DNA from: Aeromicrobium sp. A1-2
GTDB taxonomy: Bacteria > Actinomycetota > Actinomycetes > Propionibacteriales > Nocardioidaceae
NCBI RefSeq assembly: GCF_003443875.1
Contig: NZ_CP027482.1
Location: 2,728,001-2,792,000 of the forward strand
DNA length: 64,000 nt
Reading direction: 5' to 3'
The position numbers and the translations under genes are program-made. Shown here piece by piece: positions 1 to 64,000 of this stretch. A model generated the notes under the pieces. The model was not told where the DNA came from. It saw only the letters and a program-made list of their open reading frames with translations, and made no database searches. Position 1 is the stretch's first letter, and each line of letters begins with the position of its first letter.

Positions 1-407
1 GGCAGCGACACGGCCTGCTCCGCGGCGACTTCGACCGCATCGCGCGTCAGCAGAACTTCCTGCGTGCCCTGATGGGCAAGATGCTCGACAAAGGAACCAT
101 GAGCAATCCGGTCAAGCTCATCAACACCGTCAAGGCCCTGACCAAGAACCTCACGGTCGACGAGGAGTGGTCCGGGGGCGACATGCGTGGACTCGCGCTC
201 TCGCTCCGCGGGATGCAGGCCAAGGATGTCTCATTCGTGCAGATGCCTGTCGCCGGCACCGAGACGATCCCGGTCTACGGAAGCATCGTCAGGCTCGAGG
301 ACGCCAAGTCGCAGGAGCTCTTCGCAGCGTTGCGCGACGACGACCTGGACACCTACCTCACGAAGTACCCCGGCGACCTGCTGAAGGACAGCAAGGACGT
401 CGGCTGA
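1..407 (+). CDS. LCP (LytR-CpsA-Psr) family protein, C-terminal end only
   Basis: The frame is open from the window edge (codons begin at base 3), so only the last 134 or so residues are seen. LCP enzymes are membrane-anchored phosphotransferases that attach teichoic acid, arabinogalactan or capsule polymers to peptidoglycan. The stretch RQQNFLRALMGKML followed by a long helical part and a VDEEWSGGDMRGLALSLRG segment is typical of the end of the LCP domain; the N-terminal membrane helix and catalytic Arg/Asp residues lie outside the window. It converges on the DUF4012 gene with 12 bp between the stops. Family call is from recognisable C-terminal motifs. Confidence 0.8.
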   Translation, partial: QRHGLLRGDFDRIARQQNFLRALMGKMLDKGTMSNPVKLINTVKALTKNLTVDEEWSGGDMRGLALSLRGMQAKDVSFVQMPVAGTETIPVYGSIVRLEDAKSQELFAALRDDDLDTYLTKYPGDLLKDSKDVG

Positions 408-419
408 GACGGCCGTAAA

Positions 420-2237
420 TCAGCCGCAGGCGGACTGGACCCGCACGTTGTTGAGCGTCTGCTGCACACCCGGCGTCGTGGAGAACACCGCGTCGCCGCG
501 CTGGCCGCGACCCGAGATCATCGACGTCGTGACGGTGTAGGTCTCGCCCGGGTTGATCACCAGCGTCACGCTCGTGACGTTGCGGCCCAGGTGCCGGTCG
601 GCATAGACGGTCTGCTTCTTGCCGTTGACCCGCACCTCGGTGAAGCCACCGTCGAATGGCGAGTAGGCGCGCACGCTGATCCGCATCGTGCCGCGTGGCG
701 TGAAGGCACCGGTGCCAGTGACGTACGGTGACAAGCGGTCCGCGTTCGACGGCGCGTTCGACCTCAGCTCGGTCGTCGTGCTGAGCTCCTGGACGTCCCC
801 CCGAAGGCAGCGACCGGTCCGAAGGATCGTCGTGTAGTCAAGGTAGAACTCCATCTTGGTGGAGGCTGCGTCACTCAGGTAGACGCCGACGTGGGGCGTC
901 TCCCCGTCATCCCCGCCCACGGCTCCGGACAGGTTCGTGGTCCGGATCTCGCGCTGCTCGTCCTCGTGGGAGGACCACACCGTGAGCCGGTTCTCGTTGG
1001 CGGCGGCCACCAGCGCCGAGATGACGACTCGCGACTGCCCGTCGCCGGACTTGACGACATCAAAGATCTTGCGTGCGGCCGAGGCGAAGAAGTCGTCCTG
1101 CTCGTCGTTGTCCTGAACCTGGCGGTAGAGCCGGTTGAGCAGGGTGCTGACGGCATTCGACTGGTCGATCACTGCTCCGTTGTCGACCGTGACCGGCCCC
1201 GTGCCGCCGAGCACGTAGCTCAGCGCGATGGGGTCGACGGAGATGACCCCATCGACGTCGACACCAAGTCCCTTCTTGACCAGGGCCCGGGTGATCTCAC
1301 CCGTCCGCGGAAAGTCGGGAGTGATGTTGGCGTCGCGCAGGTCAGTCACCAGGGTCGTGGGGAAGACCGTCTTCTCGTCCTTGGTCATCGGGATGACAGG
1401 TTTCGCGACGGGGGGGAGATCCTGGGTCGATCCCTGTTCGCCCATCGAGAGCTTGCCGTTCTTGGCCTTGAGGATTGCGAACGACCCGGCGATACCGCCA
1501 GTGGGGCGGACCTCGGCATTGTTCTGGATCAGCAGCAGATAGCGCCTGGTGTCCTTGCCGCCGAGCATCGACGGGAGGAGCTGGGCGGCGGTGCGGCTCG
1601 AGCTGGCCGCCGAGCCAGCGGTCGCGATCTTGTTCTGGATCGTCGCTACCGGCCCACGGATCGGCACCAGCAGGGAGTCTGCATCGATCTTCACGAGCTT
1701 GTCATTCGCTGCTGCAAGCGCCTCGTCCGCCGCCGCGATAGACGGGCGGATCTCGTTGATCGCCGCGAGGTCGACCTTGCCGTCACGCGGGCTGAACGTG
1801 TTGAGGTTGACCTGCTTGGACAGCTTGACGACCGGAGGCATCGCTTCCTGCGAGATCTGGTCGATGACGTCAGCCACCGTCTGCACAGCGGAGACGTTCT
1901 TGCCGAAGTAGGGCACGTGCGAGCCGACGATCCACAGGATCCCGTCCGTGCGACTGCGCGCCTCGGCCGCGGACTCCTGCAGCCCGACGAGGGTCGCCTT
2001 GGCGCCCACGTCGTCGCCGGCCACGATCTGGCTCTGCAACACCTCGGCCTGGTTGGCAGCAAGCCGCAGCGACGAGCTCGCCTGTCGCGCCTGCAGCCCG
2101 AATGCCGCCAGCAGCACGACGATCAGACCCAGCACTCCCCAACCGACCTGGACGCGGGTGATGCGTTGGTACCACGGCCGGTGATGGTGATACCTGGTGC
2201 GACCGCCGAATCTGCCGATCCTCATCGCCAGGCCCAC
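420..2237 (-). CDS. DUF4012 membrane-anchored protein
   Basis: 605-residue protein with a basic N-terminus (about residues 1-27), one membrane helix (about 30-50, VGWGVLGLIVVLLAAFGLQA) and a large extracellular part that matches the DUF4012 family, recognisable from RYLLLIQNNAEVRPTGG and a Gly/Asn-rich core. DUF4012 proteins occur beside polysaccharide and capsule genes in actinobacteria; their biochemical role is not established. The LCP tail next door fits an envelope-polymer setting. Start is unsure: GTG at 2237 or ATG at 2225, neither with a clear ribosome binding site. The hairpin at 2244-2279 lies directly upstream, so the promoter must sit inside or very close to it. Confidence 0.8.
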   Translation of the reverse strand: MGLAMRIGRFGGRTRYHHHRPWYQRITRVQVGWGVLGLIVVLLAAFGLQARQASSSLRLAANQAEVLQSQIVAGDDVGAKATLVGLQESAAEARSRTDGILWIVGSHVPYFGKNVSAVQTVADVIDQISQEAMPPVVKLSKQVNLNTFSPRDGKVDLAAINEIRPSIAAADEALAAANDKLVKIDADSLLVPIRGPVATIQNKIATAGSAASSSRTAAQLLPSMLGGKDTRRYLLLIQNNAEVRPTGGIAGSFAILKAKNGKLSMGEQGSTQDLPPVAKPVIPMTKDEKTVFPTTLVTDLRDANITPDFPRTGEITRALVKKGLGVDVDGVISVDPIALSYVLGGTGPVTVDNGAVIDQSNAVSTLLNRLYRQVQDNDEQDDFFASAARKIFDVVKSGDGQSRVVISALVAAANENRLTVWSSHEDEQREIRTTNLSGAVGGDDGETPHVGVYLSDAASTKMEFYLDYTTILRTGRCLRGDVQELSTTTELRSNAPSNADRLSPYVTGTGAFTPRGTMRISVRAYSPFDGGFTEVRVNGKKQTVYADRHLGRNVTSVTLVINPGETYTVTTSMISGRGQRGDAVFSTTPGVQQTLNNVRVQSACG

Positions 2238-2243
2238 ACAGAC

Positions 2244-2279
2244 GCGTATGCGCGTCCCGAAGTCAGGACGCGCATACGC
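2244..2279 (-). terminator. Perfect 14-bp hairpin behind the LPXTG gene
   Basis: Arms GCGTATGCGCGTCC (2244-2257) and GGACGCGCATACGC (2266-2279) are perfect reverse complements with an 8-nt loop. It lies 15 bp past the stop of the LPXTG gene and just before the DUF4012 start, so it most likely ends LPXTG transcription. There is no T-run, as is usual in high-G+C actinobacteria. Confidence 0.65.
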
Positions 2280-2294
2280 AACTGTTCAGGAATC

Positions 2295-2891
2295 TCAGCG
2301 AGTCTGGTGGCGACGGCGTGAGGCGAGCGTGACGCCACCTCCGGCCATGATCAGGGCACCGCCCGCGAGCAGGATCCACAAGCTGGATCCGCCCGTGTTG
2401 GGGAGGATTCCGTCACCCGCGTCGCTCACGCCCTTGGGGAGCAGCGTCACGGTGGCCGAGACCGGGCACGTCGATGTGGGGTAGTCCACCGTGTCGTCCG
2501 CGGCCTGGAGGACCGCCGAGGAGCCGGTCGAGTAGAACGCGGGCTTGGCGTCGGACGACTGCGTGGGAGCAGAGGCCGGCGCAACACCGGTGGCGTGCTC
2601 GCAGCTCGCGGTGATCTTGGAGGTGGTCTTCTTGGTGACCACCTCGGTGCCGAAGGATCCGCTGATCGACGTTCCCGAACCGGTCTTGGACTTGCCCGCG
2701 TAGGTCACGGTCCAGTCACAGTCGACCGTGCCGGCGTCGGCGGTGTACTTGAAGGACTGACCGCCTTCGAGCGTGGAGTTGTTGAGCGACAGGGCGATGC
2801 CGCAGTCGGGGTAGGCCTGGGCGACGCTGGAAGTCAGCAGGGTCACAGCACCTGCGATGGCTGCCACGGCAGCGAGCCGGAGTTTGAACAT
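2295..2891 (-). CDS. Secreted LPXTG-anchored surface protein
   Basis: 198-residue protein with a clear signal peptide (residues 1-27, MFKLRLAAVAAIAG...SVAQA, cleavage before YPDCG) and a complete sortase tail: LPNTGG motif, hydrophobic helix WILLAGGALIMAGG, and a final SRRRHQTR basic tag. A sortase would cut between T and G and link it to peptidoglycan. The mature part is Thr/Ser-rich and has several Cys residues (in YPDCG, VDCDW, ASCEH and STCP) that could form disulfides. Start ATG 2891 is chosen because GGGAG lies 4 nt upstream; the longer open frame has no signal peptide. The mature domain is not one I recognise. No sortase gene is in the window. Confidence 0.85.
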   Translation of the reverse strand: MFKLRLAAVAAIAGAVTLLTSSVAQAYPDCGIALSLNNSTLEGGQSFKYTADAGTVDCDWTVTYAGKSKTGSGTSISGSFGTEVVTKKTTSKITASCEHATGVAPASAPTQSSDAKPAFYSTGSSAVLQAADDTVDYPTSTCPVSATVTLLPKGVSDAGDGILPNTGGSSLWILLAGGALIMAGGGVTLASRRRHQTR

Positions 2892-3067
2892 TACGCTCCC
2901 AGAGTTCCGAGATTTGATGATGCAGGCAAGACGGTCGTGCAGAAAAAAACACCGTACATCGTGCCTAACGAGCGTCTGCGGCGCTTCGTTACGCCAAACC
3001 TTAGCGCAGCCACATCGATTGCTGTGCCAGATTTCGGACCTCGCCGGTCGCAGCGGTGCACGCAAGA
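2892..3067. other. Non-coding interval upstream of the LPXTG gene
   Basis: About 180 bp with no supportable gene. It is less G+C-rich than its surroundings and holds a run of seven T on the minus strand near 2942, about 50 bp before the LPXTG start, so it probably carries that gene's promoter. I could not fix a convincing -35/-10 pair. Confidence 0.4.
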
Positions 3068-3101
3068 CGAGGTGCGCCCGGCCGGAGCCGGACGCACCTC
3101 G
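3068..3101 (-). terminator. Hairpin terminator of the sseA operon
   Basis: Arms CGAGGTGCG and CGCACCTCG, with an inner CCGGC/GCCGG stem and one internal mismatch, form a strong hairpin 18 bp past the stop of the DUF1416 gene. Its place at the end of the operon makes it the likely terminator. Confidence 0.65.
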
Positions 3102-3118
3102 CTGGATGCTGGTAGCGC

Positions 3119-3415
3119 TCAGACCGCGACGGCCACCTCGGCCACGCTGCCCTTGGCGGCCGTGACAGGGCTGTCGACCGAGATCGCCCGGGGGGCCAAC
3201 GTGCGTAGCGTCCACTCGCCGGGGCCGGCGAAGAACCGGAACTGGCCCGTCACCGAGGTCGGGACCTCGGCGGTGAACTCACCGGTGCGATCGAGCAGGC
3301 GGACGTACGCGTTGCCGACCGGCTGGCCGTCACGCGTCACGATGCCCTGGATCACGGCCTGGTTGGCCACGTCGACACCCTCGAGCGAAGGTCCGCCCTT
3401 GATCGCGCCGCACAT
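3119..3415 (-). CDS. DUF1416 (SseC-like) small protein
   Basis: 98-residue protein opening MCGAIKGG and holding a transthyretin-like beta fold signature (QGIVTRDGQPVGNAYVRLLD). It belongs to the DUF1416 family, always found directly behind rhodanese genes in actinobacteria (SseC in mycobacteria). Its ATG overlaps the sseA stop codon (ATGA type, base 3415), which shows translational coupling. The near N-terminal Cys2 is a natural candidate for a sulfur-accepting residue, but that is inference; no activity is established. Last gene of the leftward operon, followed by a hairpin. Confidence 0.85.
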   Translation of the reverse strand: MCGAIKGGPSLEGVDVANQAVIQGIVTRDGQPVGNAYVRLLDRTGEFTAEVPTSVTGQFRFFAGPGEWTLRTLAPRAISVDSPVTAAKGSVAEVAVAV

Positions 3416-4263
3416 CAGGCAGCACCCGGCTCGTCGCCCAGAGCGACCGGAACGCCGCGCAGCGAGCCATACTCGCTCCACGATCCGTCGTAGTTCTTGA
3501 CGTTGTCGTGGCCAAGGATCTCTTTGAGCACGAACCACGTGTGCGAGCTCCGCTCACCGATGCGGCAGTAGGCGATGGTGTCCTTGCCTTCGTCCAGACC
3601 CGCTCCGGCATAGAGCGTGGCGAGCTCTGCATCGCTGCGGAAGGTGCCGTCGTCGTTGGCAGCCTTGCTCCACGGCACATTGCCCGCGGTCGGGATGTGC
3701 CCGCCGATCTGCGCTGCCTCCTGCGGGAGGTGGGCCGGCGCGAGCAGGCGACCTGCGTACTCGTCGGGGCTGCGGACGTCGATCAGGTTCTGGACGCCGA
3801 TCGCGCCGATGACCTCGTCGCGGAACGCCCGGATGCTGTCGTCGGGCTGCGTGGCGGTGTAGACCGTGGCCTCGCGGCTCGGCACCTCACTGCTCAGCTC
3901 ACGGCTGTCGAGCTCCCACTTCTTGCGGCCGCCGTCGAGCAGCCGAAGGTTGTCGTGACCGTAGTACTTGAGGTACCAGTAGGCGTAGGCCGCGAACCAG
4001 TTGTTGTTGCCTCCGTAGAACACGAGGGTGTCGTCGGTACCTACGCCCTTGGCCGACAGGAGCGCCTCGAGCTTGTCCTTGCCGATGAAATCGTGGCGGA
4101 CGCCATCCTGAAGGTCGGCCTTCCAGTCGAGCTTGATCGCACCGGGGATGTGACCCTTGTCGTACGCCTCGGCGTCCTCGTCGACCTCGATGAGGACGAT
4201 GGTCGGGTCGTTGAGGTTTTCCTCGACCCAGTTTGCTGTGACGAGCGCTGATTCGCGGCTCAT
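3415..4263 (-). CDS. sseA: Thiosulfate/3-mercaptopyruvate sulfurtransferase (two-domain rhodanese)
   Basis: 282 residues, the usual length for tandem-domain rhodaneses. The N-terminal domain (about 8-130) is the inactive structural copy; the C-terminal domain (about 150-275) carries the catalytic loop CRIGERSS with Cys233. The enzyme moves sulfane sulfur from thiosulfate or mercaptopyruvate to a thiophilic acceptor through a Cys persulfide. CRIGERS is the loop of the actinobacterial CysA/SseA group. Lies 69 bp behind the DUF4395 gene and overlaps the DUF1416 gene. The same gene order occurs in mycobacteria beside thiX and glnR, which supports the call. Confidence 0.92.
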   Translation of the reverse strand: MSRESALVTANWVEENLNDPTIVLIEVDEDAEAYDKGHIPGAIKLDWKADLQDGVRHDFIGKDKLEALLSAKGVGTDDTLVFYGGNNNWFAAYAYWYLKYYGHDNLRLLDGGRKKWELDSRELSSEVPSREATVYTATQPDDSIRAFRDEVIGAIGVQNLIDVRSPDEYAGRLLAPAHLPQEAAQIGGHIPTAGNVPWSKAANDDGTFRSDAELATLYAGAGLDEGKDTIAYCRIGERSSHTWFVLKEILGHDNVKNYDGSWSEYGSLRGVPVALGDEPGAA

Positions 4264-4332
4264 GGTGTACCTCCGTTGTGCCCTGTCGGGCGATTGAGCT
4301 GATGTGGGGATGGATGTCGTGGTGCGCTGGGC

Positions 4333-4770
4333 TCAGGCGTTGACCGGCGTGAGCCGGCGGACCGCCAGGTAGAGCTCGCAGCCGAGGCACAGGCCCACGG
4401 TTGCGTTGAGCAGTGCCGCCATCAGCGCCAACGCCGCGGCGATGTAGGCGACCGTCGCGGCCCCGCCGAGGAATGCGAGCAGCGCGACCGCCGTGAACGA
4501 CAGCCCGACGATCTGGGCGAATCGGGGCGGCCGGGCGTCCTCGAGCTCGGTCGGTGCGCCGATCCGCGGCCGGATGAAGCGGGCGAACACGATCGCGTAT
4601 GGCGAGTACTTGAGGCCGACCAGCGCCGCGACGGCGAAGATCGCAACCTGCGCGGCCAGCAACCACACCCCGACCTGGCCGGGAATGACCAGGACGAGAG
4701 CGAGGACCGTCGCAGTGGCGGTGGCGGCGACCCGAAGGCCTCGGGGGTCGACGAGATGGGGTTGGGACAT
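4333..4770 (-). CDS. DUF4395 integral membrane protein
   Basis: 145 residues with about four hydrophobic helices (around 12-30, 33-52, 85-105, 105-122) and a CLGCELY motif near the end that could bind metal or form a disulfide. It matches the DUF4395 family, which accompanies thioredoxin and sulfurtransferase genes in actinobacteria. Start ATG 4770 is fixed by AGGAG 7 nt upstream; an open frame runs further upstream but only because it reads through the leader ORF in another phase. Probably a membrane partner in sulfur or thiol redox chemistry; this is inferred from neighbours only. Confidence 0.8.
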   Translation of the reverse strand: MSQPHLVDPRGLRVAATATATVLALVLVIPGQVGVWLLAAQVAIFAVAALVGLKYSPYAIVFARFIRPRIGAPTELEDARPPRFAQIVGLSFTAVALLAFLGGAATVAYIAAALALMAALLNATVGLCLGCELYLAVRRLTPVNA

Positions 4771-4789
4771 GATGCTCCTGCGCTGAAAG

Positions 4790-4816
4790 GCACGGCCCGG
4801 CCTGGCCTGGGCGTGC
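4790..4816 (-). promoter_or_regulatory. Hairpin between the Cys leader ORF and the DUF4395 gene
   Basis: On the minus strand GCACGCCC (4816-4809) can pair with GGGCCGTGC (4798-4790), with one bulged C, around a 10-nt loop. It starts 22 nt past the leader stop and ends 20 nt before the DUF4395 start codon, close to its ribosome binding site. This is the position expected of an attenuator or an RBS-masking stem. Which alternative fold competes with it I could not settle by eye. Confidence 0.45.
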
Positions 4817-4838
4817 GAGAACTGACGGACGAGGGGTG

Positions 4839-4919
4839 TCAGCGCATTCGACACAACGACGAGGACGTGCAGCAGTTGTCCACTGCTCGGCGCCGCGTCA
4901 GGTGTGTCGTCTGGAACAT
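4839..4919 (-). CDS. Cysteine-rich leader peptide ORF (26 residues), putative attenuator
   Basis: Short ORF found by reading the minus strand: start ATG 4919, stop TGA at 4839. The peptide contains LTRRRAVDNCC followed by T and SSSLCRMR, so it has a Cys-Cys pair and a third Cys in 26 residues. Arg-rich 'LTRRR-x-VD' leaders with clustered Cys are known upstream of sulfur assimilation genes in actinobacteria, where ribosome pausing at Cys codons reports cysteine supply. The ATG lies 7 nt behind a TACTCT -10 box with no ribosome binding site, the leaderless layout usual for such leaders. It precedes DUF4395-sseA-DUF1416, a sulfur operon. Regulation is inferred; the ORF and its Cys codons are seen. 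Confidence 0.72.
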   Translation of the reverse strand: MFQTTHLTRRRAVDNCCTSSSLCRMR

Positions 4920-4925
4920 GGCTCA

Positions 4926-4957
4926 AGAGTAGGGCGGGACATCCCTCGAAGCGTCAA
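4926..4957 (-). promoter_or_regulatory. Promoter of the leader-DUF4395-sseA operon
   Basis: Minus strand: TTGACG (4957-4952) and TACTCT (4931-4926) with a 20-nt spacer, longer than ideal. The last T of the -10 box is 7 nt before the leader ATG, so transcription would begin at or next to that ATG. Confidence 0.5.
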
Positions 4958-5022
4958 ACATCTCGCCATGTGGACAGTTGTCTCACATGTTGGCTCGGTT
5001 GCTGCAATGGGAGGCCCCGAAG

Positions 5023-5442
5023 TCAGGGGATGGCCTCGCCGAGCGCAGCCAGGACCTGCTCGCGTCGCGGGAGCCCCGAGGCGCGGGTCGAGATCGCACC
5101 ACCGGCGTCCAGCACGAGGACCGTGGGCGTGCGCATGATGTTGAGTCGGCGAACCATGTCGAGGTGCGCCTCGGCGTCGATGTCGATCGTGACGACGCCA
5201 TCAAGCTTGGCCGCGACATCGTCGAGCAGGATCCGCGTCGCCCGGCACGGCGAGCAGAATGCGCTCGAGAACTGGACCAGCGTGGCTCGCTCCCCCAGAG
5301 CGCCCCCGAGGTCGGCAGCTGTCAGGACCTCAGCACCCGCCGGCACCGTCGACGCAGCGAACCGCCCGTTGCGGGCCTTGAACGCCATCGCCGTGATGGC
5401 CGTCAGCAGCACAGCCACCAGGAGAACGACGATTCCGATCAT
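5023..5442 (-). CDS. Membrane-anchored thioredoxin-fold protein (ThiX type)
   Basis: 139 residues: one N-terminal membrane helix (2-20), then a thioredoxin fold with active site CSPC (Cys63, Cys66) in FSSAFCSPCRATR and the cis-Pro region MRTPTVLV. The folded part would face outside the membrane or lie on it, acting as a disulfide reductase or thiol carrier. The corresponding mycobacterial gene beside sseA is called thiX. A TAAACT box (5454-5449) ends 7 nt before the ATG, so it may have its own leaderless promoter even though it also sits in line with the upstream genes. Confidence 0.85.
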   Translation of the reverse strand: MIGIVVLLVAVLLTAITAMAFKARNGRFAASTVPAGAEVLTAADLGGALGERATLVQFSSAFCSPCRATRILLDDVAAKLDGVVTIDIDAEAHLDMVRRLNIMRTPTVLVLDAGGAISTRASGLPRREQVLAALGEAIP

Positions 5443-5484
5443 GCGATGAGTTTACGTCGGGCCGTCGAGTGCCCCAGGCCGTGA

Positions 5485-6339
5485 TCAGAGTCCGGGCGCA
5501 CCGATGAGCTGGCCACCGACGTACACGAGGGGTGCCGCGAGGGCGATCGACATCGCTCCCGGGAAGCCCCATCCCGCGGCGGCGTGCGTACGACCTCGCG
5601 ACCAGGCCCGGCCGAGCACCTGGCCCAGGACCGCGAACAGTGCAGCAGCCGAGCCGACCGCGATGCCGAACACCCACGTCATGGGTGAGTCGACCGTGGA
5701 GGCGACCGTGGCGCCGCCCGCCGCGCCCGCAACGATCGCGGCCGAAGCCGCGACGTATCTGTCCATCGGGATCAGCCACACCACAAGTCCGGCGGCGACT
5801 CCGGCCCCGCCGACCGCGACCACCTCGGGCCCGCCGAGTGACTGGGTCGCACCGATCCACCCCGTGGTCAGCGCCGCGAAGACCCCGAGCGTCACGGCGT
5901 AGGCCGTCGACGGCACCAGATCGGCCCGGCCGTCGGTGCGCAGCATCTGCGCGACGAGGGAGACGAACACCCCCACCGCGATGGCCGGCATGATCCCGGC
6001 CAGCATGCCGGTGTCGGTCGCGCCGACGACGTCGGGCGACGAGCCCGCAGCGCCGTCCAACAGCCCCGGGAACAGGGCGATCGCCGTCGCGACGCTGCCG
6101 GCACTCAGCGCGGCGATGAAGTGGGGCGACCGTATCGATCGGCCCGAGGGATCGACAGCGCTGGGTGCCAGAGCGATCAGGACCTGCACCAGGACCACCG
6201 AGGCCGCGACGAAGACCGGGCCCGTATAGGCGGTGAGCGTGATCATGCCGACCAGCACTAGTGACATCAAGGTCGATCCGAGGCGTGACACCCCCGCATG
6301 ATGCCAGTTGCTGGCGCGGTTTGGCCCGGACTCGGCCAC
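5485..6339 (-). CDS. Polytopic membrane protein of unknown function
   Basis: 284 residues, about eight hydrophobic helices rich in Ala, Gly and Val, with short loops; no motif I recognise. It starts with GTG directly after the stop of the MoaD-like gene (no spacer) and ends 42 bp before the thioredoxin gene, so it is translated with a sulfur-carrier-like protein. In mycobacteria the same place between thiX and glnR holds a conserved exported or membrane protein. Could be a transporter or a membrane partner of the thiol proteins; nothing in the sequence decides this. Confidence 0.75.
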   Translation of the reverse strand: MAESGPNRASNWHHAGVSRLGSTLMSLVLVGMITLTAYTGPVFVAASVVLVQVLIALAPSAVDPSGRSIRSPHFIAALSAGSVATAIALFPGLLDGAAGSSPDVVGATDTGMLAGIMPAIAVGVFVSLVAQMLRTDGRADLVPSTAYAVTLGVFAALTTGWIGATQSLGGPEVVAVGGAGVAAGLVVWLIPMDRYVAASAAIVAGAAGGATVASTVDSPMTWVFGIAVGSAAALFAVLGQVLGRAWSRGRTHAAAGWGFPGAMSIALAAPLVYVGGQLIGAPGL

Positions 6340-6606
6340 TCAGCCGCCCGCGAACGGTGGCAGGAACTCCACCGTGTCGCCGGTGTGCAACGTCACCTCG
6401 GCGTGGTCGCGCGCACCGACTGGCGTCTCCCCGACCAGGATCGAGCAGGTCGAGATCACGTCGTCGAACCGGTCCCGATCCCGGTGACGCCGACTGATCT
6501 CCTCGATCAGGGCGGCCAACGTGCTGGCCGGAACCTGCTCGGCCGCGACCCCGGCCGCGGAGCGCGCAGACGCCCAGTAGTGCACTGTGACGCCGTTCTC
6601 ATTCAC
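6340..6606 (-). CDS. MoaD/ThiS-family sulfur-carrier-like protein
   Basis: 88 residues from GTG 6606, a beta-grasp fold ending in FLPPFAGG. The C-terminal Gly-Gly is the defining feature of MoaD/ThiS/CysO carriers, which are adenylated and thiocarboxylated at that end. EVTLHTGDTVEFLPP is the typical last strand. An open frame continues 24 codons upstream, but the start at 6606 gives the normal family length and has GAGAAG upstream. No molybdopterin genes are near; the neighbours are thiol and sulfurtransferase genes, so a carrier role in cysteine or thiol metabolism is at least as likely as molybdopterin synthesis. Confidence 0.8.
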   Translation of the reverse strand: MNENGVTVHYWASARSAAGVAAEQVPASTLAALIEEISRRHRDRDRFDDVISTCSILVGETPVGARDHAEVTLHTGDTVEFLPPFAGG

Positions 6607-6732
6607 GTCTTCTCGTGGCAACTGGTCCGACACATGTCGTATTGTGGTCCATGCATCGAGGCCACGGCGATCCGCCATGGCCTCGTCGTTCAGAAGCAGA
6701 CCCGGCTAGCCACGCAGCACGGAGGATGACTG

Positions 6733-7446
6733 ATGTCCCACCTGCTCCTGCTCACCAAGAGCACGCAGTCCTCGGTCGAGGTGCTGCCCGCGCTCGCTCT
6801 CCTGCCGCACCATGTCAAGATCCTGCCTGCCGAGGCCAGCGCCCTGATCGACGCACCCCCGTGCGACGCCGTGCTGGTCGACGGACGTCTGGATCTCGCC
6901 CAGGTGCGCAGCCTGACCCGGGTCATTCGCACGACGGGCGTCGAGTGCCCACTGATCCTGATCCTGACCGAGGGCGGCCTTGCCGTCGCAGCGGCGGACT
7001 GGGGCATGGACGACGTGATCCTGACGACTGCGGGCCCGGCCGAGCTCGAGGCCCGGCTCCGACTCGGCATCGGCAGGCTTGCCGCGAGCCAGGCCGGCGG
7101 TCACGAGAGCCACGTGATCTCCTCCAGCGGTCTCGTCGTGGACGACGTGACCTACACCGCCAAGCTCGAGAATCGCACCCTTGACCTGACGTTCAAGGAG
7201 TTCGAGCTCCTGAAGTTCCTCGCCCAGCACCCCGGCCGGGTGTTCACCCGCCAACAGCTTTTGCAAGAGGTGTGGGGCTACGACTACTTCGGCGGCACCC
7301 GGACGGTCGACGTCCACGTCCGGCGGTTGCGCGCCAAGCTCGGCACCGACAACGAGACGCTGATCGGCACGGTCCGCAACGTCGGCTACCGCTTCGTCGC
7401 AACCAAGTCCGAGCCTGCACGCGACACCGCCGACGCGAAGGCCTAG
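6733..7446 (+). CDS. glnR: GlnR-type OmpR-family transcriptional regulator
   Basis: 237 residues: an atypical receiver domain (1-115) and a winged-helix DNA-binding domain (about 130-228; [20 protein letters not shown], then [20 protein letters not shown] and NVGYRF). The receiver keeps Asp50 but has TKS where the acidic pair of a phosphorylatable receiver should be, as in GlnR proteins, which act without a histidine kinase. GlnR controls nitrogen assimilation in actinobacteria and can also touch phosphate and carbon genes. Position beside mshD and the sulfur genes is the same as in mycobacteria. Divergent from the MoaD-like gene over 126 bp. No sensor kinase gene lies nearby. Confidence 0.87.
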
Positions 7447-7458
7447 GTTCGAGGCCTG

Positions 7459-8883
7459 ATGGCCCATCTCACCGCGCACGGTCTGCTCGATCTCGTCCTC
7501 GACGAAGGATCCTTCGTCTCCTGGGACGAGCCGGTCGATCATTCCGGCCTCGACCCGAAGTACCAGCAGGAGCTCGTGGCCGCGGCAGAGCGCGCCGGCA
7601 CCGACGAGTCGGTACTCACCGGCCGGGGTCTCATGCGCGGACGCCCCGTGGCGGTCCTGGTCAACGAGTTCCGGTTCCTGGCCGGCTCGATCGGCCATGC
7701 CGCCGCCCTGCGCATCACCTCGGCCGTACGCCGTGCCACCGCCGAAGGCATCCCGGTCCTGGCCACGACGGCCTCGGGCGGCACCCGCATGCAGGAGGGC
7801 ACGCCGGCGTTCGTCCACATGGTCGACATCACCCGCGCGATCATGGACCACCGGGCGGCGGGGCTCCCCTACCTGATCTATCTTCGGCATCCCACGACTG
7901 GTGGAGTCTTCGCGTCCTGGGGCTCGCTGGCACACATCACGATCGCCGAGCCCGGAGCCCTCATCGGATTCCTGGGCCCCAAGGTCTACGAGCTACTGGA
8001 GGGCAAGCCCTTCCCGCCCAACGTCCAGACCGCCGAGAACCTCGCCGACCGTGGGATCATCGACGCCGTCGTGCTCCCCGACGAGCTGCCGCTGCTGGTC
8101 GATCGCACCCTCGGCCTGCTCGTCGACGCACCCACCCGACAGACCCGCGAACTGCGCACCGGTGAGGTCCGGCGGGAGCGGTCCGCATGGGAGTCGATCC
8201 AGATCACCCGCAACCGCCGCCGCGCCGGAGTCCGCGAGGTGCTCCGCTACGGCAGCGACGCGACCGTGCGCCTGCAGGGCACCGAGAAGGGCGAGCGCGA
8301 CAGCGCGATGATCGTGGCCTTCGCCCGGCTCGACGGGCAGCCGTGCGTCGTGATCGGTCAGGACCGCACGACCCAGACGCGTTTCAAGCCCATGGGACCG
8401 GCCGCCCTGCGCGAGGCCCGCCGCGGCATGAGGCTGGCCAATGAGCTCCGGCTGCCACTGGTCTCGTTCATCGACACCCCTGGTGCCGAGCTGTCGCCCG
8501 AGGCCGAGCAGGGCGCAATCGCGGGAGAGATCGCGCGGTGCATCAGCTGGATGTCGACGATGCGAGTTCCGACCGTCTCGGTTCTGCTGGGTCAAGGTTG
8601 CGGCGGCGGAGCGCTCGCCCTGCTGCCGGCCGACGTCGTGATCGCGGCGGAGAACGCCTGGCTGTCACCGCTGCCGCCCGAAGGCGCCAGCGCGATCGTG
8701 CACGGCGACCTCGAGCACGCCGCCGAGATGGCCGAGGCGCAGCGCATCGGCGCGATCGACCTCTACGAGAACGGCACGGTGCAACACATCGTGCCCGAAC
8801 CCGCAGGTGACACGCCTGAGAGACTCGCGCGGGCGATCGCCGCAGAGGTCGGCGCCCAGCTCGTAGCGCTGAGGAACCGATGA
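7459..8883 (+). CDS. Acetyl-CoA carboxylase carboxyltransferase, fused beta and alpha parts
   Basis: 474 residues with a beta-type crotonase half (about 20-220, TASGGTRMQEGTPAF, GALIGFLGPKVYELL) followed by an alpha-type half (about 240-470, FIDTPGAELSPEAEQGAIAGEIA, GQGCGGGALALLPAD). It transfers CO2 from carboxybiotin to an acyl-CoA, the second half-reaction of fatty acid precursor supply. The zinc ribbon seen in bacterial AccD is absent. Lies 12 bp behind glnR and overlaps mshD by 4 bp, so the three are probably one transcript. Substrate (acetyl- or propionyl-CoA) cannot be told. Confidence 0.87.
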   Translation: MAHLTAHGLLDLVLDEGSFVSWDEPVDHSGLDPKYQQELVAAAERAGTDESVLTGRGLMRGRPVAVLVNEFRFLAGSIGHAAALRITSAVRRATAEGIPVLATTASGGTRMQEGTPAFVHMVDITRAIMDHRAAGLPYLIYLRHPTTGGVFASWGSLAHITIAEPGALIGFLGPKVYELLEGKPFPPNVQTAENLADRGIIDAVVLPDELPLLVDRTLGLLVDAPTRQTRELRTGEVRRERSAWESIQITRNRRRAGVREVLRYGSDATVRLQGTEKGERDSAMIVAFARLDGQPCVVIGQDRTTQTRFKPMGPAALREARRGMRLANELRLPLVSFIDTPGAELSPEAEQGAIAGEIARCISWMSTMRVPTVSVLLGQGCGGGALALLPADVVIAAENAWLSPLPPEGASAIVHGDLEHAAEMAEAQRIGAIDLYENGTVQHIVPEPAGDTPERLARAIAAEVGAQLVALRNR

Positions 8884-9710
8884 GCCTGCTCACCCTGGCC
8901 GAGCGGGCCACCGCCGTGGACGGCATCGAGCCGTTCAACGAAGCCAGCCTGTTCGCACTCCGAGACGGCACGAGGGCACGAGTCATCGTGCATCAGACCG
9001 AATCCGACGGCTCAGTCTCAGCCGCTGCGTATGCCGTCGGCGACGCGCCGGTCGAGATCGTCGTCGACCCCGACCAGCGCCGCGCGGGACGCGGTCGCCG
9101 CATCCTCGACGAGCTCTTGGCCGACGGCGAGCAACGCTTCTGGGCTCATGGCGACCTGCCGGGCGCCCAGGCGCTCGCAGCGGCGGCAGGACTGCGGATC
9201 GAACGAACGTTGCTGGTCCTGCGGCTGACATTCCACGGTCCGCCCGCCCACGAGGAGCTCCCCGACGGCGTCACGATTCGCACGTACACGCCAGGCGATG
9301 CCGATGGTGTGATCGCGGTCAACGGCCGGGCATTCGCCAACCACCCCGAGCAAGGTGCGATGGATCGGGCCGACTTCGATCGCCGCACTTCGGAGCCGTG
9401 GTTCGATCCCGCCGGGCTGTTCGTTGCCGAGCGGAGCGGGCGCATCATCGGATTCCACTGGACCAAGGTCGAGACCCCCTCGACAGGCTCAGGACAACCG
9501 GTCGGCGAGGTATACGTCGTCGGCATCGATCCGGATGCTCAGGGCGGCGGTCTGGGGACGGCCCTCACCGCCCGCGGCCTGCGGCACATGTTCGAACGTG
9601 GCCTACCGGTCGTGGACCTGTACGTCGAGGGCGACAATGCGCCCGCCCTCAAGGTCTATCGGAACCTCGGGTTCCGAGATCACAAGAAGGACGTCCTCTA
9701 CTCCCGCTGA
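8880..9710 (+). CDS. mshD: Mycothiol synthase
   Basis: 276 residues with two GNAT folds, the MshD layout; the C-terminal domain carries the acetyl-CoA loop DPDAQGGGLGTAL and GEVYVVGI. It acetylates Cys-GlcN-Ins, the last step of mycothiol, the main low-molecular-weight thiol of actinobacteria. ATG overlaps the stop of the carboxyltransferase gene (ATGA). Odd: an ETPSTGSGQPV segment between FHWTKV and GEVYVV has no counterpart in the MshD proteins I know and is encoded by a mobile-type repeat (see the repeat at 9471). Genes for thiol and sulfur metabolism sit just upstream on the other strand. Confidence 0.9.
   Translation: MSLLTLAERATAVDGIEPFNEASLFALRDGTRARVIVHQTESDGSVSAAAYAVGDAPVEIVVDPDQRRAGRGRRILDELLADGEQRFWAHGDLPGAQALAAAAGLRIERTLLVLRLTFHGPPAHEELPDGVTIRTYTPGDADGVIAVNGRAFANHPEQGAMDRADFDRRTSEPWFDPAGLFVAERSGRIIGFHWTKVETPSTGSGQPVGEVYVVGIDPDAQGGGLGTALTARGLRHMFERGLPVVDLYVEGDNAPALKVYRNLGFRDHKKDVLYSR
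9471..9503. repeat. Short mobile-type repeat inserted in mshD
   Basis: The stretch contains CCTCGACAGGCTCAGGACAA, a sequence of the 'TCGACAGGCTCAGG' type that I know as a dispersed repeat in G+C-rich genomes. It lies in frame and adds about ten residues (ETPSTGSGQP) to a surface loop of MshD. The hairpin behind pstS (16235-16270) carries a variant of the same core, TCGGCAGGCTCAAGG. Confidence 0.55.
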
Positions 9711-9718
9711 CCGTCGGG

Positions 9719-10759
9719 TCAGGAGAGATTGCGCTGGAGGGCCGCCGCCGCACGCCGCATGGCGCGCGGGGCAGCACTTCCGGCCCCGACCATGTTCGCG
9801 AACGAGTGGATCAGGCCCTCTTCGCACACGTACTCGACCGGTACGCCGGCCGCGCGGAGCTTGTCGGCGTACGCCTTGCCCTCGTCGAGCAGCGGATCGA
9901 AGCCCGCCGTCACGACGTAGGCTGGGGCGATGCCGGCGACGTCGTGGTGCAACGGTGAGAGCCGAGCCTCGGTCCGGTCCTCGTCACCGACCAGGTAGTT
10001 CTCCTCCGCGAGATCCATGAACGCCTTGCTGAGGTAGAACCCCTCGGCGAACGTGGCGCGGCTGTCGCTCGTGCCGAGGAAGTCCGTGGCCGGATAGATC
10101 AGCAGCTGGAAGGCCGGCTCGATCGCGTCGCCGATCGCGTGCTGCGCGACGATCGTGGCCAGGTTGCCACCGGCGCTGTCCCCACCGACCGCGATGCGGG
10201 CCGGATCGACACCGATGCCCTTGGCGTGCTGCGTGATCCACGTCCACGCCGCCCACGAGTCGTCGAACCCGGCCGGGAAGGGCGCCTCCGGGGCCAGCCG
10301 GTAGTCGACCGCGATGACCCGGACCTGGGCCTCCTCCGCAAGGAAGCGGCATACCGCGTCGTGGCTCTCCAGGTCGCCGTAGATCCAGCCACCGCCGTGG
10401 AAGAACACCAGCGCCGGAGACTCGCCGGTGAGCCCGCGCGGCGTGTAGAAGCGCAGCGCCAGCGGGCCGCCGGGGCCGTCGATCGTCCGATCGGTCACAG
10501 CACCGATCGGCATCTTGCCGCCGACCATGCGCGCGCCGGCCACGATCGAGGCGCGCCCCTTCCGGATCGCCATGGTCTCAACCGCAGGGCCCTCGAGCTT
10601 CATGAGCCTCAACAGCAACTGCATCTCCGGATCAAGCGTCTTGCCACCCACGACGACAGGCGACCCGGCGAGTCGTTTGATCAACGGGCGCGGCAACGCG
10701 AGGATCGAGCGGGCAGCAGTCCCGCGTGCGGCACCGACAAACTGGTTCAGGATCGACAT
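9719..10759 (-). CDS. Alpha/beta hydrolase, hormone-sensitive-lipase (HSL) type esterase
   Basis: 346 residues with the HSL oxyanion motif HGGGW (121-125) and nucleophile motif GGDSAGGN (Ser195); Asp and His of the triad are most likely in TAGFDPLLDEG and LIHSF. Such enzymes hydrolyse short- to medium-chain esters; substrate unknown. No signal peptide, so cytoplasmic. Convergent with mshD (8 bp apart, with a small CTGACC/GGTCAG hairpin at the junction) and divergent from ppk1; the 66-bp gap holds both promoters. Confidence 0.88.
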   Translation of the reverse strand: MSILNQFVGAARGTAARSILALPRPLIKRLAGSPVVVGGKTLDPEMQLLLRLMKLEGPAVETMAIRKGRASIVAGARMVGGKMPIGAVTDRTIDGPGGPLALRFYTPRGLTGESPALVFFHGGGWIYGDLESHDAVCRFLAEEAQVRVIAVDYRLAPEAPFPAGFDDSWAAWTWITQHAKGIGVDPARIAVGGDSAGGNLATIVAQHAIGDAIEPAFQLLIYPATDFLGTSDSRATFAEGFYLSKAFMDLAEENYLVGDEDRTEARLSPLHHDVAGIAPAYVVTAGFDPLLDEGKAYADKLRAAGVPVEYVCEEGLIHSFANMVGAGSAAPRAMRRAAAALQRNLS

Positions 10760-10786
10760 GCGGACAAGTTAGCGCATGAGTTGACC

Positions 10787-10808
10787 GTTCAGTCCGTGTT
10801 CACCTTGG
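10787..10808 (+). promoter_or_regulatory. PHO-box-like direct repeats before ppk1
   Basis: Two adjoining 11-nt units, GTTCAGTCCGT (10787-10797) and GTTCACCTTGG (10798-10808), match the GTTCACC-type 11-nt direct repeats bound by PhoP in actinobacteria. They end 17 bp before the GTG start and would overlap the -35 region; CAAGGT at 10814-10819 stands 7 nt before the GTG as a possible -10 of a leaderless transcript. Confidence 0.6.
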
Positions 10809-10825
10809 CCTGACAAGGTGTACAG

Positions 10826-12961
10826 GTGGACACACACGAGATGGCCGTCGCTGACATCGAGGCCCCCGCCTCCCCGGACGAGTTCGACGTCGACCCTCCG
10901 TTCGACCCGGCGGGGAGCTCACTTCCGCACGATCGTTTTCTCGACCGCGAGCTCTCGTGGATCGCGTTCAACGCACGCGTGCTCGAGCTGGCGCAGGACC
11001 ATTCGGTCCCGCTGCTCGAGCGGGTGCGGTTCGCGGCGATCTTCGCGAGCAACCTCGACGAGTTCTTCATGGTCCGCGTCGCAGGGCTCAAACGCCGCAT
11101 CGCAGCCGGCGTCGCCGTGCCCTCTGCGAGCGGCCTGAACCCTCGCGACGTGCTCTCCCGCAGCCTCGAGGCGAGCCAGGACCTGATGGTCCGCCACGCC
11201 GAGACGTACCACCAGGAGCTCGTGCCGGACCTCGCCGAGCACGGCATCGAGCTGCTGCACTGGAGCTCTCTGCGGGAGGCCGAGCAGAAGCACATCAGCG
11301 CGCTCTACCGCGATCGCGTGTTCCCGATCCTCACGCCGCTCGCGGTCGACCCTGCGCACCCGTTTCCCTACATCTCGGGGCTCTCGCTCAACCTCGCGCT
11401 GGTCATGCGCAACCCCGAGACCGGCAAGGACCACTTCGCCAGGGTCAAGGTCCCGCCGATCATCAACCGGTGGATGGAGGCCGATCCGGGTCGCTTCGTG
11501 CCGCTCGAGGAGGTCATCGCGGCCCACCTCGACCTGCTGTTCCCGGGCATGGAGGTCATCGCGCACCACGCCTTCCGGGTGACCCGCAACGAGGACCTCG
11601 AGGTTGAGGAGGATGACGCGGAGAACCTGCTCAAGGCGCTCGAGAAGGAGCTCCTGCGACGCAAGTTCGGTCCGCCCGTACGCCTGGAGGTCGAGGAGTC
11701 GATCGATCCCGGTGTGCTCGACCTGCTGGTGTCAGAGCTCGGTATCCGCCGTGAGGAGGTCGTCCGGCTGCGCGGCCCGCTGGATCTGCGCAGCCTCAAC
11801 GAGATCGCCGACCTCGACCGCCCCGAGCTTCGATTCGAGCCGTTCGTCCCGGGCACCCACGAGCACCTGGCCGAGGTCGAGACCTCCAAGCCCGCCGATC
11901 TGTTCAGCGCGCTGCGCAAGCGTGACGTCCTGGTGCACCACCCTTACGACTCGTTCGCCACCAGCGTCCAGCGCTTCATCGAGCAGGCCGCCGCGGATCC
12001 GCACGTGCTCGCGATCAAGCAAACGCTCTACCGGACGTCGGGCGACTCACCGATCATCGACTCACTCGTCGACGCCGCCCGCGCGGGCAAGCAAGTCCTG
12101 GTGCTCGTCGAGATCAAGGCGAGATTCGACGAGCAGGCCAACATTCGCTGGGCCCGCAAGCTCGAGCGCGCCGGCTGCCACGTCGTGTACGGCCTGGTCG
12201 GCCTCAAGACCCACTGCAAGCTCGCGCTCGTCGTCCGCGACGAGCCCGACGGGCTGCGTCGCTACGCGCACATCGGCACCGGCAACTACAACCCCAAGAC
12301 CGCCCGCCTGTACGAGGACTTCGGGCTGCTGACCGCTGACCCCGACATCACGCACGACCTGACCGACCTGTTCAACAACTTGTCGGGGTTCGCCCAGGAC
12401 TTCTCCTACCGGCGGCTCATGGTGGCGCCGGCCGGGCTGCGCGACGGGATCGTCGAACGCATCGACGCCGAGATCGCCCACCATGCGGCCGGTCGCACGT
12501 CGGGCATCCGCATCAAGATCAACTCGCTGGTCGACGAGTCGATCATCGACAAGCTCTACGAGGCGTCACGCGCAGGCGTGCAGGTCGACCTCAACGTGCG
12601 CGGGATCTGCACCCTGCGGCCGGGCGTCCCTGGTCTCAGCGACAACATCCGGGTCACCAGCATCCTGGGACGATTCCTTGAGCACAGCCGGGTCTACTGG
12701 TTCGCCGGTGGAGGTGAGCCCGAGGCCTGGATGGGCTCGGCCGATCTCATGCACCGCAACCTCGATCGACGCGTCGAGGTCCTCGTGCGAGTCCCGACAC
12801 CGGCCCACACGACGGAGCTCGGCGAGCTGTTGGCGCTGGCGGTCGACCCGGAGACCTCGTCCTGGCACCTCGGACCAGAAGGGCAGTGGACCCGCCATGT
12901 GGGGTCGCGCAACCTGCAGTCCGTGCTGATCGAGCGGGCCAAGGCCCGGCGCTCCCGCTAG
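10826..12961 (+). CDS. ppk1: Polyphosphate kinase 1
   Basis: 711 residues, normal PPK1 length, with N domain ([18 protein letters not shown]), head domain and two phospholipase-D-like catalytic domains. [19 protein letters not shown] and the later [18 protein letters not shown] segment hold the conserved catalytic and phosphate-binding residues. It reversibly builds polyphosphate from ATP. GTG start at 10826; the next ATG is five codons on. PHO-box-like repeats upstream suggest induction at low phosphate together with pst. The next rightward gene is the mutT1-like one, an order also seen in mycobacteria. Confidence 0.95.
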
Positions 12962-14035
12962 TCAGCAGCCGGCGAACAGCAGCGGCCCGTCGCCACTCAT
13001 GTACGTGATCGAGCTGGGGTCGTGGTCAAATCGCAGCGACGTCGTCGTGCCGTACAGATCAGCGGCCTGCAACTTCAGCGAGTCCTCGATGCGGCCCGAG
13101 CGCCCGATGAAGGGGCCCGTCGCAAGCCGGCGGCGGGCGTCGAGCTGGGCTGCGGCCACCGACGGTGATTGGAATCCCATGACGAAACGCATGACCTGCG
13201 TCGATCCCGGGCCGCTGACGAGCCCGCGACCGGCGAAGACCGGGGCCACCAGCGCGCCGGCCCGATCGATCGCCGCGCTGGCCTGAGCCCGGACCTCAGC
13301 GCCCTGGTCGGCCAGCGAGGTCGACGCACACACGAACGGTCCGGCCTGGAGCAGCACGGTGTCGGCGCCGGTCAGACGACGAGCGACGTCCTGTGCGCTG
13401 CGGTTGGCCAGAAGCGAGGGCGCGTCCCGGTCGATCGTGTCCAGCACCGTCGAGATGTACGTCGGACGGTCGGCCGCAACGATCAGGCGGCGGCGCGGCA
13501 TCAGGACGATCGACGCCAGAGTTGCGGTGAGGTCGGGGCTCGCGGTGCGCACCGAGTCGGGCCCGAGGGACCACACTGACCCTTCCTGCGTGTAGCCCAG
13601 CTTTTCCAGGCCCGCGCGGACCGAGGCGAAGGAGACCGCCTCATCCAGCTGGGCCACCATCCCGGCACCATCGTTGGCCTGCCCGTAGATCTCCCAGTCC
13701 AGGTCGGCTGCGGACCAGCCGTACCCGGCGTGCATCTCTTCGGTGTACTGCCCGAGGACCGATCTGGTCGACAGGTCGAGCAGGACGGCGTCATCAGTCA
13801 ACGCGGCCCGCCCGGCCGCGGTCGCCGCTTCGCCAAGCCCTAGCTCGGACCGGACGCGTGCCCAGTTCGTGAATCCCGCGACCCGCGTGTCGGGCGGCAG
13901 CGCGTCCAGCGCGACGGTCAGCGGCGACCGGGTGTCGGCGGCGACCTGACCACTGGTCCACCAGCCCCCGGCGACGACCAGACCCAGGACCAGGATCGAG
14001 GCCATGGCCGAACCGATCACGTGACGCAGATGCAT
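12962..14035 (-). CDS. Exported protein of unknown function
   Basis: 357 residues with an N-terminal membrane or signal helix (about 7-27, SAMASILVLGLVVAGGWW) and no lipobox. The rest is soluble, with repeated Asp/Ala-rich helices and a Cys close to the C-terminus; I recognise no family. Start chosen at ATG 14035: GGAGGT lies 9 nt upstream, whereas the earlier GTG 14044 directly abuts that site. Its stop is adjacent to the ppk1 stop (convergent), and it is divergent from the mutT1-like gene. Confidence 0.8.
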   Translation of the reverse strand: MHLRHVIGSAMASILVLGLVVAGGWWTSGQVAADTRSPLTVALDALPPDTRVAGFTNWARVRSELGLGEAATAAGRAALTDDAVLLDLSTRSVLGQYTEEMHAGYGWSAADLDWEIYGQANDGAGMVAQLDEAVSFASVRAGLEKLGYTQEGSVWSLGPDSVRTASPDLTATLASIVLMPRRRLIVAADRPTYISTVLDTIDRDAPSLLANRSAQDVARRLTGADTVLLQAGPFVCASTSLADQGAEVRAQASAAIDRAGALVAPVFAGRGLVSGPGSTQVMRFVMGFQSPSVAAAQLDARRRLATGPFIGRSGRIEDSLKLQAADLYGTTTSLRFDHDPSSITYMSGDGPLLFAGC

Positions 14036-14088
14036 CCCGTCCACACCTCCGTCACCAGCCCGTCATGTTCTCAGGGGACAATACGCGT

Positions 14089-14976
14089 ATGGCACATGAA
14101 CGGATCATCAACGCCGCAGGTGGCGTCGTGTGGCGCAAGCGCGGCGGCTCCGGCCTGTCCGAGCCCCGGGTCGAGCTTCTCGTCGCGCATCGCCCGTCCT
14201 ACGACGACTGGACCTTCCCCAAGGGCAAGGTCGACCCGGGTGAGGCGCTGCAGACGACGGCGGTCCGCGAGATCGCCGAGGAGACCGGAATCCGCGTGCG
14301 TCTTGGCGTGCCGCTGCGGCAAGTCAGCTATCCGGTCAGCGCCGGCACCAAGGTCGTCCACTACTGGAGTGCCCGACCCGTCGGCAAGGACGACGTGGAC
14401 ACCTTCGTGCCGAACAAGGAGGTCGACGAGATCCGCTGGGTCGGCTTCCGGGAGGCCCGGGAGCTGCTGACCTACGAGCACGACGCCAAGTTGCTGGACA
14501 CGTTCACCGAGCTGCAGGAGAGCAAGGCCCACCGCTCACGGACGCTGATCGTGCTGCGGCACGGCAAGGCCGCGCCTCGGACGGACCACGACGACGACCA
14601 GGCGCGTTCCCTGACCGCCGTCGGAGCGGAGCGGGCCCAGGCGCTCGTGCCGCTGCTGGGCGCGTACGGCGTGCGTAGGGTCGTGAGCAGCCCGGCTGTG
14701 CGCTGCGCACAGACCGTCGAGCCCTACGCCCACTCGATCAGCACATTCCTCGAGATCGACGACCGGCTCTCCGAGGACACCCGCTCCGCCCAGGTGCAGC
14801 GCTCGGTCGATGCACTGCTCGACCGCAAGAAGCCGGTCGTGCTGTGCTCGCACCGGCCGACGCTCCCCTGGGTGTTCGACGCGATCGGCACGGCCGTCCA
14901 GGACCTGGCCCCCGGCGAGGCGGTCGTCGTGCACCACCGCAAGGGCAAAGTCCTCGCGACCGAGTCATTGGCGTGA
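14089..14976 (+). CDS. mutT1: NUDIX hydrolase fused to histidine phosphatase (MutT1 type)
   Basis: About 295 residues. The N-terminal NUDIX domain has the box G-KVDPG-E-ALQTTAV-REIAEETGI; the C-terminal domain starts with LIVLRHGKAAPR, the RHG phosphohistidine motif. This is the MutT1 architecture, which breaks down 8-oxo-(d)GTP and diadenosine polyphosphates and finishes with the phosphatase domain. ATG 14089 is preferred as the conserved domain starts right after it; ATG 14065 is possible. Same order ppk1 then mutT1 as in mycobacteria. Divergent from the exported protein. Confidence 0.88.
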   Translation: MAHERIINAAGGVVWRKRGGSGLSEPRVELLVAHRPSYDDWTFPKGKVDPGEALQTTAVREIAEETGIRVRLGVPLRQVSYPVSAGTKVVHYWSARPVGKDDVDTFVPNKEVDEIRWVGFREARELLTYEHDAKLLDTFTELQESKAHRSRTLIVLRHGKAAPRTDHDDDQARSLTAVGAERAQALVPLLGAYGVRRVVSSPAVRCAQTVEPYAHSISTFLEIDDRLSEDTRSAQVQRSVDALLDRKKPVVLCSHRPTLPWVFDAIGTAVQDLAPGEAVVVHHRKGKVLATESLA

Positions 14977-15020
14977 TCCACGTCTCATTCCAGCGGGGAT
15001 CCCGGCTCCCGGGCGCCACC

Positions 15021-15053
15021 GTTACATCACCGTTCACCGCGCGTTCATCTTCG
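15021..15053 (+). promoter_or_regulatory. PHO box (three 11-nt direct repeats) before pstS
   Basis: Three consecutive units, GTTACATCACC (15021-15031), GTTCACCGCGC (15032-15042) and GTTCATCTTCG (15043-15053), keep the GTT-C-A core at exact 11-nt steps, the pattern of PhoP operators in actinobacteria; a weaker fourth unit may follow to 15064. A TAACGT box at 15081-15086 is a possible -10. This predicts strong induction of pst under phosphate starvation. Confidence 0.75.
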
Positions 15054-15127
15054 GTCGGACATCGATACACCTGCGGCTCCTAACGTCCTGAGGGTAAGCA
15101 ACAAAGATTCCCAGAGAGGGACACCCC

Positions 15128-16225
15128 GTGAACCGCAACTCACTGCGCAAGGCCGCCCCCGCGGCCGCGCTTGTACTCGCCTTCGGCCTCAGCGCCTGCG
15201 GTGCAGCGAACGAATCCGATAGCGGCGCCTCCACCGGCGGCGCCGACCAGGTGTCCGGCACGCTGAACGCCGGCGGATCCAGCGCCCAGGAAGCTGCCAT
15301 TGCCGCCTGGAAGAAGAACTTCCAGACTGCCAACCCCGACGCCACCGTCAACTACGACCCGGTCGGCTCGGGCGGCGGCCGCGAGCAGTTCCTCGCCGGC
15401 GGCTACGTCCTGGCCGGCTCTGACGCCTACCTGAGCGACGAAGAGCTCGCCACGGCGAAGGAGACCTGCAAGAGCGACGTCGTCGAGGTCCCCGTGTACG
15501 TCAGCCCCATCGCCGTCGTCTACAACCTCAAGGACGTCAAGGAGCTCAACCTCGCCCCCAAGACGATCGGTGCGATCTTCGAGGGCAAGATCACGAGCTG
15601 GGACGACGCGGCCATCAAGGCCGACAACCCCGACGCCACGCTGCCCAGCACCAAGATCACGCCGGTGCACCGCTCGGACGACTCGGGCACGACCAAGAAC
15701 TTCACCGACTACCTCGACCAGGCCTCCGACGGCGGCTGGAGCGGCGGAGTCATCGAGACGTGGCCGATCAAGGGCGGCGAGGCCGCCGAGGGTACCTCGG
15801 GCGTCATCGCGGCAGTCAAGAGCGGTGAGGGCACGATCGGCTATGCCGACGAGAGCCAGGCCGGTGACCTCGGTCAGGCCAAGGTCAAGGTCGGCGACGA
15901 GTTCACCGCCGCCACACCTGAGGCTGCAGCCAAGATCCTCGACAGCTCCAAGACTCTCGAGGGACGCGCTGCGACCGACATCGCGATCGACGTCGACCGC
16001 AAGTCGACCGCGTCGGGTGTCTACCCGATCGTCCTGGCTTCCTACCAGATCGCCTGCCAGACGTACGACGACAAGGCCACGGCCGACCTCGTCAAGGCAT
16101 GGCTGACCTACATCGCCAGCAGCGACGGCCAGTCGGCCGCCGGCGACTCGGCCGGCTCGGCGCCCCTGACCTCGGACTTCGGTACGAAGGTCCAGGCCGC
16201 GATCGAGACCATCTCCGCAGCCTGA
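15128..16225 (+). CDS. pstS: Phosphate ABC transporter substrate-binding lipoprotein PstS
   Basis: 365 residues. Signal peptide with lipobox LSAC (Cys about residue 24), then the two-lobed phosphate-binding fold with GSGGGREQF and SDDSGTTKNFTDYL, both known phosphate-contacting segments. It captures phosphate outside the membrane and delivers it to PstCA. GTG start with GAGAGGGA upstream. First gene of pstSCAB; a strong hairpin follows, so pstS mRNA may be made in excess over the rest. Confidence 0.95.
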   Translation: MNRNSLRKAAPAAALVLAFGLSACGAANESDSGASTGGADQVSGTLNAGGSSAQEAAIAAWKKNFQTANPDATVNYDPVGSGGGREQFLAGGYVLAGSDAYLSDEELATAKETCKSDVVEVPVYVSPIAVVYNLKDVKELNLAPKTIGAIFEGKITSWDDAAIKADNPDATLPSTKITPVHRSDDSGTTKNFTDYLDQASDGGWSGGVIETWPIKGGEAAEGTSGVIAAVKSGEGTIGYADESQAGDLGQAKVKVGDEFTAATPEAAAKILDSSKTLEGRAATDIAIDVDRKSTASGVYPIVLASYQIACQTYDDKATADLVKAWLTYIASSDGQSAAGDSAGSAPLTSDFGTKVQAAIETISAA

Positions 16226-16234
16226 CACCTGGTT

Positions 16235-16270
16235 CCTTGAGCCTGCCGATCTTGTTCGGCAGGCTCAAGG
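16235..16270 (+). terminator. Hairpin between pstS and pstC (partial terminator or processing site)
   Basis: Perfect 15-bp stem, CCTTGAGCCTGCCGA (16235-16249) with TCGGCAGGCTCAAGG (16256-16270), 6-nt loop, 9 bp past the pstS stop. No T-run follows, and pstC starts 56 bp later. It likely lets some transcription through and protects the pstS mRNA end. The sequence resembles the repeat inside mshD, so it may be a captured mobile palindrome. Confidence 0.65.
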
Positions 16271-16326
16271 GCCGGTCAGGCCCCTTCTGTTTCCGCCAGG
16301 CCCCTGTCTTCTGAAAGGCTGCACCT

Positions 16327-17271
16327 GTGACCAGCACGCTCGCCCCCCCCAAGCGCACCGTCGTCCGTAGACCCGGCGACCGCGTCTTCTCCGGGCTGTC
16401 GACCGGCGCGGGCATCCTGATCCTGGTTGTGCTCGCCGGTGTCGCCGCATTCCTCACGATCGAGGGCATCCCCGGCATCCTTGCCAACCCCGACGAGGTC
16501 AAGAGCGGCCAGAGCTTCCTTCCGTACGTCTGGCCCCTGGTCTACGGCACGCTGATCGCCGCGACGGTCGCCCTGATCATCGCCGTGCCGGTCGCGGTCG
16601 GCGTCGCGCTCTTCATCTCGCACTACGCCCCGCGCAAGCTCGGGCAGACCCTCGGATATCTCGTCGATCTGCTCGCCGCAGTGCCGAGCGTCGTCTACGG
16701 CCTGTGGGGCATCCAGTTCCTGGCGCCGAACCTGGTGCCGTTCTACGAGTGGCTCGAGAAGAACCTGGGATTCATCCCCTTCTTCGCGGGGCCCGCCTCC
16801 ACAACAGGCCGCACGATCATGACCGCGTGCATCGTCCTGGCCGTCATGATCCTGCCGATCATGACCGCGATCTGCCGCGAGATCTTCCTGCAGACCCCTC
16901 GTCTGCACGAGGAGGCCGCCCTGGCCCTCGGCGCGACCCGCTGGGAGATGGCGCGACTCGCGATCTCCCCCTACGCGCGCTCGGGGATCGTGTCCGCTGC
17001 CATGCTCGGCCTGGGTCGCGCCCTCGGCGAGACCCTCGCCGTCGCGATGGTCCTGTCGGTCAGCGCCGGCACTGTCACGGCCAACCTGATCAGCAGCACC
17101 AACCCCAGCACGATCGCCGCCAACATCGCCCTCAGCTTCTCCGAGGCCAGCGGCAAGAGCGTCAACGCGCTCATCGCGAGCGGTCTGGTGCTGTTCGTGA
17201 TCACCTTCCTCGTCAACTTCGCCGCGCGCGCCGTCGTGGATCGCCGCAAAGAATTCTCCGGAGCCAACTGA
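16327..17271 (+). CDS. pstC: Phosphate ABC transporter permease PstC
   Basis: 314 residues with about six membrane helices and the inner-membrane-component signature EEAALALGATRWEMARLAI facing the ATPase. With PstA it forms the membrane channel of the high-affinity phosphate importer. GTG start. Its stop overlaps the pstA ATG by one base (TGATG). Order and length fit the family. Confidence 0.95.
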   Translation: MTSTLAPPKRTVVRRPGDRVFSGLSTGAGILILVVLAGVAAFLTIEGIPGILANPDEVKSGQSFLPYVWPLVYGTLIAATVALIIAVPVAVGVALFISHYAPRKLGQTLGYLVDLLAAVPSVVYGLWGIQFLAPNLVPFYEWLEKNLGFIPFFAGPASTTGRTIMTACIVLAVMILPIMTAICREIFLQTPRLHEEAALALGATRWEMARLAISPYARSGIVSAAMLGLGRALGETLAVAMVLSVSAGTVTANLISSTNPSTIAANIALSFSEASGKSVNALIASGLVLFVITFLVNFAARAVVDRRKEFSGAN

Positions 17272-18332
17272 TGACGACCACCCTCGCACCGTCCGTCGAC
17301 GTCTCCCGTGAGCTTCGCGGGGCACAGCTGCCGAATCGCGCCCCCCAGGCCATCGTCGCGCTCTCGCTCGTCGCGGGCGCCGGGGCCTACGCGCTCGGCG
17401 TCGGCCCGCTCCGCAGCGTCCTGATCGCCTGGGTCGTCAGCCTGAGCCTGCCGATCTGGTCCGCCGTCGTCGAGGGAAGCCGCAAGGCCACCGACCGACT
17501 GGTCACGGTCCTGGTCGCCTCGTCCTTCGTGCTGGCGATGTTCCCGCTGGTCAGCATCCTCTACACCGTCATCAGCAAGGGCGCCCACGTCCTGTCAACC
17601 GAGTTCTTCACATACTCGATGCGCAACGTCGTCGGCGAGGGCGGCGGCATCTACCAGGCCCTCATCGGCACAGTCCTGATCACTGGCGCGGCGACCGTGA
17701 TCTCGGTGCCGATCGGCCTGTTCGCCGCGATCTACCTCGTCGAGTACGCCGAGGGCAACCGGCTGTCCCCCTGGGTGCGCTTCCTCGTCGACGTCATGAC
17801 CGGCATCCCGTCGATCGTGGCCGGCCTGTTCGCCTACGCGCTGTTCGTGATCTTCTTCGGCGAGGGCGTCCGGATGGGCATCGGCGGCTCGGTTGCCCTG
17901 TCGGTCCTGATGATCCCCGTCGTGGTCCGGTCGTCCGAGGAGATGCTCAAACTCGTCCCCAACGAGCTGCGGGAAGCCGCGTACGCCCTCGGCGTGCCGA
18001 AGTGGCGCACCGTCGCCAAGGTCGTGCTGCCCACAGCCCTGGCCGGCATCGTCACCGGCATCACGTTGGCCATTGCCCGCGTCATCGGCGAGACCGCTCC
18101 CCTGCTGATCATCGCCGGCGCGACCGACTCGGTGAACTTCAACCTCTTCGACGGCCGCATGGCCACCCTCCCGGTGTTCGCCTACTCCTCGGTGCGCAAT
18201 CCCCGGGTGCCGCCCGAGTTCAGCATCGACCGCGCCTGGGGCTCAGCCCTCGTGCTGCTCCTGATCGTGATGTTGCTCAACCTGATCGCCCGCCTCGTCT
18301 CCCACTACTTCTCGCCCAAGGGCGAGCGCTAA
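17271..18332 (+). CDS. pstA: Phosphate ABC transporter permease PstA
   Basis: 353 residues; an extra N-terminal part with about two helices (to around residue 75) precedes the six-helix permease core, which carries REAAYALGVPKWRTVAKVVLP for contact with PstB. The ATG shares its first base with the pstC stop. Somewhat longer than the enterobacterial PstA because of the N-terminal extension, as in other actinobacteria. Confidence 0.94.
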   Translation: MTTTLAPSVDVSRELRGAQLPNRAPQAIVALSLVAGAGAYALGVGPLRSVLIAWVVSLSLPIWSAVVEGSRKATDRLVTVLVASSFVLAMFPLVSILYTVISKGAHVLSTEFFTYSMRNVVGEGGGIYQALIGTVLITGAATVISVPIGLFAAIYLVEYAEGNRLSPWVRFLVDVMTGIPSIVAGLFAYALFVIFFGEGVRMGIGGSVALSVLMIPVVVRSSEEMLKLVPNELREAAYALGVPKWRTVAKVVLPTALAGIVTGITLAIARVIGETAPLLIIAGATDSVNFNLFDGRMATLPVFAYSSVRNPRVPPEFSIDRAWGSALVLLLIVMLLNLIARLVSHYFSPKGER

Positions 18333-18353
18333 AAGTCCAGGAAGGACTCCACC

Positions 18354-19133
18354 ATGGCCAAGAGCATCGATGTATCCGACCTCAACATCTACTACGGCGA
18401 CTTTCTCGCCGTCGAGGACGTGACCATCCCGATCCCTGCGAAGTCAGTCACGGCGTTCATCGGACCCTCCGGTTGCGGCAAGTCGACCTTCCTCCGGTCG
18501 CTCAACCGCATGCACGAGGTCATCCGCGGCGCACGCGTCGAGGGCAAGGTCCTGATCGACGGGGAGGACCTCTACGGCCCCGACATCGACCCGGTGAACG
18601 TCCGCCGCATGATCGGCATGGTCTTCCAGCGGCCCAACCCGTTCCCCACCATGTCGATCTACGACAACGTGCTGGCCGGGCAGAAGCTCAACAGCAAGCG
18701 CATGAAGAAGTCCGAGTCCGACGACGTCGCCGAACGGGCGCTGCGTGCCGCCGGCCTGTGGACCGAGGTCAAGGACCGCCTCGACCGGCCCGGCTCTGGT
18801 CTGTCCGGCGGTCAGCAGCAGCGCCTGTGCATCGCCCGCGCGATCTCGGTCGAGCCGGAGATCCTGTTGATGGACGAGCCCTGCTCGGCACTCGACCCGA
18901 TCTCGACCAGTGTCATCGAGGACCTGATCCACGAGCTCAAGTCGCAGTACACGATCGTGATCGTGACCCACAACATGCAGCAGGCCGCTCGCGTCTCCGA
19001 CGAGACCGCGTTCTTCAACCTGTCGGGTGTCGGCAAGCCCGGCCGGCTCGTCGAGCACGGTCGTACCGAGACGATCTTCTCCAACCCGCAGGACCCCGCG
19101 ACCGAGGCGTACATCCAGGGCCGCTTCGGATAA
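18354..19133 (+). CDS. pstB: Phosphate ABC transporter ATP-binding protein PstB
   Basis: 259 residues, with Walker [10 protein letters not shown] (37-45), signature [14 protein letters not shown], Walker B ILLMDEP and the switch His in IVTHNMQQA. PstB hydrolyses ATP to drive phosphate import. AGGAAGG is upstream of the ATG, 21 bp behind pstA. No phoU gene follows in this window; a DUF47 protein of the PhoU-like kind is instead tied to the pit gene on the other strand. Confidence 0.96.
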
Positions 19134-19152
19134 CGGTTTACCTGGTAAACCG
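19134..19152. terminator. Short hairpin between convergent pstB and pit
   Basis: CGGTTTACC and GGTAAACCG are reverse complements around a single base, in practice a 7-bp stem with a 5-nt loop. It fills the 28-bp gap between pstB and pit and can work on either strand, though it is weak. Confidence 0.45.
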
Positions 19153-19161
19153 CGAGCCGGG

Positions 19162-20175
19162 TTAGTTGCCGGGGATCACGATGCGCAGCAAGAAGTACGA
19201 CGCGGCGCCGACAGCCGCAGCGGCCGGGATCGTGATGACCCAAGCCGTGATGATGCTGCGGGCGACACCCCAGCGGACGGCGCTGAAGCGCTTGGTCGCG
19301 CCGGCTCCCATGACCGCGGAGGTCATGGTGTGCGTCGTCGAGACCGGAGCGTGCAAGCCGATCGCCATGCCATACAGGACGATCGCCGCGGTCGACTCGG
19401 CCGCGAAGCCGCGTGGCGGGTCGAGGGCGATGATGCGCCGGCCCATCGTGCGCATGATCCGCATGCCGCCAGACATCGTGCCGAGCGAAATCGCACTGGC
19501 CGCCGCGATGATGACCCACAGCGGGATGTCGTCCCCGGTGTGCTCACCGCCAGCGATCAGGGCCAGGACAATGACACCCATGGTCTTCTGCGCGTCCTGC
19601 AGTCCGTGCCCCAGCGAGAGTGCGGCAGCCGAGACCGTCTGCGACAGGCGGAACCCACGATTGACGGTGTGCGGGTTCGCGCGGCGGAAGATCCACATGA
19701 TCGACAGCATCACGAGGAACGCCCCGCCGAAGCCCATCGCCGGGCTGACGATCATCGGGATCGCGACCTTGTCGATGACCTTGTCCCAGTCGACCGAGAC
19801 CCCGGCCGCGAGACCGACGCCGATCAGGCCGCCGATCAGGGCGTGCGAGGACGACGACGGGATCCCGAAGTACCACGTGATGAGGTTCCACACGATGGCA
19901 CCGAGAAGGGCGCTGAGCACCACCGTGAGGGCGTGATTGGGTGTCAGACCATCGAATCCGGTCAGGATGTCCTTGATGGTCTTGGCCACGCCGACACCCA
20001 GCAGCGCCCCGACGAAGTTCAGCACCGCGGCCATCATGAGAGCGATCCGCGGCGTCAGTGCTCGAGTCGAGACCGAGGTCGCGATCGCGTTGGCGGCGTC
20101 GTGGAAGCCATTGGTGTAGTCGAAGAACAGGGCGATGGCGACGGTGAGGATCACCAGCGCCAGAGTGAGGTCCAC
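19162..20175 (-). CDS. pit: Low-affinity inorganic phosphate transporter (PiT family)
   Basis: 337 residues, about ten membrane helices, with the PiT signatures FDYTNGFHDAANAIA near the N-terminus and GANDT-like VSTTHTMTSAVMGAG near the end. It imports phosphate, usually as a metal-phosphate with protons, at high phosphate. It follows the DUF47 gene by 2 bp, the standard pairing. Convergent with pstSCAB, so high- and low-affinity systems lie end to end. Confidence 0.93.
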   Translation of the reverse strand: MDLTLALVILTVAIALFFDYTNGFHDAANAIATSVSTRALTPRIALMMAAVLNFVGALLGVGVAKTIKDILTGFDGLTPNHALTVVLSALLGAIVWNLITWYFGIPSSSSHALIGGLIGVGLAAGVSVDWDKVIDKVAIPMIVSPAMGFGGAFLVMLSIMWIFRRANPHTVNRGFRLSQTVSAAALSLGHGLQDAQKTMGVIVLALIAGGEHTGDDIPLWVIIAAASAISLGTMSGGMRIMRTMGRRIIALDPPRGFAAESTAAIVLYGMAIGLHAPVSTTHTMTSAVMGAGATKRFSAVRWGVARSIITAWVITIPAAAAVGAASYFLLRIVIPGN

Positions 20176-20177
20176 TC

Positions 20178-20795
20178 TCAGGACTCCTTGACGGCGATCT
20201 GCTCCACCGTGTTTGCGACCGATTCGAGCGCGTCGATGGCGTGCTCGAGGGAGTCCACGACGTCCTTCAGCTTGAGGACCTCGAGCGACTTGTAGGAGCC
20301 GCCGAACAGGTGCGCGACGATGCGCCGATACGAACGATCACCCTGGTTCTCGAGTCGGTTGATCTCGATCCAGTACTCGTCCAGATCCTTCATCGTGCGC
20401 AGACGCGGCATCGCCTCGGCGGTCAGCTGGGTCGCACGCTGCAGCACCTCGACCTGCGGGGCGAAGTCAGCCGGGAGGTCGCCCAGCTCGTAGAGGCCGA
20501 CCAGGTCGACGGTCTCCTCCATGAAGTCCATGACGTCGTCGAGGCTGCTCGCGAGCCGGTAGATGTCTTCGCGGTCGAACGGCGTGATGAACGTCGAGTT
20601 CGCGCGCTTGATGATGCGGTGAGTCGTCTCGTCGGCCTGATGCTCGGCCTCGCGCATCTGCTCGCCGAGCAAACTCTTGTCGGTGCCAGTATCCAGCATC
20701 TGGGCAAGGAGGTCAGCGCCGTGCACCAAGTGGTTTGCCATCTCGGTGAACAAATCATAGAACGAGGTTTCGACTGGTCGGATGCGAAAACGCAC
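20178..20795 (-). CDS. DUF47 family (PhoU-like) Pit accessory protein
   Basis: 205 residues, all-helical, with PhoU-like repeats and acidic metal-binding positions (DREDIYRLASSLDDVMDFMEE). Proteins of this family sit with PiT transporters and are thought to control them. GTG start at 20795 with AGGAG upstream. First gene of the leftward pair, behind a sigma-70-type promoter at 20831-20861 that holds a small palindrome. Confidence 0.9.
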   Translation of the reverse strand: MRFRIRPVETSFYDLFTEMANHLVHGADLLAQMLDTGTDKSLLGEQMREAEHQADETTHRIIKRANSTFITPFDREDIYRLASSLDDVMDFMEETVDLVGLYELGDLPADFAPQVEVLQRATQLTAEAMPRLRTMKDLDEYWIEINRLENQGDRSYRRIVAHLFGGSYKSLEVLKLKDVVDSLEHAIDALESVANTVEQIAVKES

Positions 20796-20830
20796 GACTA
20801 GCTCCTGTCAAAGCTGGGTAGGCCACGCCC

Positions 20831-20861
20831 ATGCTAGAGCCACTGCAAGTGGCAGTGTCAA
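20831..20861 (-). promoter_or_regulatory. Promoter with internal palindrome for the DUF47-pit operon
   Basis: Minus strand: TTGACA (20861-20856) and TAGCAT (20836-20831) with a 19-nt spacer. The spacer contains GCCACT and AGTGGC around a 3-nt centre (20839-20853), a possible repressor site placed to block the polymerase. Confidence 0.6.
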
Positions 20862-20881
20862 TCGCGGGTGTCACTTCCCGT

Positions 20882-21034
20882 TCAGCTGGCAGTCGCAATG
20901 CCGAGGATCTCGTCCACCTCGCGTTGCGAGAAGTGGCCCTCCTGCGCGGAGGCCGCGATAATCAGCCGGCTGGTCAGCTCGATCTCGTCGAGTACTTCAT
21001 CATCGCGTAGGCGACTGTCCAATGGCTCTGGCAT
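20882..21034 (-). CDS. Small acidic helical protein (50 residues)
   Basis: ORF too short for routine calling: ATG 21034 to TGA 20882, with GGAG 6 nt upstream of the start. The peptide opens MPEPLDSRLRDDEVLDEIELTS and ends in a second helix SQREVDEILGIATAS. Small acidic proteins of this pattern (short helix, Asp-Glu-rich linker, helix ending in -LGI/LGL) recur in Nocardioidaceae; function unknown. It sits between the pit promoter and a divergent lipoprotein gene and reads away from that gene. Confidence 0.6.
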   Translation of the reverse strand: MPEPLDSRLRDDEVLDEIELTSRLIIAASAQEGHFSQREVDEILGIATAS

Positions 21035-21234
21035 CGGGGCTCCGGTTGCAATTGCGCTCGATCATCGTGTGCTTCAGCCTGATGCGCCGCGGGGCGCACC
21101 AAGGTCGTTCTCCCCTTCCATCGAGATTAACCCGTCGGTCCACAGAACGCAGCCCTTTGCCCCTACTCGTGTCGACCTGCGGGTCGGTCACGGATCGCCG
21201 AGCGGGTGCCCGCGGTCCGGGGCAGACTCGACAC

Positions 21235-22236
21235 ATGACCTCCCGGGCCGCGCTACGGCAGATCGCGGCGCTGGCCCTCGCAGCGGTGACGCTGCTCGCA
21301 GCGTGCTCCGGAAGTGACGACGGCCCGGCCAAGAAGGCGGCGGAGCCGGGCCGGGCGCCAGCCGTGACCACCGCGCCCGCCGGCGAGGTGGTGGACGTCG
21401 GCGCGCTCCCTCAGGGCATCGTCTACGACGACCAGACCAACACGCTCGCGGTGGCCGTACGCGATCCGTTCCGGCTGTTGCTGTTCGACCCGGACACCCT
21501 CGCCGTACGCAGGAGCGTGTCGCTGCCGGGCAAGGTGCGACACCTCCAGCTCGCCGCACCTGGTGGCCCCGTCCTCGTGCCGGCCGAGAGCGCCAACGCG
21601 ATCGTCGAGGTCGCGCTGCCCGACGGCGCGACCCGCACGACCAAAGTCCAGCGTCAGCCCCACGACGCGGCCGCGGTTGCCAATGGCGATCTCGTGGTCG
21701 GCAACGAGTTCAGCGGGTCAATCTCGATCGTCCGCGACGGCAATGTGCTCAACACGTTCGACGACCTGCTCCAGCCCGGTGGCGTGGTCACCACCGTCGA
21801 CACCGCCGCGATCATCGACGTCAAGGACTACACCCTCAGCACGTACGACCTGGATGGTCTGTTCCGGTCGGGGCGGGTCGCGGCGGGTGCCGGCCCGACC
21901 CACGGCGTGCTCGTGGACGACAACCGGGTCGCGGTCACCGACACCCGCGGCGACCAGGTGTTGCTGTTCACTCTTGACCCCCTGCGCAAGGTCGGATCGA
22001 TCGCGCTGGAGGGCAACCCGTACGGCATCACGGTCGGTCAGGACCCCCAGACCGTGTGGGTGACGCTGACGACTCAGAACAAGCTGGTCGGTCTGGACGT
22101 CAGCGCGAACTCCCCCAAGATCATCGCGACGTATCCGACCGTCGCCCAGGCCGACACCGTGGCGGTCGCTCCCGACAGCCGCACCTTGTGGGTCACCGGA
22201 ACCCGGGATGGCACGATCCAGCGCATCACCCGCTGA
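21235..22236 (+). CDS. Lipoprotein with YncE-like beta-propeller
   Basis: 333 residues from ATG 21235: signal peptide and lipobox LLAACSG, then a Lys/Ala/Pro linker and repeating blades of the WD/NHL-like type (GIVYDDQTNTLAVAVRD, GVLVDDNRVAVTDTRGD, GITVGQDPQTVWVT, DTVAVAPDSRTLWVTGT). The propeller is outside the cell on a lipid anchor. No catalytic residues are evident; a binding or scaffold role is likely. A longer open frame upstream has no signal peptide and is not used. Confidence 0.85.
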   Translation: MTSRAALRQIAALALAAVTLLAACSGSDDGPAKKAAEPGRAPAVTTAPAGEVVDVGALPQGIVYDDQTNTLAVAVRDPFRLLLFDPDTLAVRRSVSLPGKVRHLQLAAPGGPVLVPAESANAIVEVALPDGATRTTKVQRQPHDAAAVANGDLVVGNEFSGSISIVRDGNVLNTFDDLLQPGGVVTTVDTAAIIDVKDYTLSTYDLDGLFRSGRVAAGAGPTHGVLVDDNRVAVTDTRGDQVLLFTLDPLRKVGSIALEGNPYGITVGQDPQTVWVTLTTQNKLVGLDVSANSPKIIATYPTVAQADTVAVAPDSRTLWVTGTRDGTIQRITR

Positions 22237-22399
22237 CGCGGTAGTCGGCACGATCAGGATCGATACTCCAGCGGGTGCGCGGCCGTGCCAGCGTTGTCGG
22301 CTTGGGCACATGCCCTTCGGACTCGACACCTCTGCGATACTCGGAGCCGGGTATGGCGACATCGTCCTGAGGGCTCCGCGGATGGTCGTCCCATGTCCC

Positions 22400-22472
22400 G
22401 GGCCTTTAGCTCAATTGGCAGAGCAGCGGACTTTTAATCCGCGGGTTGTGGGTTCGAGTCCCACAGGGCCCA
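22400..22472 (+). tRNA. tRNA-Lys (anticodon TTT)
   Basis: Cloverleaf read by eye: acceptor GGGCCTT pairs with AGGGCCC (one T-G wobble), D stem GCTC/GAGC, anticodon stem GCGGA/TCCGC with loop CTTTTAA (anticodon TTT), T arm GTGGG/CCCAC with TTCGAGT. Discriminator A; CCA is not encoded. Confidence 0.97.
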
Positions 22473-22559
22473 CTACACCACCCCCTGGATCCGCCCGGCC
22501 TCCGCCACCTCGGCGCCTGGGCCGTGAGCGACCGAGGTCCGTAGCATGGGTGGAACACC

Positions 22560-23567
22560 ATGGCCCCATCCACCGTTCCCGCCCACGAGCGCAAGCTGCT
22601 GCTCGCCGTCGACGCCCCGTCGCTCCTGCACCGCAACCACCACGCGCGAGCGCACACGAGACTCATGGACCGGTCCGACCGTCCGGCGTGGGCCCTGCAC
22701 GGGATGCTGCGACAGATTCTCGAGTCCATCGAGTCGTTCGCACCGGATGCGGTGATCTTCGGTCTCGATGACCGCACGTCGTCGGTGCGCGAGGAGTTCT
22801 ACCCCGAGTACAAGGCCGGGCGTGCCGCGAAGGACGCAGAGCTGGTCGACCAGCTCGACCGGGCCGGACGACTGCTCGACGCCCTTGGTCTGGCCACGCT
22901 CACACCTCCGGGACTCGAGGCGGACGATGTCAGCGCCTCGGCCGCTACCTGGGCGAGCAGCAACGACTGGAACTGCGTCATCATCACGTCCGACCGTGAC
23001 TCCTTCGCCCACATCAGCGACCACACGCAGGTCTTGCGCCTGATCAACGGCGGCATGAGCAACTCCCCATTGCTCAACCCCGTCCGACTCAAGACGATGT
23101 ACGGCGTTGCCGCAGAGAACTACCTCGAGTTCGCGGCGTTGCGGGGTGACACGAGCGACAATCTGCCCGGAGTGACCGGGATCGGCGAGAAGACGGCACC
23201 CGTGCTGCTCGCACAAATGGGTTCCATGCGCGACGTCTGGGCGGACATCGATCACAACGCCGGTCGGGCGCTCGTCGCGACCCTCGACTCCTGGGCCGAG
23301 GAGACCGGGAACCGCCGGATCGGCGCTGGCCTGCTCAAACGGCTCACCGCCCCCGGATCTCGCGAACGGTATGAGTTCAACGTGAAGATCATGTCCGGCC
23401 AGGACGACCTGGACCTCGGGCTCACCCCCGACATCCCGGGCACACCCGGACTGCTGCCCCTCGACATCGATCGCGTCTCGCGGGTCGTCGGCTACCTCAA
23501 CGTCCAGGCCACCACGGACCTCGCCCTACGGGTGTTGACCGGGCGCCCGGCATCGACCGAGTTCTGA
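22560..23567 (+). CDS. 5'-3' exonuclease (polymerase I N-domain / FEN type)
   Basis: 335 residues with the FEN-fold acidic clusters: LLAVDAPSLLHR, FGLDDRTSSVREEFYPEYKAGR, GLEADDVSA, ITSDRDSFAHI and the helix-hairpin-helix GDTSDNLPGVTGIGEKTA. It removes 5' flaps and RNA primers in replication and repair, as a stand-alone version of the Pol I nuclease domain. Starts 87 bp after tRNA-Lys; GGTGGA precedes the ATG by 5 nt. No polymerase domain is attached. Confidence 0.92.
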   Translation: MAPSTVPAHERKLLLAVDAPSLLHRNHHARAHTRLMDRSDRPAWALHGMLRQILESIESFAPDAVIFGLDDRTSSVREEFYPEYKAGRAAKDAELVDQLDRAGRLLDALGLATLTPPGLEADDVSASAATWASSNDWNCVIITSDRDSFAHISDHTQVLRLINGGMSNSPLLNPVRLKTMYGVAAENYLEFAALRGDTSDNLPGVTGIGEKTAPVLLAQMGSMRDVWADIDHNAGRALVATLDSWAEETGNRRIGAGLLKRLTAPGSRERYEFNVKIMSGQDDLDLGLTPDIPGTPGLLPLDIDRVSRVVGYLNVQATTDLALRVLTGRPASTEF

Positions 23568-23588
23568 CGCTCAGCGTGGTCACCGGGG

Positions 23589-23891
23589 TCAGGCGGACTT
23601 GTACGTGCTTGCCTTCGCTGGGGTCCGCCGATGTGCCTCGTCCACGTCCTTGGCAATGACCGACTCCTCGTCCGGGTCATCAGCGTCCGGGTCATCAGCG
23701 TCCGGGTCATCAGCCTCCGGCAGAGGAGACTCCGAGACCTTGGTCGATGCCTCGCGGCGGGCATTGAGATGGTCGACCAGGCCGCGGGTCCGGCCGATGA
23801 TGTATGGCAGGTAGACCAGGAACGCCAGGACCAGGACGCACAGCAGCAGGCCGGCGAAGGGACGAAGGACGTAGTCGATCATGCGCGGCAC
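23589..23891 (-). CDS. Small membrane protein with acidic repeat tail
   Basis: 100 residues: one or two membrane helices (about 8-32, LRPFAGLLLCVLVLAFLVYLPYII) and a charged cytoplasmic tail containing three DDPDA-type five-residue repeats, encoded by exact 15-bp repeats. Start GTG 23891 or ATG 23882; neither has a strong ribosome binding site. Unknown function. Convergent with the exonuclease gene. Confidence 0.65.
   Translation of the reverse strand: MPRMIDYVLRPFAGLLLCVLVLAFLVYLPYIIGRTRGLVDHLNARREASTKVSESPLPEADDPDADDPDADDPDEESVIAKDVDEAHRRTPAKASTYKSA
23670..23714. repeat. Three perfect 15-bp tandem repeats
   Basis: Unit GTCCGGGTCATCAGC occurs three times without change (23670, 23685, 23700). 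It encodes the acidic pentapeptide repeat of the small membrane protein; perfect identity suggests recent slippage and length variation between strains. Confidence 0.85.
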
Positions 23892-24145
23892 GGCTCAGCG
23901 GACACGATCGCGCCCGGGAACGTGACGGCTCGCAGCAGGCTCCAGAACAGGGACAGGTCTGATCGGAGAAGAGGCATACCTCATGCGTACCCCACAGCCA
24001 CAAACCCATGTCCCGGGACCGCAGGGATTCTCTCGATCGACGTGACCATTCACACGGTAGATTCGCTCTAGGTGGCTCGGTAGACCCCAGCGCACCGAAG
24101 TAACCTCTGATCCGTCACGACCTGAACCTGGACGAGAGATATCGA

Positions 24146-25459
24146 ATGACCGCGCACCTCGTCTACCTGCTGGGTGGGGCCTCGCTGTTTCTCGCGGTCG
24201 TCCTGCCATACGCCTTGCGCTCCGCCGCCCTGTCGGCCCCCGTCGTCCTGCTGGCGGTCGGCGCGCTGATCGGGCTGCTGCCGAACACCGACGGTTCCTC
24301 GTTCTCGCCTATCGAGCACCGCTTGTTCGTCGAGCACCTTGCGGAGTTCACGGTGCTCATCGCGCTGATGGGCGTGGGGCTGGCGCTCGACCGGCCGCTG
24401 AGCCTGCGGTCACTGGCGCCGTGGCGTCGGTGGGGAGCGACGTGGCGCCTGCTCGGCGTCGCGATGCCACTCTCGATCGCTGCGGTGGCCCTGCTGGGCT
24501 GGTGGGCCATGGGGCTGGCGCCATCCGCCGCGCTCCTGCTCGGAGCGGTGCTCGCGCCGACCGATCCGGTCCTCGCGTCCGACGTGCAGGTCGAGGGCCC
24601 GACGACCGGCGACGGCGACGAGAATCAGATCGACGAGACCGACGAGGTGCGGTTCGCGCTGACCTCCGAGGCCGGCCTGAACGACGGGCTCGCCTTCCCC
24701 TTCGTCCACGCCGCGATCCTGCTGGCAGCCACCGGCCCGGTCACCGAGTGGGGCGCGAGCTGGCTCGCCTGGGATCTGGTGGGCAAGGTCGTGGTCGGCT
24801 CGGTCCTCGGCATCGCCGTGGGTTGGCTCCTCGCCAAGGCCGCATTCGGCTCGACCGCCCCGTCGCTCCGCACCTCGGAGTCGGGCGAACCGCTGCTGGC
24901 GATCGCCGCGGTGCTGCTGTCGTACGGCCTCGCGGAGGTCGCCGGCGGATACGGCTTCCTCGCGGTCTTCGCCTGCGCCATGACGCTGCGCTCCGCAGAG
25001 CGAGGCAGCGAGTACCACGCGCTGATGCACCAGGTCGTCGAGCGGCTCGAACGGCTGCTGACGCTGATCATCCTGCTGCTGCTGGGCGTCGCGCTGACCA
25101 ACGGCCTGCTGAGCAACCTGACCTGGCCCGCGGTTCTCGTCTCGGTGTCCTTGCTCCTGGTCATCCGCCCGGCTGCGGGGATGCTCGCGCTGTCGATCCC
25201 CCACCCGTGGAGTCGGGCACGGGTGGGGGACGCGACCCTCGGCGCTCGTGAGCGGGCAGCGGCAGCGTTCTTCGGCGTCCGCGGTATCGGCTCGATCTAC
25301 TACCTCGCGTACGCGACCGGTCAGGCCGACTTCGAGCGCGTCTCGGTGCTCTGGTCGACCGTGGGCCTGACGATCACGCTGTCGGTCATCCTTCACGGTG
25401 TCAGCGCCACGCCGGTCATGCGTTGGCTCGACGCACGCCGCGACGACGCCGCGTACTGA
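24146..25459 (+). CDS. CPA1-family cation/proton antiporter
   Basis: 437 residues, about twelve membrane helices. The NhaP/CPA1 core is seen in LAPTDPVLASDVQVEGP and SEAGLNDGLAFPFVHAA, where the Asp residues carry the exchanged ions, and in GVRGIGSIYYLAYA near the end. Exports Na+ or K+ in exchange for protons. Start ATG with GGACGAGAG upstream. Convergent with chaA, another cation exchanger. Confidence 0.92.
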   Translation: MTAHLVYLLGGASLFLAVVLPYALRSAALSAPVVLLAVGALIGLLPNTDGSSFSPIEHRLFVEHLAEFTVLIALMGVGLALDRPLSLRSLAPWRRWGATWRLLGVAMPLSIAAVALLGWWAMGLAPSAALLLGAVLAPTDPVLASDVQVEGPTTGDGDENQIDETDEVRFALTSEAGLNDGLAFPFVHAAILLAATGPVTEWGASWLAWDLVGKVVVGSVLGIAVGWLLAKAAFGSTAPSLRTSESGEPLLAIAAVLLSYGLAEVAGGYGFLAVFACAMTLRSAERGSEYHALMHQVVERLERLLTLIILLLLGVALTNGLLSNLTWPAVLVSVSLLLVIRPAAGMLALSIPHPWSRARVGDATLGARERAAAAFFGVRGIGSIYYLAYATGQADFERVSVLWSTVGLTITLSVILHGVSATPVMRWLDARRDDAAY

Positions 25460-25481
25460 ACGCCGTCGCGCCGGACCTCAC

Positions 25482-26579
25482 CTAGGGGCTGGCCGCGAGG
25501 AACAGGAACGAGCCCAGGATCGACAGATGGATCGCGCCCTGGAGCAGGGTCGCCCGCCCCGGGACGACGGTCAGGACACTCGTGATCAGCGTCAGCGCCA
25601 GCAGGACCATCTCGGTCGGACCCAGGCCGAGGACCAGCGGTCCGTCGAGCCAGATCTGCGCGATCGCAATGACGGGGATCGTGAGCCCGATGCTTGCCAT
25701 GGCCGACCCGTACGCCAGGTTGAGGCTGATCTGCACCCGTTTGCGACTCGCCGCGCGGGCCGCCGCGAGCGTCTCGGGGAGAAGGATCAGCAAAGCGATG
25801 ACGACACCGACCACGGCCTGCGGCATGCCGGCCGCATCGACCCCCCGCTCGATCGCAGGCGACACGTTCTTGGCATTGCCGACCACCGCGACGAGCGCGA
25901 CGAGCAGGAAGCCCACACTCGCCCAGGCCGCCCGGTCCGACGGCGGCACGGCGTGCTCGTCCTCGGGCACGAGCGAGCCGTCGCTGCGGGTCGGCAGGAA
26001 GTAGTCACGGTGCCGCACGGTCTGCATCGCGACGAACAGCGCGTACAGGCCCAGTGCTGCGACAGCGGCGAAGCCGAGCTGCGCGGGGGTGAACTCCGGG
26101 CCGGAGCGGCCCGTCGTGAAGGTCGGGAGCACGAGGCACAACGTGACGACCGTTCCGACGGTCGCCAGGGCCGCGCCCGTGCCCTCTGCGTTGAAGTGCG
26201 CGACCTGTCCTTTTCGGGTCGCGGCAAGCAACGAGATGCCGACGACGCCGTTGCAGGTGATCATGACCGCCGCGAACACGGTGTCCCGGGCCAACGTCTC
26301 GCTGCCCTTGGTGCCTGCCGTCACCAGCGTCACGATCAGGGCGACCTCGATCACCGTCACTGCCACCGCCAGGACCAGCGAGCCATAGGGCTCTCCGACC
26401 CGGTGCGCGATGACCTCGGCATGGTGCACCGCCGCGAGGATCGCGGCACCGAGGAACATCGCGACCACCGCCACGGCGATCCCGGGGAGATCGCGGTGCC
26501 ACGCCAGCGCGAAGACGATGAGCGCAGCGACCGGTGCCGTGGCCTCCCAACGGGTGGTCAGCGTGCGTGCGAGGATCAC
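25482..26579 (-). CDS. chaA: Ca2+ (Na+)/H+ antiporter ChaA
   Basis: About 365 residues, the same length as the E. coli protein, with the exchanger repeats HRVGEPYGSLVLAVAVTVIEVALI and, in the second half, ILLPETLAAARAA with acidic ion-binding residues. Start taken at GTG 26579, which has AAGGG 7 nt upstream; a longer GTG start at 26609 is open. Divergent from the YhhN gene. Together with the CPA1 antiporter it suggests a local cation and pH homeostasis set. Confidence 0.9.
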   Translation of the reverse strand: MILARTLTTRWEATAPVAALIVFALAWHRDLPGIAVAVVAMFLGAAILAAVHHAEVIAHRVGEPYGSLVLAVAVTVIEVALIVTLVTAGTKGSETLARDTVFAAVMITCNGVVGISLLAATRKGQVAHFNAEGTGAALATVGTVVTLCLVLPTFTTGRSGPEFTPAQLGFAAVAALGLYALFVAMQTVRHRDYFLPTRSDGSLVPEDEHAVPPSDRAAWASVGFLLVALVAVVGNAKNVSPAIERGVDAAGMPQAVVGVVIALLILLPETLAAARAASRKRVQISLNLAYGSAMASIGLTIPVIAIAQIWLDGPLVLGLGPTEMVLLALTLITSVLTVVPGRATLLQGAIHLSILGSFLFLAASP

Positions 26580-26673
26580 GCCCTCACCCTTCAGATCGGA
26601 CCTGATCACCCGGTACGTCGCCCCGCAACGAGCTCGTCAGCCCCGAGCGCGGCCCCACCGGCAGCCCGACCGC

Positions 26674-26679
26674 TACGGT
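26674..26679 (+). promoter_or_regulatory. -10 box for a leaderless YhhN-acyltransferase transcript
   Basis: TACGGT ends 8 nt before the ATG at 26687, so transcription would begin at the start codon. No recognisable -35 box. Confidence 0.4.
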
Positions 26680-26686
26680 GACTGTC

Positions 26687-27400
26687 ATGTCAGCAGTCAA
26701 GAGCCCGTGGCTCCTCGCCTTCGCCGCCGTCTCCGTGATCCATCTCGTCCTGAACGCCGCGGACCTGACACCGTGGGACAGCATCACGAAATGCTTCATC
26801 GCGCCCTTGCTGGTGGCCTGGGTCGTCGAGCAGCACGGGCCACGCCTGCTGGTCGTCGCCCTGGTCTTCTGCTTCCTGGGTGACCTGTTCCTCGAGCTCG
26901 GCGATGACCTGTTCGTCGTCGGCATGGCGGCTTTCGCCGTGGCGCACATCTGCTTCATCCGCTTCTTCGTGCAGCGTGGTGCGATTGACCGGCTGCGGCG
27001 CAAGCCTCTGATCGTCGTGGTCTACGTCGTCGCGGCGATCGGCCTGGTGGCCTGGTGCTGGACCGGCCTCGAGGTCGGACTGCGCCCCATCGTGCCGGTG
27101 TACGCCGCGCTGCTCCTCGGCACGGCGGCAACGTCGCTCGCAACCGACCTGCGGGCCGGAATCGGCGGCGCCTGCTTCCTGGTGTCGGATGGGATCATCG
27201 CGCTCAACGAGGCGAACCGGCTCGACTCGATCCCCACGGCCCTCGTCGGTCTGGCAATCATGTCGCTGTACATCTCGGCGATCTACTTCCTCGCGTCCGG
27301 GATCCTCGGCCGGGAGCGGACGACGCTCGCCGCAGGACCAGGATTCGATCCCACGGTGCGTACCGACTGCTGGCCCCGCCTGCCGGCACAGTCGAGCTGA
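26687..27400 (+). CDS. YhhN-family membrane protein (lysoplasmalogenase-like)
   Basis: 237 residues, about eight short membrane helices with LGDLFLELGDDLFVVGMAAFAVAHICFI, the YhhN/TMEM86 signature with conserved acidic residues. Animal members hydrolyse lysoplasmalogen; bacterial substrates are unsure. ATG 26687 is chosen because of the leaderless -10 box; the frame also allows GTG 26678. Overlaps the acyltransferase gene (ATGA), suggesting linked work in membrane lipid turnover. Confidence 0.82.
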   Translation: MSAVKSPWLLAFAAVSVIHLVLNAADLTPWDSITKCFIAPLLVAWVVEQHGPRLLVVALVFCFLGDLFLELGDDLFVVGMAAFAVAHICFIRFFVQRGAIDRLRRKPLIVVVYVVAAIGLVAWCWTGLEVGLRPIVPVYAALLLGTAATSLATDLRAGIGGACFLVSDGIIALNEANRLDSIPTALVGLAIMSLYISAIYFLASGILGRERTTLAAGPGFDPTVRTDCWPRLPAQSS

Positions 27401-28158
27401 TGCCTGCCGACCGTACGTACCGGCTGGTCGTCCGGATCTTCGGCATCGTGTTCCGGCTCATGGGGTACCGCTTCGACGTCCGCGGCGCCGAGCATCTGCC
27501 GACCACGGGGCCCGGCGTCGTCGCCGGCAACCACATCGGCTTCCTCGACTTCACCTTCGTCGGGTACGCCGCTCGCGCCCGCAGACGCCGGATCCGGTTC
27601 ATGGCGAAGCGATCTGTCTTCGAGATCCCGGTCGTCGGTCGGCTGATGCGGGCGATGCGACACATTCCGGTCGACCGCCGCTCCGGCGCTCGGGCCTACC
27701 GGCAGGCGCTCCAGCGGCTCGACGCGGATGAGCTCGTCGGCGTGTTCCCCGAGGCCACGATCAGCCGCTCCTGGCTGCTCAAGCCGTTCAAGCGCGGCGC
27801 GGCCGGACTCGCGGTCAACCGCCGGGTGCCGCTGATCCCGACCATCGTCTGGGGCGGGCACCGCATCTACACCGTCGACGGGCACCGCAGCCTGCGACGT
27901 CGCATGCCGATCACGATCATGGTCGGCGAGCAGCTGCTGCCCGGCCCGGACGAGACCGTCGACGAGCTGTCGACGCGGCTCATGGTCGCGATGGACGCGC
28001 TGCTCGCCGAGGCGATCGACACATATCCGGCGGTCCCGCGCGACGACACCGACCGCTGGTGGCTCCCCTACGATCGCGGTGGGAGCGCACCCGATCCCGA
28101 GACCGCGGCCGTGCTCGATCGTGAAGCGGTCGCCCGCATCGGCGACTCGTTCGACTGA
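27400..28158 (+). CDS. 1-acyl-glycerol-3-phosphate acyltransferase (PlsC-like)
   Basis: 252 residues. The acyltransferase motif H(X4)D is seen in NHIGFLDF and the substrate-binding motif as VGVFPEATIS. Such enzymes add the second acyl chain to lysophosphatidate, or acylate related lipids; the extended C-terminal tail is typical of actinobacterial paralogues. ATG overlaps the stop of the YhhN gene. At the membrane surface by an N-terminal hydrophobic stretch. Confidence 0.9.
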   Translation: MPADRTYRLVVRIFGIVFRLMGYRFDVRGAEHLPTTGPGVVAGNHIGFLDFTFVGYAARARRRRIRFMAKRSVFEIPVVGRLMRAMRHIPVDRRSGARAYRQALQRLDADELVGVFPEATISRSWLLKPFKRGAAGLAVNRRVPLIPTIVWGGHRIYTVDGHRSLRRRMPITIMVGEQLLPGPDETVDELSTRLMVAMDALLAEAIDTYPAVPRDDTDRWWLPYDRGGSAPDPETAAVLDREAVARIGDSFD

Positions 28159-28180
28159 CCGCAACCACGCGAGGAGCGAC

Positions 28181-29020
28181 ATGACGTACCAAGAGACCAC
28201 GCCCGTGACCGTCGGGGACCTGAGCTTCGACGTGCGAATGCTCGGACCACAAGGCGGCGATCCGGTCGTCCTGCTGCACGGATTTCCGGAGAACTCGTTG
28301 TCGTGGACGGCCGTGGCGGCACGCCTCGTCGACGCCGGTCTGCGCGTCATCGCGCCCGACCAGCGCGGCTACTCCCCCGGTGCCCGTCCGACCGAGGTCG
28401 GCGCCTACGCGACCTCGACCCTGGCCGGCGACGTGATCGGTCTGGCCGACGCCCTCGGGCTCGGCACGTTCCACCTGGTTGGTCACGACTGGGGCGCGGC
28501 GGTCGCCTGGGTCGTCGCGGCCGAGCACCCCGAGCGGTTGCGCTCCCTGACCGCGGTGTCGGTGCCACACCTCGCGGCGTACGGCGCGGCGCTGGTTGAC
28601 GACCCCGACCAGCAGCAGCGGGCGGCCTACATCGGGCTGCTGCGTCAGGCGGGCAAGGCCGAGGACCTGTTGCTGGAGGACGGCGCCAGGCGGTTGCGGG
28701 CGATGTACGGCTCGACCGTCTCCCCCGCCCAGGTCGACAGCTATGTCGGTCCGCTCTCCGAGCCGGGCGCACTCACGGCGGCGCTCAGCTGGTATCGCGC
28801 GATGCAGTCCGACCTCGGCGACCTGCCCTCGGTGATCGTCCCGACAACCTTCGTGTGGAGCGACCAGGACCTGGCCATCGCGCGGATCGGCGCCGAGCAG
28901 TGCGGACAGTACGTTGACGCCGACTACCGGTTCGTCGAGCTCGCAGGGATCAGCCACTGGATCCCCGAAGAGGCGCCGGACTCGCTCGCCGAGGCGATCC
29001 TGGTGCGCGTCAGCAGCTGA
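28181..29020 (+). CDS. Epoxide-hydrolase-type alpha/beta hydrolase
   Basis: 279 residues with oxyanion motif HGFPE (33-37) and nucleophile loop GHDWG (Asp103), the Asp-nucleophile arrangement of epoxide hydrolases and haloalkane dehalogenases rather than a Ser hydrolase; the His is in GISHWIPEE. It would hydrolyse an epoxide or similar strained compound. Start ATG 28181 with GAGGAG 5 nt upstream. 3 bp before the SF2 helicase gene, so probably cotranscribed with it, though a functional link is not obvious. Confidence 0.88.
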   Translation: MTYQETTPVTVGDLSFDVRMLGPQGGDPVVLLHGFPENSLSWTAVAARLVDAGLRVIAPDQRGYSPGARPTEVGAYATSTLAGDVIGLADALGLGTFHLVGHDWGAAVAWVVAAEHPERLRSLTAVSVPHLAAYGAALVDDPDQQQRAAYIGLLRQAGKAEDLLLEDGARRLRAMYGSTVSPAQVDSYVGPLSEPGALTAALSWYRAMQSDLGDLPSVIVPTTFVWSDQDLAIARIGAEQCGQYVDADYRFVELAGISHWIPEEAPDSLAEAILVRVSS

Positions 29021-29023
29021 CCC

Positions 29024-31675
29024 GTGGCCCTCGCCGACGACTTCGCCAGCACCTCCGCCCCGTTCGCCCTGCGGACGCTGCAGGTGCGCTCACTCGAGGC
29101 GGTCCACGCCGCGATGGCTGCAGGACGTCGACGTCTCTGGGTCTCGCTGCCGCCAGGCACCGGCAAGACGCTGCTGGGACTCGAGCTCGTCCGCCGGCTG
29201 GGCCATCCCGTCGTCGCGCTGACGCCGAACACGGCGATCCAGGGGCAGTGGGTCCAGACCTGGTCGCAGTTCGAACCCGTCACGGTGCCTGCCGGGACCG
29301 ACCGAGATCTCTCATCGCCGGTCACCGTGCTGACCTACCAGTCGCTCGCGACCTTTGAGCGCACGGACGACGAGGCTGATGATGCGGAGGACCCACAGCT
29401 GGTCGACCGGCTGCACGAGAACGGTCGCCGGCTCATCACCTCCCTGCGGGACGCCGGCCCGATCACGATCGTGCTCGACGAGTGCCACCACCTGCTCGAG
29501 GTGTGGGGACGGCTGCTGGCCGAGGTGCTCGCCGACCTTCCCGAGGCCACCGTCATCGGGCTCACCGCGACTCCGCCAACGGTGCTCGACGCCCGTCAGG
29601 CTGCTCTCGTCGATGAGTTGTTCGGCGACATCGTCTTCAGCGCCTCGATCCCGGCCGCGGTCCGCGAAGGCCACCTCGCCCCGTTCGCCGAGCTCGCCTG
29701 GCTCACGCTGCCGACGGCGGAGGAGTCGGCGTGGTTGCGGGACCAGTCGATGCGGTTCGTCCAGCTGACGACCGATCTGGTGGACACCCGATTCGGCTCG
29801 ATCCCGATCCTGGTGTGGTTCGATCGACGCTTCCTCGACCTCACGACCCCGTGGACCACGTTCGAGCGCGATGACCCGGACCTGGCTCGAGCCGCACTGC
29901 GGCTCGTCCACGCCGAGCTGCTCGCCCTCCCCGACGGTGCACGACTGCGAGAGGAGCATCGGCAGGGCCCGACGGCCGACGACTGGGCAGCGCTGATCGA
30001 CGACTGGGTCAGGAAGTGCCTCAGCCGCTCGGGTGTTGCCGGGGACGAGGCCGTCATGGAGGCTCTTCGCAAGGCGCTTCCGGGTGTCGGCTATCAGCTG
30101 ACCCGCACCGGAGTGCGCCGTGGCCGCTCGCCGGTCGATCGGGTGATCGCGCGCAGCGAGAGCAAGATGCGGGCCTGCCAGCAGGTGCTCGAGGCCGAGC
30201 ACGCCAACCTTGGCGAACGGCTCCGGTCACTTGTCCTGTGCGACCACGAGATGGCCAGCGCAACCACACCGACCGGCCTGCGACCGACGCCGGCACGCTC
30301 CGGGTCCGCCCGGCAGACCCTGCGCCACCTCGTGGCGTCGGGCTCGACCCACACCCTGCGTCCGATCCTCGTGACCGGTCGCAATGTCGCCTCCACCCCG
30401 AACACCGCCCAACACGTCATCGACCTCGTGCGCATGACCGACCCGGCTCTGGCCGACCGGCTCGTCCTCAACCCGCTCGACGACGCCATCGGTGACGACG
30501 GACTCGTCACGATCGATGGGCCGTGGTCGAGCCGAGAGTGGGTCCGCGTCGTCACGCAATTCTTCGAGTCCGGGGGCAGCCAGGTGCTGATCGGTACCCG
30601 CGCGCTGCTCGGCGAGGGCTGGGACGCCAAGGGACTCAACAGCCTCGTCGACCTGACCACTGCGACCACGACGAGCGCAGTCGTCCAGACACGTGGGCGC
30701 GCACTGCGCCTCGACCCGAGCTGGCCGGGCAAAGTCGCGATCACCTGGTCGATCGCCTGCGTCGCCCCTGACCACCCGCGCGGCGACGGCGACTGGCAGC
30801 GACTGGTCCGCAAGCACCAGGGATTCTTCGGCGTCGACGACCTGGGTGAGGTGATCTACGGCATCGCGCACATCGATGCTCGGTTCTCCCCCTTCGCGGC
30901 ACCCGCCGCCGAGTCGTTCGACGCGATCGACGCCGACATGCTGACCCGGGCCGAGGAGCGCGAGGTCGTCCGTGAGCGGTGGGCGGTCGGCACGCCGTAT
31001 GACGACGCCCTCGTCCACACCCTCCGTGTGCGGCCGAGTCGCCCGTCGACCCGTCCATCCGAGACCGTCGATGGTCACATCGCGATGACGCCCCCTGCGT
31101 ACGTACCCGGCCAGCACGGCCCGGTGTCCACACGGCCGCACGTCTCCCCGCGACTCTCGCCATGGAAGTCGACCCGCGCCGCCGCCGCGGACCCGGGCAC
31201 GATGGCGTACGCCTGCGCAGTGGCCGACGCGATGCTCGCCGCCGGCATGTCGCCGTTCGGAGCGGACCACGTCGAGGCGACCATCGATCCGGGCGGGGAG
31301 TACCGACTGCGGCTCGACGGGGTCGACGAGCCGACGTCGCAGGTCTTCGTCGAGTCGCTCGACGAGCTGCTGGGTCCGGTCCGTTCGCCGCGCTACCTCG
31401 TCACTCGCCACCTCTACGGCAAACCCGGGTGGATCGACGGGTGGCGAACCCTGCTCGGTCGGCTGCGTCCGGACGCGCACGTATGGCACGCCGTGCCGAC
31501 CGTGTTCGGCACCCATGGCAGACTCGTGCGCCACTTCGACCGCGCCTGGTCACGCTGGATCACGGACTCGTCTGCGGTCTACGCCCACAGCCCCGAAGGC
31601 GTCGCGGCGCTGTCGGTCAGTGCCGGCACTGCGCCGCTCGAGCTCGTGACGGTCATGCGGTCCGCCTGGTCGTGA
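29024..31675 (+). CDS. Large SF2 DEAD/DEAH-type helicase with unassigned C-terminal domain
   Basis: 883 residues from GTG. SF2 motor: Walker A LPPGTGKT (about 42-49), motif II DECHH (152-156), motif III-like GLTATPP, and motif VI QTRGRALRLD (about 555). The last 250 residues after a Pro/Ser-rich linker form a separate domain with RYLVTRHLYG and WHAVPTVFGTHGRLVRHFDRAW that I know only as an actinobacterial helicase tail of unknown role. An acidic insertion (DDEADDAED) lies between motifs Ib and II. No nuclease or methylase partner is adjacent. May act in DNA repair or defence; not determined. Confidence 0.85.
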   Translation: MALADDFASTSAPFALRTLQVRSLEAVHAAMAAGRRRLWVSLPPGTGKTLLGLELVRRLGHPVVALTPNTAIQGQWVQTWSQFEPVTVPAGTDRDLSSPVTVLTYQSLATFERTDDEADDAEDPQLVDRLHENGRRLITSLRDAGPITIVLDECHHLLEVWGRLLAEVLADLPEATVIGLTATPPTVLDARQAALVDELFGDIVFSASIPAAVREGHLAPFAELAWLTLPTAEESAWLRDQSMRFVQLTTDLVDTRFGSIPILVWFDRRFLDLTTPWTTFERDDPDLARAALRLVHAELLALPDGARLREEHRQGPTADDWAALIDDWVRKCLSRSGVAGDEAVMEALRKALPGVGYQLTRTGVRRGRSPVDRVIARSESKMRACQQVLEAEHANLGERLRSLVLCDHEMASATTPTGLRPTPARSGSARQTLRHLVASGSTHTLRPILVTGRNVASTPNTAQHVIDLVRMTDPALADRLVLNPLDDAIGDDGLVTIDGPWSSREWVRVVTQFFESGGSQVLIGTRALLGEGWDAKGLNSLVDLTTATTTSAVVQTRGRALRLDPSWPGKVAITWSIACVAPDHPRGDGDWQRLVRKHQGFFGVDDLGEVIYGIAHIDARFSPFAAPAAESFDAIDADMLTRAEEREVVRERWAVGTPYDDALVHTLRVRPSRPSTRPSETVDGHIAMTPPAYVPGQHGPVSTRPHVSPRLSPWKSTRAAAADPGTMAYACAVADAMLAAGMSPFGADHVEATIDPGGEYRLRLDGVDEPTSQVFVESLDELLGPVRSPRYLVTRHLYGKPGWIDGWRTLLGRLRPDAHVWHAVPTVFGTHGRLVRHFDRAWSRWITDSSAVYAHSPEGVAALSVSAGTAPLELVTVMRSAWS

Positions 31676-31700
31676 GGTGACTCGAGACCAACGACGCGCC

Positions 31701-32031
31701 TCAGAGGTCAGTGACGACTGCCGAGTCTCCGCCGTCGTACGGCTGACCCGTGATTTTGGACTTGGCCAGGTTGAACAGGCTGGTAACGCCCCCGCCCGGA
31801 CTGTCCCAGTACTGCGCGGTCTCGGCGGCGACATGAATCAGGATCGCGTTGGGATCCTCGGGGCCTTCAGGCAGCCAGGCCTCGGCGAACGTGCTCCACA
31901 GCTCCTTAAGCGTCGGCGAACCCCTTGCTGAACTCTCCGGCCGCGATGCCCTTCGGCGCCCCGTCCTGGTAGGCCGAGACGCGATCGACGACGGCCTGGA
32001 TTGCTTCGGTGTGTGCACTCTGATCAGTCAT
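31701..32031 (-). pseudogene. Decayed pyridoxamine-5'-phosphate-oxidase-like (general stress) gene
   Basis: Reading left from ATG 32031, a 41-residue ORF (MTDQSAHTEAIQAVVDRV...) ends at TAA 31908-31906. Overlapping it in another phase the frame LKELWSTFAEAWLPEGPEDPN...AQYWDSPGGGV...KITGQPYDGG continues to 31701; this is clearly the C-terminal third of an FMN-binding stress protein of the PNP-oxidase fold. The N-terminal barrel (about 90 residues) is missing. So an internal deletion with frameshift is likely, with the N-terminal piece from the same or a neighbouring gene. Confidence 0.65.
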
Positions 32032-32075
32032 GCCACCGGAGTACCCCAGCGGCGGCGCCCCACACCCGAGAGGAC

Positions 32076-32918
32076 TCAGGCGATGCGCTCGGCGGCGCCG
32101 TCGACCTGGACCAACGGCCAGCCGGCCGGATCGTCGAGCGAGCGACCGACCCGGCGGGCGTAATGGTTCCAGTCCTCGGCGCGTCCGGCGTACCAGACGA
32201 CCTGACGGATCATGAGGTTCTCGAGCTCGCCGGCGGCGACGCTCGGGTGGCGGAAGCCGATCTCGTAGGCGATGTTGCGGGCCGCCCTGGCATCGGCGGT
32301 CGCGTCGTGCGCATTGTCGAGCAGCACGTCGTAGTAGGCCGCGACGTCGGTGAGTCGGCGGGGGCCGAGGCCACCGCGCTCGATGCCCCAGTCAATGACG
32401 TACGGATCGACCACCAGCAGGCGGTCCCAGTCGGGCTGCGGCAGTCCCCAGCGGCTCGCCTCCGCGCGCAGCATCGTGAGGTCGTAGGCCGCGTTGAACA
32501 CGACCAGGCCGACGCCACGCTCGATCAGGTCCTGGACCCAGGCGATGACCTCGGCGAGCGCGTCGGCGGGAACCGGCGCGCCGACGAGCGCCTCATCAGT
32601 GAGCCCGTGGACCTTGGCGGACTCGGCCGGAATCGGGACGCCGGGGTTGATCAGGCCGGAGAACTCGTGCCCGCGGTCGTCCAGCAAGGCGTAGCTCAGG
32701 ACCCGATCGCTCAGCGGATCGACCCCGGTCGTCTCGAAGTCGAGCGACGCGAGTGCGGTGTGGTGCCAGCCGGGATGGTCGCCCCGCGGCGGCGGGGTCG
32801 GCGAGCAGGTCAGGCAGATCGTGCGCCAGTTGCCGGGGATGCCGATCAGCTGCCCGGCCGCGATCCCCACCGCGGTGTCGCACTCTGAGCACATGCCGGC
32901 GTACTTGTTGGCTCTCAC
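32076..32918 (-). CDS. DEDDh 3'-5' exonuclease (DnaQ-like) with N-terminal zinc ribbon
   Basis: 280 residues. A CSEC...CLTC pair (about residues 10-38) makes a zinc ribbon; the exonuclease fold follows with ExoI LDFETTG, ExoII VVFNAAYDLTML and ExoIII with HDATADARAA, giving the DEDDh residues. It removes 3' nucleotides from DNA or RNA, as in proofreading subunits or oligoribonucleases. The N-terminal Cys ribbon is not in E. coli DnaQ and could guide substrate binding. Separated by remnants from both neighbours. Confidence 0.88.
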   Translation of the reverse strand: MRANKYAGMCSECDTAVGIAAGQLIGIPGNWRTICLTCSPTPPPRGDHPGWHHTALASLDFETTGVDPLSDRVLSYALLDDRGHEFSGLINPGVPIPAESAKVHGLTDEALVGAPVPADALAEVIAWVQDLIERGVGLVVFNAAYDLTMLRAEASRWGLPQPDWDRLLVVDPYVIDWGIERGGLGPRRLTDVAAYYDVLLDNAHDATADARAARNIAYEIGFRHPSVAAGELENLMIRQVVWYAGRAEDWNHYARRVGRSLDDPAGWPLVQVDGAAERIA

Positions 32919-33268
32919 TGTGGTGCACCTTCGTTCCCGACGTCGTGGTCATCACCGTACGGTCCGCCACCGACAAGACAGGTCGCGACACGAGGGAAGG
33001 TCGCCGTCCGCTGCCGCGCTCCGTCCACATCACCGGGGGACCCGCTGACAACCGAGCCCCTGCCCGGGATCACAGTGAACACGCCCTCGGGCAATCCGGC
33101 CTCCAGACCCAGCTCGCCAAGCCGGATCGCGGTCAGGGGCGTCAGCGCGGCGGGCTTCAGATTCACCGAGGTTCCAATACGGAAATCGTGGGTCAGTCCA
33201 CCTCGGCCCACACAGATCCGTCGCTGGTCGACAAATTGGGGACAAATTGTCTCACCGCGGGTCGATAG
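32919..33268. other. 350-bp interval with a gene remnant
   Basis: No intact gene. The minus strand holds an aldehyde dehydrogenase fragment (listed separately). Near 33230-33252 ACAAATTG occurs twice in direct orientation, 11 bp apart, without further structure. Confidence 0.5.
33008..33211 (-). pseudogene. Aldehyde dehydrogenase fragment
   Basis: The minus frame reads NLKPAALTPLTAIRLGELG and LEAGLPEGVFTVIPGRGSVV, which is the well-known NAD-binding segment of aldehyde dehydrogenases (usual form VVLKPAE-TPLTAL-LGEL--EAGLPEGV-NVVPG). Only about 50 of 480 residues remain; the catalytic Glu and Cys parts are absent on either side. A relic of a deleted gene. Confidence 0.65.
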
Positions 33269-33889
33269 TCAGTCGTCGCCGGACTGCTCCTCGTCCTGAC
33301 GTGCCCGCTTGAGCTCATCGCGCTCTCCCTTGAGCTTCTTGACCTCGACCTTGCTGTGCTTCATCCGCATGCTCGTGACAGTGATGACCAGGGCGAGAAG
33401 CGCCCCCACGATCACCCCGCCCAACGTGCCGGCACGGAACCCAGGCGCCTCGACGTCAAAGATCCGCTCACCCGCGTGCGCGGCCTTGCTGTTGCCGGCA
33501 ACGACCGACAACGTCAGCCAGTTGGGCGCCGCCAGCGCAACCGCGACGACCGCGACGATGATGCGCCAGGTCCAGCTGAAGAACCGCCGGCGAATCTGGA
33601 ACAACAGGAGCAGCGGCACGAAGGTGAACGTGAATCCGTAGAACAGCCCCCACAGGGCACCACGTGTGACGCCGCCGTTGACCTGGTCACCGATGCGGTG
33701 GGCCCACCACCGGGGGAAGAACGCCGAGGAGATTCGGAAGCCGATGTACAGAGCGGCAATGAGTGCGATGCCCAGGACGATGCGGGTGACCCAACGGCTG
33801 GGTGCGACATTGGGCTGGTCCGCGACGGTGCGATCCATCGCGTCGTCCTCGTGCGGCTCGTTGGTCGCTGCAGACTCGTCTTGGTTCAT
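33269..33889 (-). CDS. Membrane protein of unknown function
   Basis: 206 residues: acidic N-terminus (1-30), about four membrane helices (around 36-56, 80-98, 108-130, 153-172) and a Lys/Glu-rich C-terminal coiled tail (VEVKKLKGERDELKRARQDEE). I recognise no family beyond a general actinobacterial permease-like group. ATG 33889 starts near a 100-bp divergent gap to xthA. Confidence 0.75.
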   Translation of the reverse strand: MNQDESAATNEPHEDDAMDRTVADQPNVAPSRWVTRIVLGIALIAALYIGFRISSAFFPRWWAHRIGDQVNGGVTRGALWGLFYGFTFTFVPLLLLFQIRRRFFSWTWRIIVAVVAVALAAPNWLTLSVVAGNSKAAHAGERIFDVEAPGFRAGTLGGVIVGALLALVITVTSMRMKHSKVEVKKLKGERDELKRARQDEEQSGDD

Positions 33890-33979
33890 GGGCTCATCAT
33901 GGCACCGCAGAAGACACCTGCCGCGTTTTGCCGCCCCCGCACGCGGGTTGGCGGTCGATCACGACGCTGACGCACGCGA

Positions 33980-33985
33980 TAGGTT
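33980..33985 (+). promoter_or_regulatory. -10 box for leaderless xthA
   Basis: TAGGTT ends 7 nt before the GTG start at 33992, so the mRNA would begin with the start codon. The -35 is not clear. Confidence 0.45.
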
Positions 33986-33991
33986 CGTCGC

Positions 33992-34777
33992 GTGCGTATA
34001 GCGACCTGGAACGTCAACTCCATCCGTAGCCGCATCGACCGCGTGACGGGGTGGCTCGAGCGCAATGACGTCGACGTGCTGGCCATCCAGGAGACCAAGT
34101 GCCGCGAGGACCAGTTCCCCGGCCTCGAGCTCTCCGCGATGGGCTACGAGTACGCCCACTTCGGGCTGAGCCAGTGGAATGGTGTCGCCCTGATCTCGCG
34201 GGTCGGCCTCGAGGACGTCGCCACGAGGTTCGCCGAGGACCAGCCGATGTTCGGCGATCCCGAGGTCGTCGAGGCCCGCTCGATCGGCGCGACGTGCGGC
34301 GGTGTCCGGGTCTGGAGCCTGTACGTGCCGAACGGGCGCGAGCTCGACAACCCTCACTACACCTACAAGCTGGCATGGCTCGAGCGGCTGCGTCAGTCGG
34401 CGGCTGAGTGGCTCGCCGAGAACCCGACCGGACAGATCGCGCTGACCGGCGACTGGAACGTCGCGCCTCAGGACGAGGACGTGTGGGACACGTCCGTCTT
34501 CGAGGGCAAGACCCACGTGTCAGCACCCGAGCGGGCTGCGTTCCAGGGCATGCTCGACGCGGGATTCACCGACGTCGTCCGTCCGTTCACCCCCGGCGAG
34601 TTCACGTACTGGGACTACCAGCAGCTCGCATTCCCGAAGAAGCGTGGGCTGCGGATCGACTTCGTCCTCGCCTCCGAGGCGCTCGCGGCGAGAGTCGACA
34701 ACGCCTGGATCGACCGCGAGGAGCGCAAGGGCAAGGGCGCCAGCGACCACGCACCGGTCGTCATCGACATCACCTGA
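33992..34777 (+). CDS. xthA: Exodeoxyribonuclease III (AP endonuclease)
   Basis: 261 residues with the ExoIII/APE fold: MRIATWNVNSIRSR, LAIQETKC (metal Glu), GDWNVAPQDEDVWD (metal-binding Asp/Asn) and the final GASDHAPVVIDI (catalytic Asp-His). Cuts DNA 5' of abasic sites and trims 3' ends in base-excision repair. GTG start, fixed by the leaderless -10 box and by the fold starting at once. Convergent with wecB, 15 bp apart. Confidence 0.94.
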   Translation: MRIATWNVNSIRSRIDRVTGWLERNDVDVLAIQETKCREDQFPGLELSAMGYEYAHFGLSQWNGVALISRVGLEDVATRFAEDQPMFGDPEVVEARSIGATCGGVRVWSLYVPNGRELDNPHYTYKLAWLERLRQSAAEWLAENPTGQIALTGDWNVAPQDEDVWDTSVFEGKTHVSAPERAAFQGMLDAGFTDVVRPFTPGEFTYWDYQQLAFPKKRGLRIDFVLASEALAARVDNAWIDREERKGKGASDHAPVVIDIT

Positions 34778-34792
34778 TCGGCCCCGGCCGAC

Positions 34793-35887
34793 CTACCGCG
34801 CCAGGAATCTGACGATCACGGCGGCGATACGTTCCCCGGCGTGACCGTCCCACAGCGGCGGCGTCACGCCATCGGAGGTGCGCGTCCCGTCGATGATCGA
34901 CTCGAGCCGGTCCGCCAGGTCGTGCTGGGTCACCAGCTGGTTGGTGCCGTGGGTGATCGTCACGGGTCGCTCGGTGTTGGGGCGCAGGGTCAGGCACGGC
35001 ACCGCCAGCATCGTGGTCTCCTCCTGCACGCCACCGGAGTCCGTGATGACCGCGAGGCTGCCACGGACCAGGCCGATGAACTCGACGTAGCCGAGTGGAT
35101 CGATGACCTGGATCGCCGGGTGATCCATGAGGCCCGCGGACTGGAAGCTCTTCCTGCCTCGCGGGTGCAGCGGAATGACGACGGGCGTCCGGTCGGCGAC
35201 TCCGTGCAGCGCCTTGACGATGGACCCGGCCTGGGCCGGATCGTCGACGTTGGCCGGCCGGTGCAGCGTCGCCACGACGTACGGCCCCTCGAGCCCGAGC
35301 TGGGCCCGGGCCGCGTCGGCGTCGAACGCGTCGAGATTGGCCAGCAGCGTGTCGATCATCGGGTTGCCGACGAAGTGGATCTTGTCCGCCGCGACGCCCT
35401 CGGAACCCAGGTGCACGTTGGCGTCGGGGCTCGTCGTGAACAGCAGATCCGCGAGGCTGTCGGTCACGATCCGATTGACCTCCTCGGGCATGGTTCGGTC
35501 AAAACTGCGCAAACCTGCCTCGACGTGGGCGACCGGGATCTGCAGCTTCGCGGCGACCAGCGATGCCGCGACGGTCGAGTTGACGTCGCCATAGACCACG
35601 ACGAGGTCGGGACGTTCGGCGACGAACATGTCCTCGAGCTCGGTCATGACTTTGGCCGTCTGGTGCGCGTGGGAGCCGGAGCCCACACCGAGATTGACGT
35701 CGGGCTCGGGCAGGCCCAGCTGTTGGAAGAACACCTCGGACATCACCGGGTCGTAGTGCTGCCCGGTGTGCACGAGCACCTGCCGGACGCCGAGCCCATC
35801 GAGCGCCCGGATGACCGGGGCTGCCTTCGGGAAGTTGGGTCGAGCACCCGTCACATGGAGGACATGGGGCGCAGGCGACTGGCTCAT
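34793..35887 (-). CDS. wecB: UDP-N-acetylglucosamine 2-epimerase (non-hydrolysing)
   Basis: 364 residues of the GT-B-like epimerase fold with VTGARPNFPKAAPV, VYGDVNSTVAASLVAAKL, VEAGLRSFDRTMPEE and SDSGGVQEE, here written TDSGGVQEETTML. It converts UDP-GlcNAc to UDP-ManNAc for surface polymers. ATG 35887 is preferred over 35893 because GGAGAG lies 6 nt before the former and touches the latter. Divergent from wecC, which uses its product. Confidence 0.93.
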   Translation of the reverse strand: MSQSPAPHVLHVTGARPNFPKAAPVIRALDGLGVRQVLVHTGQHYDPVMSEVFFQQLGLPEPDVNLGVGSGSHAHQTAKVMTELEDMFVAERPDLVVVYGDVNSTVAASLVAAKLQIPVAHVEAGLRSFDRTMPEEVNRIVTDSLADLLFTTSPDANVHLGSEGVAADKIHFVGNPMIDTLLANLDAFDADAARAQLGLEGPYVVATLHRPANVDDPAQAGSIVKALHGVADRTPVVIPLHPRGRKSFQSAGLMDHPAIQVIDPLGYVEFIGLVRGSLAVITDSGGVQEETTMLAVPCLTLRPNTERPVTITHGTNQLVTQHDLADRLESIIDGTRTSDGVTPPLWDGHAGERIAAVIVRFLAR

Positions 35888-36026
35888 GGGCATCTCTCCG
35901 ACGGGGTTCGAGGTCTGTCCGAGAGGTTAGCGGGAACCCGCAATTGATTCGTAAAATTCCGCGGGCTCGCAGGCTTCCGGGTTAGTTTCGCGGCACGTCT
36001 ACACCTCACAGGTGAAGGGATCTACA

Positions 36027-37286
36027 GTGTCCATCGACATGGCAATCATCGGCCTCGGCTACGTCGGCCTGCCGCTTGCCCAACAGGCTGCCAGGTCTGG
36101 CCTCAGCGTGATCGGCTTTGACCTGAATGGCCCGATGGTCGAGTCGCTCAACGGCGGCACGAGCCACATCGACGACCTGACCGATGCCGACATCGCCGAG
36201 ATGCTGTCGCTCGGGTTCGCTGCGACGACCGACGAGGCTGCGCTGGCCGAGGCTGATGCAGTCGTGATCTGTGTGCCGACCCCGCTGTCGGTCGACGGCG
36301 CGCCGGACCTCGGCGCGGTGATCGCAGCGACGTTCACGGTTTCTCATCAGCTCCGCAAGAATCACCTGATCGTGCTCGAGTCGACGACCTATCCCGGCAC
36401 GACCGACGAGATCGTGCGCCCGATCCTCGAGGCGACCGGGCTGGTTGCCGGCATCGACTTCCACCTGGCCTTCAGCCCCGAGCGCATCGACCCCGGCAAC
36501 CCCACATACGGCGTCGCGAACACCCCCAAGGTCGTCGGCGGACACACGCCCGCCTCGACCAAGGTCGCCACCGCGTTCTACAGCCGGTTCATCGATACCG
36601 TGGTGCCGTCCAAGGGCACCCGAGAGGCCGAGACGACCAAGCTGCTGGAGAACACCTATCGCCACATCAACATCGCGCTGGTCAACGAGATGGCGCAGTT
36701 CTGTCACGAGATGGACATCGACCTGTGGGAGGTCATCCGCAACGCGGCAACCAAGCCCTTCGGCTTCCAGGCGTTCTATCCCGGGCCCGGTGTCGGCGGC
36801 CACTGCATCCCGATCGACCCGAACTACCTGTCATACAAGGTCCGCGCGACACTCGGTCGACCGTTCCAGTTCGTCGAGCTCGCCCAGACCATCAACCGGC
36901 AGATGCCGTCGTACGTCGTCGAGAGGGTCACCGAGCTGCTCAACAACGATGGCAAGGCCATGCGCGGATCCACGATCCTTCTGCTCGGCGTGACCTACAA
37001 GCCCAACATCGCAGATCAGCGCGAGTCACCTGCAACCCCCCTGGCCCACCTGCTCGACGACCGGGGCGCCAACCTGGTCTTCCACGACCCCTACGTCGAG
37101 ACCTGGACTCCCGGTGGCGTGAGCGTCAAGCGGGTGGCCGACCTGGTGGAAGCACTGCGTACGGCCGATGTCTCGGTGCTGCTGCAGAACCACAGCGAAT
37201 ACGACCTGAAGGCGATCGCGGCGGAGGCCACATGCCTGTTCGACACCAAGGGCGCGACGGACAACCCAGCCGTAGCTCGCCTCTGA
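36027..37286 (+). CDS. wecC: UDP-N-acetyl-D-mannosamine dehydrogenase
   Basis: 419 residues. Rossmann start MAIIGLGYVGLPLA, middle dimer part, and catalytic Cys260 in GPGVGGHCIPIDPNYLSY, the nucleotide-sugar dehydrogenase signature. Oxidises UDP-ManNAc to UDP-ManNAcA in two NAD+ steps. Start set at GTG 36027 with GAAGGGA upstream; an earlier GTG at 36012 has none. Facing wecB over 139 bp, the pair supplies an acidic sugar for a cell-wall or capsular polymer. No glycosyltransferases are adjacent. Confidence 0.92.
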   Translation: MSIDMAIIGLGYVGLPLAQQAARSGLSVIGFDLNGPMVESLNGGTSHIDDLTDADIAEMLSLGFAATTDEAALAEADAVVICVPTPLSVDGAPDLGAVIAATFTVSHQLRKNHLIVLESTTYPGTTDEIVRPILEATGLVAGIDFHLAFSPERIDPGNPTYGVANTPKVVGGHTPASTKVATAFYSRFIDTVVPSKGTREAETTKLLENTYRHINIALVNEMAQFCHEMDIDLWEVIRNAATKPFGFQAFYPGPGVGGHCIPIDPNYLSYKVRATLGRPFQFVELAQTINRQMPSYVVERVTELLNNDGKAMRGSTILLLGVTYKPNIADQRESPATPLAHLLDDRGANLVFHDPYVETWTPGGVSVKRVADLVEALRTADVSVLLQNHSEYDLKAIAAEATCLFDTKGATDNPAVARL

Positions 37287-37305
37287 CCCCCGCTGGGCGA
37301 CTCGG

Positions 37306-38595
37306 TCAGCTGAGCCAGTCCGGACGCAACGGCCAGCTGGCGTCGCCGTGCCGGCCGGGCTTGACCGCCAGCACGTGGTGCAGCTCGATCTCGTTGCGCT
37401 CGAAGGCCAGGCGCGAGCCGGCCATGTATATGCCCCACACCTTCGCGCGGCCGATGCTCACCTCGCCGAGCGCCTCGTCCCAGTGCTTCTCGAGGTTGTC
37501 GGACCAGCCCTGGAGCGTCATGGCGTAGTGCTCACGCAAGTTCTCGACGTGGCGGACCTCGAGTCCGTTGTCCTGGATCGCAGTCGTGATACGACCAACC
37601 CCGGTGAGCTCCCCGTCGGGGAACACGTAGCGATCGATGAAAGCACCGGTCGAGAGCGCCTTGTTGTCGGGGCGGGTGATGCAGTGGTTGAGCAGCCGGC
37701 CACCGGCCTTGAGGTGATCCCGGATGAAGCTGAAGTAGGACGCATAGTTGCGGACGCCGATGTGCTCGGTCAGCCCGATCGAGCTGATCGCGTCGAACTC
37801 GGTCTCGGTCACGTCGCGGTAGTCCATGAACCGCACCTCGGCGAGATCGTCCAGGCCCTGCCGCTTGATCTCGTCCTGCGCCCACGTGGCCTGCTCGCGA
37901 GAAAGCGTCACGCCGATGACATGGACCCCATAGTGCTTCGCGGCGTGACGGACCATGCCGCCCCAGCCGCAGCCGATGTCCAACAGCCGCTGACCGGGTT
38001 TGAGATCGAGTTTGCGGGCGATCAGGTCGTACTTCTCGAACTGCGCCTCCTCCAGCGTCGCCTCCAACGTGGGGTAGACCGCGCAGGTGTAGGTCATCGA
38101 CGGGCCGAGCACGAGCTCGTAGAACCGGTTGGAGACGTCGTAGTGGTGATGGATCGCCTCGGCGTCGCGCTTCTTGTTGTGTCGCAACCCCTCCATCGCA
38201 CGCCGCCACTTGGGCAGGTGCTCCTCCGGTGGGGGCGGCGGGGGCTTGAGGTTGCCGAAGCCCAGGCTGCGTACGATCTGGATCATCTCAGCCGCTGACG
38301 GCACCTTGAACCGCAGCTGACTCATGATCGAGACCATCGCGTCATAGGGGTTGCCGGGGTGGACGCCCTCGAGCTCGAGGTCGCCCGAGACGTACGCGCG
38401 CGCGAAGCCCAGGTCGCCTGGGGCCGTCATCAGGTAGGACAGGCCTCGCTCGTTGAGCAGGTTCATCGTGAAGGGCGCGTCCTCGGGTCCGGCGACGCTG
38501 CCGTCGAAGGCCTCGAACCGGAACGGCAACCCATCCTTCATGAGCCGTCCGAGCGCATCTGCGATCGTCAGCCGTACTCCCACGTCAGTGGTCAT
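37306..38595 (-). CDS. bfaB: Cyclopropane-synthase-type methyltransferase, 10-methyl fatty acid synthesis
   Basis: 429 residues. N-terminal lid domain (to about 140, including a PPPPPP run) and SAM domain with YTCAVYPTLEATLEEAQ, LLDIGCGWGGM and the lipid-binding ISSIGLTEHIG. Together with the preceding FAD protein it matches the pair that methylates oleoyl chains of phospholipids to a 10-methylene intermediate and reduces it to 10-methylstearate (tuberculostearate). ATG overlaps the stop of the flavoprotein gene by 4 bp. Alternative: a plain cyclopropane synthase, but the fixed FAD partner argues against that. Confidence 0.85.
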   Translation of the reverse strand: MTTDVGVRLTIADALGRLMKDGLPFRFEAFDGSVAGPEDAPFTMNLLNERGLSYLMTAPGDLGFARAYVSGDLELEGVHPGNPYDAMVSIMSQLRFKVPSAAEMIQIVRSLGFGNLKPPPPPPEEHLPKWRRAMEGLRHNKKRDAEAIHHHYDVSNRFYELVLGPSMTYTCAVYPTLEATLEEAQFEKYDLIARKLDLKPGQRLLDIGCGWGGMVRHAAKHYGVHVIGVTLSREQATWAQDEIKRQGLDDLAEVRFMDYRDVTETEFDAISSIGLTEHIGVRNYASYFSFIRDHLKAGGRLLNHCITRPDNKALSTGAFIDRYVFPDGELTGVGRITTAIQDNGLEVRHVENLREHYAMTLQGWSDNLEKHWDEALGEVSIGRAKVWGIYMAGSRLAFERNEIELHHVLAVKPGRHGDASWPLRPDWLS

Positions 38596-39950
38596 GAGTT
38601 CCTCACCGCTTTCTCGTACAGGGTGCTGAGTCTGCCTTCTGGGTCATAACGCCGACGGACGGCGGCCAGCACCTCGCCGCCATACATCTGGTCGAAAGTC
38701 TTCTGGTCGTAGAAGGCCTCGGAGTACAAAGACTTGTGGCCACCCAGGTCGTGAACGAAATCCTCGATCCGACGGTTGACGGCACCCGTGGGCGATCCGG
38801 CCGGAACCTCGACGGTGCCCCAGAAGCCCACGTTGACGTACGTCTCGCCGGTCGCGAGTGGGTAGACCGGCCACGCACGCGTCGTCCGGAGTGGGCACAG
38901 CCACACCGGTCGCATGCCGACCTCGGCATCGAACCACTCGAGGAACTCCGGCAGCCGGCCGATCGGGACCTCGACGTCCTGGATCACCCGTTCGCGCCCG
39001 GGCACCTTCTTGATGCGATCGAGCAGGCGGCTGAGGCCGATCTTCTCGTCGAGGCCCACGAGCCGGTGATAGACGTCGCTGCGCCGCAGGCGTCGCGGCC
39101 AGATGCGTCGGACCCAGCGGTTCTGCGCCCCGAATGCGCCCGAGCACCAGAACCAGTCGGTGTCCCAGCGCCACAGATAGTCATGCATTGTCAGTGCGTC
39201 GGTCTCGCGCTCGGCGATGGATCGGTAGAAGATCTGCTGGCCCGTAAAGTCGCTGACCGGCTGCTCGACGTCAGTGAACCGCGCCAGGGTCAGGTAGATC
39301 CCGTCGGGGCTGAACGCCGTGCCGTCGAGGCCGTCGACCCGTTCGCCGCGCCACTCGCCGGTCTCCGCAATGAGCTTGATCGCCCTGACCGCAGCAGCGG
39401 CGTCGACGACCTGGACGTGGCGGAGCGCGACGAAGTCCGGGACCTTCTCGAGCCTGATCCTGAGCCGGGTGGCATAGCCGAGGCTGCCGTACGAGTTGGG
39501 GAACGCATCGAACAGATCGGCGTGCTCGCCGTCCGGCGTCGCCGTGACGATCTCGCCGGACCCGGTGAGGATGTCCATCTCCAGCACCGACTCGTGCGGC
39601 AGGCCGTTACGGAATGAGGTCGACTCGATGCCCAGACCCGTGACCGCGCCGCCCAGCGTGATGGTGCGCAGCTGCGGAACGACGTAGGGGATGAGGCCAT
39701 GGGACAGGGTCTCATCGACGAGCCGCTCGTACGTGCACATGCCCTGCACGTCGGCGGTTCGTGCCTCGATGTCGATCGCGATGACGCCGTCGAGACCGCT
39801 GACATCCAGGCCCGGCGAGTCGCTGCTCTGCCGGGGACGGAACAGGTTGGACGTCTTCTTCGCCAGACGGATGCGATCGCTCGGCGCTATCCGTCGGTAC
39901 GACTCCAGCAACCGGTCGACGGCGTCCTTGTGCGTGTGCCAACCCTTCAC
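38592..39950 (-). CDS. bfaA: FAD-binding oxidoreductase, 10-methylene fatty acid reductase
   Basis: 452 residues with the FAD-binding PCMH-type fold (TITLGGAVTGLGIESTSFRNG, LPHESVLEMDILTGSGEIV, NSYGSLGYATRLRIRLE), no membrane helix. It is the usual partner of the methyltransferase encoded directly downstream with a 4-bp overlap, and would reduce the methylene branch using NADPH via FAD. Known pairs have been called BfaA/BfaB or TmsA/TmsB. Resembles plant DWARF1-type reductases. Role assigned from the pairing. Confidence 0.84.
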   Translation of the reverse strand: MKGWHTHKDAVDRLLESYRRIAPSDRIRLAKKTSNLFRPRQSSDSPGLDVSGLDGVIAIDIEARTADVQGMCTYERLVDETLSHGLIPYVVPQLRTITLGGAVTGLGIESTSFRNGLPHESVLEMDILTGSGEIVTATPDGEHADLFDAFPNSYGSLGYATRLRIRLEKVPDFVALRHVQVVDAAAAVRAIKLIAETGEWRGERVDGLDGTAFSPDGIYLTLARFTDVEQPVSDFTGQQIFYRSIAERETDALTMHDYLWRWDTDWFWCSGAFGAQNRWVRRIWPRRLRRSDVYHRLVGLDEKIGLSRLLDRIKKVPGRERVIQDVEVPIGRLPEFLEWFDAEVGMRPVWLCPLRTTRAWPVYPLATGETYVNVGFWGTVEVPAGSPTGAVNRRIEDFVHDLGGHKSLYSEAFYDQKTFDQMYGGEVLAAVRRRYDPEGRLSTLYEKAVRNS

Positions 39951-39998
39951 GTGCTTCAGGCTAGACCCGGCGCGGGACGTCGCGCCTTGCAGGTGGCG

Positions 39999-40424
39999 CT
40001 ATTTGCTGGCGAGGAACCGTAGTGCCGCGGCATATCCCTCGATGCCCATGCCGACGATCACGGCGGCGGCGATGTCGCTGAGGTAGGACGTGTGCCGGAA
40101 GGCTTCGCGCGCGTGCACGTTGCTGAGGTGGACCTCGATCAGGGGGGCCGTGAGCTGGCTCGCGGCATCGCGGACCGCGACCGAGGTGTGGGTCCACGCG
40201 CCAGCGTTGAGGACCACCGGCGATCCCGCGTCGGCCGCCTCGTGGAGCCAGCCGATCATCTCGGCCTCGGCATCGGTCTGGCGAACGTCGATCGCCAGAT
40301 TCAGCTCGGCGCCGATCTCCTCGCAGCGGGCAATCAGATCTGCATACGTCGCCTTGCCATAGACCTCGGGCTCGCGCACGCCGAGACGGCCCAGGTTGGG
40401 GCCGTTGAGGACGAGGACCGTCAT
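39999..40424 (-). CDS. aroQ: 3-Dehydroquinate dehydratase, type II
   Basis: 141 residues, normal length. [20 protein letters not shown] carries the active-site loop, [15 protein letters not shown] the substrate-binding residues, and [10 protein letters not shown] the catalytic His region. Dehydrates 3-dehydroquinate in the shikimate pathway. ATG 40424 has GAGGTGA 5 nt upstream and is preferred over GTG 40433, which overlaps the pirin stop. Other shikimate genes are not in the window. Confidence 0.94.
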
Positions 40425-40429
40425 CGAAG

Positions 40430-41089
40430 TCACCTCTGCAGTTGCCAGATCAGCGCGATCGCGGCGCTGGACGCCCTCAGATCGTACTCACCCCGGTCGG
40501 TGAGTCGTGCCTCATCGCCCGCGGCCAGCACGGTGTCGCCCAACGTCAGGGAGCCGGAGATCACGTGCACCAGGCTTCGCGAGGTCGCGGGGACGTGCAC
40601 CGACTCCTCGGCGTCGAGGCGAGCGACGAAAAGCTCGGCCGGCGCGTGGACCTTGACGGTCGGAGTCAGGACCCCGCACTGCGGGTCGACCTCGACCTGG
40701 GCGTATTCGGGCTCGGCGTCGTGGTCGGACGCCAGCATCATCTGGATGAAGACCACAGGCTGGTCGAACGAGGCGTTCTGCTCGGAGTGCTGGACTCCCG
40801 TGCCGGCGCTGAGCCGCTGGGCCGCGCCCGGGAGGATCACGCCCCCGTGGCCGGTGCCGTCCTCGTGCTGCAGCGCACCCTCGACGATCCACGTGACGAT
40901 CTCGACGTCGGCGTGGTGGTGCAGGTCGTAGCCACGCCCCGCCTCGATGCGCTCGGTGTTGATCGCGACGATCGGCCCGAAGCCCACGTTGTCGGCGTCG
41001 TAGTGCGCGCCGTAGGAAAAGCTGTGCCACGTGTCGACGCCGTCGGCCTCGGTGCGGAACCTGTCGGCCGCGCGGCGGATCTCAGGCAT
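40430..41089 (-). CDS. Pirin-family bicupin protein
   Basis: 219 residues. The N-terminal cupin has the metal-binding [27 protein letters not shown] pattern (three His and one Glu expected to hold Fe) and [10 protein letters not shown]; the C-terminal cupin is degenerate. Bacterial pirins include quercetin dioxygenases and regulators; function here is open. Overlaps the zincin gene by 8 bp and is followed closely by aroQ, so the three are probably one operon. Confidence 0.88.
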
Positions 41090-41432
41090 AGCCCAACTCG
41101 TGCAGCCGGTCGTCCTCGATGCCGAAGTGGTGGGCGATCTCGTGCACGACCGTGATGCCGACCTCTTCGACGACGTCCTGCTCGGTGTCGCAGATCTCCA
41201 GCGTCGGATTGCGGCACACGACGATGCGATCCGGCATCGCCCCTCCGTACGAGCTGTCCCGCTCGGTCAGCGGTATCCCGTCGTAGAAGCCCAGCAGCGT
41301 GGGGTCGTCCACCGGCGCATCGTCCTCGATGAACAGCACGACGTTGTCCAGCAACGCGGCAAGCTCAGGGGGCACGGCAGCGAACGCAGCCTCCACGAGC
41401 TCGGCGAACCGATCCTCGCTGATCTCGACCAT
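41082..41432 (-). CDS. Small zinc metallopeptidase-fold protein (minimal zincin)
   Basis: 116 residues with [19 protein letters not shown]: the HExxH zinc site plus a further downstream His, the layout of the minimal zincin family (possible metallopeptidase). An activity has not been shown for the family to my knowledge. First gene of a leftward operon with pirin and aroQ; its start is close to the tRNA-Glu promoter on the other strand. Confidence 0.87.
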   Translation of the reverse strand: MVEISEDRFAELVEAAFAAVPPELAALLDNVVLFIEDDAPVDDPTLLGFYDGIPLTERDSSYGGAMPDRIVVCRNPTLEICDTEQDVVEEVGITVVHEIAHHFGIEDDRLHELGYA

Positions 41433-41455
41433 GAACCCATCTTGCCCCCCGCGGT

Positions 41456-41485
41456 TTGGGGACCGTCCGGCTCACCCACTATGCT
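41456..41485 (+). promoter_or_regulatory. tRNA-Glu promoter
   Basis: TTGGGG (41456-41461) and TATGCT (41480-41485) with an 18-nt spacer; the tRNA begins 15 bp after the -10 box, as expected. Confidence 0.6.
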
Positions 41486-41499
41486 GAACGGGTTTTCCG

Positions 41500-41575
41500 G
41501 CCCCCATCGTCTAGCGGCCTAGGACGCCGCCCTTTCACGGCGGTAGCACGGGTTCGAATCCCGTTGGGGGTACCA
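41500..41575 (+). tRNA. tRNA-Glu (anticodon TTC)
   Basis: Acceptor GCCCCCA with TGGGGGT (one G-T wobble), anticodon stem CCGCC/GGCGG with loop CTTTCAC (anticodon TTC), T arm ACGGG/CCCGT with TTCGAAT, discriminator A and an encoded CCA (41573-41575). Confidence 0.97.
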
Positions 41576-41886
41576 CCGACAATCGGCCTGACCAGCAGAG
41601 ATGCTGCGCAGCAAGCCTCTCTCGTTCCTCCGCACCTCATGCTCGGGCGAGACTGGGGCAGCAGCAGCGGACGCGGGGCCCGCCGCGGCCGCCGCCCAGC
41701 GGCCACGGGTGCGAGCCAAATCCATGGCGCCGGCAACCTCGTGGAGACAGTTTTCCAACAGTTGCCCCGCGGGGTCTAGGCACCCGGTTGACGGGTGGAC
41801 GACACGTACGAGAAGCCAGGCGACTCCCGCCCGGAGCTCGAGGAGCTCGTCGCGGGCCGACGCATGATCACCGGAGAGGGCCCAAC
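41576..41886. other. Non-coding interval after tRNA-Glu
   Basis: About 310 bp. Open frames here have no support: they are Ala/Arg-rich and without ribosome binding sites. A GTG-started frame from 41795 (MDDTYEKPGD...) has protein-like composition for about 30 codons before running out of phase with the next gene, so it may be the worn-down start of an older gene. The next gene's ribosome site GGAGAGG lies near its end. Confidence 0.4.
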
Positions 41887-42453
41887 GTGGACGCGAGCAA
41901 CGAGTCACCCTCCACCAAACCATCGGTGCCGGGCAACCGGACCGTCGCGGCGGGAATCATCCTGCTCGTCGCGGCGGTCTTCGTCAGCAGGATCACTCAG
42001 TGGTGGTGGGCGCGCGTGTTCGACGGGGCCATCCACGCACTGGGCGACACACCTCGCGCGGCCGCCCTCGTGGGCTGGGGGTCGATCTTCCCTGTCTTCG
42101 GCTATGCCCTCATGCTGATGATCACCAAGGAGCGACGCACGGGAATCTTCTTCTGGACGTGGCCGTTCCTGTGGGTCGCAGTCTTTCCGCTCATGACGCT
42201 GCAGCCCTCGCGCCCGCGAAGAGCCGAATCGGTGCGGGACGACTACTGGTACCTCGGGTCGTTCTTCGACACCCACTTCTTCGCCATCTACATCGGCATC
42301 GTCCTCGTCGGTGTCTTCGTCGGAGGTGCGTGGCTGAGGTCCAAGCTCGACCCGACTTGGGAGAAGCCCCACCCAGTACTGGACCGGCTACCGGTGGTCA
42401 CCCTTGCCGCGATGCTCACCGGCTCTCTGGTGTGGGCAGTCGTAGGTTTTTAG
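41887..42453 (+). CDS. Small membrane protein of unknown function
   Basis: 188 residues: hydrophilic start (1-20), then about four membrane helices (around 21-38, 58-78, 88-106, 126-148) and a last helix at the end. It has WWWARVFD and FFDTHFFAIYIG but no known family motif. Start GTG 41887 has GGAGAGG 8 nt upstream. Followed by an 81-bp gap that holds the FetB-like gene's promoter. Confidence 0.72.
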   Translation: MDASNESPSTKPSVPGNRTVAAGIILLVAAVFVSRITQWWWARVFDGAIHALGDTPRAAALVGWGSIFPVFGYALMLMITKERRTGIFFWTWPFLWVAVFPLMTLQPSRPRRAESVRDDYWYLGSFFDTHFFAIYIGIVLVGVFVGGAWLRSKLDPTWEKPHPVLDRLPVVTLAAMLTGSLVWAVVGF

Positions 42454-42522
42454 CCGGATGGAGGACGGACGGACCGTTCGCTCGGGTAGAGCGACCCGCC
42501 CGCGGGGTGCCGCGGGCCGGTC

Positions 42523-42528
42523 TACGCT
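42523..42528 (+). promoter_or_regulatory. -10 box for a leaderless FetB-like gene
   Basis: TACGCT ends 7 nt before the ATG at 42535, with no ribosome binding site between, which indicates a leaderless mRNA. Confidence 0.45.
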
Positions 42529-42534
42529 CCACCC

Positions 42535-43284
42535 ATGCCTCCACACGAGCCGCTGGGTCCCACGGCACTCGGCGTCGGTCTGCTGGTCGCCCTGACGATC
42601 GCGGTCCTGTGGAGCGCACGGACACCCCACCCGTTCGCCCCGTCGTGGGCGATCGCGCGCGGCGCGGTCCAGCTGGCGGTGATCAGCCTGGTGCTCGGCA
42701 AGGTCATCGCCAGCCCGCTGTGGGTCACGGTCGCACTCGTCGTGATGTTCTCGGTGGCTGCCAGCACAGCCACCCGAAGGATCGGCTGGAGCTGGCGGCA
42801 CCTGGCTCTCTTGGGCGGAGCGATGGCGGCCGGGATCGGCGTGACCCTGGCGATCGTGTTCCTGACCGACGCGCTGAACCCGTCGCCTCGCTACGCGCTC
42901 GCGATCGGCGGCATCGTGATCGGTAACGCGATGTCGATCGCGACGCTGGCCGGGCGCCGACTGCACGAGGCGATCGACGAGCACTGGGACGAGGTCGAGG
43001 GCTGGCTCGCACTGGGAGCCACCCCGGCACAGTCGACCATGATGTTCGCCCGTTCCGCGGTGTACTCGGCCTTGATCCCTTCGACCGACCAGACCAAGAC
43101 GACCGGACTCGTCACGCTCCCCGGCGCGTTCGTGGGTGCGATCTTCGGCGGTGTTTCTCCGTTCGAGGCGGGCAGGTTCCAGATCGTGGTGCTGGCGTCG
43201 GTCATGGCAGCGGGATCCATCACGGCGGTCGTGGTCGTCAGGGCGTTGGCACCGGTACGCGTACGTCCCGAGCCACTGGGGTGA
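42535..43284 (+). CDS. FetB-like (UPF0014) ABC transporter permease
   Basis: 249 residues with about seven membrane helices and the UPF0014 motifs RGAVQLAVISLVLG, IGNAMSIATLA and KTTGLVTLPGAFVGAIFGG. In E. coli FetB works with the ATPase FetA in iron export and oxidative stress tolerance. No fetA-like ATPase gene is adjacent here, so the partner must be elsewhere or the protein works alone. Confidence 0.85.
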   Translation: MPPHEPLGPTALGVGLLVALTIAVLWSARTPHPFAPSWAIARGAVQLAVISLVLGKVIASPLWVTVALVVMFSVAASTATRRIGWSWRHLALLGGAMAAGIGVTLAIVFLTDALNPSPRYALAIGGIVIGNAMSIATLAGRRLHEAIDEHWDEVEGWLALGATPAQSTMMFARSAVYSALIPSTDQTKTTGLVTLPGAFVGAIFGGVSPFEAGRFQIVVLASVMAAGSITAVVVVRALAPVRVRPEPLG

Positions 43285-43307
43285 GAGCGGGCCGTCCGGC
43301 GCCTTGA

Positions 43308-43340
43308 TAGATTCCGCACGTGCCAGGTGCAAGAGCGTGA
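43308..43340 (+). other. Leaderless mini-ORF coupled to the APC permease start
   Basis: TAGATT (43308-43313) ends 7 nt before GTG 43320, which opens the six-codon frame V-P-G-A-R-A ended by TGA 43338-43340. That TGA overlaps the permease GTG (43337) by GTGA. The layout would bring ribosomes to the permease start. Real only if transcription starts at 43320. Confidence 0.35.
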
Positions 43341-44584
43341 GCTCCGGCCCGGCACTGCCGCGTCGGCTCGGGACCGTCGATGCGGTCGTCATCGGCCTGG
43401 GCTCGATGATCGGGGCCGGGATCTTCGCCTCATTCGCCCCCGCCGCTGCGGCGGCCGGCGCGGGGCTGCTGATCGGGCTCGCGATCGCGGCCCTGGTCGC
43501 ACTCTGCAATGCGACGGCGTCGGCCCAGCTGGCGGCCCAGTACCCGACGTCGGGCGGCACGTACGTCTACGGACGCGAACGGCTCGGCGACTGGGCCGGC
43601 TTCCTGGCCGGCTGGAGCTTCGTGATCGGCAAGACCGCGAGCTGTGCGGCCATGGCCCTGACGTTCGCGGCATACGCGGTTCCCGGTGACGGCGAGAGAT
43701 TCGTCGCCGTGGCGGCCGTCGCGGCCCTCACCGCGGTCAACTACTTCGGCGTGACCCGCACCGCGACACTGGCCCGCGTCATCGTCGCCTTCGTGCTGGT
43801 GGTCCTTGCCATGGTCGTGGTCGGTGGCAGGGCAGCCGGCACCCCACAGGGTCACGACCTGACCACCGGCCTGTTCGCCGAGGGCTGGTACGGGATCCTG
43901 CAGTCGGCCGGCCTGCTGTTCTTCGCGTTTGCCGGATACGCCCGCATCGCGACGATGGGCGAGGAGGTCAAGCATCCCCGCCGCACGATCCCGCTGGCGA
44001 TCATCGCCGCACTGGGGATCGTCCTGGTGGTCTACACGCTCGTCGCCACCACCGTGCTCCGCTCGATCGGTCCCGGCGAGCTCGCGACGTCCACCGCACC
44101 GCTCGCGGATGTCGTCGGCGCCGCGGGGTGGAGCTGGGCCGCGCCAGTTGTCCGCGCCGGCGCCGCCGCGGCATCGTTGGGCGCACTGCTCGCGCTGATC
44201 GCCGGCGTCGGGCGCACCAGCCTGGCCATGGCCCGCAACCGGGACCTGCCGCTGTGGCTCGCAGGCGTCCACCCTCGGTACCGGGTCCCCCATCACGCAG
44301 AGCTCACGCTCGCGGTGGTCGTGAGCGCACTGGTGCTGACGATCGACCTCAGGGGTGCGATCGGTTTTTCGTCGTTCGGCGTGCTGCTGTACTACCTGGT
44401 CGCCAACGCCTCGGCCTACACCCAGGCGGGTCGGGATCGGCGCTATCCTCGGACACTCCAGGTTCTGGGGGCCGGAGGCTGCCTTGTGCTCGTCGCGACG
44501 CTTCCGCCCACCTCGATCCTCACGGGTCTGGGCGTGCTCGCCCTGGGTGTGGCATACCGGCTCGCGGCTCGCATGGGACGCTGA
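43337..44584 (+). CDS. APC-superfamily amino acid/polyamine permease
   Basis: 415 residues with about twelve helices. TVDAVVIGLGSMIGAGIFASFAPAA is the unwound helix 1 with the GSMIGAGIF substrate-binding motif, and FAFAGYARIATMGEEVKHPRRTIP the helix 6 motif. Imports amino acids or exchanges them. Start GTG 43337 has AGGTG 7 nt upstream. Shorter than most APC members by a helix or two at the C-terminus. Substrate unknown. Confidence 0.87.
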   Translation: MSSGPALPRRLGTVDAVVIGLGSMIGAGIFASFAPAAAAAGAGLLIGLAIAALVALCNATASAQLAAQYPTSGGTYVYGRERLGDWAGFLAGWSFVIGKTASCAAMALTFAAYAVPGDGERFVAVAAVAALTAVNYFGVTRTATLARVIVAFVLVVLAMVVVGGRAAGTPQGHDLTTGLFAEGWYGILQSAGLLFFAFAGYARIATMGEEVKHPRRTIPLAIIAALGIVLVVYTLVATTVLRSIGPGELATSTAPLADVVGAAGWSWAAPVVRAGAAAASLGALLALIAGVGRTSLAMARNRDLPLWLAGVHPRYRVPHHAELTLAVVVSALVLTIDLRGAIGFSSFGVLLYYLVANASAYTQAGRDRRYPRTLQVLGAGGCLVLVATLPPTSILTGLGVLALGVAYRLAARMGR

Positions 44585-44588
44585 TCCG

Positions 44589-45032
44589 ATGAAGGTCATC
44601 CGAGCTCAGCTCGCCGAAGTCTCCGAAGCCGCTCCGCTGTTCGCGGCCTACCGGGAGTTCTACGGCGAGCCCTACGACCTGGAGGCCTCGGCCAGCTTTC
44701 TAGCTCGTCGCCTGGCGCGCGACGAGTCGATCGTGCTGATCGTGCGCGACGGCGATCGAGCCGTCGGATTCAGCCAGATCTATCCGGCGTTCTCGTCAAC
44801 CAGGCTCGCACCGATCTGGATCCTCAACGACCTGTACGTCCTGGAGGACGCTCGCGGCGCCGGCGCGGTCGATGCACTCCTCCACACTGCCGCGACGCTC
44901 GCGGTCGACGCGGGCGCCGTCTCGATCGAGCTCGCCACGGCGCACGCCAACCTGCGCGCGCAAGCGGTGTACGACCGCAGCGGCTACCAGGCAGACGAGG
45001 TGTTCAGGCACTACGAGAAGCAGCTGCCGTAA
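44589..45032 (+). CDS. GNAT-family N-acetyltransferase
   Basis: 147 residues. LNDLYVLEDARGAGAVDALLHTAA is motif A with the acetyl-CoA pyrophosphate loop in a slightly altered form (R-G-A-G-A), and NLRAQAVYDRSGYQADEVFRHYEK is motif B. Acetylates an unknown amine. Lies 4 bp behind the permease gene, so cotranscribed; it may act on an imported compound. Confidence 0.85.
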   Translation: MKVIRAQLAEVSEAAPLFAAYREFYGEPYDLEASASFLARRLARDESIVLIVRDGDRAVGFSQIYPAFSSTRLAPIWILNDLYVLEDARGAGAVDALLHTAATLAVDAGAVSIELATAHANLRAQAVYDRSGYQADEVFRHYEKQLP

Positions 45033-45069
45033 CCGGGCTCAGCCTGCCGCCGCCCGGCACAATGGCACT

Positions 45070-45954
45070 GTGAGCGCTGGACGATTCGCCCCCTCGCCGT
45101 CGGGTGACCTGCACATCGGCAACCTGCGCACCGCGCTGCTCGCGTGGCTCTGGGCACGCCACTCCGGGCGTGACTTCCTGCTCCGCATCGAGGACCTGGA
45201 CCGCGTACGGCCAGGCGCCGAGCGACGTCAGCTCGCCGACCTGCGCGCGATCGGGCTGGACTGGGACGACGAGCCGCTCCGGCAATCCGAGCGCCATGCG
45301 TCCTACGCCGAGGCGCTGGACCAGCTGGAACGTGCGGGCCGGACCTACCAGTGCTTTTGCTCCCGACGCGAGATCCGGCAGGCCCCCACGGCTCCGCACG
45401 CGCCTCCGGGCGCCTATCCCGGCACATGCCGGGAGCTCACGAACGCCCAGAGTGCGGATCTTCGCCGGCGGCGTCCGGCCGCTCTGCGCCTGCGAGCGGA
45501 CGTGAGCAAGTTCGTCGTGCAGGACGAGATCCACGGCTCGTACGAGGGAGCCGTCGATGACTTCGTGCTGCGGCGGGGCGACGGCGTGCCGGCCTACAAC
45601 CTCGCGGTTGTCGTGGACGATGCCGAGCAAGGCGTCGACCAGGTCGTGCGGGGCGACGACCTGCTCGCCTCGTCGCCCCGTCAGGCCTACCTCGGAGGGC
45701 TGCTCGGCGCGGCGATCCCGACCTATGTCCACGTGCCGCTCGCGCTCAACGTCACGGGTCGACGCCTCGCCAAGCGCGACGGGGCCGTGACGCTCGAGCA
45801 GCTGCGCCAGCACGGCGTCGATGCCTTCGACCTGCTGGCAAGGTCCTGGGGCCTGAGCGGCACCTCCCCCGTCGAGCTGCTGCGATCATTCGACCCGACC
45901 ACTCAGCCGACCGGCCCGTGGGTGTTCCGGCCGCCAACTAGTGCTGGTCGATGA
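45070..45954 (+). CDS. gluQ: Glutamyl-Q tRNA(Asp) synthetase
   Basis: 294 residues: a GluRS catalytic core without the anticodon-binding domain. Class I motifs are HIGN (15-18, in PSPSGDLHIGNLRTALLAW) and AKRDG as the KMSKS equivalent; FCSRRE and GTCREL supply zinc ligands. It attaches glutamate to queuosine in tRNA-Asp. GTG start, 37 bp after the acetyltransferase gene. The last 17 bp overlap the convergent hydrolase gene. Confidence 0.92.
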   Translation: MSAGRFAPSPSGDLHIGNLRTALLAWLWARHSGRDFLLRIEDLDRVRPGAERRQLADLRAIGLDWDDEPLRQSERHASYAEALDQLERAGRTYQCFCSRREIRQAPTAPHAPPGAYPGTCRELTNAQSADLRRRRPAALRLRADVSKFVVQDEIHGSYEGAVDDFVLRRGDGVPAYNLAVVVDDAEQGVDQVVRGDDLLASSPRQAYLGGLLGAAIPTYVHVPLALNVTGRRLAKRDGAVTLEQLRQHGVDAFDLLARSWGLSGTSPVELLRSFDPTTQPTGPWVFRPPTSAGR

Positions 45955-46753
45955 ACGCCTCGATCAGGTCGCTGAGCGCATCAGGCTGCTCGATCGTGCT
46001 GGAGTGGCCCGAGTCCGGGACGATCTCCAGACGAGCGCCATCGATCGCGCCGGTGATGATCTCGGACTTGGCGACCGGCGTCGCGACGTCATCGGCACCG
46101 ACGACCACGAGGGTCGGCGCGGTGACCTGACCCAGCTCGGGCAGGATCGCCAGCCGGTCCGTGACGCCGTAGATCGCCTGCTTCATGCCCGAGCGCTTGA
46201 CCCCCCTGACCTCGTTGAGCCACGCCTCGATCTGTGGCTTCGAGCGATCACTGGCCAGGTAGGTGGGTCCGAACATCAGCGGCTTGACCTGTGAAGCGAC
46301 CGGTCCCAGTCCGAGCAGGCCGTAGATCTTCGCCAGCAACCTGTAGCGGCTGACCTTGTCCGGGTCCTCGGGACCTGCGCTGGTGTCCAGCAGCGTCAGC
46401 GAGCGGATCAGCTCGGGCCGTCGGGCAGCGAGCCGCATCCCCACGAAGCCACCCATCGCGAGCCCGACGTAGTGGACCTTGCCGAGGCCGAGCTGCGCGA
46501 TGACAGCCGCTGCGTCGTCGGCCAGGGTGTCCATGTCGTAGCCCCCGCTCGCGGCGGGCGATCTGCCCTGCCCACGCCAGTCGATCGTCACGCAGCGATA
46601 CCGGGAGGCCAACCGCTCCACCTGCGCATCGAACATCCGGCCGCTGAACAGCAGCCCATGGCCGAAGACGACCGTCGCGGCGTCGGGTCTTCCGGCCGGA
46701 GTCTCGGTGTCCTCGATGTTGATCTTGGCGCCGTTGATCTCGACGAGCGGCAT
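45938..46753 (-). CDS. Alpha/beta hydrolase-fold protein with Ala at the nucleophile position
   Basis: 271 residues, full alpha/beta hydrolase fold with FGHGLLFSGRM near the oxyanion site, ADD in VVVGADDVATP and SGHSS near the end. The nucleophile elbow reads VGLAMGG: Ala99 (codon GCG) stands where the sister protein at 59265 has Ser in VGNSMGG. Either the protein has lost hydrolase activity or it uses the fold for another reaction, as some cofactor-free dioxygenases and lyases do. Divergent from the TetR-MmpL pair. Confidence 0.85.
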   Translation of the reverse strand: MPLVEINGAKINIEDTETPAGRPDAATVVFGHGLLFSGRMFDAQVERLASRYRCVTIDWRGQGRSPAASGGYDMDTLADDAAAVIAQLGLGKVHYVGLAMGGFVGMRLAARRPELIRSLTLLDTSAGPEDPDKVSRYRLLAKIYGLLGLGPVASQVKPLMFGPTYLASDRSKPQIEAWLNEVRGVKRSGMKQAIYGVTDRLAILPELGQVTAPTLVVVGADDVATPVAKSEIITGAIDGARLEIVPDSGHSSTIEQPDALSDLIEAFIDQH

Positions 46754-46817
46754 GCAGACCTCCTCTGTCCGCTCCGAAGCATGTCAGGCCGGCGCAGACT
46801 TCGCCAGAGCGCACCTG

Positions 46818-46847
46818 TTGACAAAGTTTGTGAGTCATCACTAACTT
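46818..46847 (+). promoter_or_regulatory. Promoter with TetR-type operator for the tetR-mmpL operon
   Basis: TTGACA (46818-46823), 18-nt spacer, TAACTT (46842-46847). Inside it AAGTTTGTGA (46824-46833) and TCACTAACTT (46838-46847) form a 10-bp inverted repeat with one mismatch and a 4-nt centre. The -10 ends 8 nt before the tetR ATG, so the transcript is leaderless. Binding would cover the spacer and -10, consistent with autorepression. Confidence 0.7.
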
Positions 46848-46854
46848 GTTGCGC

Positions 46855-47394
46855 ATGGCGACCGGGAAGCGCATGAAAGCCGAGGACCGCAAGGTCATGA
46901 TCCTCGAGGCAGCGATCGAGGAGTACGGCCGATCCGGCATGCAGGCGACCTCCACCGAGCTCATCGCGGAGCGGGCAGGCGTGTCGCAGCCCTATCTGTT
47001 CCGGCTGTTCGGCACCAAGGACGGGCTGATCAGCGCGGCGATCGAGCATCACACCGCCAAGCTGCGCCAGACATTTCGCGACGCGGTCGAGCAGCGCGCC
47101 TCGGACGCGTCCCCGCTCGAGGCGATGGCCATGGCGTACATCGGCTTCATGACCGAGGATGCCAACTCGCTGCGCTGCCAGCTCCACACCTGGGCGGCCG
47201 GGTCCGATCCCGCCATCAAGGACGTCGCCCAACGCACGTATCGCGAGATCTGGGAGGAGATCGCCGAGCTGAGCGACGCCTCCGCCGACGAGGTCCGCGA
47301 CTTCATGGCGCACGGCATGCTGCTGACCGTCGTGGCCGCCCTCGACCTGACCGAGCTGTACGGCGATCCGTACGCCGTTGCGAAGGAATTTTGA
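46855..47394 (+). CDS. TetR-family regulator of the MmpL transporter
   Basis: 179 residues. N-terminal HTH: MILEAAIEEYGRSGMQATSTELIAERAGVSQPYLFRLFGTKDGLI, then a ligand-binding helical domain. Start ATG 46855 is set by the leaderless promoter. Its stop overlaps the MmpL ATG (TGATG), so both are made from one message; the regulator very likely represses its own operon and responds to a substrate of the pump. Confidence 0.9.
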   Translation: MATGKRMKAEDRKVMILEAAIEEYGRSGMQATSTELIAERAGVSQPYLFRLFGTKDGLISAAIEHHTAKLRQTFRDAVEQRASDASPLEAMAMAYIGFMTEDANSLRCQLHTWAAGSDPAIKDVAQRTYREIWEEIAELSDASADEVRDFMAHGMLLTVVAALDLTELYGDPYAVAKEF

Positions 47395-49535
47395 TGTTCA
47401 CTGCCCTGAGCCGATTGGCCAACACCCATCCACGTCGCGTCCTCGGGGCGACTGTCCTGTTCTTCGTCGTCGCCGGGGCCCTCGGCGGGCCGGTCGCCGG
47501 GCTGCTGAACAACGACAACGACTCGTTCTCGGACACCGGCGCCACCAGCGCCCGGGCGATCACCCAGATCGAGCAGGCCAGCGGCCAGGACGCCTCACCG
47601 AGCGTGATCGTGCTGGTCGACAGCGACGACAGCAGAGCCATCAACCAGGCGACCGCTGTGCTGAAGCAGGAAGTCGCCGTCGCGCAGGTCGTCGGTGGAC
47701 CCGACTACGGCAAGCAGTTCCTGTCCGAGGACGGCACGCAGACGTACTTCGCAGCGATCTACAGGTCCGGCGTCGATGCAGACCTGACTACCGAGCACCT
47801 GCGCGACCGGCTCGGCAGAATCGACGGCGTACGGGTCGGCGGCTTCGGCCCGGCGTACCAAGAAGTCAATGAGCACGTCGAGTCCGACCTCATCAAGGCC
47901 GAGCTCATCGCGTTCCCGCTGCTGTTCATCGTGTCGCTGCTGGTCTTCCGGTCGGCCGTCGCGGCCCTGCTGCCGCTCCTGGTCGGCGGTCTGACCATCG
48001 TGACCTCGTTGCTGATCGTGCGAGGCATCAACGAGTTCGTCGACATCTCGATCTTCGCGCTCAACCTCATCACGGGCCTGGGCCTGGGCCTGTCGATCGA
48101 CTACTCGCTGTTCCTGGTCTCCCGCTACCGCGAGGAGCTCGAACGCGTGGGGCCCGGGGCCGAGGCCATCCGTCGCACCGTCGCGACGGCAGGTCGCACC
48201 GTCGCCTTCTCCGCTGTGACCGTGGCCGGCGCCGGCCTGGCGCTGCTGGTCTTCCCGCTGCGCTTCCTCTACTCGATGGGCATCGGCGTGACGGTCGTTG
48301 CGCTGGCCGCCGCGGCAGTTTCGCTCATCGTGCTCCCCGCATTGTTCGCCGTGCTGGAGCACCGGGTCAACGCCCTCGCGCCGAAGCGCTGGCGCCAGGC
48401 CCAGCTGGCCGAGGCACGATCGGAGGTCAAGGGCTTCTGGTACCGCTTGTCGAAATTCGTCATGCGCTTCCCGGTCGGGACCGCGATCGCTGGCGCAGCA
48501 GTGCTGCTCGCGCTCGGCACACCGTTTCTCGGCGTGAAGTTCACCGGCGTCGACGCGACGGTCCTGCCCGAGGGCAGCCCGTCCAAGTCTGTCGACTCGA
48601 TCCTTCGCAGCGAGTTCGTCGGTGCCGAGTCGTCGCCGATCATCGTGGCGGTCACGGCCCCACAGTCCGGCGCCGCCGACATCCAGACGTTCGCCTCGTC
48701 GCTCGGCTCTCTGGACGGTGCGGGCCAGGTTGCCGAGCCTCGCTTCCTGGGCCGGGACACCTGGCAGGTCGACGTCATCCCAGCGGACTCGACGCTCGAC
48801 GACAAGACGCTGAACCTGGTGTCCGACATCCGAGCAGTCGACGCGCCCGGACCCGTACTGGTCGGCGGCCAGAGCGCCGAGCAGGTCGACCAGGTCGCCT
48901 CGATCGCTGCCAAGATTCCACTGGCTCTGGCGATCCTCGCGACGTTGACCTTCCTCACGCTGTTCTTGATGACCGGTTCGGTGATCCTCCCGATCAAAGC
49001 CCTCCTGATGAACGTGCTGACGATCAGCGCGACGTTCGGCGCGCTGGTGCTGATCTTCCAGGACGGCCGGTTCGAGGGGATCTTGGACTACTCGAGCCAG
49101 GGTGCCCTGGAGTCGACGCAACCCGTGTTCCTGTTCGCGGTGGTGTTCGGCCTGTCAACCGACTACGCGGTGTTCCTCCTGACCCGGATCAAGGAGGCGA
49201 GGGACGCCGGGGCTGGTGAACGCGAGGCCGTCGCCCTTGGTCTGCAGCGGACCGGACGCATCGTCACCGCGGCCGCGCTGCTGTTCGCGATCGCGCTCGG
49301 CTCGTTCGCGACGTCTCAGATCATCTTCATCAAGGAGCTCGGAGTCGGCACGGCGCTCGCGGTCCTGATCGATGCGACGATCGTTCGCGCGATGTTGGTG
49401 CCCTCCCTGATGGCACTGCTCGGCAGAGCCAACTGGTGGGCACCGCGACCGCTCCGGAGTCTGCACGACCGATTCGGCATCAGCGAGGGCGATCCGGTCG
49501 ACCACGTCCCGAGCCGACAGAGCGTCAACGCCTGA
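47394..49535 (+). CDS. MMPL-family RND transporter
   Basis: 713 residues with two MMPL halves of about six helices each. The RND proton-relay motifs are LGLGLSIDYSLFLVSRYREE and FGLSTDYAVFLLTRIKEARD; an extracytoplasmic loop follows helix 1 and helix 7. MmpL proteins export lipids or drugs to the outer layer. RBS GAAGGAA. The tetR coupling suggests inducible export of a toxic lipid or xenobiotic; the substrate is unknown. Confidence 0.92.
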   Translation: MFTALSRLANTHPRRVLGATVLFFVVAGALGGPVAGLLNNDNDSFSDTGATSARAITQIEQASGQDASPSVIVLVDSDDSRAINQATAVLKQEVAVAQVVGGPDYGKQFLSEDGTQTYFAAIYRSGVDADLTTEHLRDRLGRIDGVRVGGFGPAYQEVNEHVESDLIKAELIAFPLLFIVSLLVFRSAVAALLPLLVGGLTIVTSLLIVRGINEFVDISIFALNLITGLGLGLSIDYSLFLVSRYREELERVGPGAEAIRRTVATAGRTVAFSAVTVAGAGLALLVFPLRFLYSMGIGVTVVALAAAAVSLIVLPALFAVLEHRVNALAPKRWRQAQLAEARSEVKGFWYRLSKFVMRFPVGTAIAGAAVLLALGTPFLGVKFTGVDATVLPEGSPSKSVDSILRSEFVGAESSPIIVAVTAPQSGAADIQTFASSLGSLDGAGQVAEPRFLGRDTWQVDVIPADSTLDDKTLNLVSDIRAVDAPGPVLVGGQSAEQVDQVASIAAKIPLALAILATLTFLTLFLMTGSVILPIKALLMNVLTISATFGALVLIFQDGRFEGILDYSSQGALESTQPVFLFAVVFGLSTDYAVFLLTRIKEARDAGAGEREAVALGLQRTGRIVTAAALLFAIALGSFATSQIIFIKELGVGTALAVLIDATIVRAMLVPSLMALLGRANWWAPRPLRSLHDRFGISEGDPVDHVPSRQSVNA

Positions 49536-49551
49536 CCCACCCCCACGTTGA

Positions 49552-49602
49552 GCCTGACGTTTCTACAGACACGTACGGCGTGTCGGAGCAGAAACGTCAG
49601 GC
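49552..49602. terminator. Nested hairpin between convergent mmpL and opuCC-like genes
   Basis: Outer 13-bp arms GCCTGACGTTTCT (49552-49564) and AGAAACGTCAGGC (49590-49602), with an inner GACACG/CGTGTC stem (49568-49584). It fills the 86-bp gap between two converging genes and should stop transcription from both sides. Confidence 0.7.
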
Positions 49603-49621
49603 CCAGCGGGTTGGTGAGGTG

Positions 49622-50533
49622 CTAGATCAGGCCCTTGTCGGTCAACCACTGCTTGGCCAGGTCCGCAGGAGCGGCCTTGTCAGGTCCCTGGTTCTTGGTG
49701 TTGAGCTCCAGCAGGTCCTGCGTCGTGAGTTGAGCCGAGATCTCGTTGAGCACCGTGGTGACGGTGTCCGACGCCTTGTCACCATTGATCAGCGGCACGA
49801 CATTCTGCGCCGCGAACATGTTCTCTGGGTCCTCAAGCGTGACCAGCTTGTTGGCCAGGATCGACGGGGTCGTGGAGTAGATGTCCGCGACGTCGACCTT
49901 GCCGCTGAGCAGTGCCTTGAGCGTCGCGGGGCCCCCGCCGTCACTGATCGCGGTGAACTTGGCACCCGTGATGCCGTAGATCCGTTCCATGCCTGGCAGG
50001 CCGAACGGGCGGGTCTTGAACTCGGGGTTCGCGCCGACCTTCAGACCATCGATCTTCTTCAGGTCACCAATGGTCTTGAGACCCTCGGACGCCGCGAACT
50101 CGGGCGTGACGTTGAGGGAGTCCTTGTCCTCAGCCTTGGAGACGTCGAGCACCTTGAGCTTGCCCGGCAGTGCGTCACCGAGCGCCGCAGCGACATCCTC
50201 GGAGGAGGTCGCGGTCGCCTCCTTGTCGACGTACTGGAGCAGGTTGCCGGAGTACTCCGGGAGGAGGTCGATCTCACCGTTCTCCAACGCGGGGATGTAG
50301 GCCTCGCGGGCGCCGATGTTGAGTTTTTTGTCGACCTTGACGCCCTTGGCCTCCAGGGCCTGCGCGTAGATCTCGGCGATGATCTCGTTCTCGGGGAAGG
50401 CCGCCGAGCCGACCGTGATGCTGTCGGCGGGCGCCTTCGCCCCGTCGGTCGGGTCACTGCTGCCGCAGGCAACGAGCGACAGTCCGAGCAGGGCCGCTAC
50501 TGCGATTGCCGCAGTTCGCTTGTGGATGGTCAT
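49622..50533 (-). CDS. OpuC-type glycine betaine/choline-binding lipoprotein
   Basis: 303 residues. Signal peptide with lipobox LVACG; then the OpuAC/ProX fold with SAAFPENEIIAEIYAQALEAKG, GAREAYIPALENGEIDLLPEYSG and YSTTPSIL. It binds compatible solutes outside the membrane. Last gene of a leftward operon with two permeases and an ATPase. Aromatic-cage residues could not be assigned by eye, so glycine betaine, choline or carnitine are all possible. Confidence 0.9.
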   Translation of the reverse strand: MTIHKRTAAIAVAALLGLSLVACGSSDPTDGAKAPADSITVGSAAFPENEIIAEIYAQALEAKGVKVDKKLNIGAREAYIPALENGEIDLLPEYSGNLLQYVDKEATATSSEDVAAALGDALPGKLKVLDVSKAEDKDSLNVTPEFAASEGLKTIGDLKKIDGLKVGANPEFKTRPFGLPGMERIYGITGAKFTAISDGGGPATLKALLSGKVDVADIYSTTPSILANKLVTLEDPENMFAAQNVVPLINGDKASDTVTTVLNEISAQLTTQDLLELNTKNQGPDKAAPADLAKQWLTDKGLI

Positions 50534-50554
50534 GATTCTCCTTGTTGGGTGGGG

Positions 50555-51232
50555 TCAGACTTGCGAAGGGGAAAGAGCGGGACGAGCGCCGCGCGCGAGG
50601 CGCTGAAGCCCGGCGAAGATGCCGTCGAGGGTGAGGGCCAGGGCCACGACCAGGACCGAACCGCCCACCATCTGGGGATAGTCCCGAGTGGCCTGGCCAT
50701 CGATGATGTAGCGGCCCAGACCGCCCAGCGATACGTACGCGGCGACCGTCGCGGTGGCGACGACCTGCAACGTTGCGGACCGGAACCCACCGACGATGAT
50801 CGGCAGCGCGAGCGGTATCTCGACCTGGGTCAGGATCTGCCACTCGGTCATGCCCATGGACCGCGCCGCATCGATGGTCTGCCGGTCGACCGACTCGAGC
50901 CCGGAGTACGCGCCGGCCAGGAGGGAAGGGATGGACAGCACAACCAGGGCGATCAGCGGCGGAGTCAGTCCGATGCCAATGAACAGCACGATGAAGGTCA
51001 GCAGGCCCAGTGTCGGCAGCGCACGCAAAGCCCCCGTGATCGACACCGCGGCGGTGCGCATCCGGCCGGTGTGCCCGATCCACAGCCCGAGCGGAATAGC
51101 GATGACAGCGGCGATCAGCACAGTGTCTGCCGTATAGCCCAGGTGCTGGAGCAGGCGGTGGGGTACGCCGTCGTCGCCACTCCAGTGCGCGGAGTCGGTC
51201 AGCCAGTCCACCGCGTCGGTCCAGATGCTCAT
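50555..51232 (-). CDS. Osmolyte ABC transporter permease (second)
   Basis: 225 residues with about five to six helices and the coupling motif DAARSMGMTEWQILTQVEIPLALPII. Pairs with the next permease to form the channel. ATG 51232 overlaps the upstream permease stop (ATGA). About 21 bp before the binding-protein gene. Confidence 0.9.
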   Translation of the reverse strand: MSIWTDAVDWLTDSAHWSGDDGVPHRLLQHLGYTADTVLIAAVIAIPLGLWIGHTGRMRTAAVSITGALRALPTLGLLTFIVLFIGIGLTPPLIALVVLSIPSLLAGAYSGLESVDRQTIDAARSMGMTEWQILTQVEIPLALPIIVGGFRSATLQVVATATVAAYVSLGGLGRYIIDGQATRDYPQMVGGSVLVVALALTLDGIFAGLQRLARGARPALSPSQV

Positions 51233-51885
51233 GCGGCGCTCCTGACCGGCCGGCCCAGACTCGCCCACGGCATGAGCACACGGCCCATCAGGACGAGGAA
51301 CAGGTCGAAGACCAGGGCGAGCAGCACCGTCGCGGCGATGCCGATCACGATCTCGGTGTTGAACGTGCGGCGATAGCCGTCGGTAAACAGGGAGCCGAGA
51401 CTGCTCACCCCGATCAGCGCACCGACGCTGACCAGGCTCACGGTGCTGACCGCCACGACCCGGAGGCCCGCGAGCAGCACCGGGCCGGCGAGCGGCAGTT
51501 GGACGCGCAGGGCCCGCTGCGCAGGGGAGTAGCCATTGGCCGAGGCGGCGTCGAGCACGGCCGGCGACACAGATCCGAAGGCGTCCGAGGCCGTGCGGAC
51601 CATGATCGCCGCGGCGTAGATGCTCAGCGCGATGATGACGTTGACCGGACTCAGGAAGCCCGTGCCGAGCAGGCCCGGCAGCACGGCGAACAGGGCAAGC
51701 GACGGGATCGTGTAGAGGATGCCGACGAAGCCCAGCACGCTCCCGCGGAGCCGGGGATGGCGATCGGCGTACCACCCGATCGGCAGCGCCACGACGAAGC
51801 CGACCACGATCGGCACGGCGCTCAGCCACGCGTGCCGCACGGTCAACGACCACACGTAGGCGAAGTTGTCGATCAGCCAACTCAT
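51229..51885 (-). CDS. Osmolyte ABC transporter permease (first)
   Basis: 218 residues, six helices, coupling motif DAASANGYSPAQRALRVQLPLAGPVLL. Its start overlaps the ATPase stop and its stop overlaps the next permease start, so the operon is tightly coupled. OpuCB/OpuCD-like importers have two such different permeases. Confidence 0.9.
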   Translation of the reverse strand: MSWLIDNFAYVWSLTVRHAWLSAVPIVVGFVVALPIGWYADRHPRLRGSVLGFVGILYTIPSLALFAVLPGLLGTGFLSPVNVIIALSIYAAAIMVRTASDAFGSVSPAVLDAASANGYSPAQRALRVQLPLAGPVLLAGLRVVAVSTVSLVSVGALIGVSSLGSLFTDGYRRTFNTEIVIGIAATVLLALVFDLFLVLMGRVLMPWASLGRPVRSAA

Positions 51886-52694
51886 TCGGACAGGACTCCA
51901 GCAGCCTTGCCCGACTCATCGAGCACGATCTTCCTGCCGTCGCGCTCCTCCACGTGCAGCTTGCGAGTGCCACGGTCAAGCCCGACGAAGCTGCTGACGA
52001 ACGCATCGGCCGGCTCTGCGAGGATCTCGGCCGGGGACCCGACCTGAGCGATCTCCCCGCCCTTCTTGAGGATCACGACCTGGTCGCCGAGCAGGAACGC
52101 CTCGTCGATGTCGTGCGTCACGAACACGATGGTCTTGTCGAGGTCGCGCTGCAGGCGCAGCAGCTCGGTCTGCAGCTCCTCGCGGACGATCGGGTCGACC
52201 GCACCGAACGGCTCGTCCATCAGCAGGATGTTGGGATCGGTCACCAGCCCTCGTGCGACGCCCACGCGCTGCTGCTGCCCACCGGACAGCTGGCTGGGGT
52301 ACTTCGTCGCGAGCGAAGCGTCCAGCCCCACGGTCTCCAGCATCGCGTACGAGCGGTCGCGGGCCTGCTTCTTGTCGACACCGGTCAGCCGCAGGACCGT
52401 CCCGACGTTGTCGATGACCGTCCGGTGTGGGAGCAGGCCCGAGGCCTGCATGACATAGCCGATGCTGCGCCGCAGCTCGACCCGGTCCCGCGTCGCGATG
52501 TCGACGTCGTCGATCAGGACCTGGCCGTGGGTCGGGTCGACCATCCGGTTGACCATCCGCAGCAAGGTCGTCTTGCCGCAGCCGGACGAGCCCACCAGGA
52601 CAGTCGTTGAGCGCGATGGCAGCGCCAGGCTGAAGTCGTCAACCGCCTCCGTACCGTCTGGGAACGTCTTGCCGATGGAGCGGTACTCGATCAT
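51882..52694 (-). CDS. Osmolyte ABC transporter ATPase
   Basis: 270 residues. Walker A GSSGCGKTT (35-43), Q-loop YVMQASGLLPHRTV, signature [14 protein letters not shown], Walker B ILLMDEP and switch HDIDEAF. A 60-residue C-terminal tail with no CBS domain, so the ionic-strength sensing of OpuA ATPases may be missing. ATG 52694 with GGAGGA 4-5 nt upstream. First gene of the four-gene operon; the longer open frame upstream is not coding. Confidence 0.92.
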   Translation of the reverse strand: MIEYRSIGKTFPDGTEAVDDFSLALPSRSTTVLVGSSGCGKTTLLRMVNRMVDPTHGQVLIDDVDIATRDRVELRRSIGYVMQASGLLPHRTVIDNVGTVLRLTGVDKKQARDRSYAMLETVGLDASLATKYPSQLSGGQQQRVGVARGLVTDPNILLMDEPFGAVDPIVREELQTELLRLQRDLDKTIVFVTHDIDEAFLLGDQVVILKKGGEIAQVGSPAEILAEPADAFVSSFVGLDRGTRKLHVEERDGRKIVLDESGKAAGVLSE

Positions 52695-52967
52695 GCGGTC
52701 CTCCGCGGGGCGCGATAGGTAGGCATTGAACAGGGGATGAGGCTTGAAACAGTCTGGCCTGAACCGGAGCAACGGGCAATCGCTGGCCGCGGTCGCCTTC
52801 GATCCTGGCGCATGTCCATGACAGAACCACCCCAGCCCGCTGTTGATTCCCGCTCGGGCACATGGTCGGCGATGGCGGGTCGTACGGTCGTCTAGCCGGG
52901 ATGCGGGACGGGCGTCCGAGGCTAGGCTGGATCGCGAGCGCTTCGGCGCAGGCAAGGAGGACACCCC
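52695..52967. other. Divergent intergenic region
   Basis: 273 bp between the osmolyte ATPase and the small membrane protein. It must hold the promoter of the osmolyte operon; I see no convincing box on the minus strand. On the plus strand TAGGCT near 52922 is a possible -10 for the small gene. No RNA structure I recognise. Confidence 0.35.
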
Positions 52968-53276
52968 ATGAAGTTCTTGGTCATCATCGTCGTCATCGCG
53001 GCCGTCGTGGCAGTGCTGTGGCTGCGTACCGTGCGGCAGGGAGCCACCACGACTCAGCATCCGCGCAGCATCGACGACACCGTCAGGCCCGCGCCGGGCG
53101 GCGAGATCCGGCTTGATGCACCTTCCACCGGCATCGGCACGCCCTTCGGCGACGCAGCACAGGAATCGGCTGCTGCACCGGGTTCGGACTTCGCGTGGGA
53201 GCCGGAGGTCGCCGATCCCGATGGGGATGCGACCGGACGAGGCCCGCAGACCCCCAGAACGCATCCGACGGAGTGA
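52968..53276 (+). CDS. Small single-helix membrane protein
   Basis: 102 residues: an N-terminal membrane helix (MKFLVIIVVIAAVVAVLWL) followed by a disordered Asp/Pro/Gly-rich segment. AGGAGGA 6 nt upstream fixes the start. Unknown function, no motif. Ends 67 bp before tRNA-Asp. Confidence 0.7.
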   Translation: MKFLVIIVVIAAVVAVLWLRTVRQGATTTQHPRSIDDTVRPAPGGEIRLDAPSTGIGTPFGDAAQESAAAPGSDFAWEPEVADPDGDATGRGPQTPRTHPTE

Positions 53277-53282
53277 CCCGTT

Positions 53283-53312
53283 TTGTCCCACGGCTCGCCT
53301 GTACGTTACAGT
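53283..53312 (+). promoter_or_regulatory. tRNA-Asp promoter
   Basis: TTGTCC (53283-53288) and TACAGT (53307-53312) with an 18-nt spacer, 31 bp before the tRNA. Confidence 0.55.
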
Positions 53313-53343
53313 TACGGCGCGGTTCAGCCGCGTTTCACAGCAA

Positions 53344-53420
53344 GGCCCCGTAGCGCAGTTGGTTAGCGCGCCGCCCTGTCACGGCGGAGGTCGCCGGTTC
53401 GAGTCCGGTCGGGGTCGCCA
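53344..53420 (+). tRNA. tRNA-Asp (anticodon GTC)
   Basis: Acceptor GGCCCCG with CGGGGTC (one wobble), D stem GCGC/GCGC, anticodon stem CCGCC/GGCGG with loop CTGTCAC (anticodon GTC), T stem GCCGG/CCGGT with TTCGAGT, discriminator G, encoded CCA. The queuosine enzyme GluQ encoded at 45 kb would act on this tRNA. Confidence 0.97.
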
Positions 53421-53428
53421 GCTGAAAG

Positions 53429-53465
53429 ATCCCACGCACCGGAGTCCAGGTGCGTGGGATTTTTG
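53429..53465 (+). terminator. Rho-independent terminator of tRNA-Asp
   Basis: Perfect 12-bp stem ATCCCACGCACC (53429-53440) and GGTGCGTGGGAT (53449-53460), 8-nt loop, followed by TTTTTGC. A classic terminator, rare in such a G+C-rich sequence; it separates the two tRNA genes. Confidence 0.92.
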
Positions 53466-53536
53466 CATCTCCAGGCTGCCGATTTCAGTCGGCCGCACGC
53501 GGTGCGATAAGGTGATCGTCGCTCGTTCGCGAGCAC

Positions 53537-53610
53537 GGCCAGGTAGCTCAGTTGGTACGAGCATCCGCCTGAAAAGCGGAGGGTCGCCGGTTCGACCCCG
53601 GCCCTGGCCA
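53537..53610 (+). tRNA. tRNA-Phe (anticodon GAA)
   Basis: Acceptor GGCCAGG with CCTGGCC (perfect), D stem GCTC/GAGC, anticodon stem TCCGC/GCGGA with loop CTGAAAA (anticodon GAA), T arm GCCGG/CCGGC. Discriminator A; CCA not encoded. Must have its own promoter, as a strong terminator lies 72 bp before it; TAAGGT near 53511 is a weak candidate -10. Confidence 0.96.
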
Positions 53611-53669
53611 CCCACATCTCCACCCCGCACGGTCCGCCTCGTCAGGCGGGCAGGCCTAGTCTGGATCAC

Positions 53670-54425
53670 ATGGATCTTGGACTCACCGATCGCGTCTACC
53701 TGCTGACGGGGGCCACCGGCGGCCTTGGCCGGGCCACGGCACAGGCCTTGGTCGACGACGGTGCCCGCGTCGTGATCTCGTCCCGCTCGCAGGAGTCGGT
53801 CGACCGCGCCGTCGCCGAGCTCGGCCCGCTCGCGGTCGGCCGGGCCGTCGACAACGCCGACCCGGCGGCACCCGGACTACTCATCTCGACTGCACAAGAG
53901 ACGTTCGGTCGCCTGGACGGCGCCCTGATCAGCGTCGGCGGCCCGCCCGCCGGTCCGATCCTCGAGCGCACGGAGGAGGAGTGGCGCGCGTCGTTCGAGA
54001 CGGTGTTCCTCGGCGCCATGCGTCTCGCCGTCGCGGTGGCCGAGGAGCTCGACGAGGGCGGCTCGATCGCGTTCGTCCTGTCGACGTCGGTCAAGGCCCC
54101 GATCCCCGGGCTGGGCATCTCCAACGGCCTACGGCCCGGCCTGGCGATGGCCGCCAAGAACCTCGCCGACGAGCTCGGCCCGCGCGGCATCCGCGTCAAC
54201 GGCCTGCTGCCCGGTCGGGTCGAGACGGCCCGGGTCCAGCACCTCGACTCGCTGAGCGCGGATCCCGCCGCGTCCCGGTCGGCCGCCGAAGGGACCATCC
54301 CGCTGCGTCGCTACGGCCGGCCCGAGGAGTTCGGTCGCGCCGCGGCCTTTGTCCTGTCCCCCGCTGCCGGCTACCTCACCGGAGTCATGCTGCCGGTCGA
54401 CGGCGGGATGTCACGCAGCCTCTAG
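53670..54425 (+). CDS. SDR-family oxidoreductase lacking the usual catalytic Tyr
   Basis: 251 residues, Rossmann fold with cofactor loop TGATGGLG (13-20) and R39 for NADPH-type binding. Ser140 in VLSTSV matches the active-site Ser, but the YxxxK position reads NGLRP (152-156), so both Tyr and Lys appear to be missing; NNAG is replaced by SVGG. C-terminal LTGVMLPVDGGMSRSL is normal. Either a divergent subgroup with another catalytic residue or a non-catalytic binder. Converges on the hydroxylase gene with 4 bp overlap. Confidence 0.85.
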   Translation: MDLGLTDRVYLLTGATGGLGRATAQALVDDGARVVISSRSQESVDRAVAELGPLAVGRAVDNADPAAPGLLISTAQETFGRLDGALISVGGPPAGPILERTEEEWRASFETVFLGAMRLAVAVAEELDEGGSIAFVLSTSVKAPIPGLGISNGLRPGLAMAAKNLADELGPRGIRVNGLLPGRVETARVQHLDSLSADPAASRSAAEGTIPLRRYGRPEEFGRAAAFVLSPAAGYLTGVMLPVDGGMSRSL

Positions 54426-55324
54426 GCATCCTGCGATGCGGTCTCCCGTGGCTGCTCGGCCTCGACCCGAGACTCCCCCCGCTGCCAGCCCGGCGGCATG
54501 AAGACGTAGCCGAGCTTGTGCCGCCAGCTCGCGGCACGGTGGACGTCGCGGAAAAGCTCGCCGTACGCGCCGTACTGCAGGCGGAGCAGGTTGTACGTGT
54601 CGACCGGGACGGTCAGTCCGTAGGTCGGACGGAACAACTCGTGCTGGAAGGTCCCGAACATCCGGTCCCACACGATGAAGATGCCGGCGTAGTTCTTGTC
54701 CAGGTACTCCGGGTTGCTCCCGTGGTGGACCCGGTGGTGCGACGGCGTGTTGAAGACCAGCTCGATGGGTCGCCACATCGTGTCGATGCGCTCGGTGTGC
54801 ACGAAGAACTGGAAGATCAGGTTGAACGAGAACGCGACGTAGAGCATCCACGGCTCGAACCCCAGGAAAGGGAACGGCAGCCAGAACAGGGCCTCGGCCC
54901 ACGGGTTCCACTTCTGCCGCAGCGCTGTCGACAGGTTGAAGTACTCGCTGGAGTGGTGCGCCTGGTGCGCCGCCCAGCCGATCCTGACCCGGTGCACGAA
55001 GCGGTGCTGCAGGTAGAAGGCGAGATCCAGCCCGATGATCAGCAGCGCCCAGGACCACCACGTGTCGGTCGGCAGGTGCCAGGGGGCGAGGTGGACGCTG
55101 ACCGCGACGAACACGACAAGGGTGCTGAGCTTGAAGACCGCGCTGGAGAAGATCGAGCCGACCCCCATCCAGAGGCTGGTCCGAGCATCCTTGCGCTCAT
55201 AGCCGCGCATCTCCTCGTCCGTCTCGAGGAAGCGGAAGGCCGCCAACTCGATGAGCAACGACAGGATGAAGAAGGGCGCCGCCACCAGCGTGGGGTTCTG
55301 CAGCGGGTCGAGGAACTCGCTCAT
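54422..55324 (-). CDS. Sterol desaturase / fatty acid hydroxylase superfamily protein
   Basis: 300 residues with about four membrane helices and the three His boxes of the di-iron enzymes: LQHRFVHR (HxxxxH), HQAHHSSEYFN (HxxHH) and HHRVHHG (HHxxHH). It uses O2 to hydroxylate or desaturate a lipid or sterol at the membrane. ATG 55324 with CAGGAG upstream. Divergent from a TetR gene with an operator-like palindrome between them. Confidence 0.9.
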   Translation of the reverse strand: MSEFLDPLQNPTLVAAPFFILSLLIELAAFRFLETDEEMRGYERKDARTSLWMGVGSIFSSAVFKLSTLVVFVAVSVHLAPWHLPTDTWWSWALLIIGLDLAFYLQHRFVHRVRIGWAAHQAHHSSEYFNLSTALRQKWNPWAEALFWLPFPFLGFEPWMLYVAFSFNLIFQFFVHTERIDTMWRPIELVFNTPSHHRVHHGSNPEYLDKNYAGIFIVWDRMFGTFQHELFRPTYGLTVPVDTYNLLRLQYGAYGELFRDVHRAASWRHKLGYVFMPPGWQRGESRVEAEQPRETASQDA

Positions 55325-55353
55325 CGATATTCTCCTGACTGATATGACCTTGG

Positions 55354-55390
55354 GGTAAGTTACCACGATCATATATGCCGGCGCTAGAGT
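55354..55390 (+). promoter_or_regulatory. Palindromic operator and leaderless promoter before tetR
   Basis: GGTAA-G-TTACC (55354-55364) is a perfect 11-bp palindrome flanked by ATGA and TCAT. TAGAGT (55385-55390) ends 7 nt before the GTG start, giving a leaderless tetR; the palindrome lies at its -35. The same site is 30 bp from the divergent hydroxylase start, so one repressor could control both genes. Confidence 0.6.
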
Positions 55391-55396
55391 GTTCTC

Positions 55397-56011
55397 GTGG
55401 TCAGACCCAACGCCGGAACCAAAGGCGTCCCCCGCCTCGACCGGGAGACCCAGATCCTGGACATCGCGTCGGAACAGTTCGGAACGCATGGCTACGCCGC
55501 CACGTCAGTTGCTGCGATCGCTGGGCTGGCAGGCATCTCCAAACCGCTGATCTACAACTATTTCGGCTCGAAGGAGGGCCTGTACGAGGCCTGCCTCGAC
55601 CGCGGCGGCTCGCTGGTCGCCGACGAGATCGAGCGCATCGCCCGCGGAGACACGGTCGGCATCGAGCGCGGCATGCAGACCCTCGGCGGGATGTTCGCGC
55701 TCCTGGAGCGGCAGCGCTACCTCTGGCGGCTGTTCTTCGATGTGACCGCGCCATCGACGGGGCCCATCGCCGACTCGGTCACGCTGTACGCCGACCGGAT
55801 CGGCAAGCTCGCCGAGGAAGGCGTCGCCGAGCTCATGTCCCTGGCGGGCAACGACGACGAGCTCGACGTATCCGCCATGACCGCGGTCTGGCTTGGCATC
55901 GTCGACTCGCTCATGAACTGGTGGGTGGACCACCCCGACGACACTGCCGAGCAGATGATGCAGAGGTGCCTGCGGCTTTTGCGGGCCCTGCTCGGGGCGG
56001 TCGAGCAGTGA
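55397..56011 (+). CDS. TetR-family regulator
   Basis: 204 residues. HTH: ILDIASEQFGTHGYAATSVAAIAGLAGISKPLIYNYFGSKEGLY; the C-terminal domain has Trp-rich helices (AVWLGIVDSLMNWWVDHP). GTG start fixed by the leaderless -10. Overlaps the SDR gene by 4 bp (GTGA). It probably controls itself with that SDR and the divergent hydroxylase; the ligand may be a lipid or sterol-like molecule. Confidence 0.9.
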   Translation: MVRPNAGTKGVPRLDRETQILDIASEQFGTHGYAATSVAAIAGLAGISKPLIYNYFGSKEGLYEACLDRGGSLVADEIERIARGDTVGIERGMQTLGGMFALLERQRYLWRLFFDVTAPSTGPIADSVTLYADRIGKLAEEGVAELMSLAGNDDELDVSAMTAVWLGIVDSLMNWWVDHPDDTAEQMMQRCLRLLRALLGAVEQ

Positions 56012-56814
56012 CCGGCCGCCTGCAGGGTCGAACCGTCGTCCTGACCGGCGCGTCCAGCGGCATCGGCGCCGAAGCAGCGCGCAAGCTCGCGCGGCTCGGC
56101 GCGACGGTGTGCCTGCTGGCCAGGCGTGAGGACGATCTGGAGATCATCCGTGCCGAGATCGCTGCGGCCGGCGGCACTGCTCACACGTACGCGGTGGACC
56201 TCGCGGACCCCGAGGCTGCCGAGGCCGTTGCGGCGCGGCTGCTCGCAGAACACCCCCGGATCGATGCCCTGGTCAACAATGCGGGCCGTTCGATCCGGCG
56301 CCCCATCACGGACTCGCTCGACCGCGTGCACGACTACGAGCGCACCATGGCGATCAACTACTTCGGCGCGGTGCGGTTGACCCTCGCGCTGGTCCCGCGC
56401 TTCCTGGAGCAGGGCCACGGACATGTCGTGGTGTCGTCGAGCATGTCGACCCAGGTGCCGATCCCGCTGTTCTCGGCCTACCTCGCGAGCAAGGCGGCGC
56501 TCGAGTCGTTCACCCGGTCGTTGACCGCCGAGCTGGGCCACCAGGGAGTCACCTCGACGGTCGTCTACTTCCCGATGGTCCGCACCGAGATGTCGGGGGC
56601 GACCTCGATCTACCAGGCCATGCCGATGCTGAGCGCGGACAAGGCGGCCAACTGGCTGGTCAAGGCAGTTGTCGACAAACCGACACGGGTCACGAGCCTG
56701 CCCGGCGCGATGGGCGAGCTCGGCATGGCGACGCTGCCCGGTGTCATCACCAAGGTGTCACAGCCGCTGTTCCGCCGCATGGACCGGAGCCTGGCGAGGC
56801 GCACCAAGCGCTGA
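56008..56814 (+). CDS. SDR-family oxidoreductase (lipid type)
   Basis: 268 residues from GTG 56008. TGASSGIG cofactor loop, NNAG, Ser in VVSSSMS and YLASK active site (Tyr and Lys present), so it is catalytically complete. A longer C-terminal segment with hydrophobic residues (TLPGVITKVSQPLFRRM) is shared with membrane-near fatty-acyl reductases. Coupled to the TetR gene; may work with the divergent di-iron hydroxylase on the same lipid. Confidence 0.88.
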   Translation: MTGRLQGRTVVLTGASSGIGAEAARKLARLGATVCLLARREDDLEIIRAEIAAAGGTAHTYAVDLADPEAAEAVAARLLAEHPRIDALVNNAGRSIRRPITDSLDRVHDYERTMAINYFGAVRLTLALVPRFLEQGHGHVVVSSSMSTQVPIPLFSAYLASKAALESFTRSLTAELGHQGVTSTVVYFPMVRTEMSGATSIYQAMPMLSADKAANWLVKAVVDKPTRVTSLPGAMGELGMATLPGVITKVSQPLFRRMDRSLARRTKR

Positions 56815-56887
56815 CTCCGGGCTTGTCGTGCGGGGACATCGGTCGGTTGCCATGATGGGGCATGACCTCGCAGCCGATCGTGCCCGC

Positions 56888-57376
56888 ATGACCACCGACC
56901 GGCGACGCAAGTCCAGCCGCGTGATCCGCCGGCTGGTCCTCGAGATCGTCGGCTGGACGCTGGTGCTCGCCGGCGTGGCCGCACTGGTCCTGCCAGGACC
57001 GGGCCTGCTGCTGCTCGTGGCCGGGCTCGCCGTGCTGTCCCAGCAGTACGAGTGGGCCGAGCGGCGGCTCGAGCCGGTCAAGATCCAGGCCTTCAAGTCC
57101 GCTGCCGACGGCGTGCAGACGTGGCCACGCATCATCGCCAGCGGCTCGGGCGCCGTCGCGCTCGGAGCGATCGGCGTGTTCTGGGGCCTGGGGTCCGAGG
57201 CGCCGGGCTGGTGGCCGGTCCGCGACAGCTGGTGGCTCATGGGCGGGTGGGGCACCGGAGCGACGCTGATCCTGTCGGCGATCATCGCGCTGGGCTTCAT
57301 CGTCTACAGCTTCCGCCGGTTCCGCGGTGTGGCGGATCCCGAGGCAGCGGCCGAGCGCGCCGCGCGCGGGGACTGA
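56888..57376 (+). CDS. PGPGW-type small membrane protein
   Basis: 162 residues with LVLPGPGLLLLVAGLAVLSQQYEWAERRLEPVK, the motif of a putative transmembrane family common in actinobacteria, plus two more helices near 90-110 and 125-145. Start ATG 56888 gives the typical basic N-terminus; an upstream ATG near 56852 is open. No clear ribosome binding site for either. Function unknown. Confidence 0.78.
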   Translation: MTTDRRRKSSRVIRRLVLEIVGWTLVLAGVAALVLPGPGLLLLVAGLAVLSQQYEWAERRLEPVKIQAFKSAADGVQTWPRIIASGSGAVALGAIGVFWGLGSEAPGWWPVRDSWWLMGGWGTGATLILSAIIALGFIVYSFRRFRGVADPEAAAERAARGD

Positions 57377-57434
57377 TCCGCGACGTCGCCGTGCGACAGG
57401 CGGACGAGGGACCGGAGCCCCCGCCCGCCGCTTG

Positions 57435-58394
57435 TCACTCGAAGTGGCGACGCGGGTTGGCGACCAGGATGGTCTCGATGTCGGCTTCGGACACACCACC
57501 CTCGAGCAGGGCCGGGATGACGTCCTCGCTGATGTGCCGGAAGTGCCAGTTCGGCGCCGCCGCGTGCTTGGCTTCGGGGCTGAAATAGTCGATGTAGCAG
57601 TTGGCATCGTGGGCCAACGTGATGCTCCCGGCATAGCCACGGCGCACGAGCTCGATGATGGTCGTGATGCGCTCCGAGAGCGGGTTGAACAGATCGAGCC
57701 CGAACCGGTCCATGCCGAGCAACGAGCCGGCGTCCGCGACCTTGCAGAGGTAGTCGAGGTCGTTGGTGTCGCCGGAGTGACCGATGATGACCTTGGCGAG
57801 GTCGACGCCCTCCTCCTTGAGCACCTTCTGTGCCACGAGACCGGACTCGGTCGTCGGGTTGGTGTGGACAGTGATCGGCGCGCCGGTCTGCACGTGTGCC
57901 TGGCCGACGGCCCGCATGACGCGCTCGACCCCCGGCGTGAGCCCTTGGTGCTCGATCGCACACTTGAGCAGACCGGCCCGGATCCCGGTGTCGGCGATGC
58001 CCTCGGTGATGTCCTTGACGAACATCTCGGTGAGCGGCTCGGCGATGTCGACGAGCAGTCCCGGGCCGCGGTGCTCGAACTGGTGCGGGATGTCGTTGTA
58101 AGTGTAGACGCCCGTGCCGACGATGATGTTGAGATCGACCTGGTCGGCGATCTTCTTGATCCGGGGGATGTAGCGCCCCAGGCCCATCACGGTGGGATCC
58201 ATGATCGTGTCGATCCCGACGGCCTTGAGGTCGGTCAGCTTCTGGACCGCGTCGTCGATGCGCTCCTGCTCGTCCCAGTCGGTCAGGTAGTTCTCCTTGT
58301 ACTCGGTGTTGAGCACGAAGACGTGCTCGTGGACCAGGGTGCGGCCCATCTCGCTCGAGTCGATGGAGCCGTTCGCGGTCTGCACGGTCGTCAT
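57435..58394 (-). CDS. Phosphotriesterase-like lactonase (PLL)
   Basis: 319 residues, amidohydrolase TIM barrel with all metal ligands: HEH (His22, His24), Lys144 in GLLKCAIEHQG as the carboxylated bridge, His177, His206 in IIGHSGD and Asp263 in AHDANC. Family members open lactones (including acyl-homoserine lactones) and some hydrolyse organophosphates as a side activity. RBS TGGAGGG. It begins a leftward gene just past a motif shared with the MaoC/hydrolase promoter. Expected role: ring-opening step in the nearby catabolic set. Confidence 0.9.
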   Translation of the reverse strand: MTTVQTANGSIDSSEMGRTLVHEHVFVLNTEYKENYLTDWDEQERIDDAVQKLTDLKAVGIDTIMDPTVMGLGRYIPRIKKIADQVDLNIIVGTGVYTYNDIPHQFEHRGPGLLVDIAEPLTEMFVKDITEGIADTGIRAGLLKCAIEHQGLTPGVERVMRAVGQAHVQTGAPITVHTNPTTESGLVAQKVLKEEGVDLAKVIIGHSGDTNDLDYLCKVADAGSLLGMDRFGLDLFNPLSERITTIIELVRRGYAGSITLAHDANCYIDYFSPEAKHAAAPNWHFRHISEDVIPALLEGGVSEADIETILVANPRRHFE

Positions 58395-58419
58395 CGGGTG
58401 GTCCCTCCAGTAGAAGATA

Positions 58420-58446
58420 TTGAATGTGGGTTCAGGTTCGGGTTCA
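58420..58446. promoter_or_regulatory. Second copy of the TTGAAT-GTTCAGGTTC operator motif
   Basis: TTGAATGTGGGTTCAGGTTC followed by GGGTTCA lies 26 bp before the PLL start. Over 23 bases it agrees at 18 positions with the operator at 60119-60141. A likely site for the same regulator. Confidence 0.55.
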
Positions 58447-58470
58447 GTGTGTCCCCGCTCACACGGTTGG

Positions 58471-59268
58471 TCAAGAGACTGTCTGCCCCTCGGACAGGAA
58501 GGACAGCACCCGCTCGATGACGACGTCCGGCTGCTCGATGATCACGCTGTGTCCTGCGGTCGGCAGGCTCCACAGCTCCGCGCCGGCGATGCCGTCGACC
58601 ACTTCCTGCGACCACTCCGGCGGCCGGGCAATGTCCTCGCCCCCGCTGACGACCAGTGTCGGTGCACTCACGGCGGGCAGCAGGTCAACGGCACTCTCTC
58701 GCCCGACGACACCGCGCACCGCGTGGTGCAGACCGGGTCGCAGCGCGGCAATGTCGGCCCGCATCTTCGCGAGGACGTCGGCCCGGCCGGGATCGTTGCG
58801 GCAGGTCTCCCCCAGCATGATCTGTACAACCATCTCGAGGATGTCGCCGACGAACCCGTGCCGCGACACCTCCTCGGCGATCGGGCGGAACGCCTCCAGC
58901 TGCTCGGGCGGCTCGGCCCGGACGGACGAGCCGAGCATGACCATCCGATCGATCGCCTCGGGTCGTCGCGCCGCCACCCGGACGGCGACGTCGCCGCCCA
59001 TGGACTGGGCGACCAGGTGGACACGGTCCAGACCCAGCCTGGCGAGCAGGTCGAGGATGTCATCGGCACAGATGTCCATCGTGACGGTCTCGGTCGCATC
59101 GCCGTTACGGGCCTGCCCACGGAACTCCGGGCGGATCACGCGGAGGCGACCGGCTGCAGCCTGGGTGAAGGCGTCGAACATCGTGTGGTCGAGGAACAAC
59201 GAGTGCAGGCAGACCACAGCGGGCAGATCGGCCTCGCCGGTGTCGGCGACGAACAGGTCGGCGCTCAT
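58471..59268 (-). CDS. Alpha/beta hydrolase (lactonase/ester hydrolase type)
   Basis: 265 residues: oxyanion region CLHSLFLDHTMF, nucleophile VAQSMGG (Ser89), acid in VVSGGEDIARPP, His in TAGHSVIIEQPD. Closest in pattern to 3-oxoadipate enol-lactonase-like enzymes. ATG overlaps the stop of the next hydrolase gene (ATGA). Two tandem relatives in one operon suggest successive hydrolytic steps or different side chains of one substrate. Confidence 0.87.
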   Translation of the reverse strand: MSADLFVADTGEADLPAVVCLHSLFLDHTMFDAFTQAAAGRLRVIRPEFRGQARNGDATETVTMDICADDILDLLARLGLDRVHLVAQSMGGDVAVRVAARRPEAIDRMVMLGSSVRAEPPEQLEAFRPIAEEVSRHGFVGDILEMVVQIMLGETCRNDPGRADVLAKMRADIAALRPGLHHAVRGVVGRESAVDLLPAVSAPTLVVSGGEDIARPPEWSQEVVDGIAGAELWSLPTAGHSVIIEQPDVVIERVLSFLSEGQTVS

Positions 59269-60083
59269 GACCGAGCCGCCAGTGCATCGAGTCCGGCCAG
59301 GTGTCGCTCGAGGACGTCGATGACCGCCTCCGGGTTCTCCATCGCATGCACGTGCCCCGTGCGCTCCATGATCTCCAGCGTGGCGCCGGGCGTGCCCTCG
59401 ACGATCTGGCGCGACTTCGGTGGCGGGTAGGTGTGATCCTCCGTCCCGGCCACGACGAGCACCGGGACCGAGATCGAGCCGAGCTCGTCCAGCACCGGGA
59501 GGCGGTGGGCGATGTTCCATGCGGCGTCCGCGTACTCGGGGGTACGGCTGCGCAGCATCGCGGTCACCTCGGCCAGCACCTCGGCGCGAGACGGGTCAGT
59601 GAGGGTGGTGTCGCCCATCATGAACTGCAGCACGCCGTCGAGCACCGGCTCGATGCCGTGCTGGGCGAGGACCTCGACGAGTCCGTCCATCTCGTCGGCC
59701 TGCTCCTCGACGTCGGCCGACGTCCCCATCAGGACCGCCGAGCTGATCAGGTCAGGCCGGCGGGCCGCGAGGCGAAGTCCGACAAACCCACCCATCGAGT
59801 TGCCGACGAAGGTGCACGGTCCGGCGTCGAGCGCCTCGATCAGCGCAGCGGCGTCCTCGGACAGCGTGTCCATGTCGAGCTTCTCGCGCACATCACGAGC
59901 GCTCTCGCCCTGGCCCCGGTGGTCATACCGGATGACGCGATACCGGTCGGACAGCGCCGCAGCCTGCGCCGCAAACATGCGTACGTCGAAGAACATCGAA
60001 GGGCTCATCACGATCGCGTGGGCGTCGCGTGGGCCCTCGTCCTCGTACCGCAGAGTCGTCCCGTTCACGTGGATCATGGCCAT
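59265..60083 (-). CDS. Alpha/beta hydrolase (sister of the Ala99 protein at 46 kb)
   Basis: 272 residues with intact Ser96 in VGNSMGGFVGLRLAARRPDL and His in RTGHVHAMENPEA; acid in VVAGTEDHTYPP. Clearly related to the protein at 45938-46753, sharing GGFVG-RLAARRP and the same domain plan. ATG 60083 has AGGAGA 5 nt upstream. First gene of the leftward hydrolase operon, driven by the leftward arm of the bidirectional promoter. Confidence 0.88.
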   Translation of the reverse strand: MAMIHVNGTTLRYEDEGPRDAHAIVMSPSMFFDVRMFAAQAAALSDRYRVIRYDHRGQGESARDVREKLDMDTLSEDAAALIEALDAGPCTFVGNSMGGFVGLRLAARRPDLISSAVLMGTSADVEEQADEMDGLVEVLAQHGIEPVLDGVLQFMMGDTTLTDPSRAEVLAEVTAMLRSRTPEYADAAWNIAHRLPVLDELGSISVPVLVVAGTEDHTYPPPKSRQIVEGTPGATLEIMERTGHVHAMENPEAVIDVLERHLAGLDALAARS

Positions 60084-60111
60084 ATGAGTCTCCTAGAGTG
60101 TGATGGGCGTC

Positions 60112-60147
60112 ACCCTACTTGAATCCGCGTTCAGGTTCAAGTAACCT
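60112..60147. promoter_or_regulatory. Bidirectional promoter built on a shared palindrome
   Basis: Arms TACTTGAA (60116-60123) and TTCAAGTA (60136-60143). Rightward promoter: TTGAAT (60119-60124), 17 nt, TAACCT (60142-60147). Leftward promoter on the minus strand: TTGAAC (60140-60135), 17 nt, TAGGGT (60117-60112). Each -35 lies in one palindrome arm, so one bound dimer would shut both the MaoC and the hydrolase operons. Confidence 0.72.
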
Positions 60148-60177
60148 GCGCTGCACGCCCACGCCACGGAGGAAGTC

Positions 60178-60666
60178 ATGCCCGAGACCACCGCACCGAT
60201 CCGCCCGACGTCGATCAAGGACCTCCAGGAGCTGGTCGGCACGACCCTCGGCCCGACGGAGTGGCACGACGTCACCCAGGAGCGGATCAACGCCTTCGCC
60301 GACCTCACCGGCGACCACCAGTGGATCCACGTCGACCCCGAGCGGGCGGCCCAGAGCGAATTCGGCTCGACCATCGCCCACGGGCTGTACAGCCTGTCGA
60401 TCGGCCCCCGGTTCATGGAGGATCTGATGGCGTTCGATGGCTTCGCCCACAGCCTCAACTACGGCTACGAGAAGGTGCGCTTCCCCGCCCCCCTGCCGAT
60501 GGGTTCACGCGTTCGCATGCATGCCACGATCCAGTCCGTCGACGACGTCGGCGGTGGCTCGGCCCACATCATCACGACACAGCTCTTCGAGCGCGAGGGG
60601 TCGGACAAGCCGGTCTGCGTCGCGCAGTCGGTCGGTCGCTTCACGGAGTATCCCGCGAAAGCCTGA
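60178..60666 (+). CDS. MaoC-family dehydratase
   Basis: 162 residues, hot-dog fold with hydratase motif NAFADLTGDHQWIHVDPERAA and ... FGSTIAHGLYSLS, containing the catalytic Asp and His. Adds water to an enoyl-CoA, as in beta-oxidation-like steps. GGAGGA 5 nt before the ATG. Faces the hydrolase genes across the shared promoter, which ties CoA-ester chemistry to the hydrolytic steps. Confidence 0.92.
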   Translation: MPETTAPIRPTSIKDLQELVGTTLGPTEWHDVTQERINAFADLTGDHQWIHVDPERAAQSEFGSTIAHGLYSLSIGPRFMEDLMAFDGFAHSLNYGYEKVRFPAPLPMGSRVRMHATIQSVDDVGGGSAHIITTQLFEREGSDKPVCVAQSVGRFTEYPAKA

Positions 60667-60692
60667 GGGTCCGACGTTCCGCGGCTTCCGCG

Positions 60693-60716
60693 GAGGCCGG
60701 GCCACGGCCCGGCCTC
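60693..60716. terminator. Hairpin between convergent maoC-like and tetR genes
   Basis: GAGGCCGGGCC and GGCCCGGCCTC (11-bp arms, 2-nt centre, so about a 10-bp stem) in the 48-bp gap; its right arm reaches the tetR stop codon. Works for both strands. Confidence 0.65.
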
Positions 60717-61350
60717 AGTCGGCGCGCTTGCCCAGGCCCAGCGCGTTGGCCCACAGCCGGGTGCTGGTCTCGACCAGGTCGTCGACCGACCAATTCTCGC
60801 CCAGCGCGAAGCTCGAGTACGCGAGTCGACCGACCATTCCCGAGAGCGCCCGCGCCGTCATCAGCGGTTCGAGCCCGGGATCGACCAGACCCTCCTCCTG
60901 CATGCGCGCGATGCTCTTCGCGTTGCGTCGCGCGAATGCCTCGCCTCGCTCGAGCCGGCGCTGTCGGAAGTCCTCGTCGATCGTGGCGACCTGCTCCTGG
61001 AGCATCATCAGCTTGGCGTTGCGCTTGTAGGTCTGGAAGTAGGCCCGGTTGCTGGCCTCGATGACCGCGACGGGGTCGTCGGTGGTCTCGACATGCGGCA
61101 TGCCCGGGTGGAGCATCTCGTCCTTGGCCGCCTCCATGACGGCAAGGAAGATCTCCTCCTTGCTCACGAAATACGTGTAGAAAGTGCCGGTGGAGCAATT
61201 GGCCTGCGCCGTGATGTCGGCCAGGCGCGAGGCCAGGAAGCCGTCACGCTCGAAGACCACCCTGGCCGCGGCCACGAGTGCCGCTCGGGTACGCACCCCC
61301 CGTGCCGTGGTGGGTGGCTCCTTCGACGCGGTGGTGTCCGACAGCGTCAT
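60715..61350 (-). CDS. TetR-family regulator of the catabolic region
   Basis: 211 residues from ATG 61350, which has AAGGAG 9 nt upstream; earlier ATGs at 61377 and 61383 are in frame. HTH: ALVAAARVVFERDGFLASRLADITAQANCSTGTFYTYFVSKEEIFL; C-terminal domain with a long central helix. Resembles regulators of CoA-ester catabolism. A TACTG/CAGTA palindrome just upstream probably gives self-control. It is the natural candidate for binding the 60.1-kb palindrome, but its own operator differs from it. Confidence 0.88.
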   Translation of the reverse strand: MTLSDTTASKEPPTTARGVRTRAALVAAARVVFERDGFLASRLADITAQANCSTGTFYTYFVSKEEIFLAVMEAAKDEMLHPGMPHVETTDDPVAVIEASNRAYFQTYKRNAKLMMLQEQVATIDEDFRQRRLERGEAFARRNAKSIARMQEEGLVDPGLEPLMTARALSGMVGRLAYSSFALGENWSVDDLVETSTRLWANALGLGKRAD

Positions 61351-61387
61351 CGTCTTCCACTCCTTCCGTTCGGTCATCTTCACTTTG

Positions 61388-61401
61388 TACTGAAACCAGT
61401 A
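61388..61401. promoter_or_regulatory. Small palindrome upstream of tetR
   Basis: TACTG (61388-61392) and CAGTA (61397-61401) around AAAC, in the 30-bp gap between the monooxygenase stop and the tetR start region. Likely regulator-binding site. Confidence 0.45.
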
Positions 61402-61413
61402 TCACGTGGCGCG

Positions 61414-61707
61414 TCAGGCTACCGGGTCGAGCACCCGGACATCGGGCGGACTGGCCAGCTCGGGGCCCATGCGCGCCGCAAGCTCGGTGAAGTGCTCGGA
61501 GGCGCCGTGCGCTCGGAGGTCGTCCTTCGAGGCCCACCGCTCGACCATCATGAGGGTGTCCGCGTGGCGGCGCACCCTGAACAGGTCGTAGCGCAGGCAG
61601 CCCTGCTCGGCACGTACCGTGTCGAGCGCGCCGGCAAGCAGGTCGGCCACGACGTCCCCCCGTCCGGGCAGCGCCTCGATGGTGGCGATGACATCGAGCG
61701 CGGTCAT
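61414..61707 (-). CDS. Antibiotic-biosynthesis-monooxygenase-fold (ABM) protein
   Basis: 97 residues, ferredoxin-like fold with VIATIEALPGRGDVVADLLAG, RAEQGCLRYDLFR and MMVERWASKDDLRAH, the ABM/YgiN pattern. Members are cofactor-free quinol or polyketide monooxygenases, or small heme-handling proteins. ATG overlaps the cyclase-family stop, so the two are coupled. A role in oxidising or protecting an intermediate of the local pathway is likely. Confidence 0.87.
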   Translation of the reverse strand: MTALDVIATIEALPGRGDVVADLLAGALDTVRAEQGCLRYDLFRVRRHADTLMMVERWASKDDLRAHGASEHFTELAARMGPELASPPDVRVLDPVA

Positions 61708-62669
61708 CGGATCACGACCGGGTTCACCGGCGCGCCGGTGCCGCCGACGACCTTCAGCGGTGCCGCGGTGTAGAGGAACGTCCACCTCTGGTCGGCAGCA
61801 CACGCGGCTGCCAGGTCGTCGAGCCAGGCGATCTCGGTGAACGCGACCCCGAGGTTGCGCATCAGTGCGCTGTGCAGCGGCAGCGTGACGCCGGTCCCCG
61901 GTTCGAAGGTGACCTCGTTGGCGATCGTGTCGGTGACCAGGTTCGGGATCTCCATGTCCTGGAACCACTGCACCAGCTCGGGGCTGTAGGTCAGGCCGGG
62001 CTCGAGGAAACCGTCGTAGAACTCCTCCGGTGTCTGCCCGTAGTAGGAACCGATGAAGCCGGTGCGGATCAGCAGGATGTCGTGCTTCTCGATCGTCACG
62101 CCCTGGGCCGCGGCGATCTCCAGCAGATCCTCGTGGGTGAATGTCTCACCCTTGTCCAGGACCGTCTTGCCTCGGTGGCGTGCCACATCGATCAGCACGC
62201 CACGACCCACGATGCCACGTTCGGCAATCGGCAGCACCGACGCCTTCGACATGTCACCTGCCGTCGTCGACGCGTCGTAGCCGTTCCAGATCTGGCCGCC
62301 GTACCAGACATGGCCCAGCGCGTCGTACTGCGTCGAGGCCTGCAGGAACAGCGTCGCGACGTCATCGGCGTAGTGGGCGCCGCCGGGGGTCTCATCACCC
62401 TCGCCGCGCTCGAAGAACGACTCGTCCATGACGTTCTTGCGCTGGATGCTCTCGCGTCCGGGCCACACCGGGTCACCGTCGGGGTTGCCCATGCGAACCT
62501 GCAAGGTGAAGACCTCGCCGGTCTCGACGTGCCCGACACCGCGCAGGATCTCGCCGCTGGTCAGGTAGTTTAGCGAGCCCACCTCGTCGTCGGGACCCCA
62601 CTTACCCCAGTTCTTCGGGGAGTCCTTCAGGAAGTCGCCGACGTACGGCGTCTGGTTCTCGGCGGTCAT
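61704..62669 (-). CDS. Cyclase-family metal-dependent hydrolase
   Basis: 321 residues of the 'putative cyclase' family (kynurenine formamidase-like fold). The metal motif appears as STQYDALGHVWYGG (usual form GTHxDxPxH), with a further His in LPLHSAL. Members hydrolyse amides or lactone-like rings, such as isatin or N-formylkynurenine. GAGGAG 6 nt before ATG 62669. Coupled to the ABM gene and 29 bp after the APH-fold gene. Confidence 0.86.
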   Translation of the reverse strand: MTAENQTPYVGDFLKDSPKNWGKWGPDDEVGSLNYLTSGEILRGVGHVETGEVFTLQVRMGNPDGDPVWPGRESIQRKNVMDESFFERGEGDETPGGAHYADDVATLFLQASTQYDALGHVWYGGQIWNGYDASTTAGDMSKASVLPIAERGIVGRGVLIDVARHRGKTVLDKGETFTHEDLLEIAAAQGVTIEKHDILLIRTGFIGSYYGQTPEEFYDGFLEPGLTYSPELVQWFQDMEIPNLVTDTIANEVTFEPGTGVTLPLHSALMRNLGVAFTEIAWLDDLAAACAADQRWTFLYTAAPLKVVGGTGAPVNPVVIR

Positions 62670-62698
62670 GGTGCTCTCCTCGTAGGTGATGGGTGATG

Positions 62699-63748
62699 TC
62701 AGGTGTCGAGTCCGGCGGCGGCAGCGGTGCGCCACGCCCGGTCCACGAGCTGCTCGATGAAGATCGGCTCGGGCGGTCCGCCGTCGGCCGCGTTGCGCGG
62801 ATCGTCCAGAGAACGCCGCAGCACGCCTTCGCAGATGACCGCGATCTTCCAGAGCCCGAGCACGTGCCAGTAGTCCAGGTCCGCATCGTCGCGCCCGGAG
62901 GCCGCCAGATAGGAATCGCGCAGGGTGGCCCGGTCGACGAAGCCCGGCAGCGCCGAAGCAGCGAACAAGGCGGTGGGTGGGTCGTCGGCCTCCGGCCAGT
63001 AGGCGAGGAGGCTGCCGATGTCGGCGAGCGGGTCGCCGAGGGTGCTGAGCTCCCAGTCGAGCACGGCCCGCACGTCGCCGGTTCCGGGATCCGCGATGAC
63101 GTTGCGGATGTGGAAGTCGCCGTGCACGAGGGTCACCTCGCGCTGCTCGGGCACGCGGCGCCTCAGCAGCTCCGTCATGGCGTCAAGCTGCGGCAGGTCG
63201 CGAGTGCGACTGTCGTCCCACTGCCGCGACCACCGCTTGATCTGCCGTGCGGCATAGGGCGCGTGGCTGGCCAGCCCGTCAAGGCCGACCTCGACGATGT
63301 CGACGTCGTGGATCGCAGCCAACGTCGCGCCCAGGGCAGGTCCGAGAGCGGCCCTCAGGTGCATCGGCAACGTGTCGGAGACCTCGGGCCGGTCGACGAC
63401 CAGTCCGTCAACGTGCTCCATCACCACGACGGGCGACTCCGCCAGCCGATCGTCGACGTACTCACCGAGGACCCGGGGTACGGGGACCCCGGTGTCCTGC
63501 AGGGCCGAGAGGATGCCGAACTCACGGTGCACATCGTGCGCCGACTCGAGCAGGTTCCCACGGGGCGGACGTCGCACGATCCAGCGCCCTGCCCCGGCGT
63601 CTCGGACCAGGTAGGTGAGATTCGACTGGCCCATGCCGACGCGTTCTGCCGTGAGCTCGCCCGACACGTCGACGCCGTCACCGCACATCACCTCGGCCAG
63701 GATCGCAAGGTCGAGTGCGACGTCCTGGGCAACCCGTGTCGTGTCCAT
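62699..63748 (-). CDS. APH-fold phosphotransferase-like protein
   Basis: 349 residues of the aminoglycoside phosphotransferase/choline kinase fold with catalytic loop LVHGDFHIRNVI and metal motif VLDWELSTLGDPLADIG. In catabolic operons of actinobacteria such proteins accompany acyl-CoA dehydrogenases and probably phosphorylate a pathway alcohol rather than a drug. ATG 63748 sits 2 bp behind the stop of the SDR gene. Confidence 0.88.
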   Translation of the reverse strand: MDTTRVAQDVALDLAILAEVMCGDGVDVSGELTAERVGMGQSNLTYLVRDAGAGRWIVRRPPRGNLLESAHDVHREFGILSALQDTGVPVPRVLGEYVDDRLAESPVVVMEHVDGLVVDRPEVSDTLPMHLRAALGPALGATLAAIHDVDIVEVGLDGLASHAPYAARQIKRWSRQWDDSRTRDLPQLDAMTELLRRRVPEQREVTLVHGDFHIRNVIADPGTGDVRAVLDWELSTLGDPLADIGSLLAYWPEADDPPTALFAASALPGFVDRATLRDSYLAASGRDDADLDYWHVLGLWKIAVICEGVLRRSLDDPRNAADGGPPEPIFIEQLVDRAWRTAAAAGLDT

Positions 63749-63750
63749 GG

Positions 63751-64000
63751 TCAGTGACTTCCGGCCGTCGCCATGGCGGCATCGGCTGCTGCGCCCGCGT
63801 TGATCATCTGCCCACCGTCGATGACCAGCGTCTCGCCGGTGATCCACGACGACGCGTCCGACGCGAGGAAGCAAATGGCCGATCCGACGTCGTCCGGCTC
63901 GCCGATGCGACCCAGCGGGGTGCGATCCGCGACGGCCGGCTCATGCTCCTTCCACAGAGCCTCGGCCAGGCGAGTGCGCACGACGCCGGGCGCGACCGCG
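63751..64000 (-). CDS. SDR-family oxidoreductase, C-terminal part
   Basis: Runs in from the right window edge; about 83 residues are seen. [21 protein letters not shown] and [37 protein letters not shown] are the typical last third of a classical SDR; the cofactor loop and YxxxK lie outside. It oxidises or reduces a hydroxy/keto group. Likely first or second gene of the leftward catabolic operon, in tight spacing with the APH-fold gene. Confidence 0.92.

Follow-up and report, generated by a model that had tools for sequence, protein, structure and literature searches.

An invariant choice of cysteine codons in a conserved leader peptide ahead of the DUF4395 sulfur operon of Aeromicrobium

The polycysteine leaderless attenuators of Canestrari 2020 reportedly operate through an RNA structure that hides the downstream RBS until ribosome pausing frees it. 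Leaders with ribosome occupancy were described in mycobacteria in 2015, ahead of cysA2/Msmeg_5788 and nirA/Msmeg_4527 (PMC4633059). Cysteine-dependent attenuation in M. smegmatis is attributed to work from 2020 in passages of PMC9031893 and PMC13236596, and the latter passage terms this attenuation translational. The leader analyzed here also resembles the Trp/Leu/Ile leader attenuators, including those of actinobacterial ilvB and trpE, in combining presumed regulatory codons, a short and probably leaderless ORF and a metabolic operon; it differs from them in lacking a terminator hairpin followed by a U-tract, and its likely output would be masking of a Shine-Dalgarno (SD) sequence rather than termination.

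Within the window, by which we mean the whole 64,000-nucleotide stretch of Aeromicrobium sp. A1-2 DNA analyzed here, 26 codons followed by TGA encode the peptide MFQTTHLTRRRAVDNCCTSSSLCRMR on the minus strand, upstream of a sulfur operon. The leader and operon comprise the following features.

4926..4931, minus strand: −10 hexamer TACTCT, at −12 to −7 from the leader ATG, implying a leaderless start
4839..4919, minus strand: leader ORF, MFQTTHLTRRRAVDNCCTSSSLCRMR*, present in 47/47 genus loci, pN/pS 0.17
4333..4770, minus strand: DUF4395 membrane protein, first gene of the operon (PF14340, 130 bits)
3415..4263, minus strand: two-domain rhodanese, a thiosulfate or mercaptopyruvate sulfurtransferase (PF00581)
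3119..3415, minus strand: DUF1416, SseC-like (PF07210, 130 bits)

The rhodanese additionally matched NF008557 with an E value of 2e-31, below the cut-off of that model. A thioredoxin-like gene with a CSPC motif (5023-5442) is located directly upstream in the same orientation. An earlier sequence-only reading of this DNA had described the 26-codon ORF with its Cys codons and an exactly spaced −10 box, all of which we located as described. The same reading considered the target operon unusual, a view that we do not retain, since leaders of this type were reported before cysA2/Msmeg_5788 in mycobacteria (PMC4633059).

To place the leader among described families, we scored it against the curated NCBIfam models. 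The window peptide reached 19.8 bits (E 4.6e-4) against Ms5788A (NF042933), short of the cut-off of 45, while a common genus leader scored 25.5 bits, the Nocardioidaceae type 37.7 bits, the leader of another actinomycete 46.4 bits and a mycobacteria-like leader 56.6 bits, the last query being composed of an approximate N-terminus and the core of locus L101. Given that its relatives grade into Ms5788A, this kind of leader is not new and its target is the classic operon; judged by these profile scores, the window leader is a divergent, Cys-poor relative of the mycobacterial Ms5788A leader. Both share the core LT[KR]RRAVDxC...C, the leaderless spacing and the position before DUF4395 and thiosulfate sulfurtransferase genes. 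Unlike Ms5788A, the window leader carries no polycysteine tract, having two conserved Cys (three in the window copy) as opposed to about 5-8, and N/H instead of L precedes the first Cys. Against NF042934, a putative leader peptide (attenuator domain) model, the window leader matched the full 19-position profile with 15.7 bits, where the cut-off is 27. What is novel in this leader is the invariant choice of its Cys codons, UGC at the first and UGU at the second.

A DUF4395 match was obtained in 49/49 Aeromicrobium genomes, and the leader was found ahead of the DUF4395, rhodanese and DUF1416 genes in all 47 loci with an intact upstream region, each of which was oriented; these constitute the genus set, the 2 remaining loci being contig fragments. 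Genomes G037 and G044 each contained a second DUF4395 match, the one in G044 being weak and inside a long frame. The conservation check called for by the sequence-only reading was thus run, and the ORF and the Cys codons 16 and 23 were kept in every genus locus. The distance from leader to DUF4395 ranged from 37 to 131 nt across the genus and was 68 nt in the window copy. For the core LTRRRAVDNCRTRSSLCR, the mean pN was 0.062 and the mean pS 0.357 over 666 pairs (pN/pS 0.17), a ratio indicating purifying selection on the core peptide. Furthermore, searching with a degenerate DNA pattern that permitted TGC or TGT at both Cys positions detected exactly one leader copy in 111/121 family genomes, and the reversed pattern yielded 0 matches in the same 121 genomes. 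The many short ORFs in this region would be in keeping with a chance ORF, but that explanation is refuted by the genus and family counts and the empty reversed control, and we assign it practically no weight. The leader was also present in 54/80 named DUF4395 loci of a genome collection, in genera including Kribbella, Nocardioides, Actinomadura, Microbispora, Frankia and Kutzneria; a 55th match, in locus L166, was discarded as an artefact. The 26-codon leader peptide is real and strongly conserved.

The −10 element showed comparable constancy. TAnnnT was positioned at −12 to −7 from the leader ATG in 36 of the 47 Aeromicrobium loci and one base further upstream in the other 11, and it occurred at leaderless spacing in 52/54 named leaders; a sigma-70 scan returned no match. 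Judged by this spacing, the leader mRNA would be leaderless, with transcription starting at 4919. Conservation and promoter spacing together support the earlier proposal of a cysteine-type leader, presumably leaderless, ahead of a sulfur operon.

Subsequently, we compared the Cys codons, which occupy positions 16, 17 and 23 in the window copy.

4872..4874, minus strand: TGC codon of Cys16, the first conserved Cys; same codon in 47/47 genus loci
4869..4871, minus strand: TGC codon of Cys17, an additional, lineage-specific Cys shared by 4/47 genus loci
4851..4853, minus strand: Cys23 codon TGT, invariant rare codon and proposed main sensor, TGT in 47/47

The adjacent Cys-Cys pair had initially been highlighted, but it is not the conserved sensor, given that codon 17 encodes Cys in so few loci whereas codons 16 and 23 do so throughout the genus, most of whose leaders have two Cys. 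Probably it is the second conserved Cys, encoded by the rare TGT, that acts as the constant sensor. In the DUF4395 genes of the same genus loci, TGC was used 94 times and TGT 0 times. The second Cys was encoded by TGT in 111/111 family matches (among the matches listed), in 33/35 leaders outside the genus and in 54/54 named leaders, a set that includes Aeromicrobium records. Moreover, the Cys23-type codon sits 2-3 codons before the stop in 47/47 genus loci, so that a ribosome paused there would cover the stop region.

For the majority of leaders, the U in TGT has as its partner an A close to the leader 5′ end, and a change to TGC would cost several kcal/mol. In the remaining leaders, this U has no partner or faces a G, and TGC would leave stability unchanged or increase it; TGT is nonetheless retained, and RNA pairing is therefore insufficient as the sole reason for TGT and accounts for its conservation only in part. 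UGU is thus kept at the second Cys even where UGC pairs as well or better, while UGC is kept at the first. We tentatively suggest, as an idea worth entertaining although we would not yet bet on it, that UGU at the second Cys serves as a dedicated slow sensor codon in actinomycete Cys leaders, kept against strong UGC usage, and that sensing would proceed through codon-specific decoding by the single tRNA-Cys together with the conserved nascent peptide rather than through runs of Cys.

The nascent peptide could also make a contribution of its own, wherein the basic segment LTRRRAVDxC, once inside the exit tunnel, would aid arrest at the second Cys and the signal would possibly extend beyond Cys-tRNA, for example to redox state. 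The non-Cys residues are strongly conserved while synonymous change is free, as the pN/pS of 0.17 indicates, and the segment LT(R/K)RR.VD.C recurs across families despite their differing N-termini. However, RNA helices that recur are built from the same codons, and RNA accordingly explains some of the constraint on this segment; we regard a contribution of the nascent peptide as rather unlikely.

These helices, and the other predicted structures of the leader and spacer, are located as follows.

4903..4909, minus strand: helix H1 5′ arm CGACACA, codons 4-6, predicted
4849..4855, minus strand: helix H1 3′ arm UGUGUCG, spanning the Cys23 codon, predicted
4872..4886, minus strand: apical hairpin GCAGU-GGACA-ACUGC, in which the Ala12 codon pairs with the Cys16 codon
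4838..4842, minus strand: helix H2 5′ arm CUGAC, at the leader stop codon, predicted
4822..4826, minus strand: helix H2 3′ arm GUCAG, predicted
4792..4816, minus strand: spacer hairpin GCACG...CGUGC, stability not above shuffles

In each of the 47 genus loci, the leader RNA folded more stably than synonymous shuffles did on average (mean z −1.67), with p<0.05 reached singly in about 45% of genus leaders, and the window leader RNA gave z −2.75 and p 0.007 against codon-usage-matched synonymous shuffles; these stability values refer to the genus loci only, as some starts outside the genus were misplaced at an internal Met. Within the window, the fold of the leader ORF (z −1.89, 5/200 shuffles as good) and that of the 5′ region as a whole (z −2.58, 3/200) exceeded shuffles, whereas the spacer fold did not stand out from shuffles (z −0.87, matched by 42/200). 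On these fold predictions, the structure resides in the leader ORF rather than in the spacer. The hairpin previously noted ahead of DUF4395 does exist as a stem at 4792-4816, but its stability is ordinary. Scanning the locus against Rfam, with E values up to 1 admitted, gave no relevant family.

Two leader helices recurred, H1 and the apical hairpin. For H1 (codons 4-6 with 22-24) and its inner extension, 83.5% of cells were paired compared to 16-50% when the arms were slid, and the H1 alignment contained one double change. The Ala12 codon was GCA or GCG in 47/47 loci, never GCC or GCT, with GCA in 33 against a GCA background of 91 of 1356. This restriction at codon 12 (4884-4886) fits a base pair between that codon and the U in the first Cys codon. 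For H2, loci L013 and L020 carry GCTGAT with ATCAGC, both sides having changed (by eye). The excess structure bears on a further alternative, namely a functional micropeptide acting in trans without attenuation, which would account for the peptide conservation; set against it are the RNA structure, the fixed place before DUF4395 operons, the leaderless spacing, the retention of a rare Cys codon at a single site and the gradation into the leader family, and we consider it highly improbable.

The best explanation, and in our assessment a likely one, is a cysteine-responsive ribosome attenuator ahead of the DUF4395 operon, for which the following elements near the first gene are relevant.

4775..4779, minus strand: DUF4395 Shine-Dalgarno AGGAG, predicted accessibility 0.04 free
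4839..4846, minus strand: UGCGCUGA, leader end, complementary to the SD-abutting sequence, without covariation support
4779..4786, minus strand: UCAGCGCA, partner of the leader end in the predicted fold, overlapping the first SD base

Under this attenuator model, transcription would begin at the leader AUG (4919), so that ribosomes would load on a leaderless mRNA and translate the leader. Without a paused ribosome, leader and spacer would fold such that the DUF4395 SD region is paired with leader sequence, the SD with the leader 5′ end AUGUUCC and the SD-abutting bases with the leader stop region; translation of the operon would then be weak. When Cys-tRNA runs short, the ribosome would pause at the Cys codons, chiefly at the UGU of codon 23, where, by covering the H1 3′ arm together with the stop region, it would release the SD; more DUF4395 and sulfurtransferase gene products would then be made.

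The predicted accessibility of the window SD rose from 0.04 in the free RNA to 0.42 when a ribosome was modelled as masking the RNA through the leader stop, a rise to be read with the caveat that downstream RNA tends to be freed whenever RNA upstream of it is masked. No compensatory changes occurred within the genus in the SD-sequestering helices UGCGCUGA/UCAGCGCA and AUGUUCC/GGAGCAU, and SD sequestration is therefore put forward conditionally. Across the genus, SD accessibility was not below that of synonymous shuffles (mean quantile about 0.48), the window copy having a quantile of 0.05; it was below the shuffle mean in 28/35 leaders outside the genus, some of whose starts were taken too far downstream. 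The variable spacer, 37-131 nt in the genus, is a further point against the attenuator model. Nevertheless, chiefly because of the parallel with M. smegmatis, we consider SD unmasking the likeliest output.

The same leader and cysteine sensing might instead have a transcriptional output, in which pausing alters termination in the spacer by Rho or another factor. Such an output would suit the long leader-to-gene spacer (68 nt in the window copy), the Streptomyces leader attenuators that have no typical terminator (PMC8079986) and the missing SD-sequestration signal in the genus relative to synonymous shuffles. However, a terminator scan found 0 intrinsic-terminator-like sites (GC hairpin then U-tract) before DUF4395, and the mycobacterial relative is reported as translational in the passage of PMC13236596 mentioned above; we judge this output to be unlikely.

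Upstream of the promoter, a possible transcriptional layer was noted.

4959..4990, minus strand: putative operator, half-sites GAGAC / GTCCAC with about 10-bp spacing, by eye

The half-site array lies at about −75 to −38, by eye in the same place across the genus loci, and its 22-bp core occurs once in the window. A 15-bp NdgR motif has been reported for sulfur genes of S. coelicolor, including cysA (PMC4340878); the array resembles this Streptomyces motif, and the transcriptional layer it may indicate is a lead only. Three sulfur genes share the array (window 4959-4990, L054 about 1404-1443 and L130 about 1478-1517), the others in the same genome being a sulfite/nitrite-reductase-type gene and an O-acetylhomoserine sulfhydrylase gene. 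A search of this genome with NF042934 gave one further credible leader, in L054, and five other weak matches, inside open frames of 214-643 aa, were set aside. This second candidate Cys leader, MIAAQTLRLVVRLHVDLGRVHNMMCR (L054 1483-1563, plus strand), lies before a gene for a ferredoxin-type sulfite/nitrite reductase; it has a single Cys, encoded by TGT, and Gly occupies the first Cys slot (by eye). It appears to be the counterpart of the Ms4527A leader before nirA and, unlike the window leader, stands ahead of another operon and has one Cys codon.

These findings extend cysteine attenuation before DUF4395-type operons, as the probable function of the leader, from mycobacteria to Aeromicrobium and most of the sampled family genomes, in leaders that are too Cys-poor for current models to call, the window copy itself falling below the curated Ms5788A cut-off. 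The codon rule, UGC at the first Cys and UGU at the second, could help separate the contributions of tRNA charging, RNA pairing and the nascent peptide. For Aeromicrobium, the leader probably allows the sulfur operon to be turned on under cysteine shortage.
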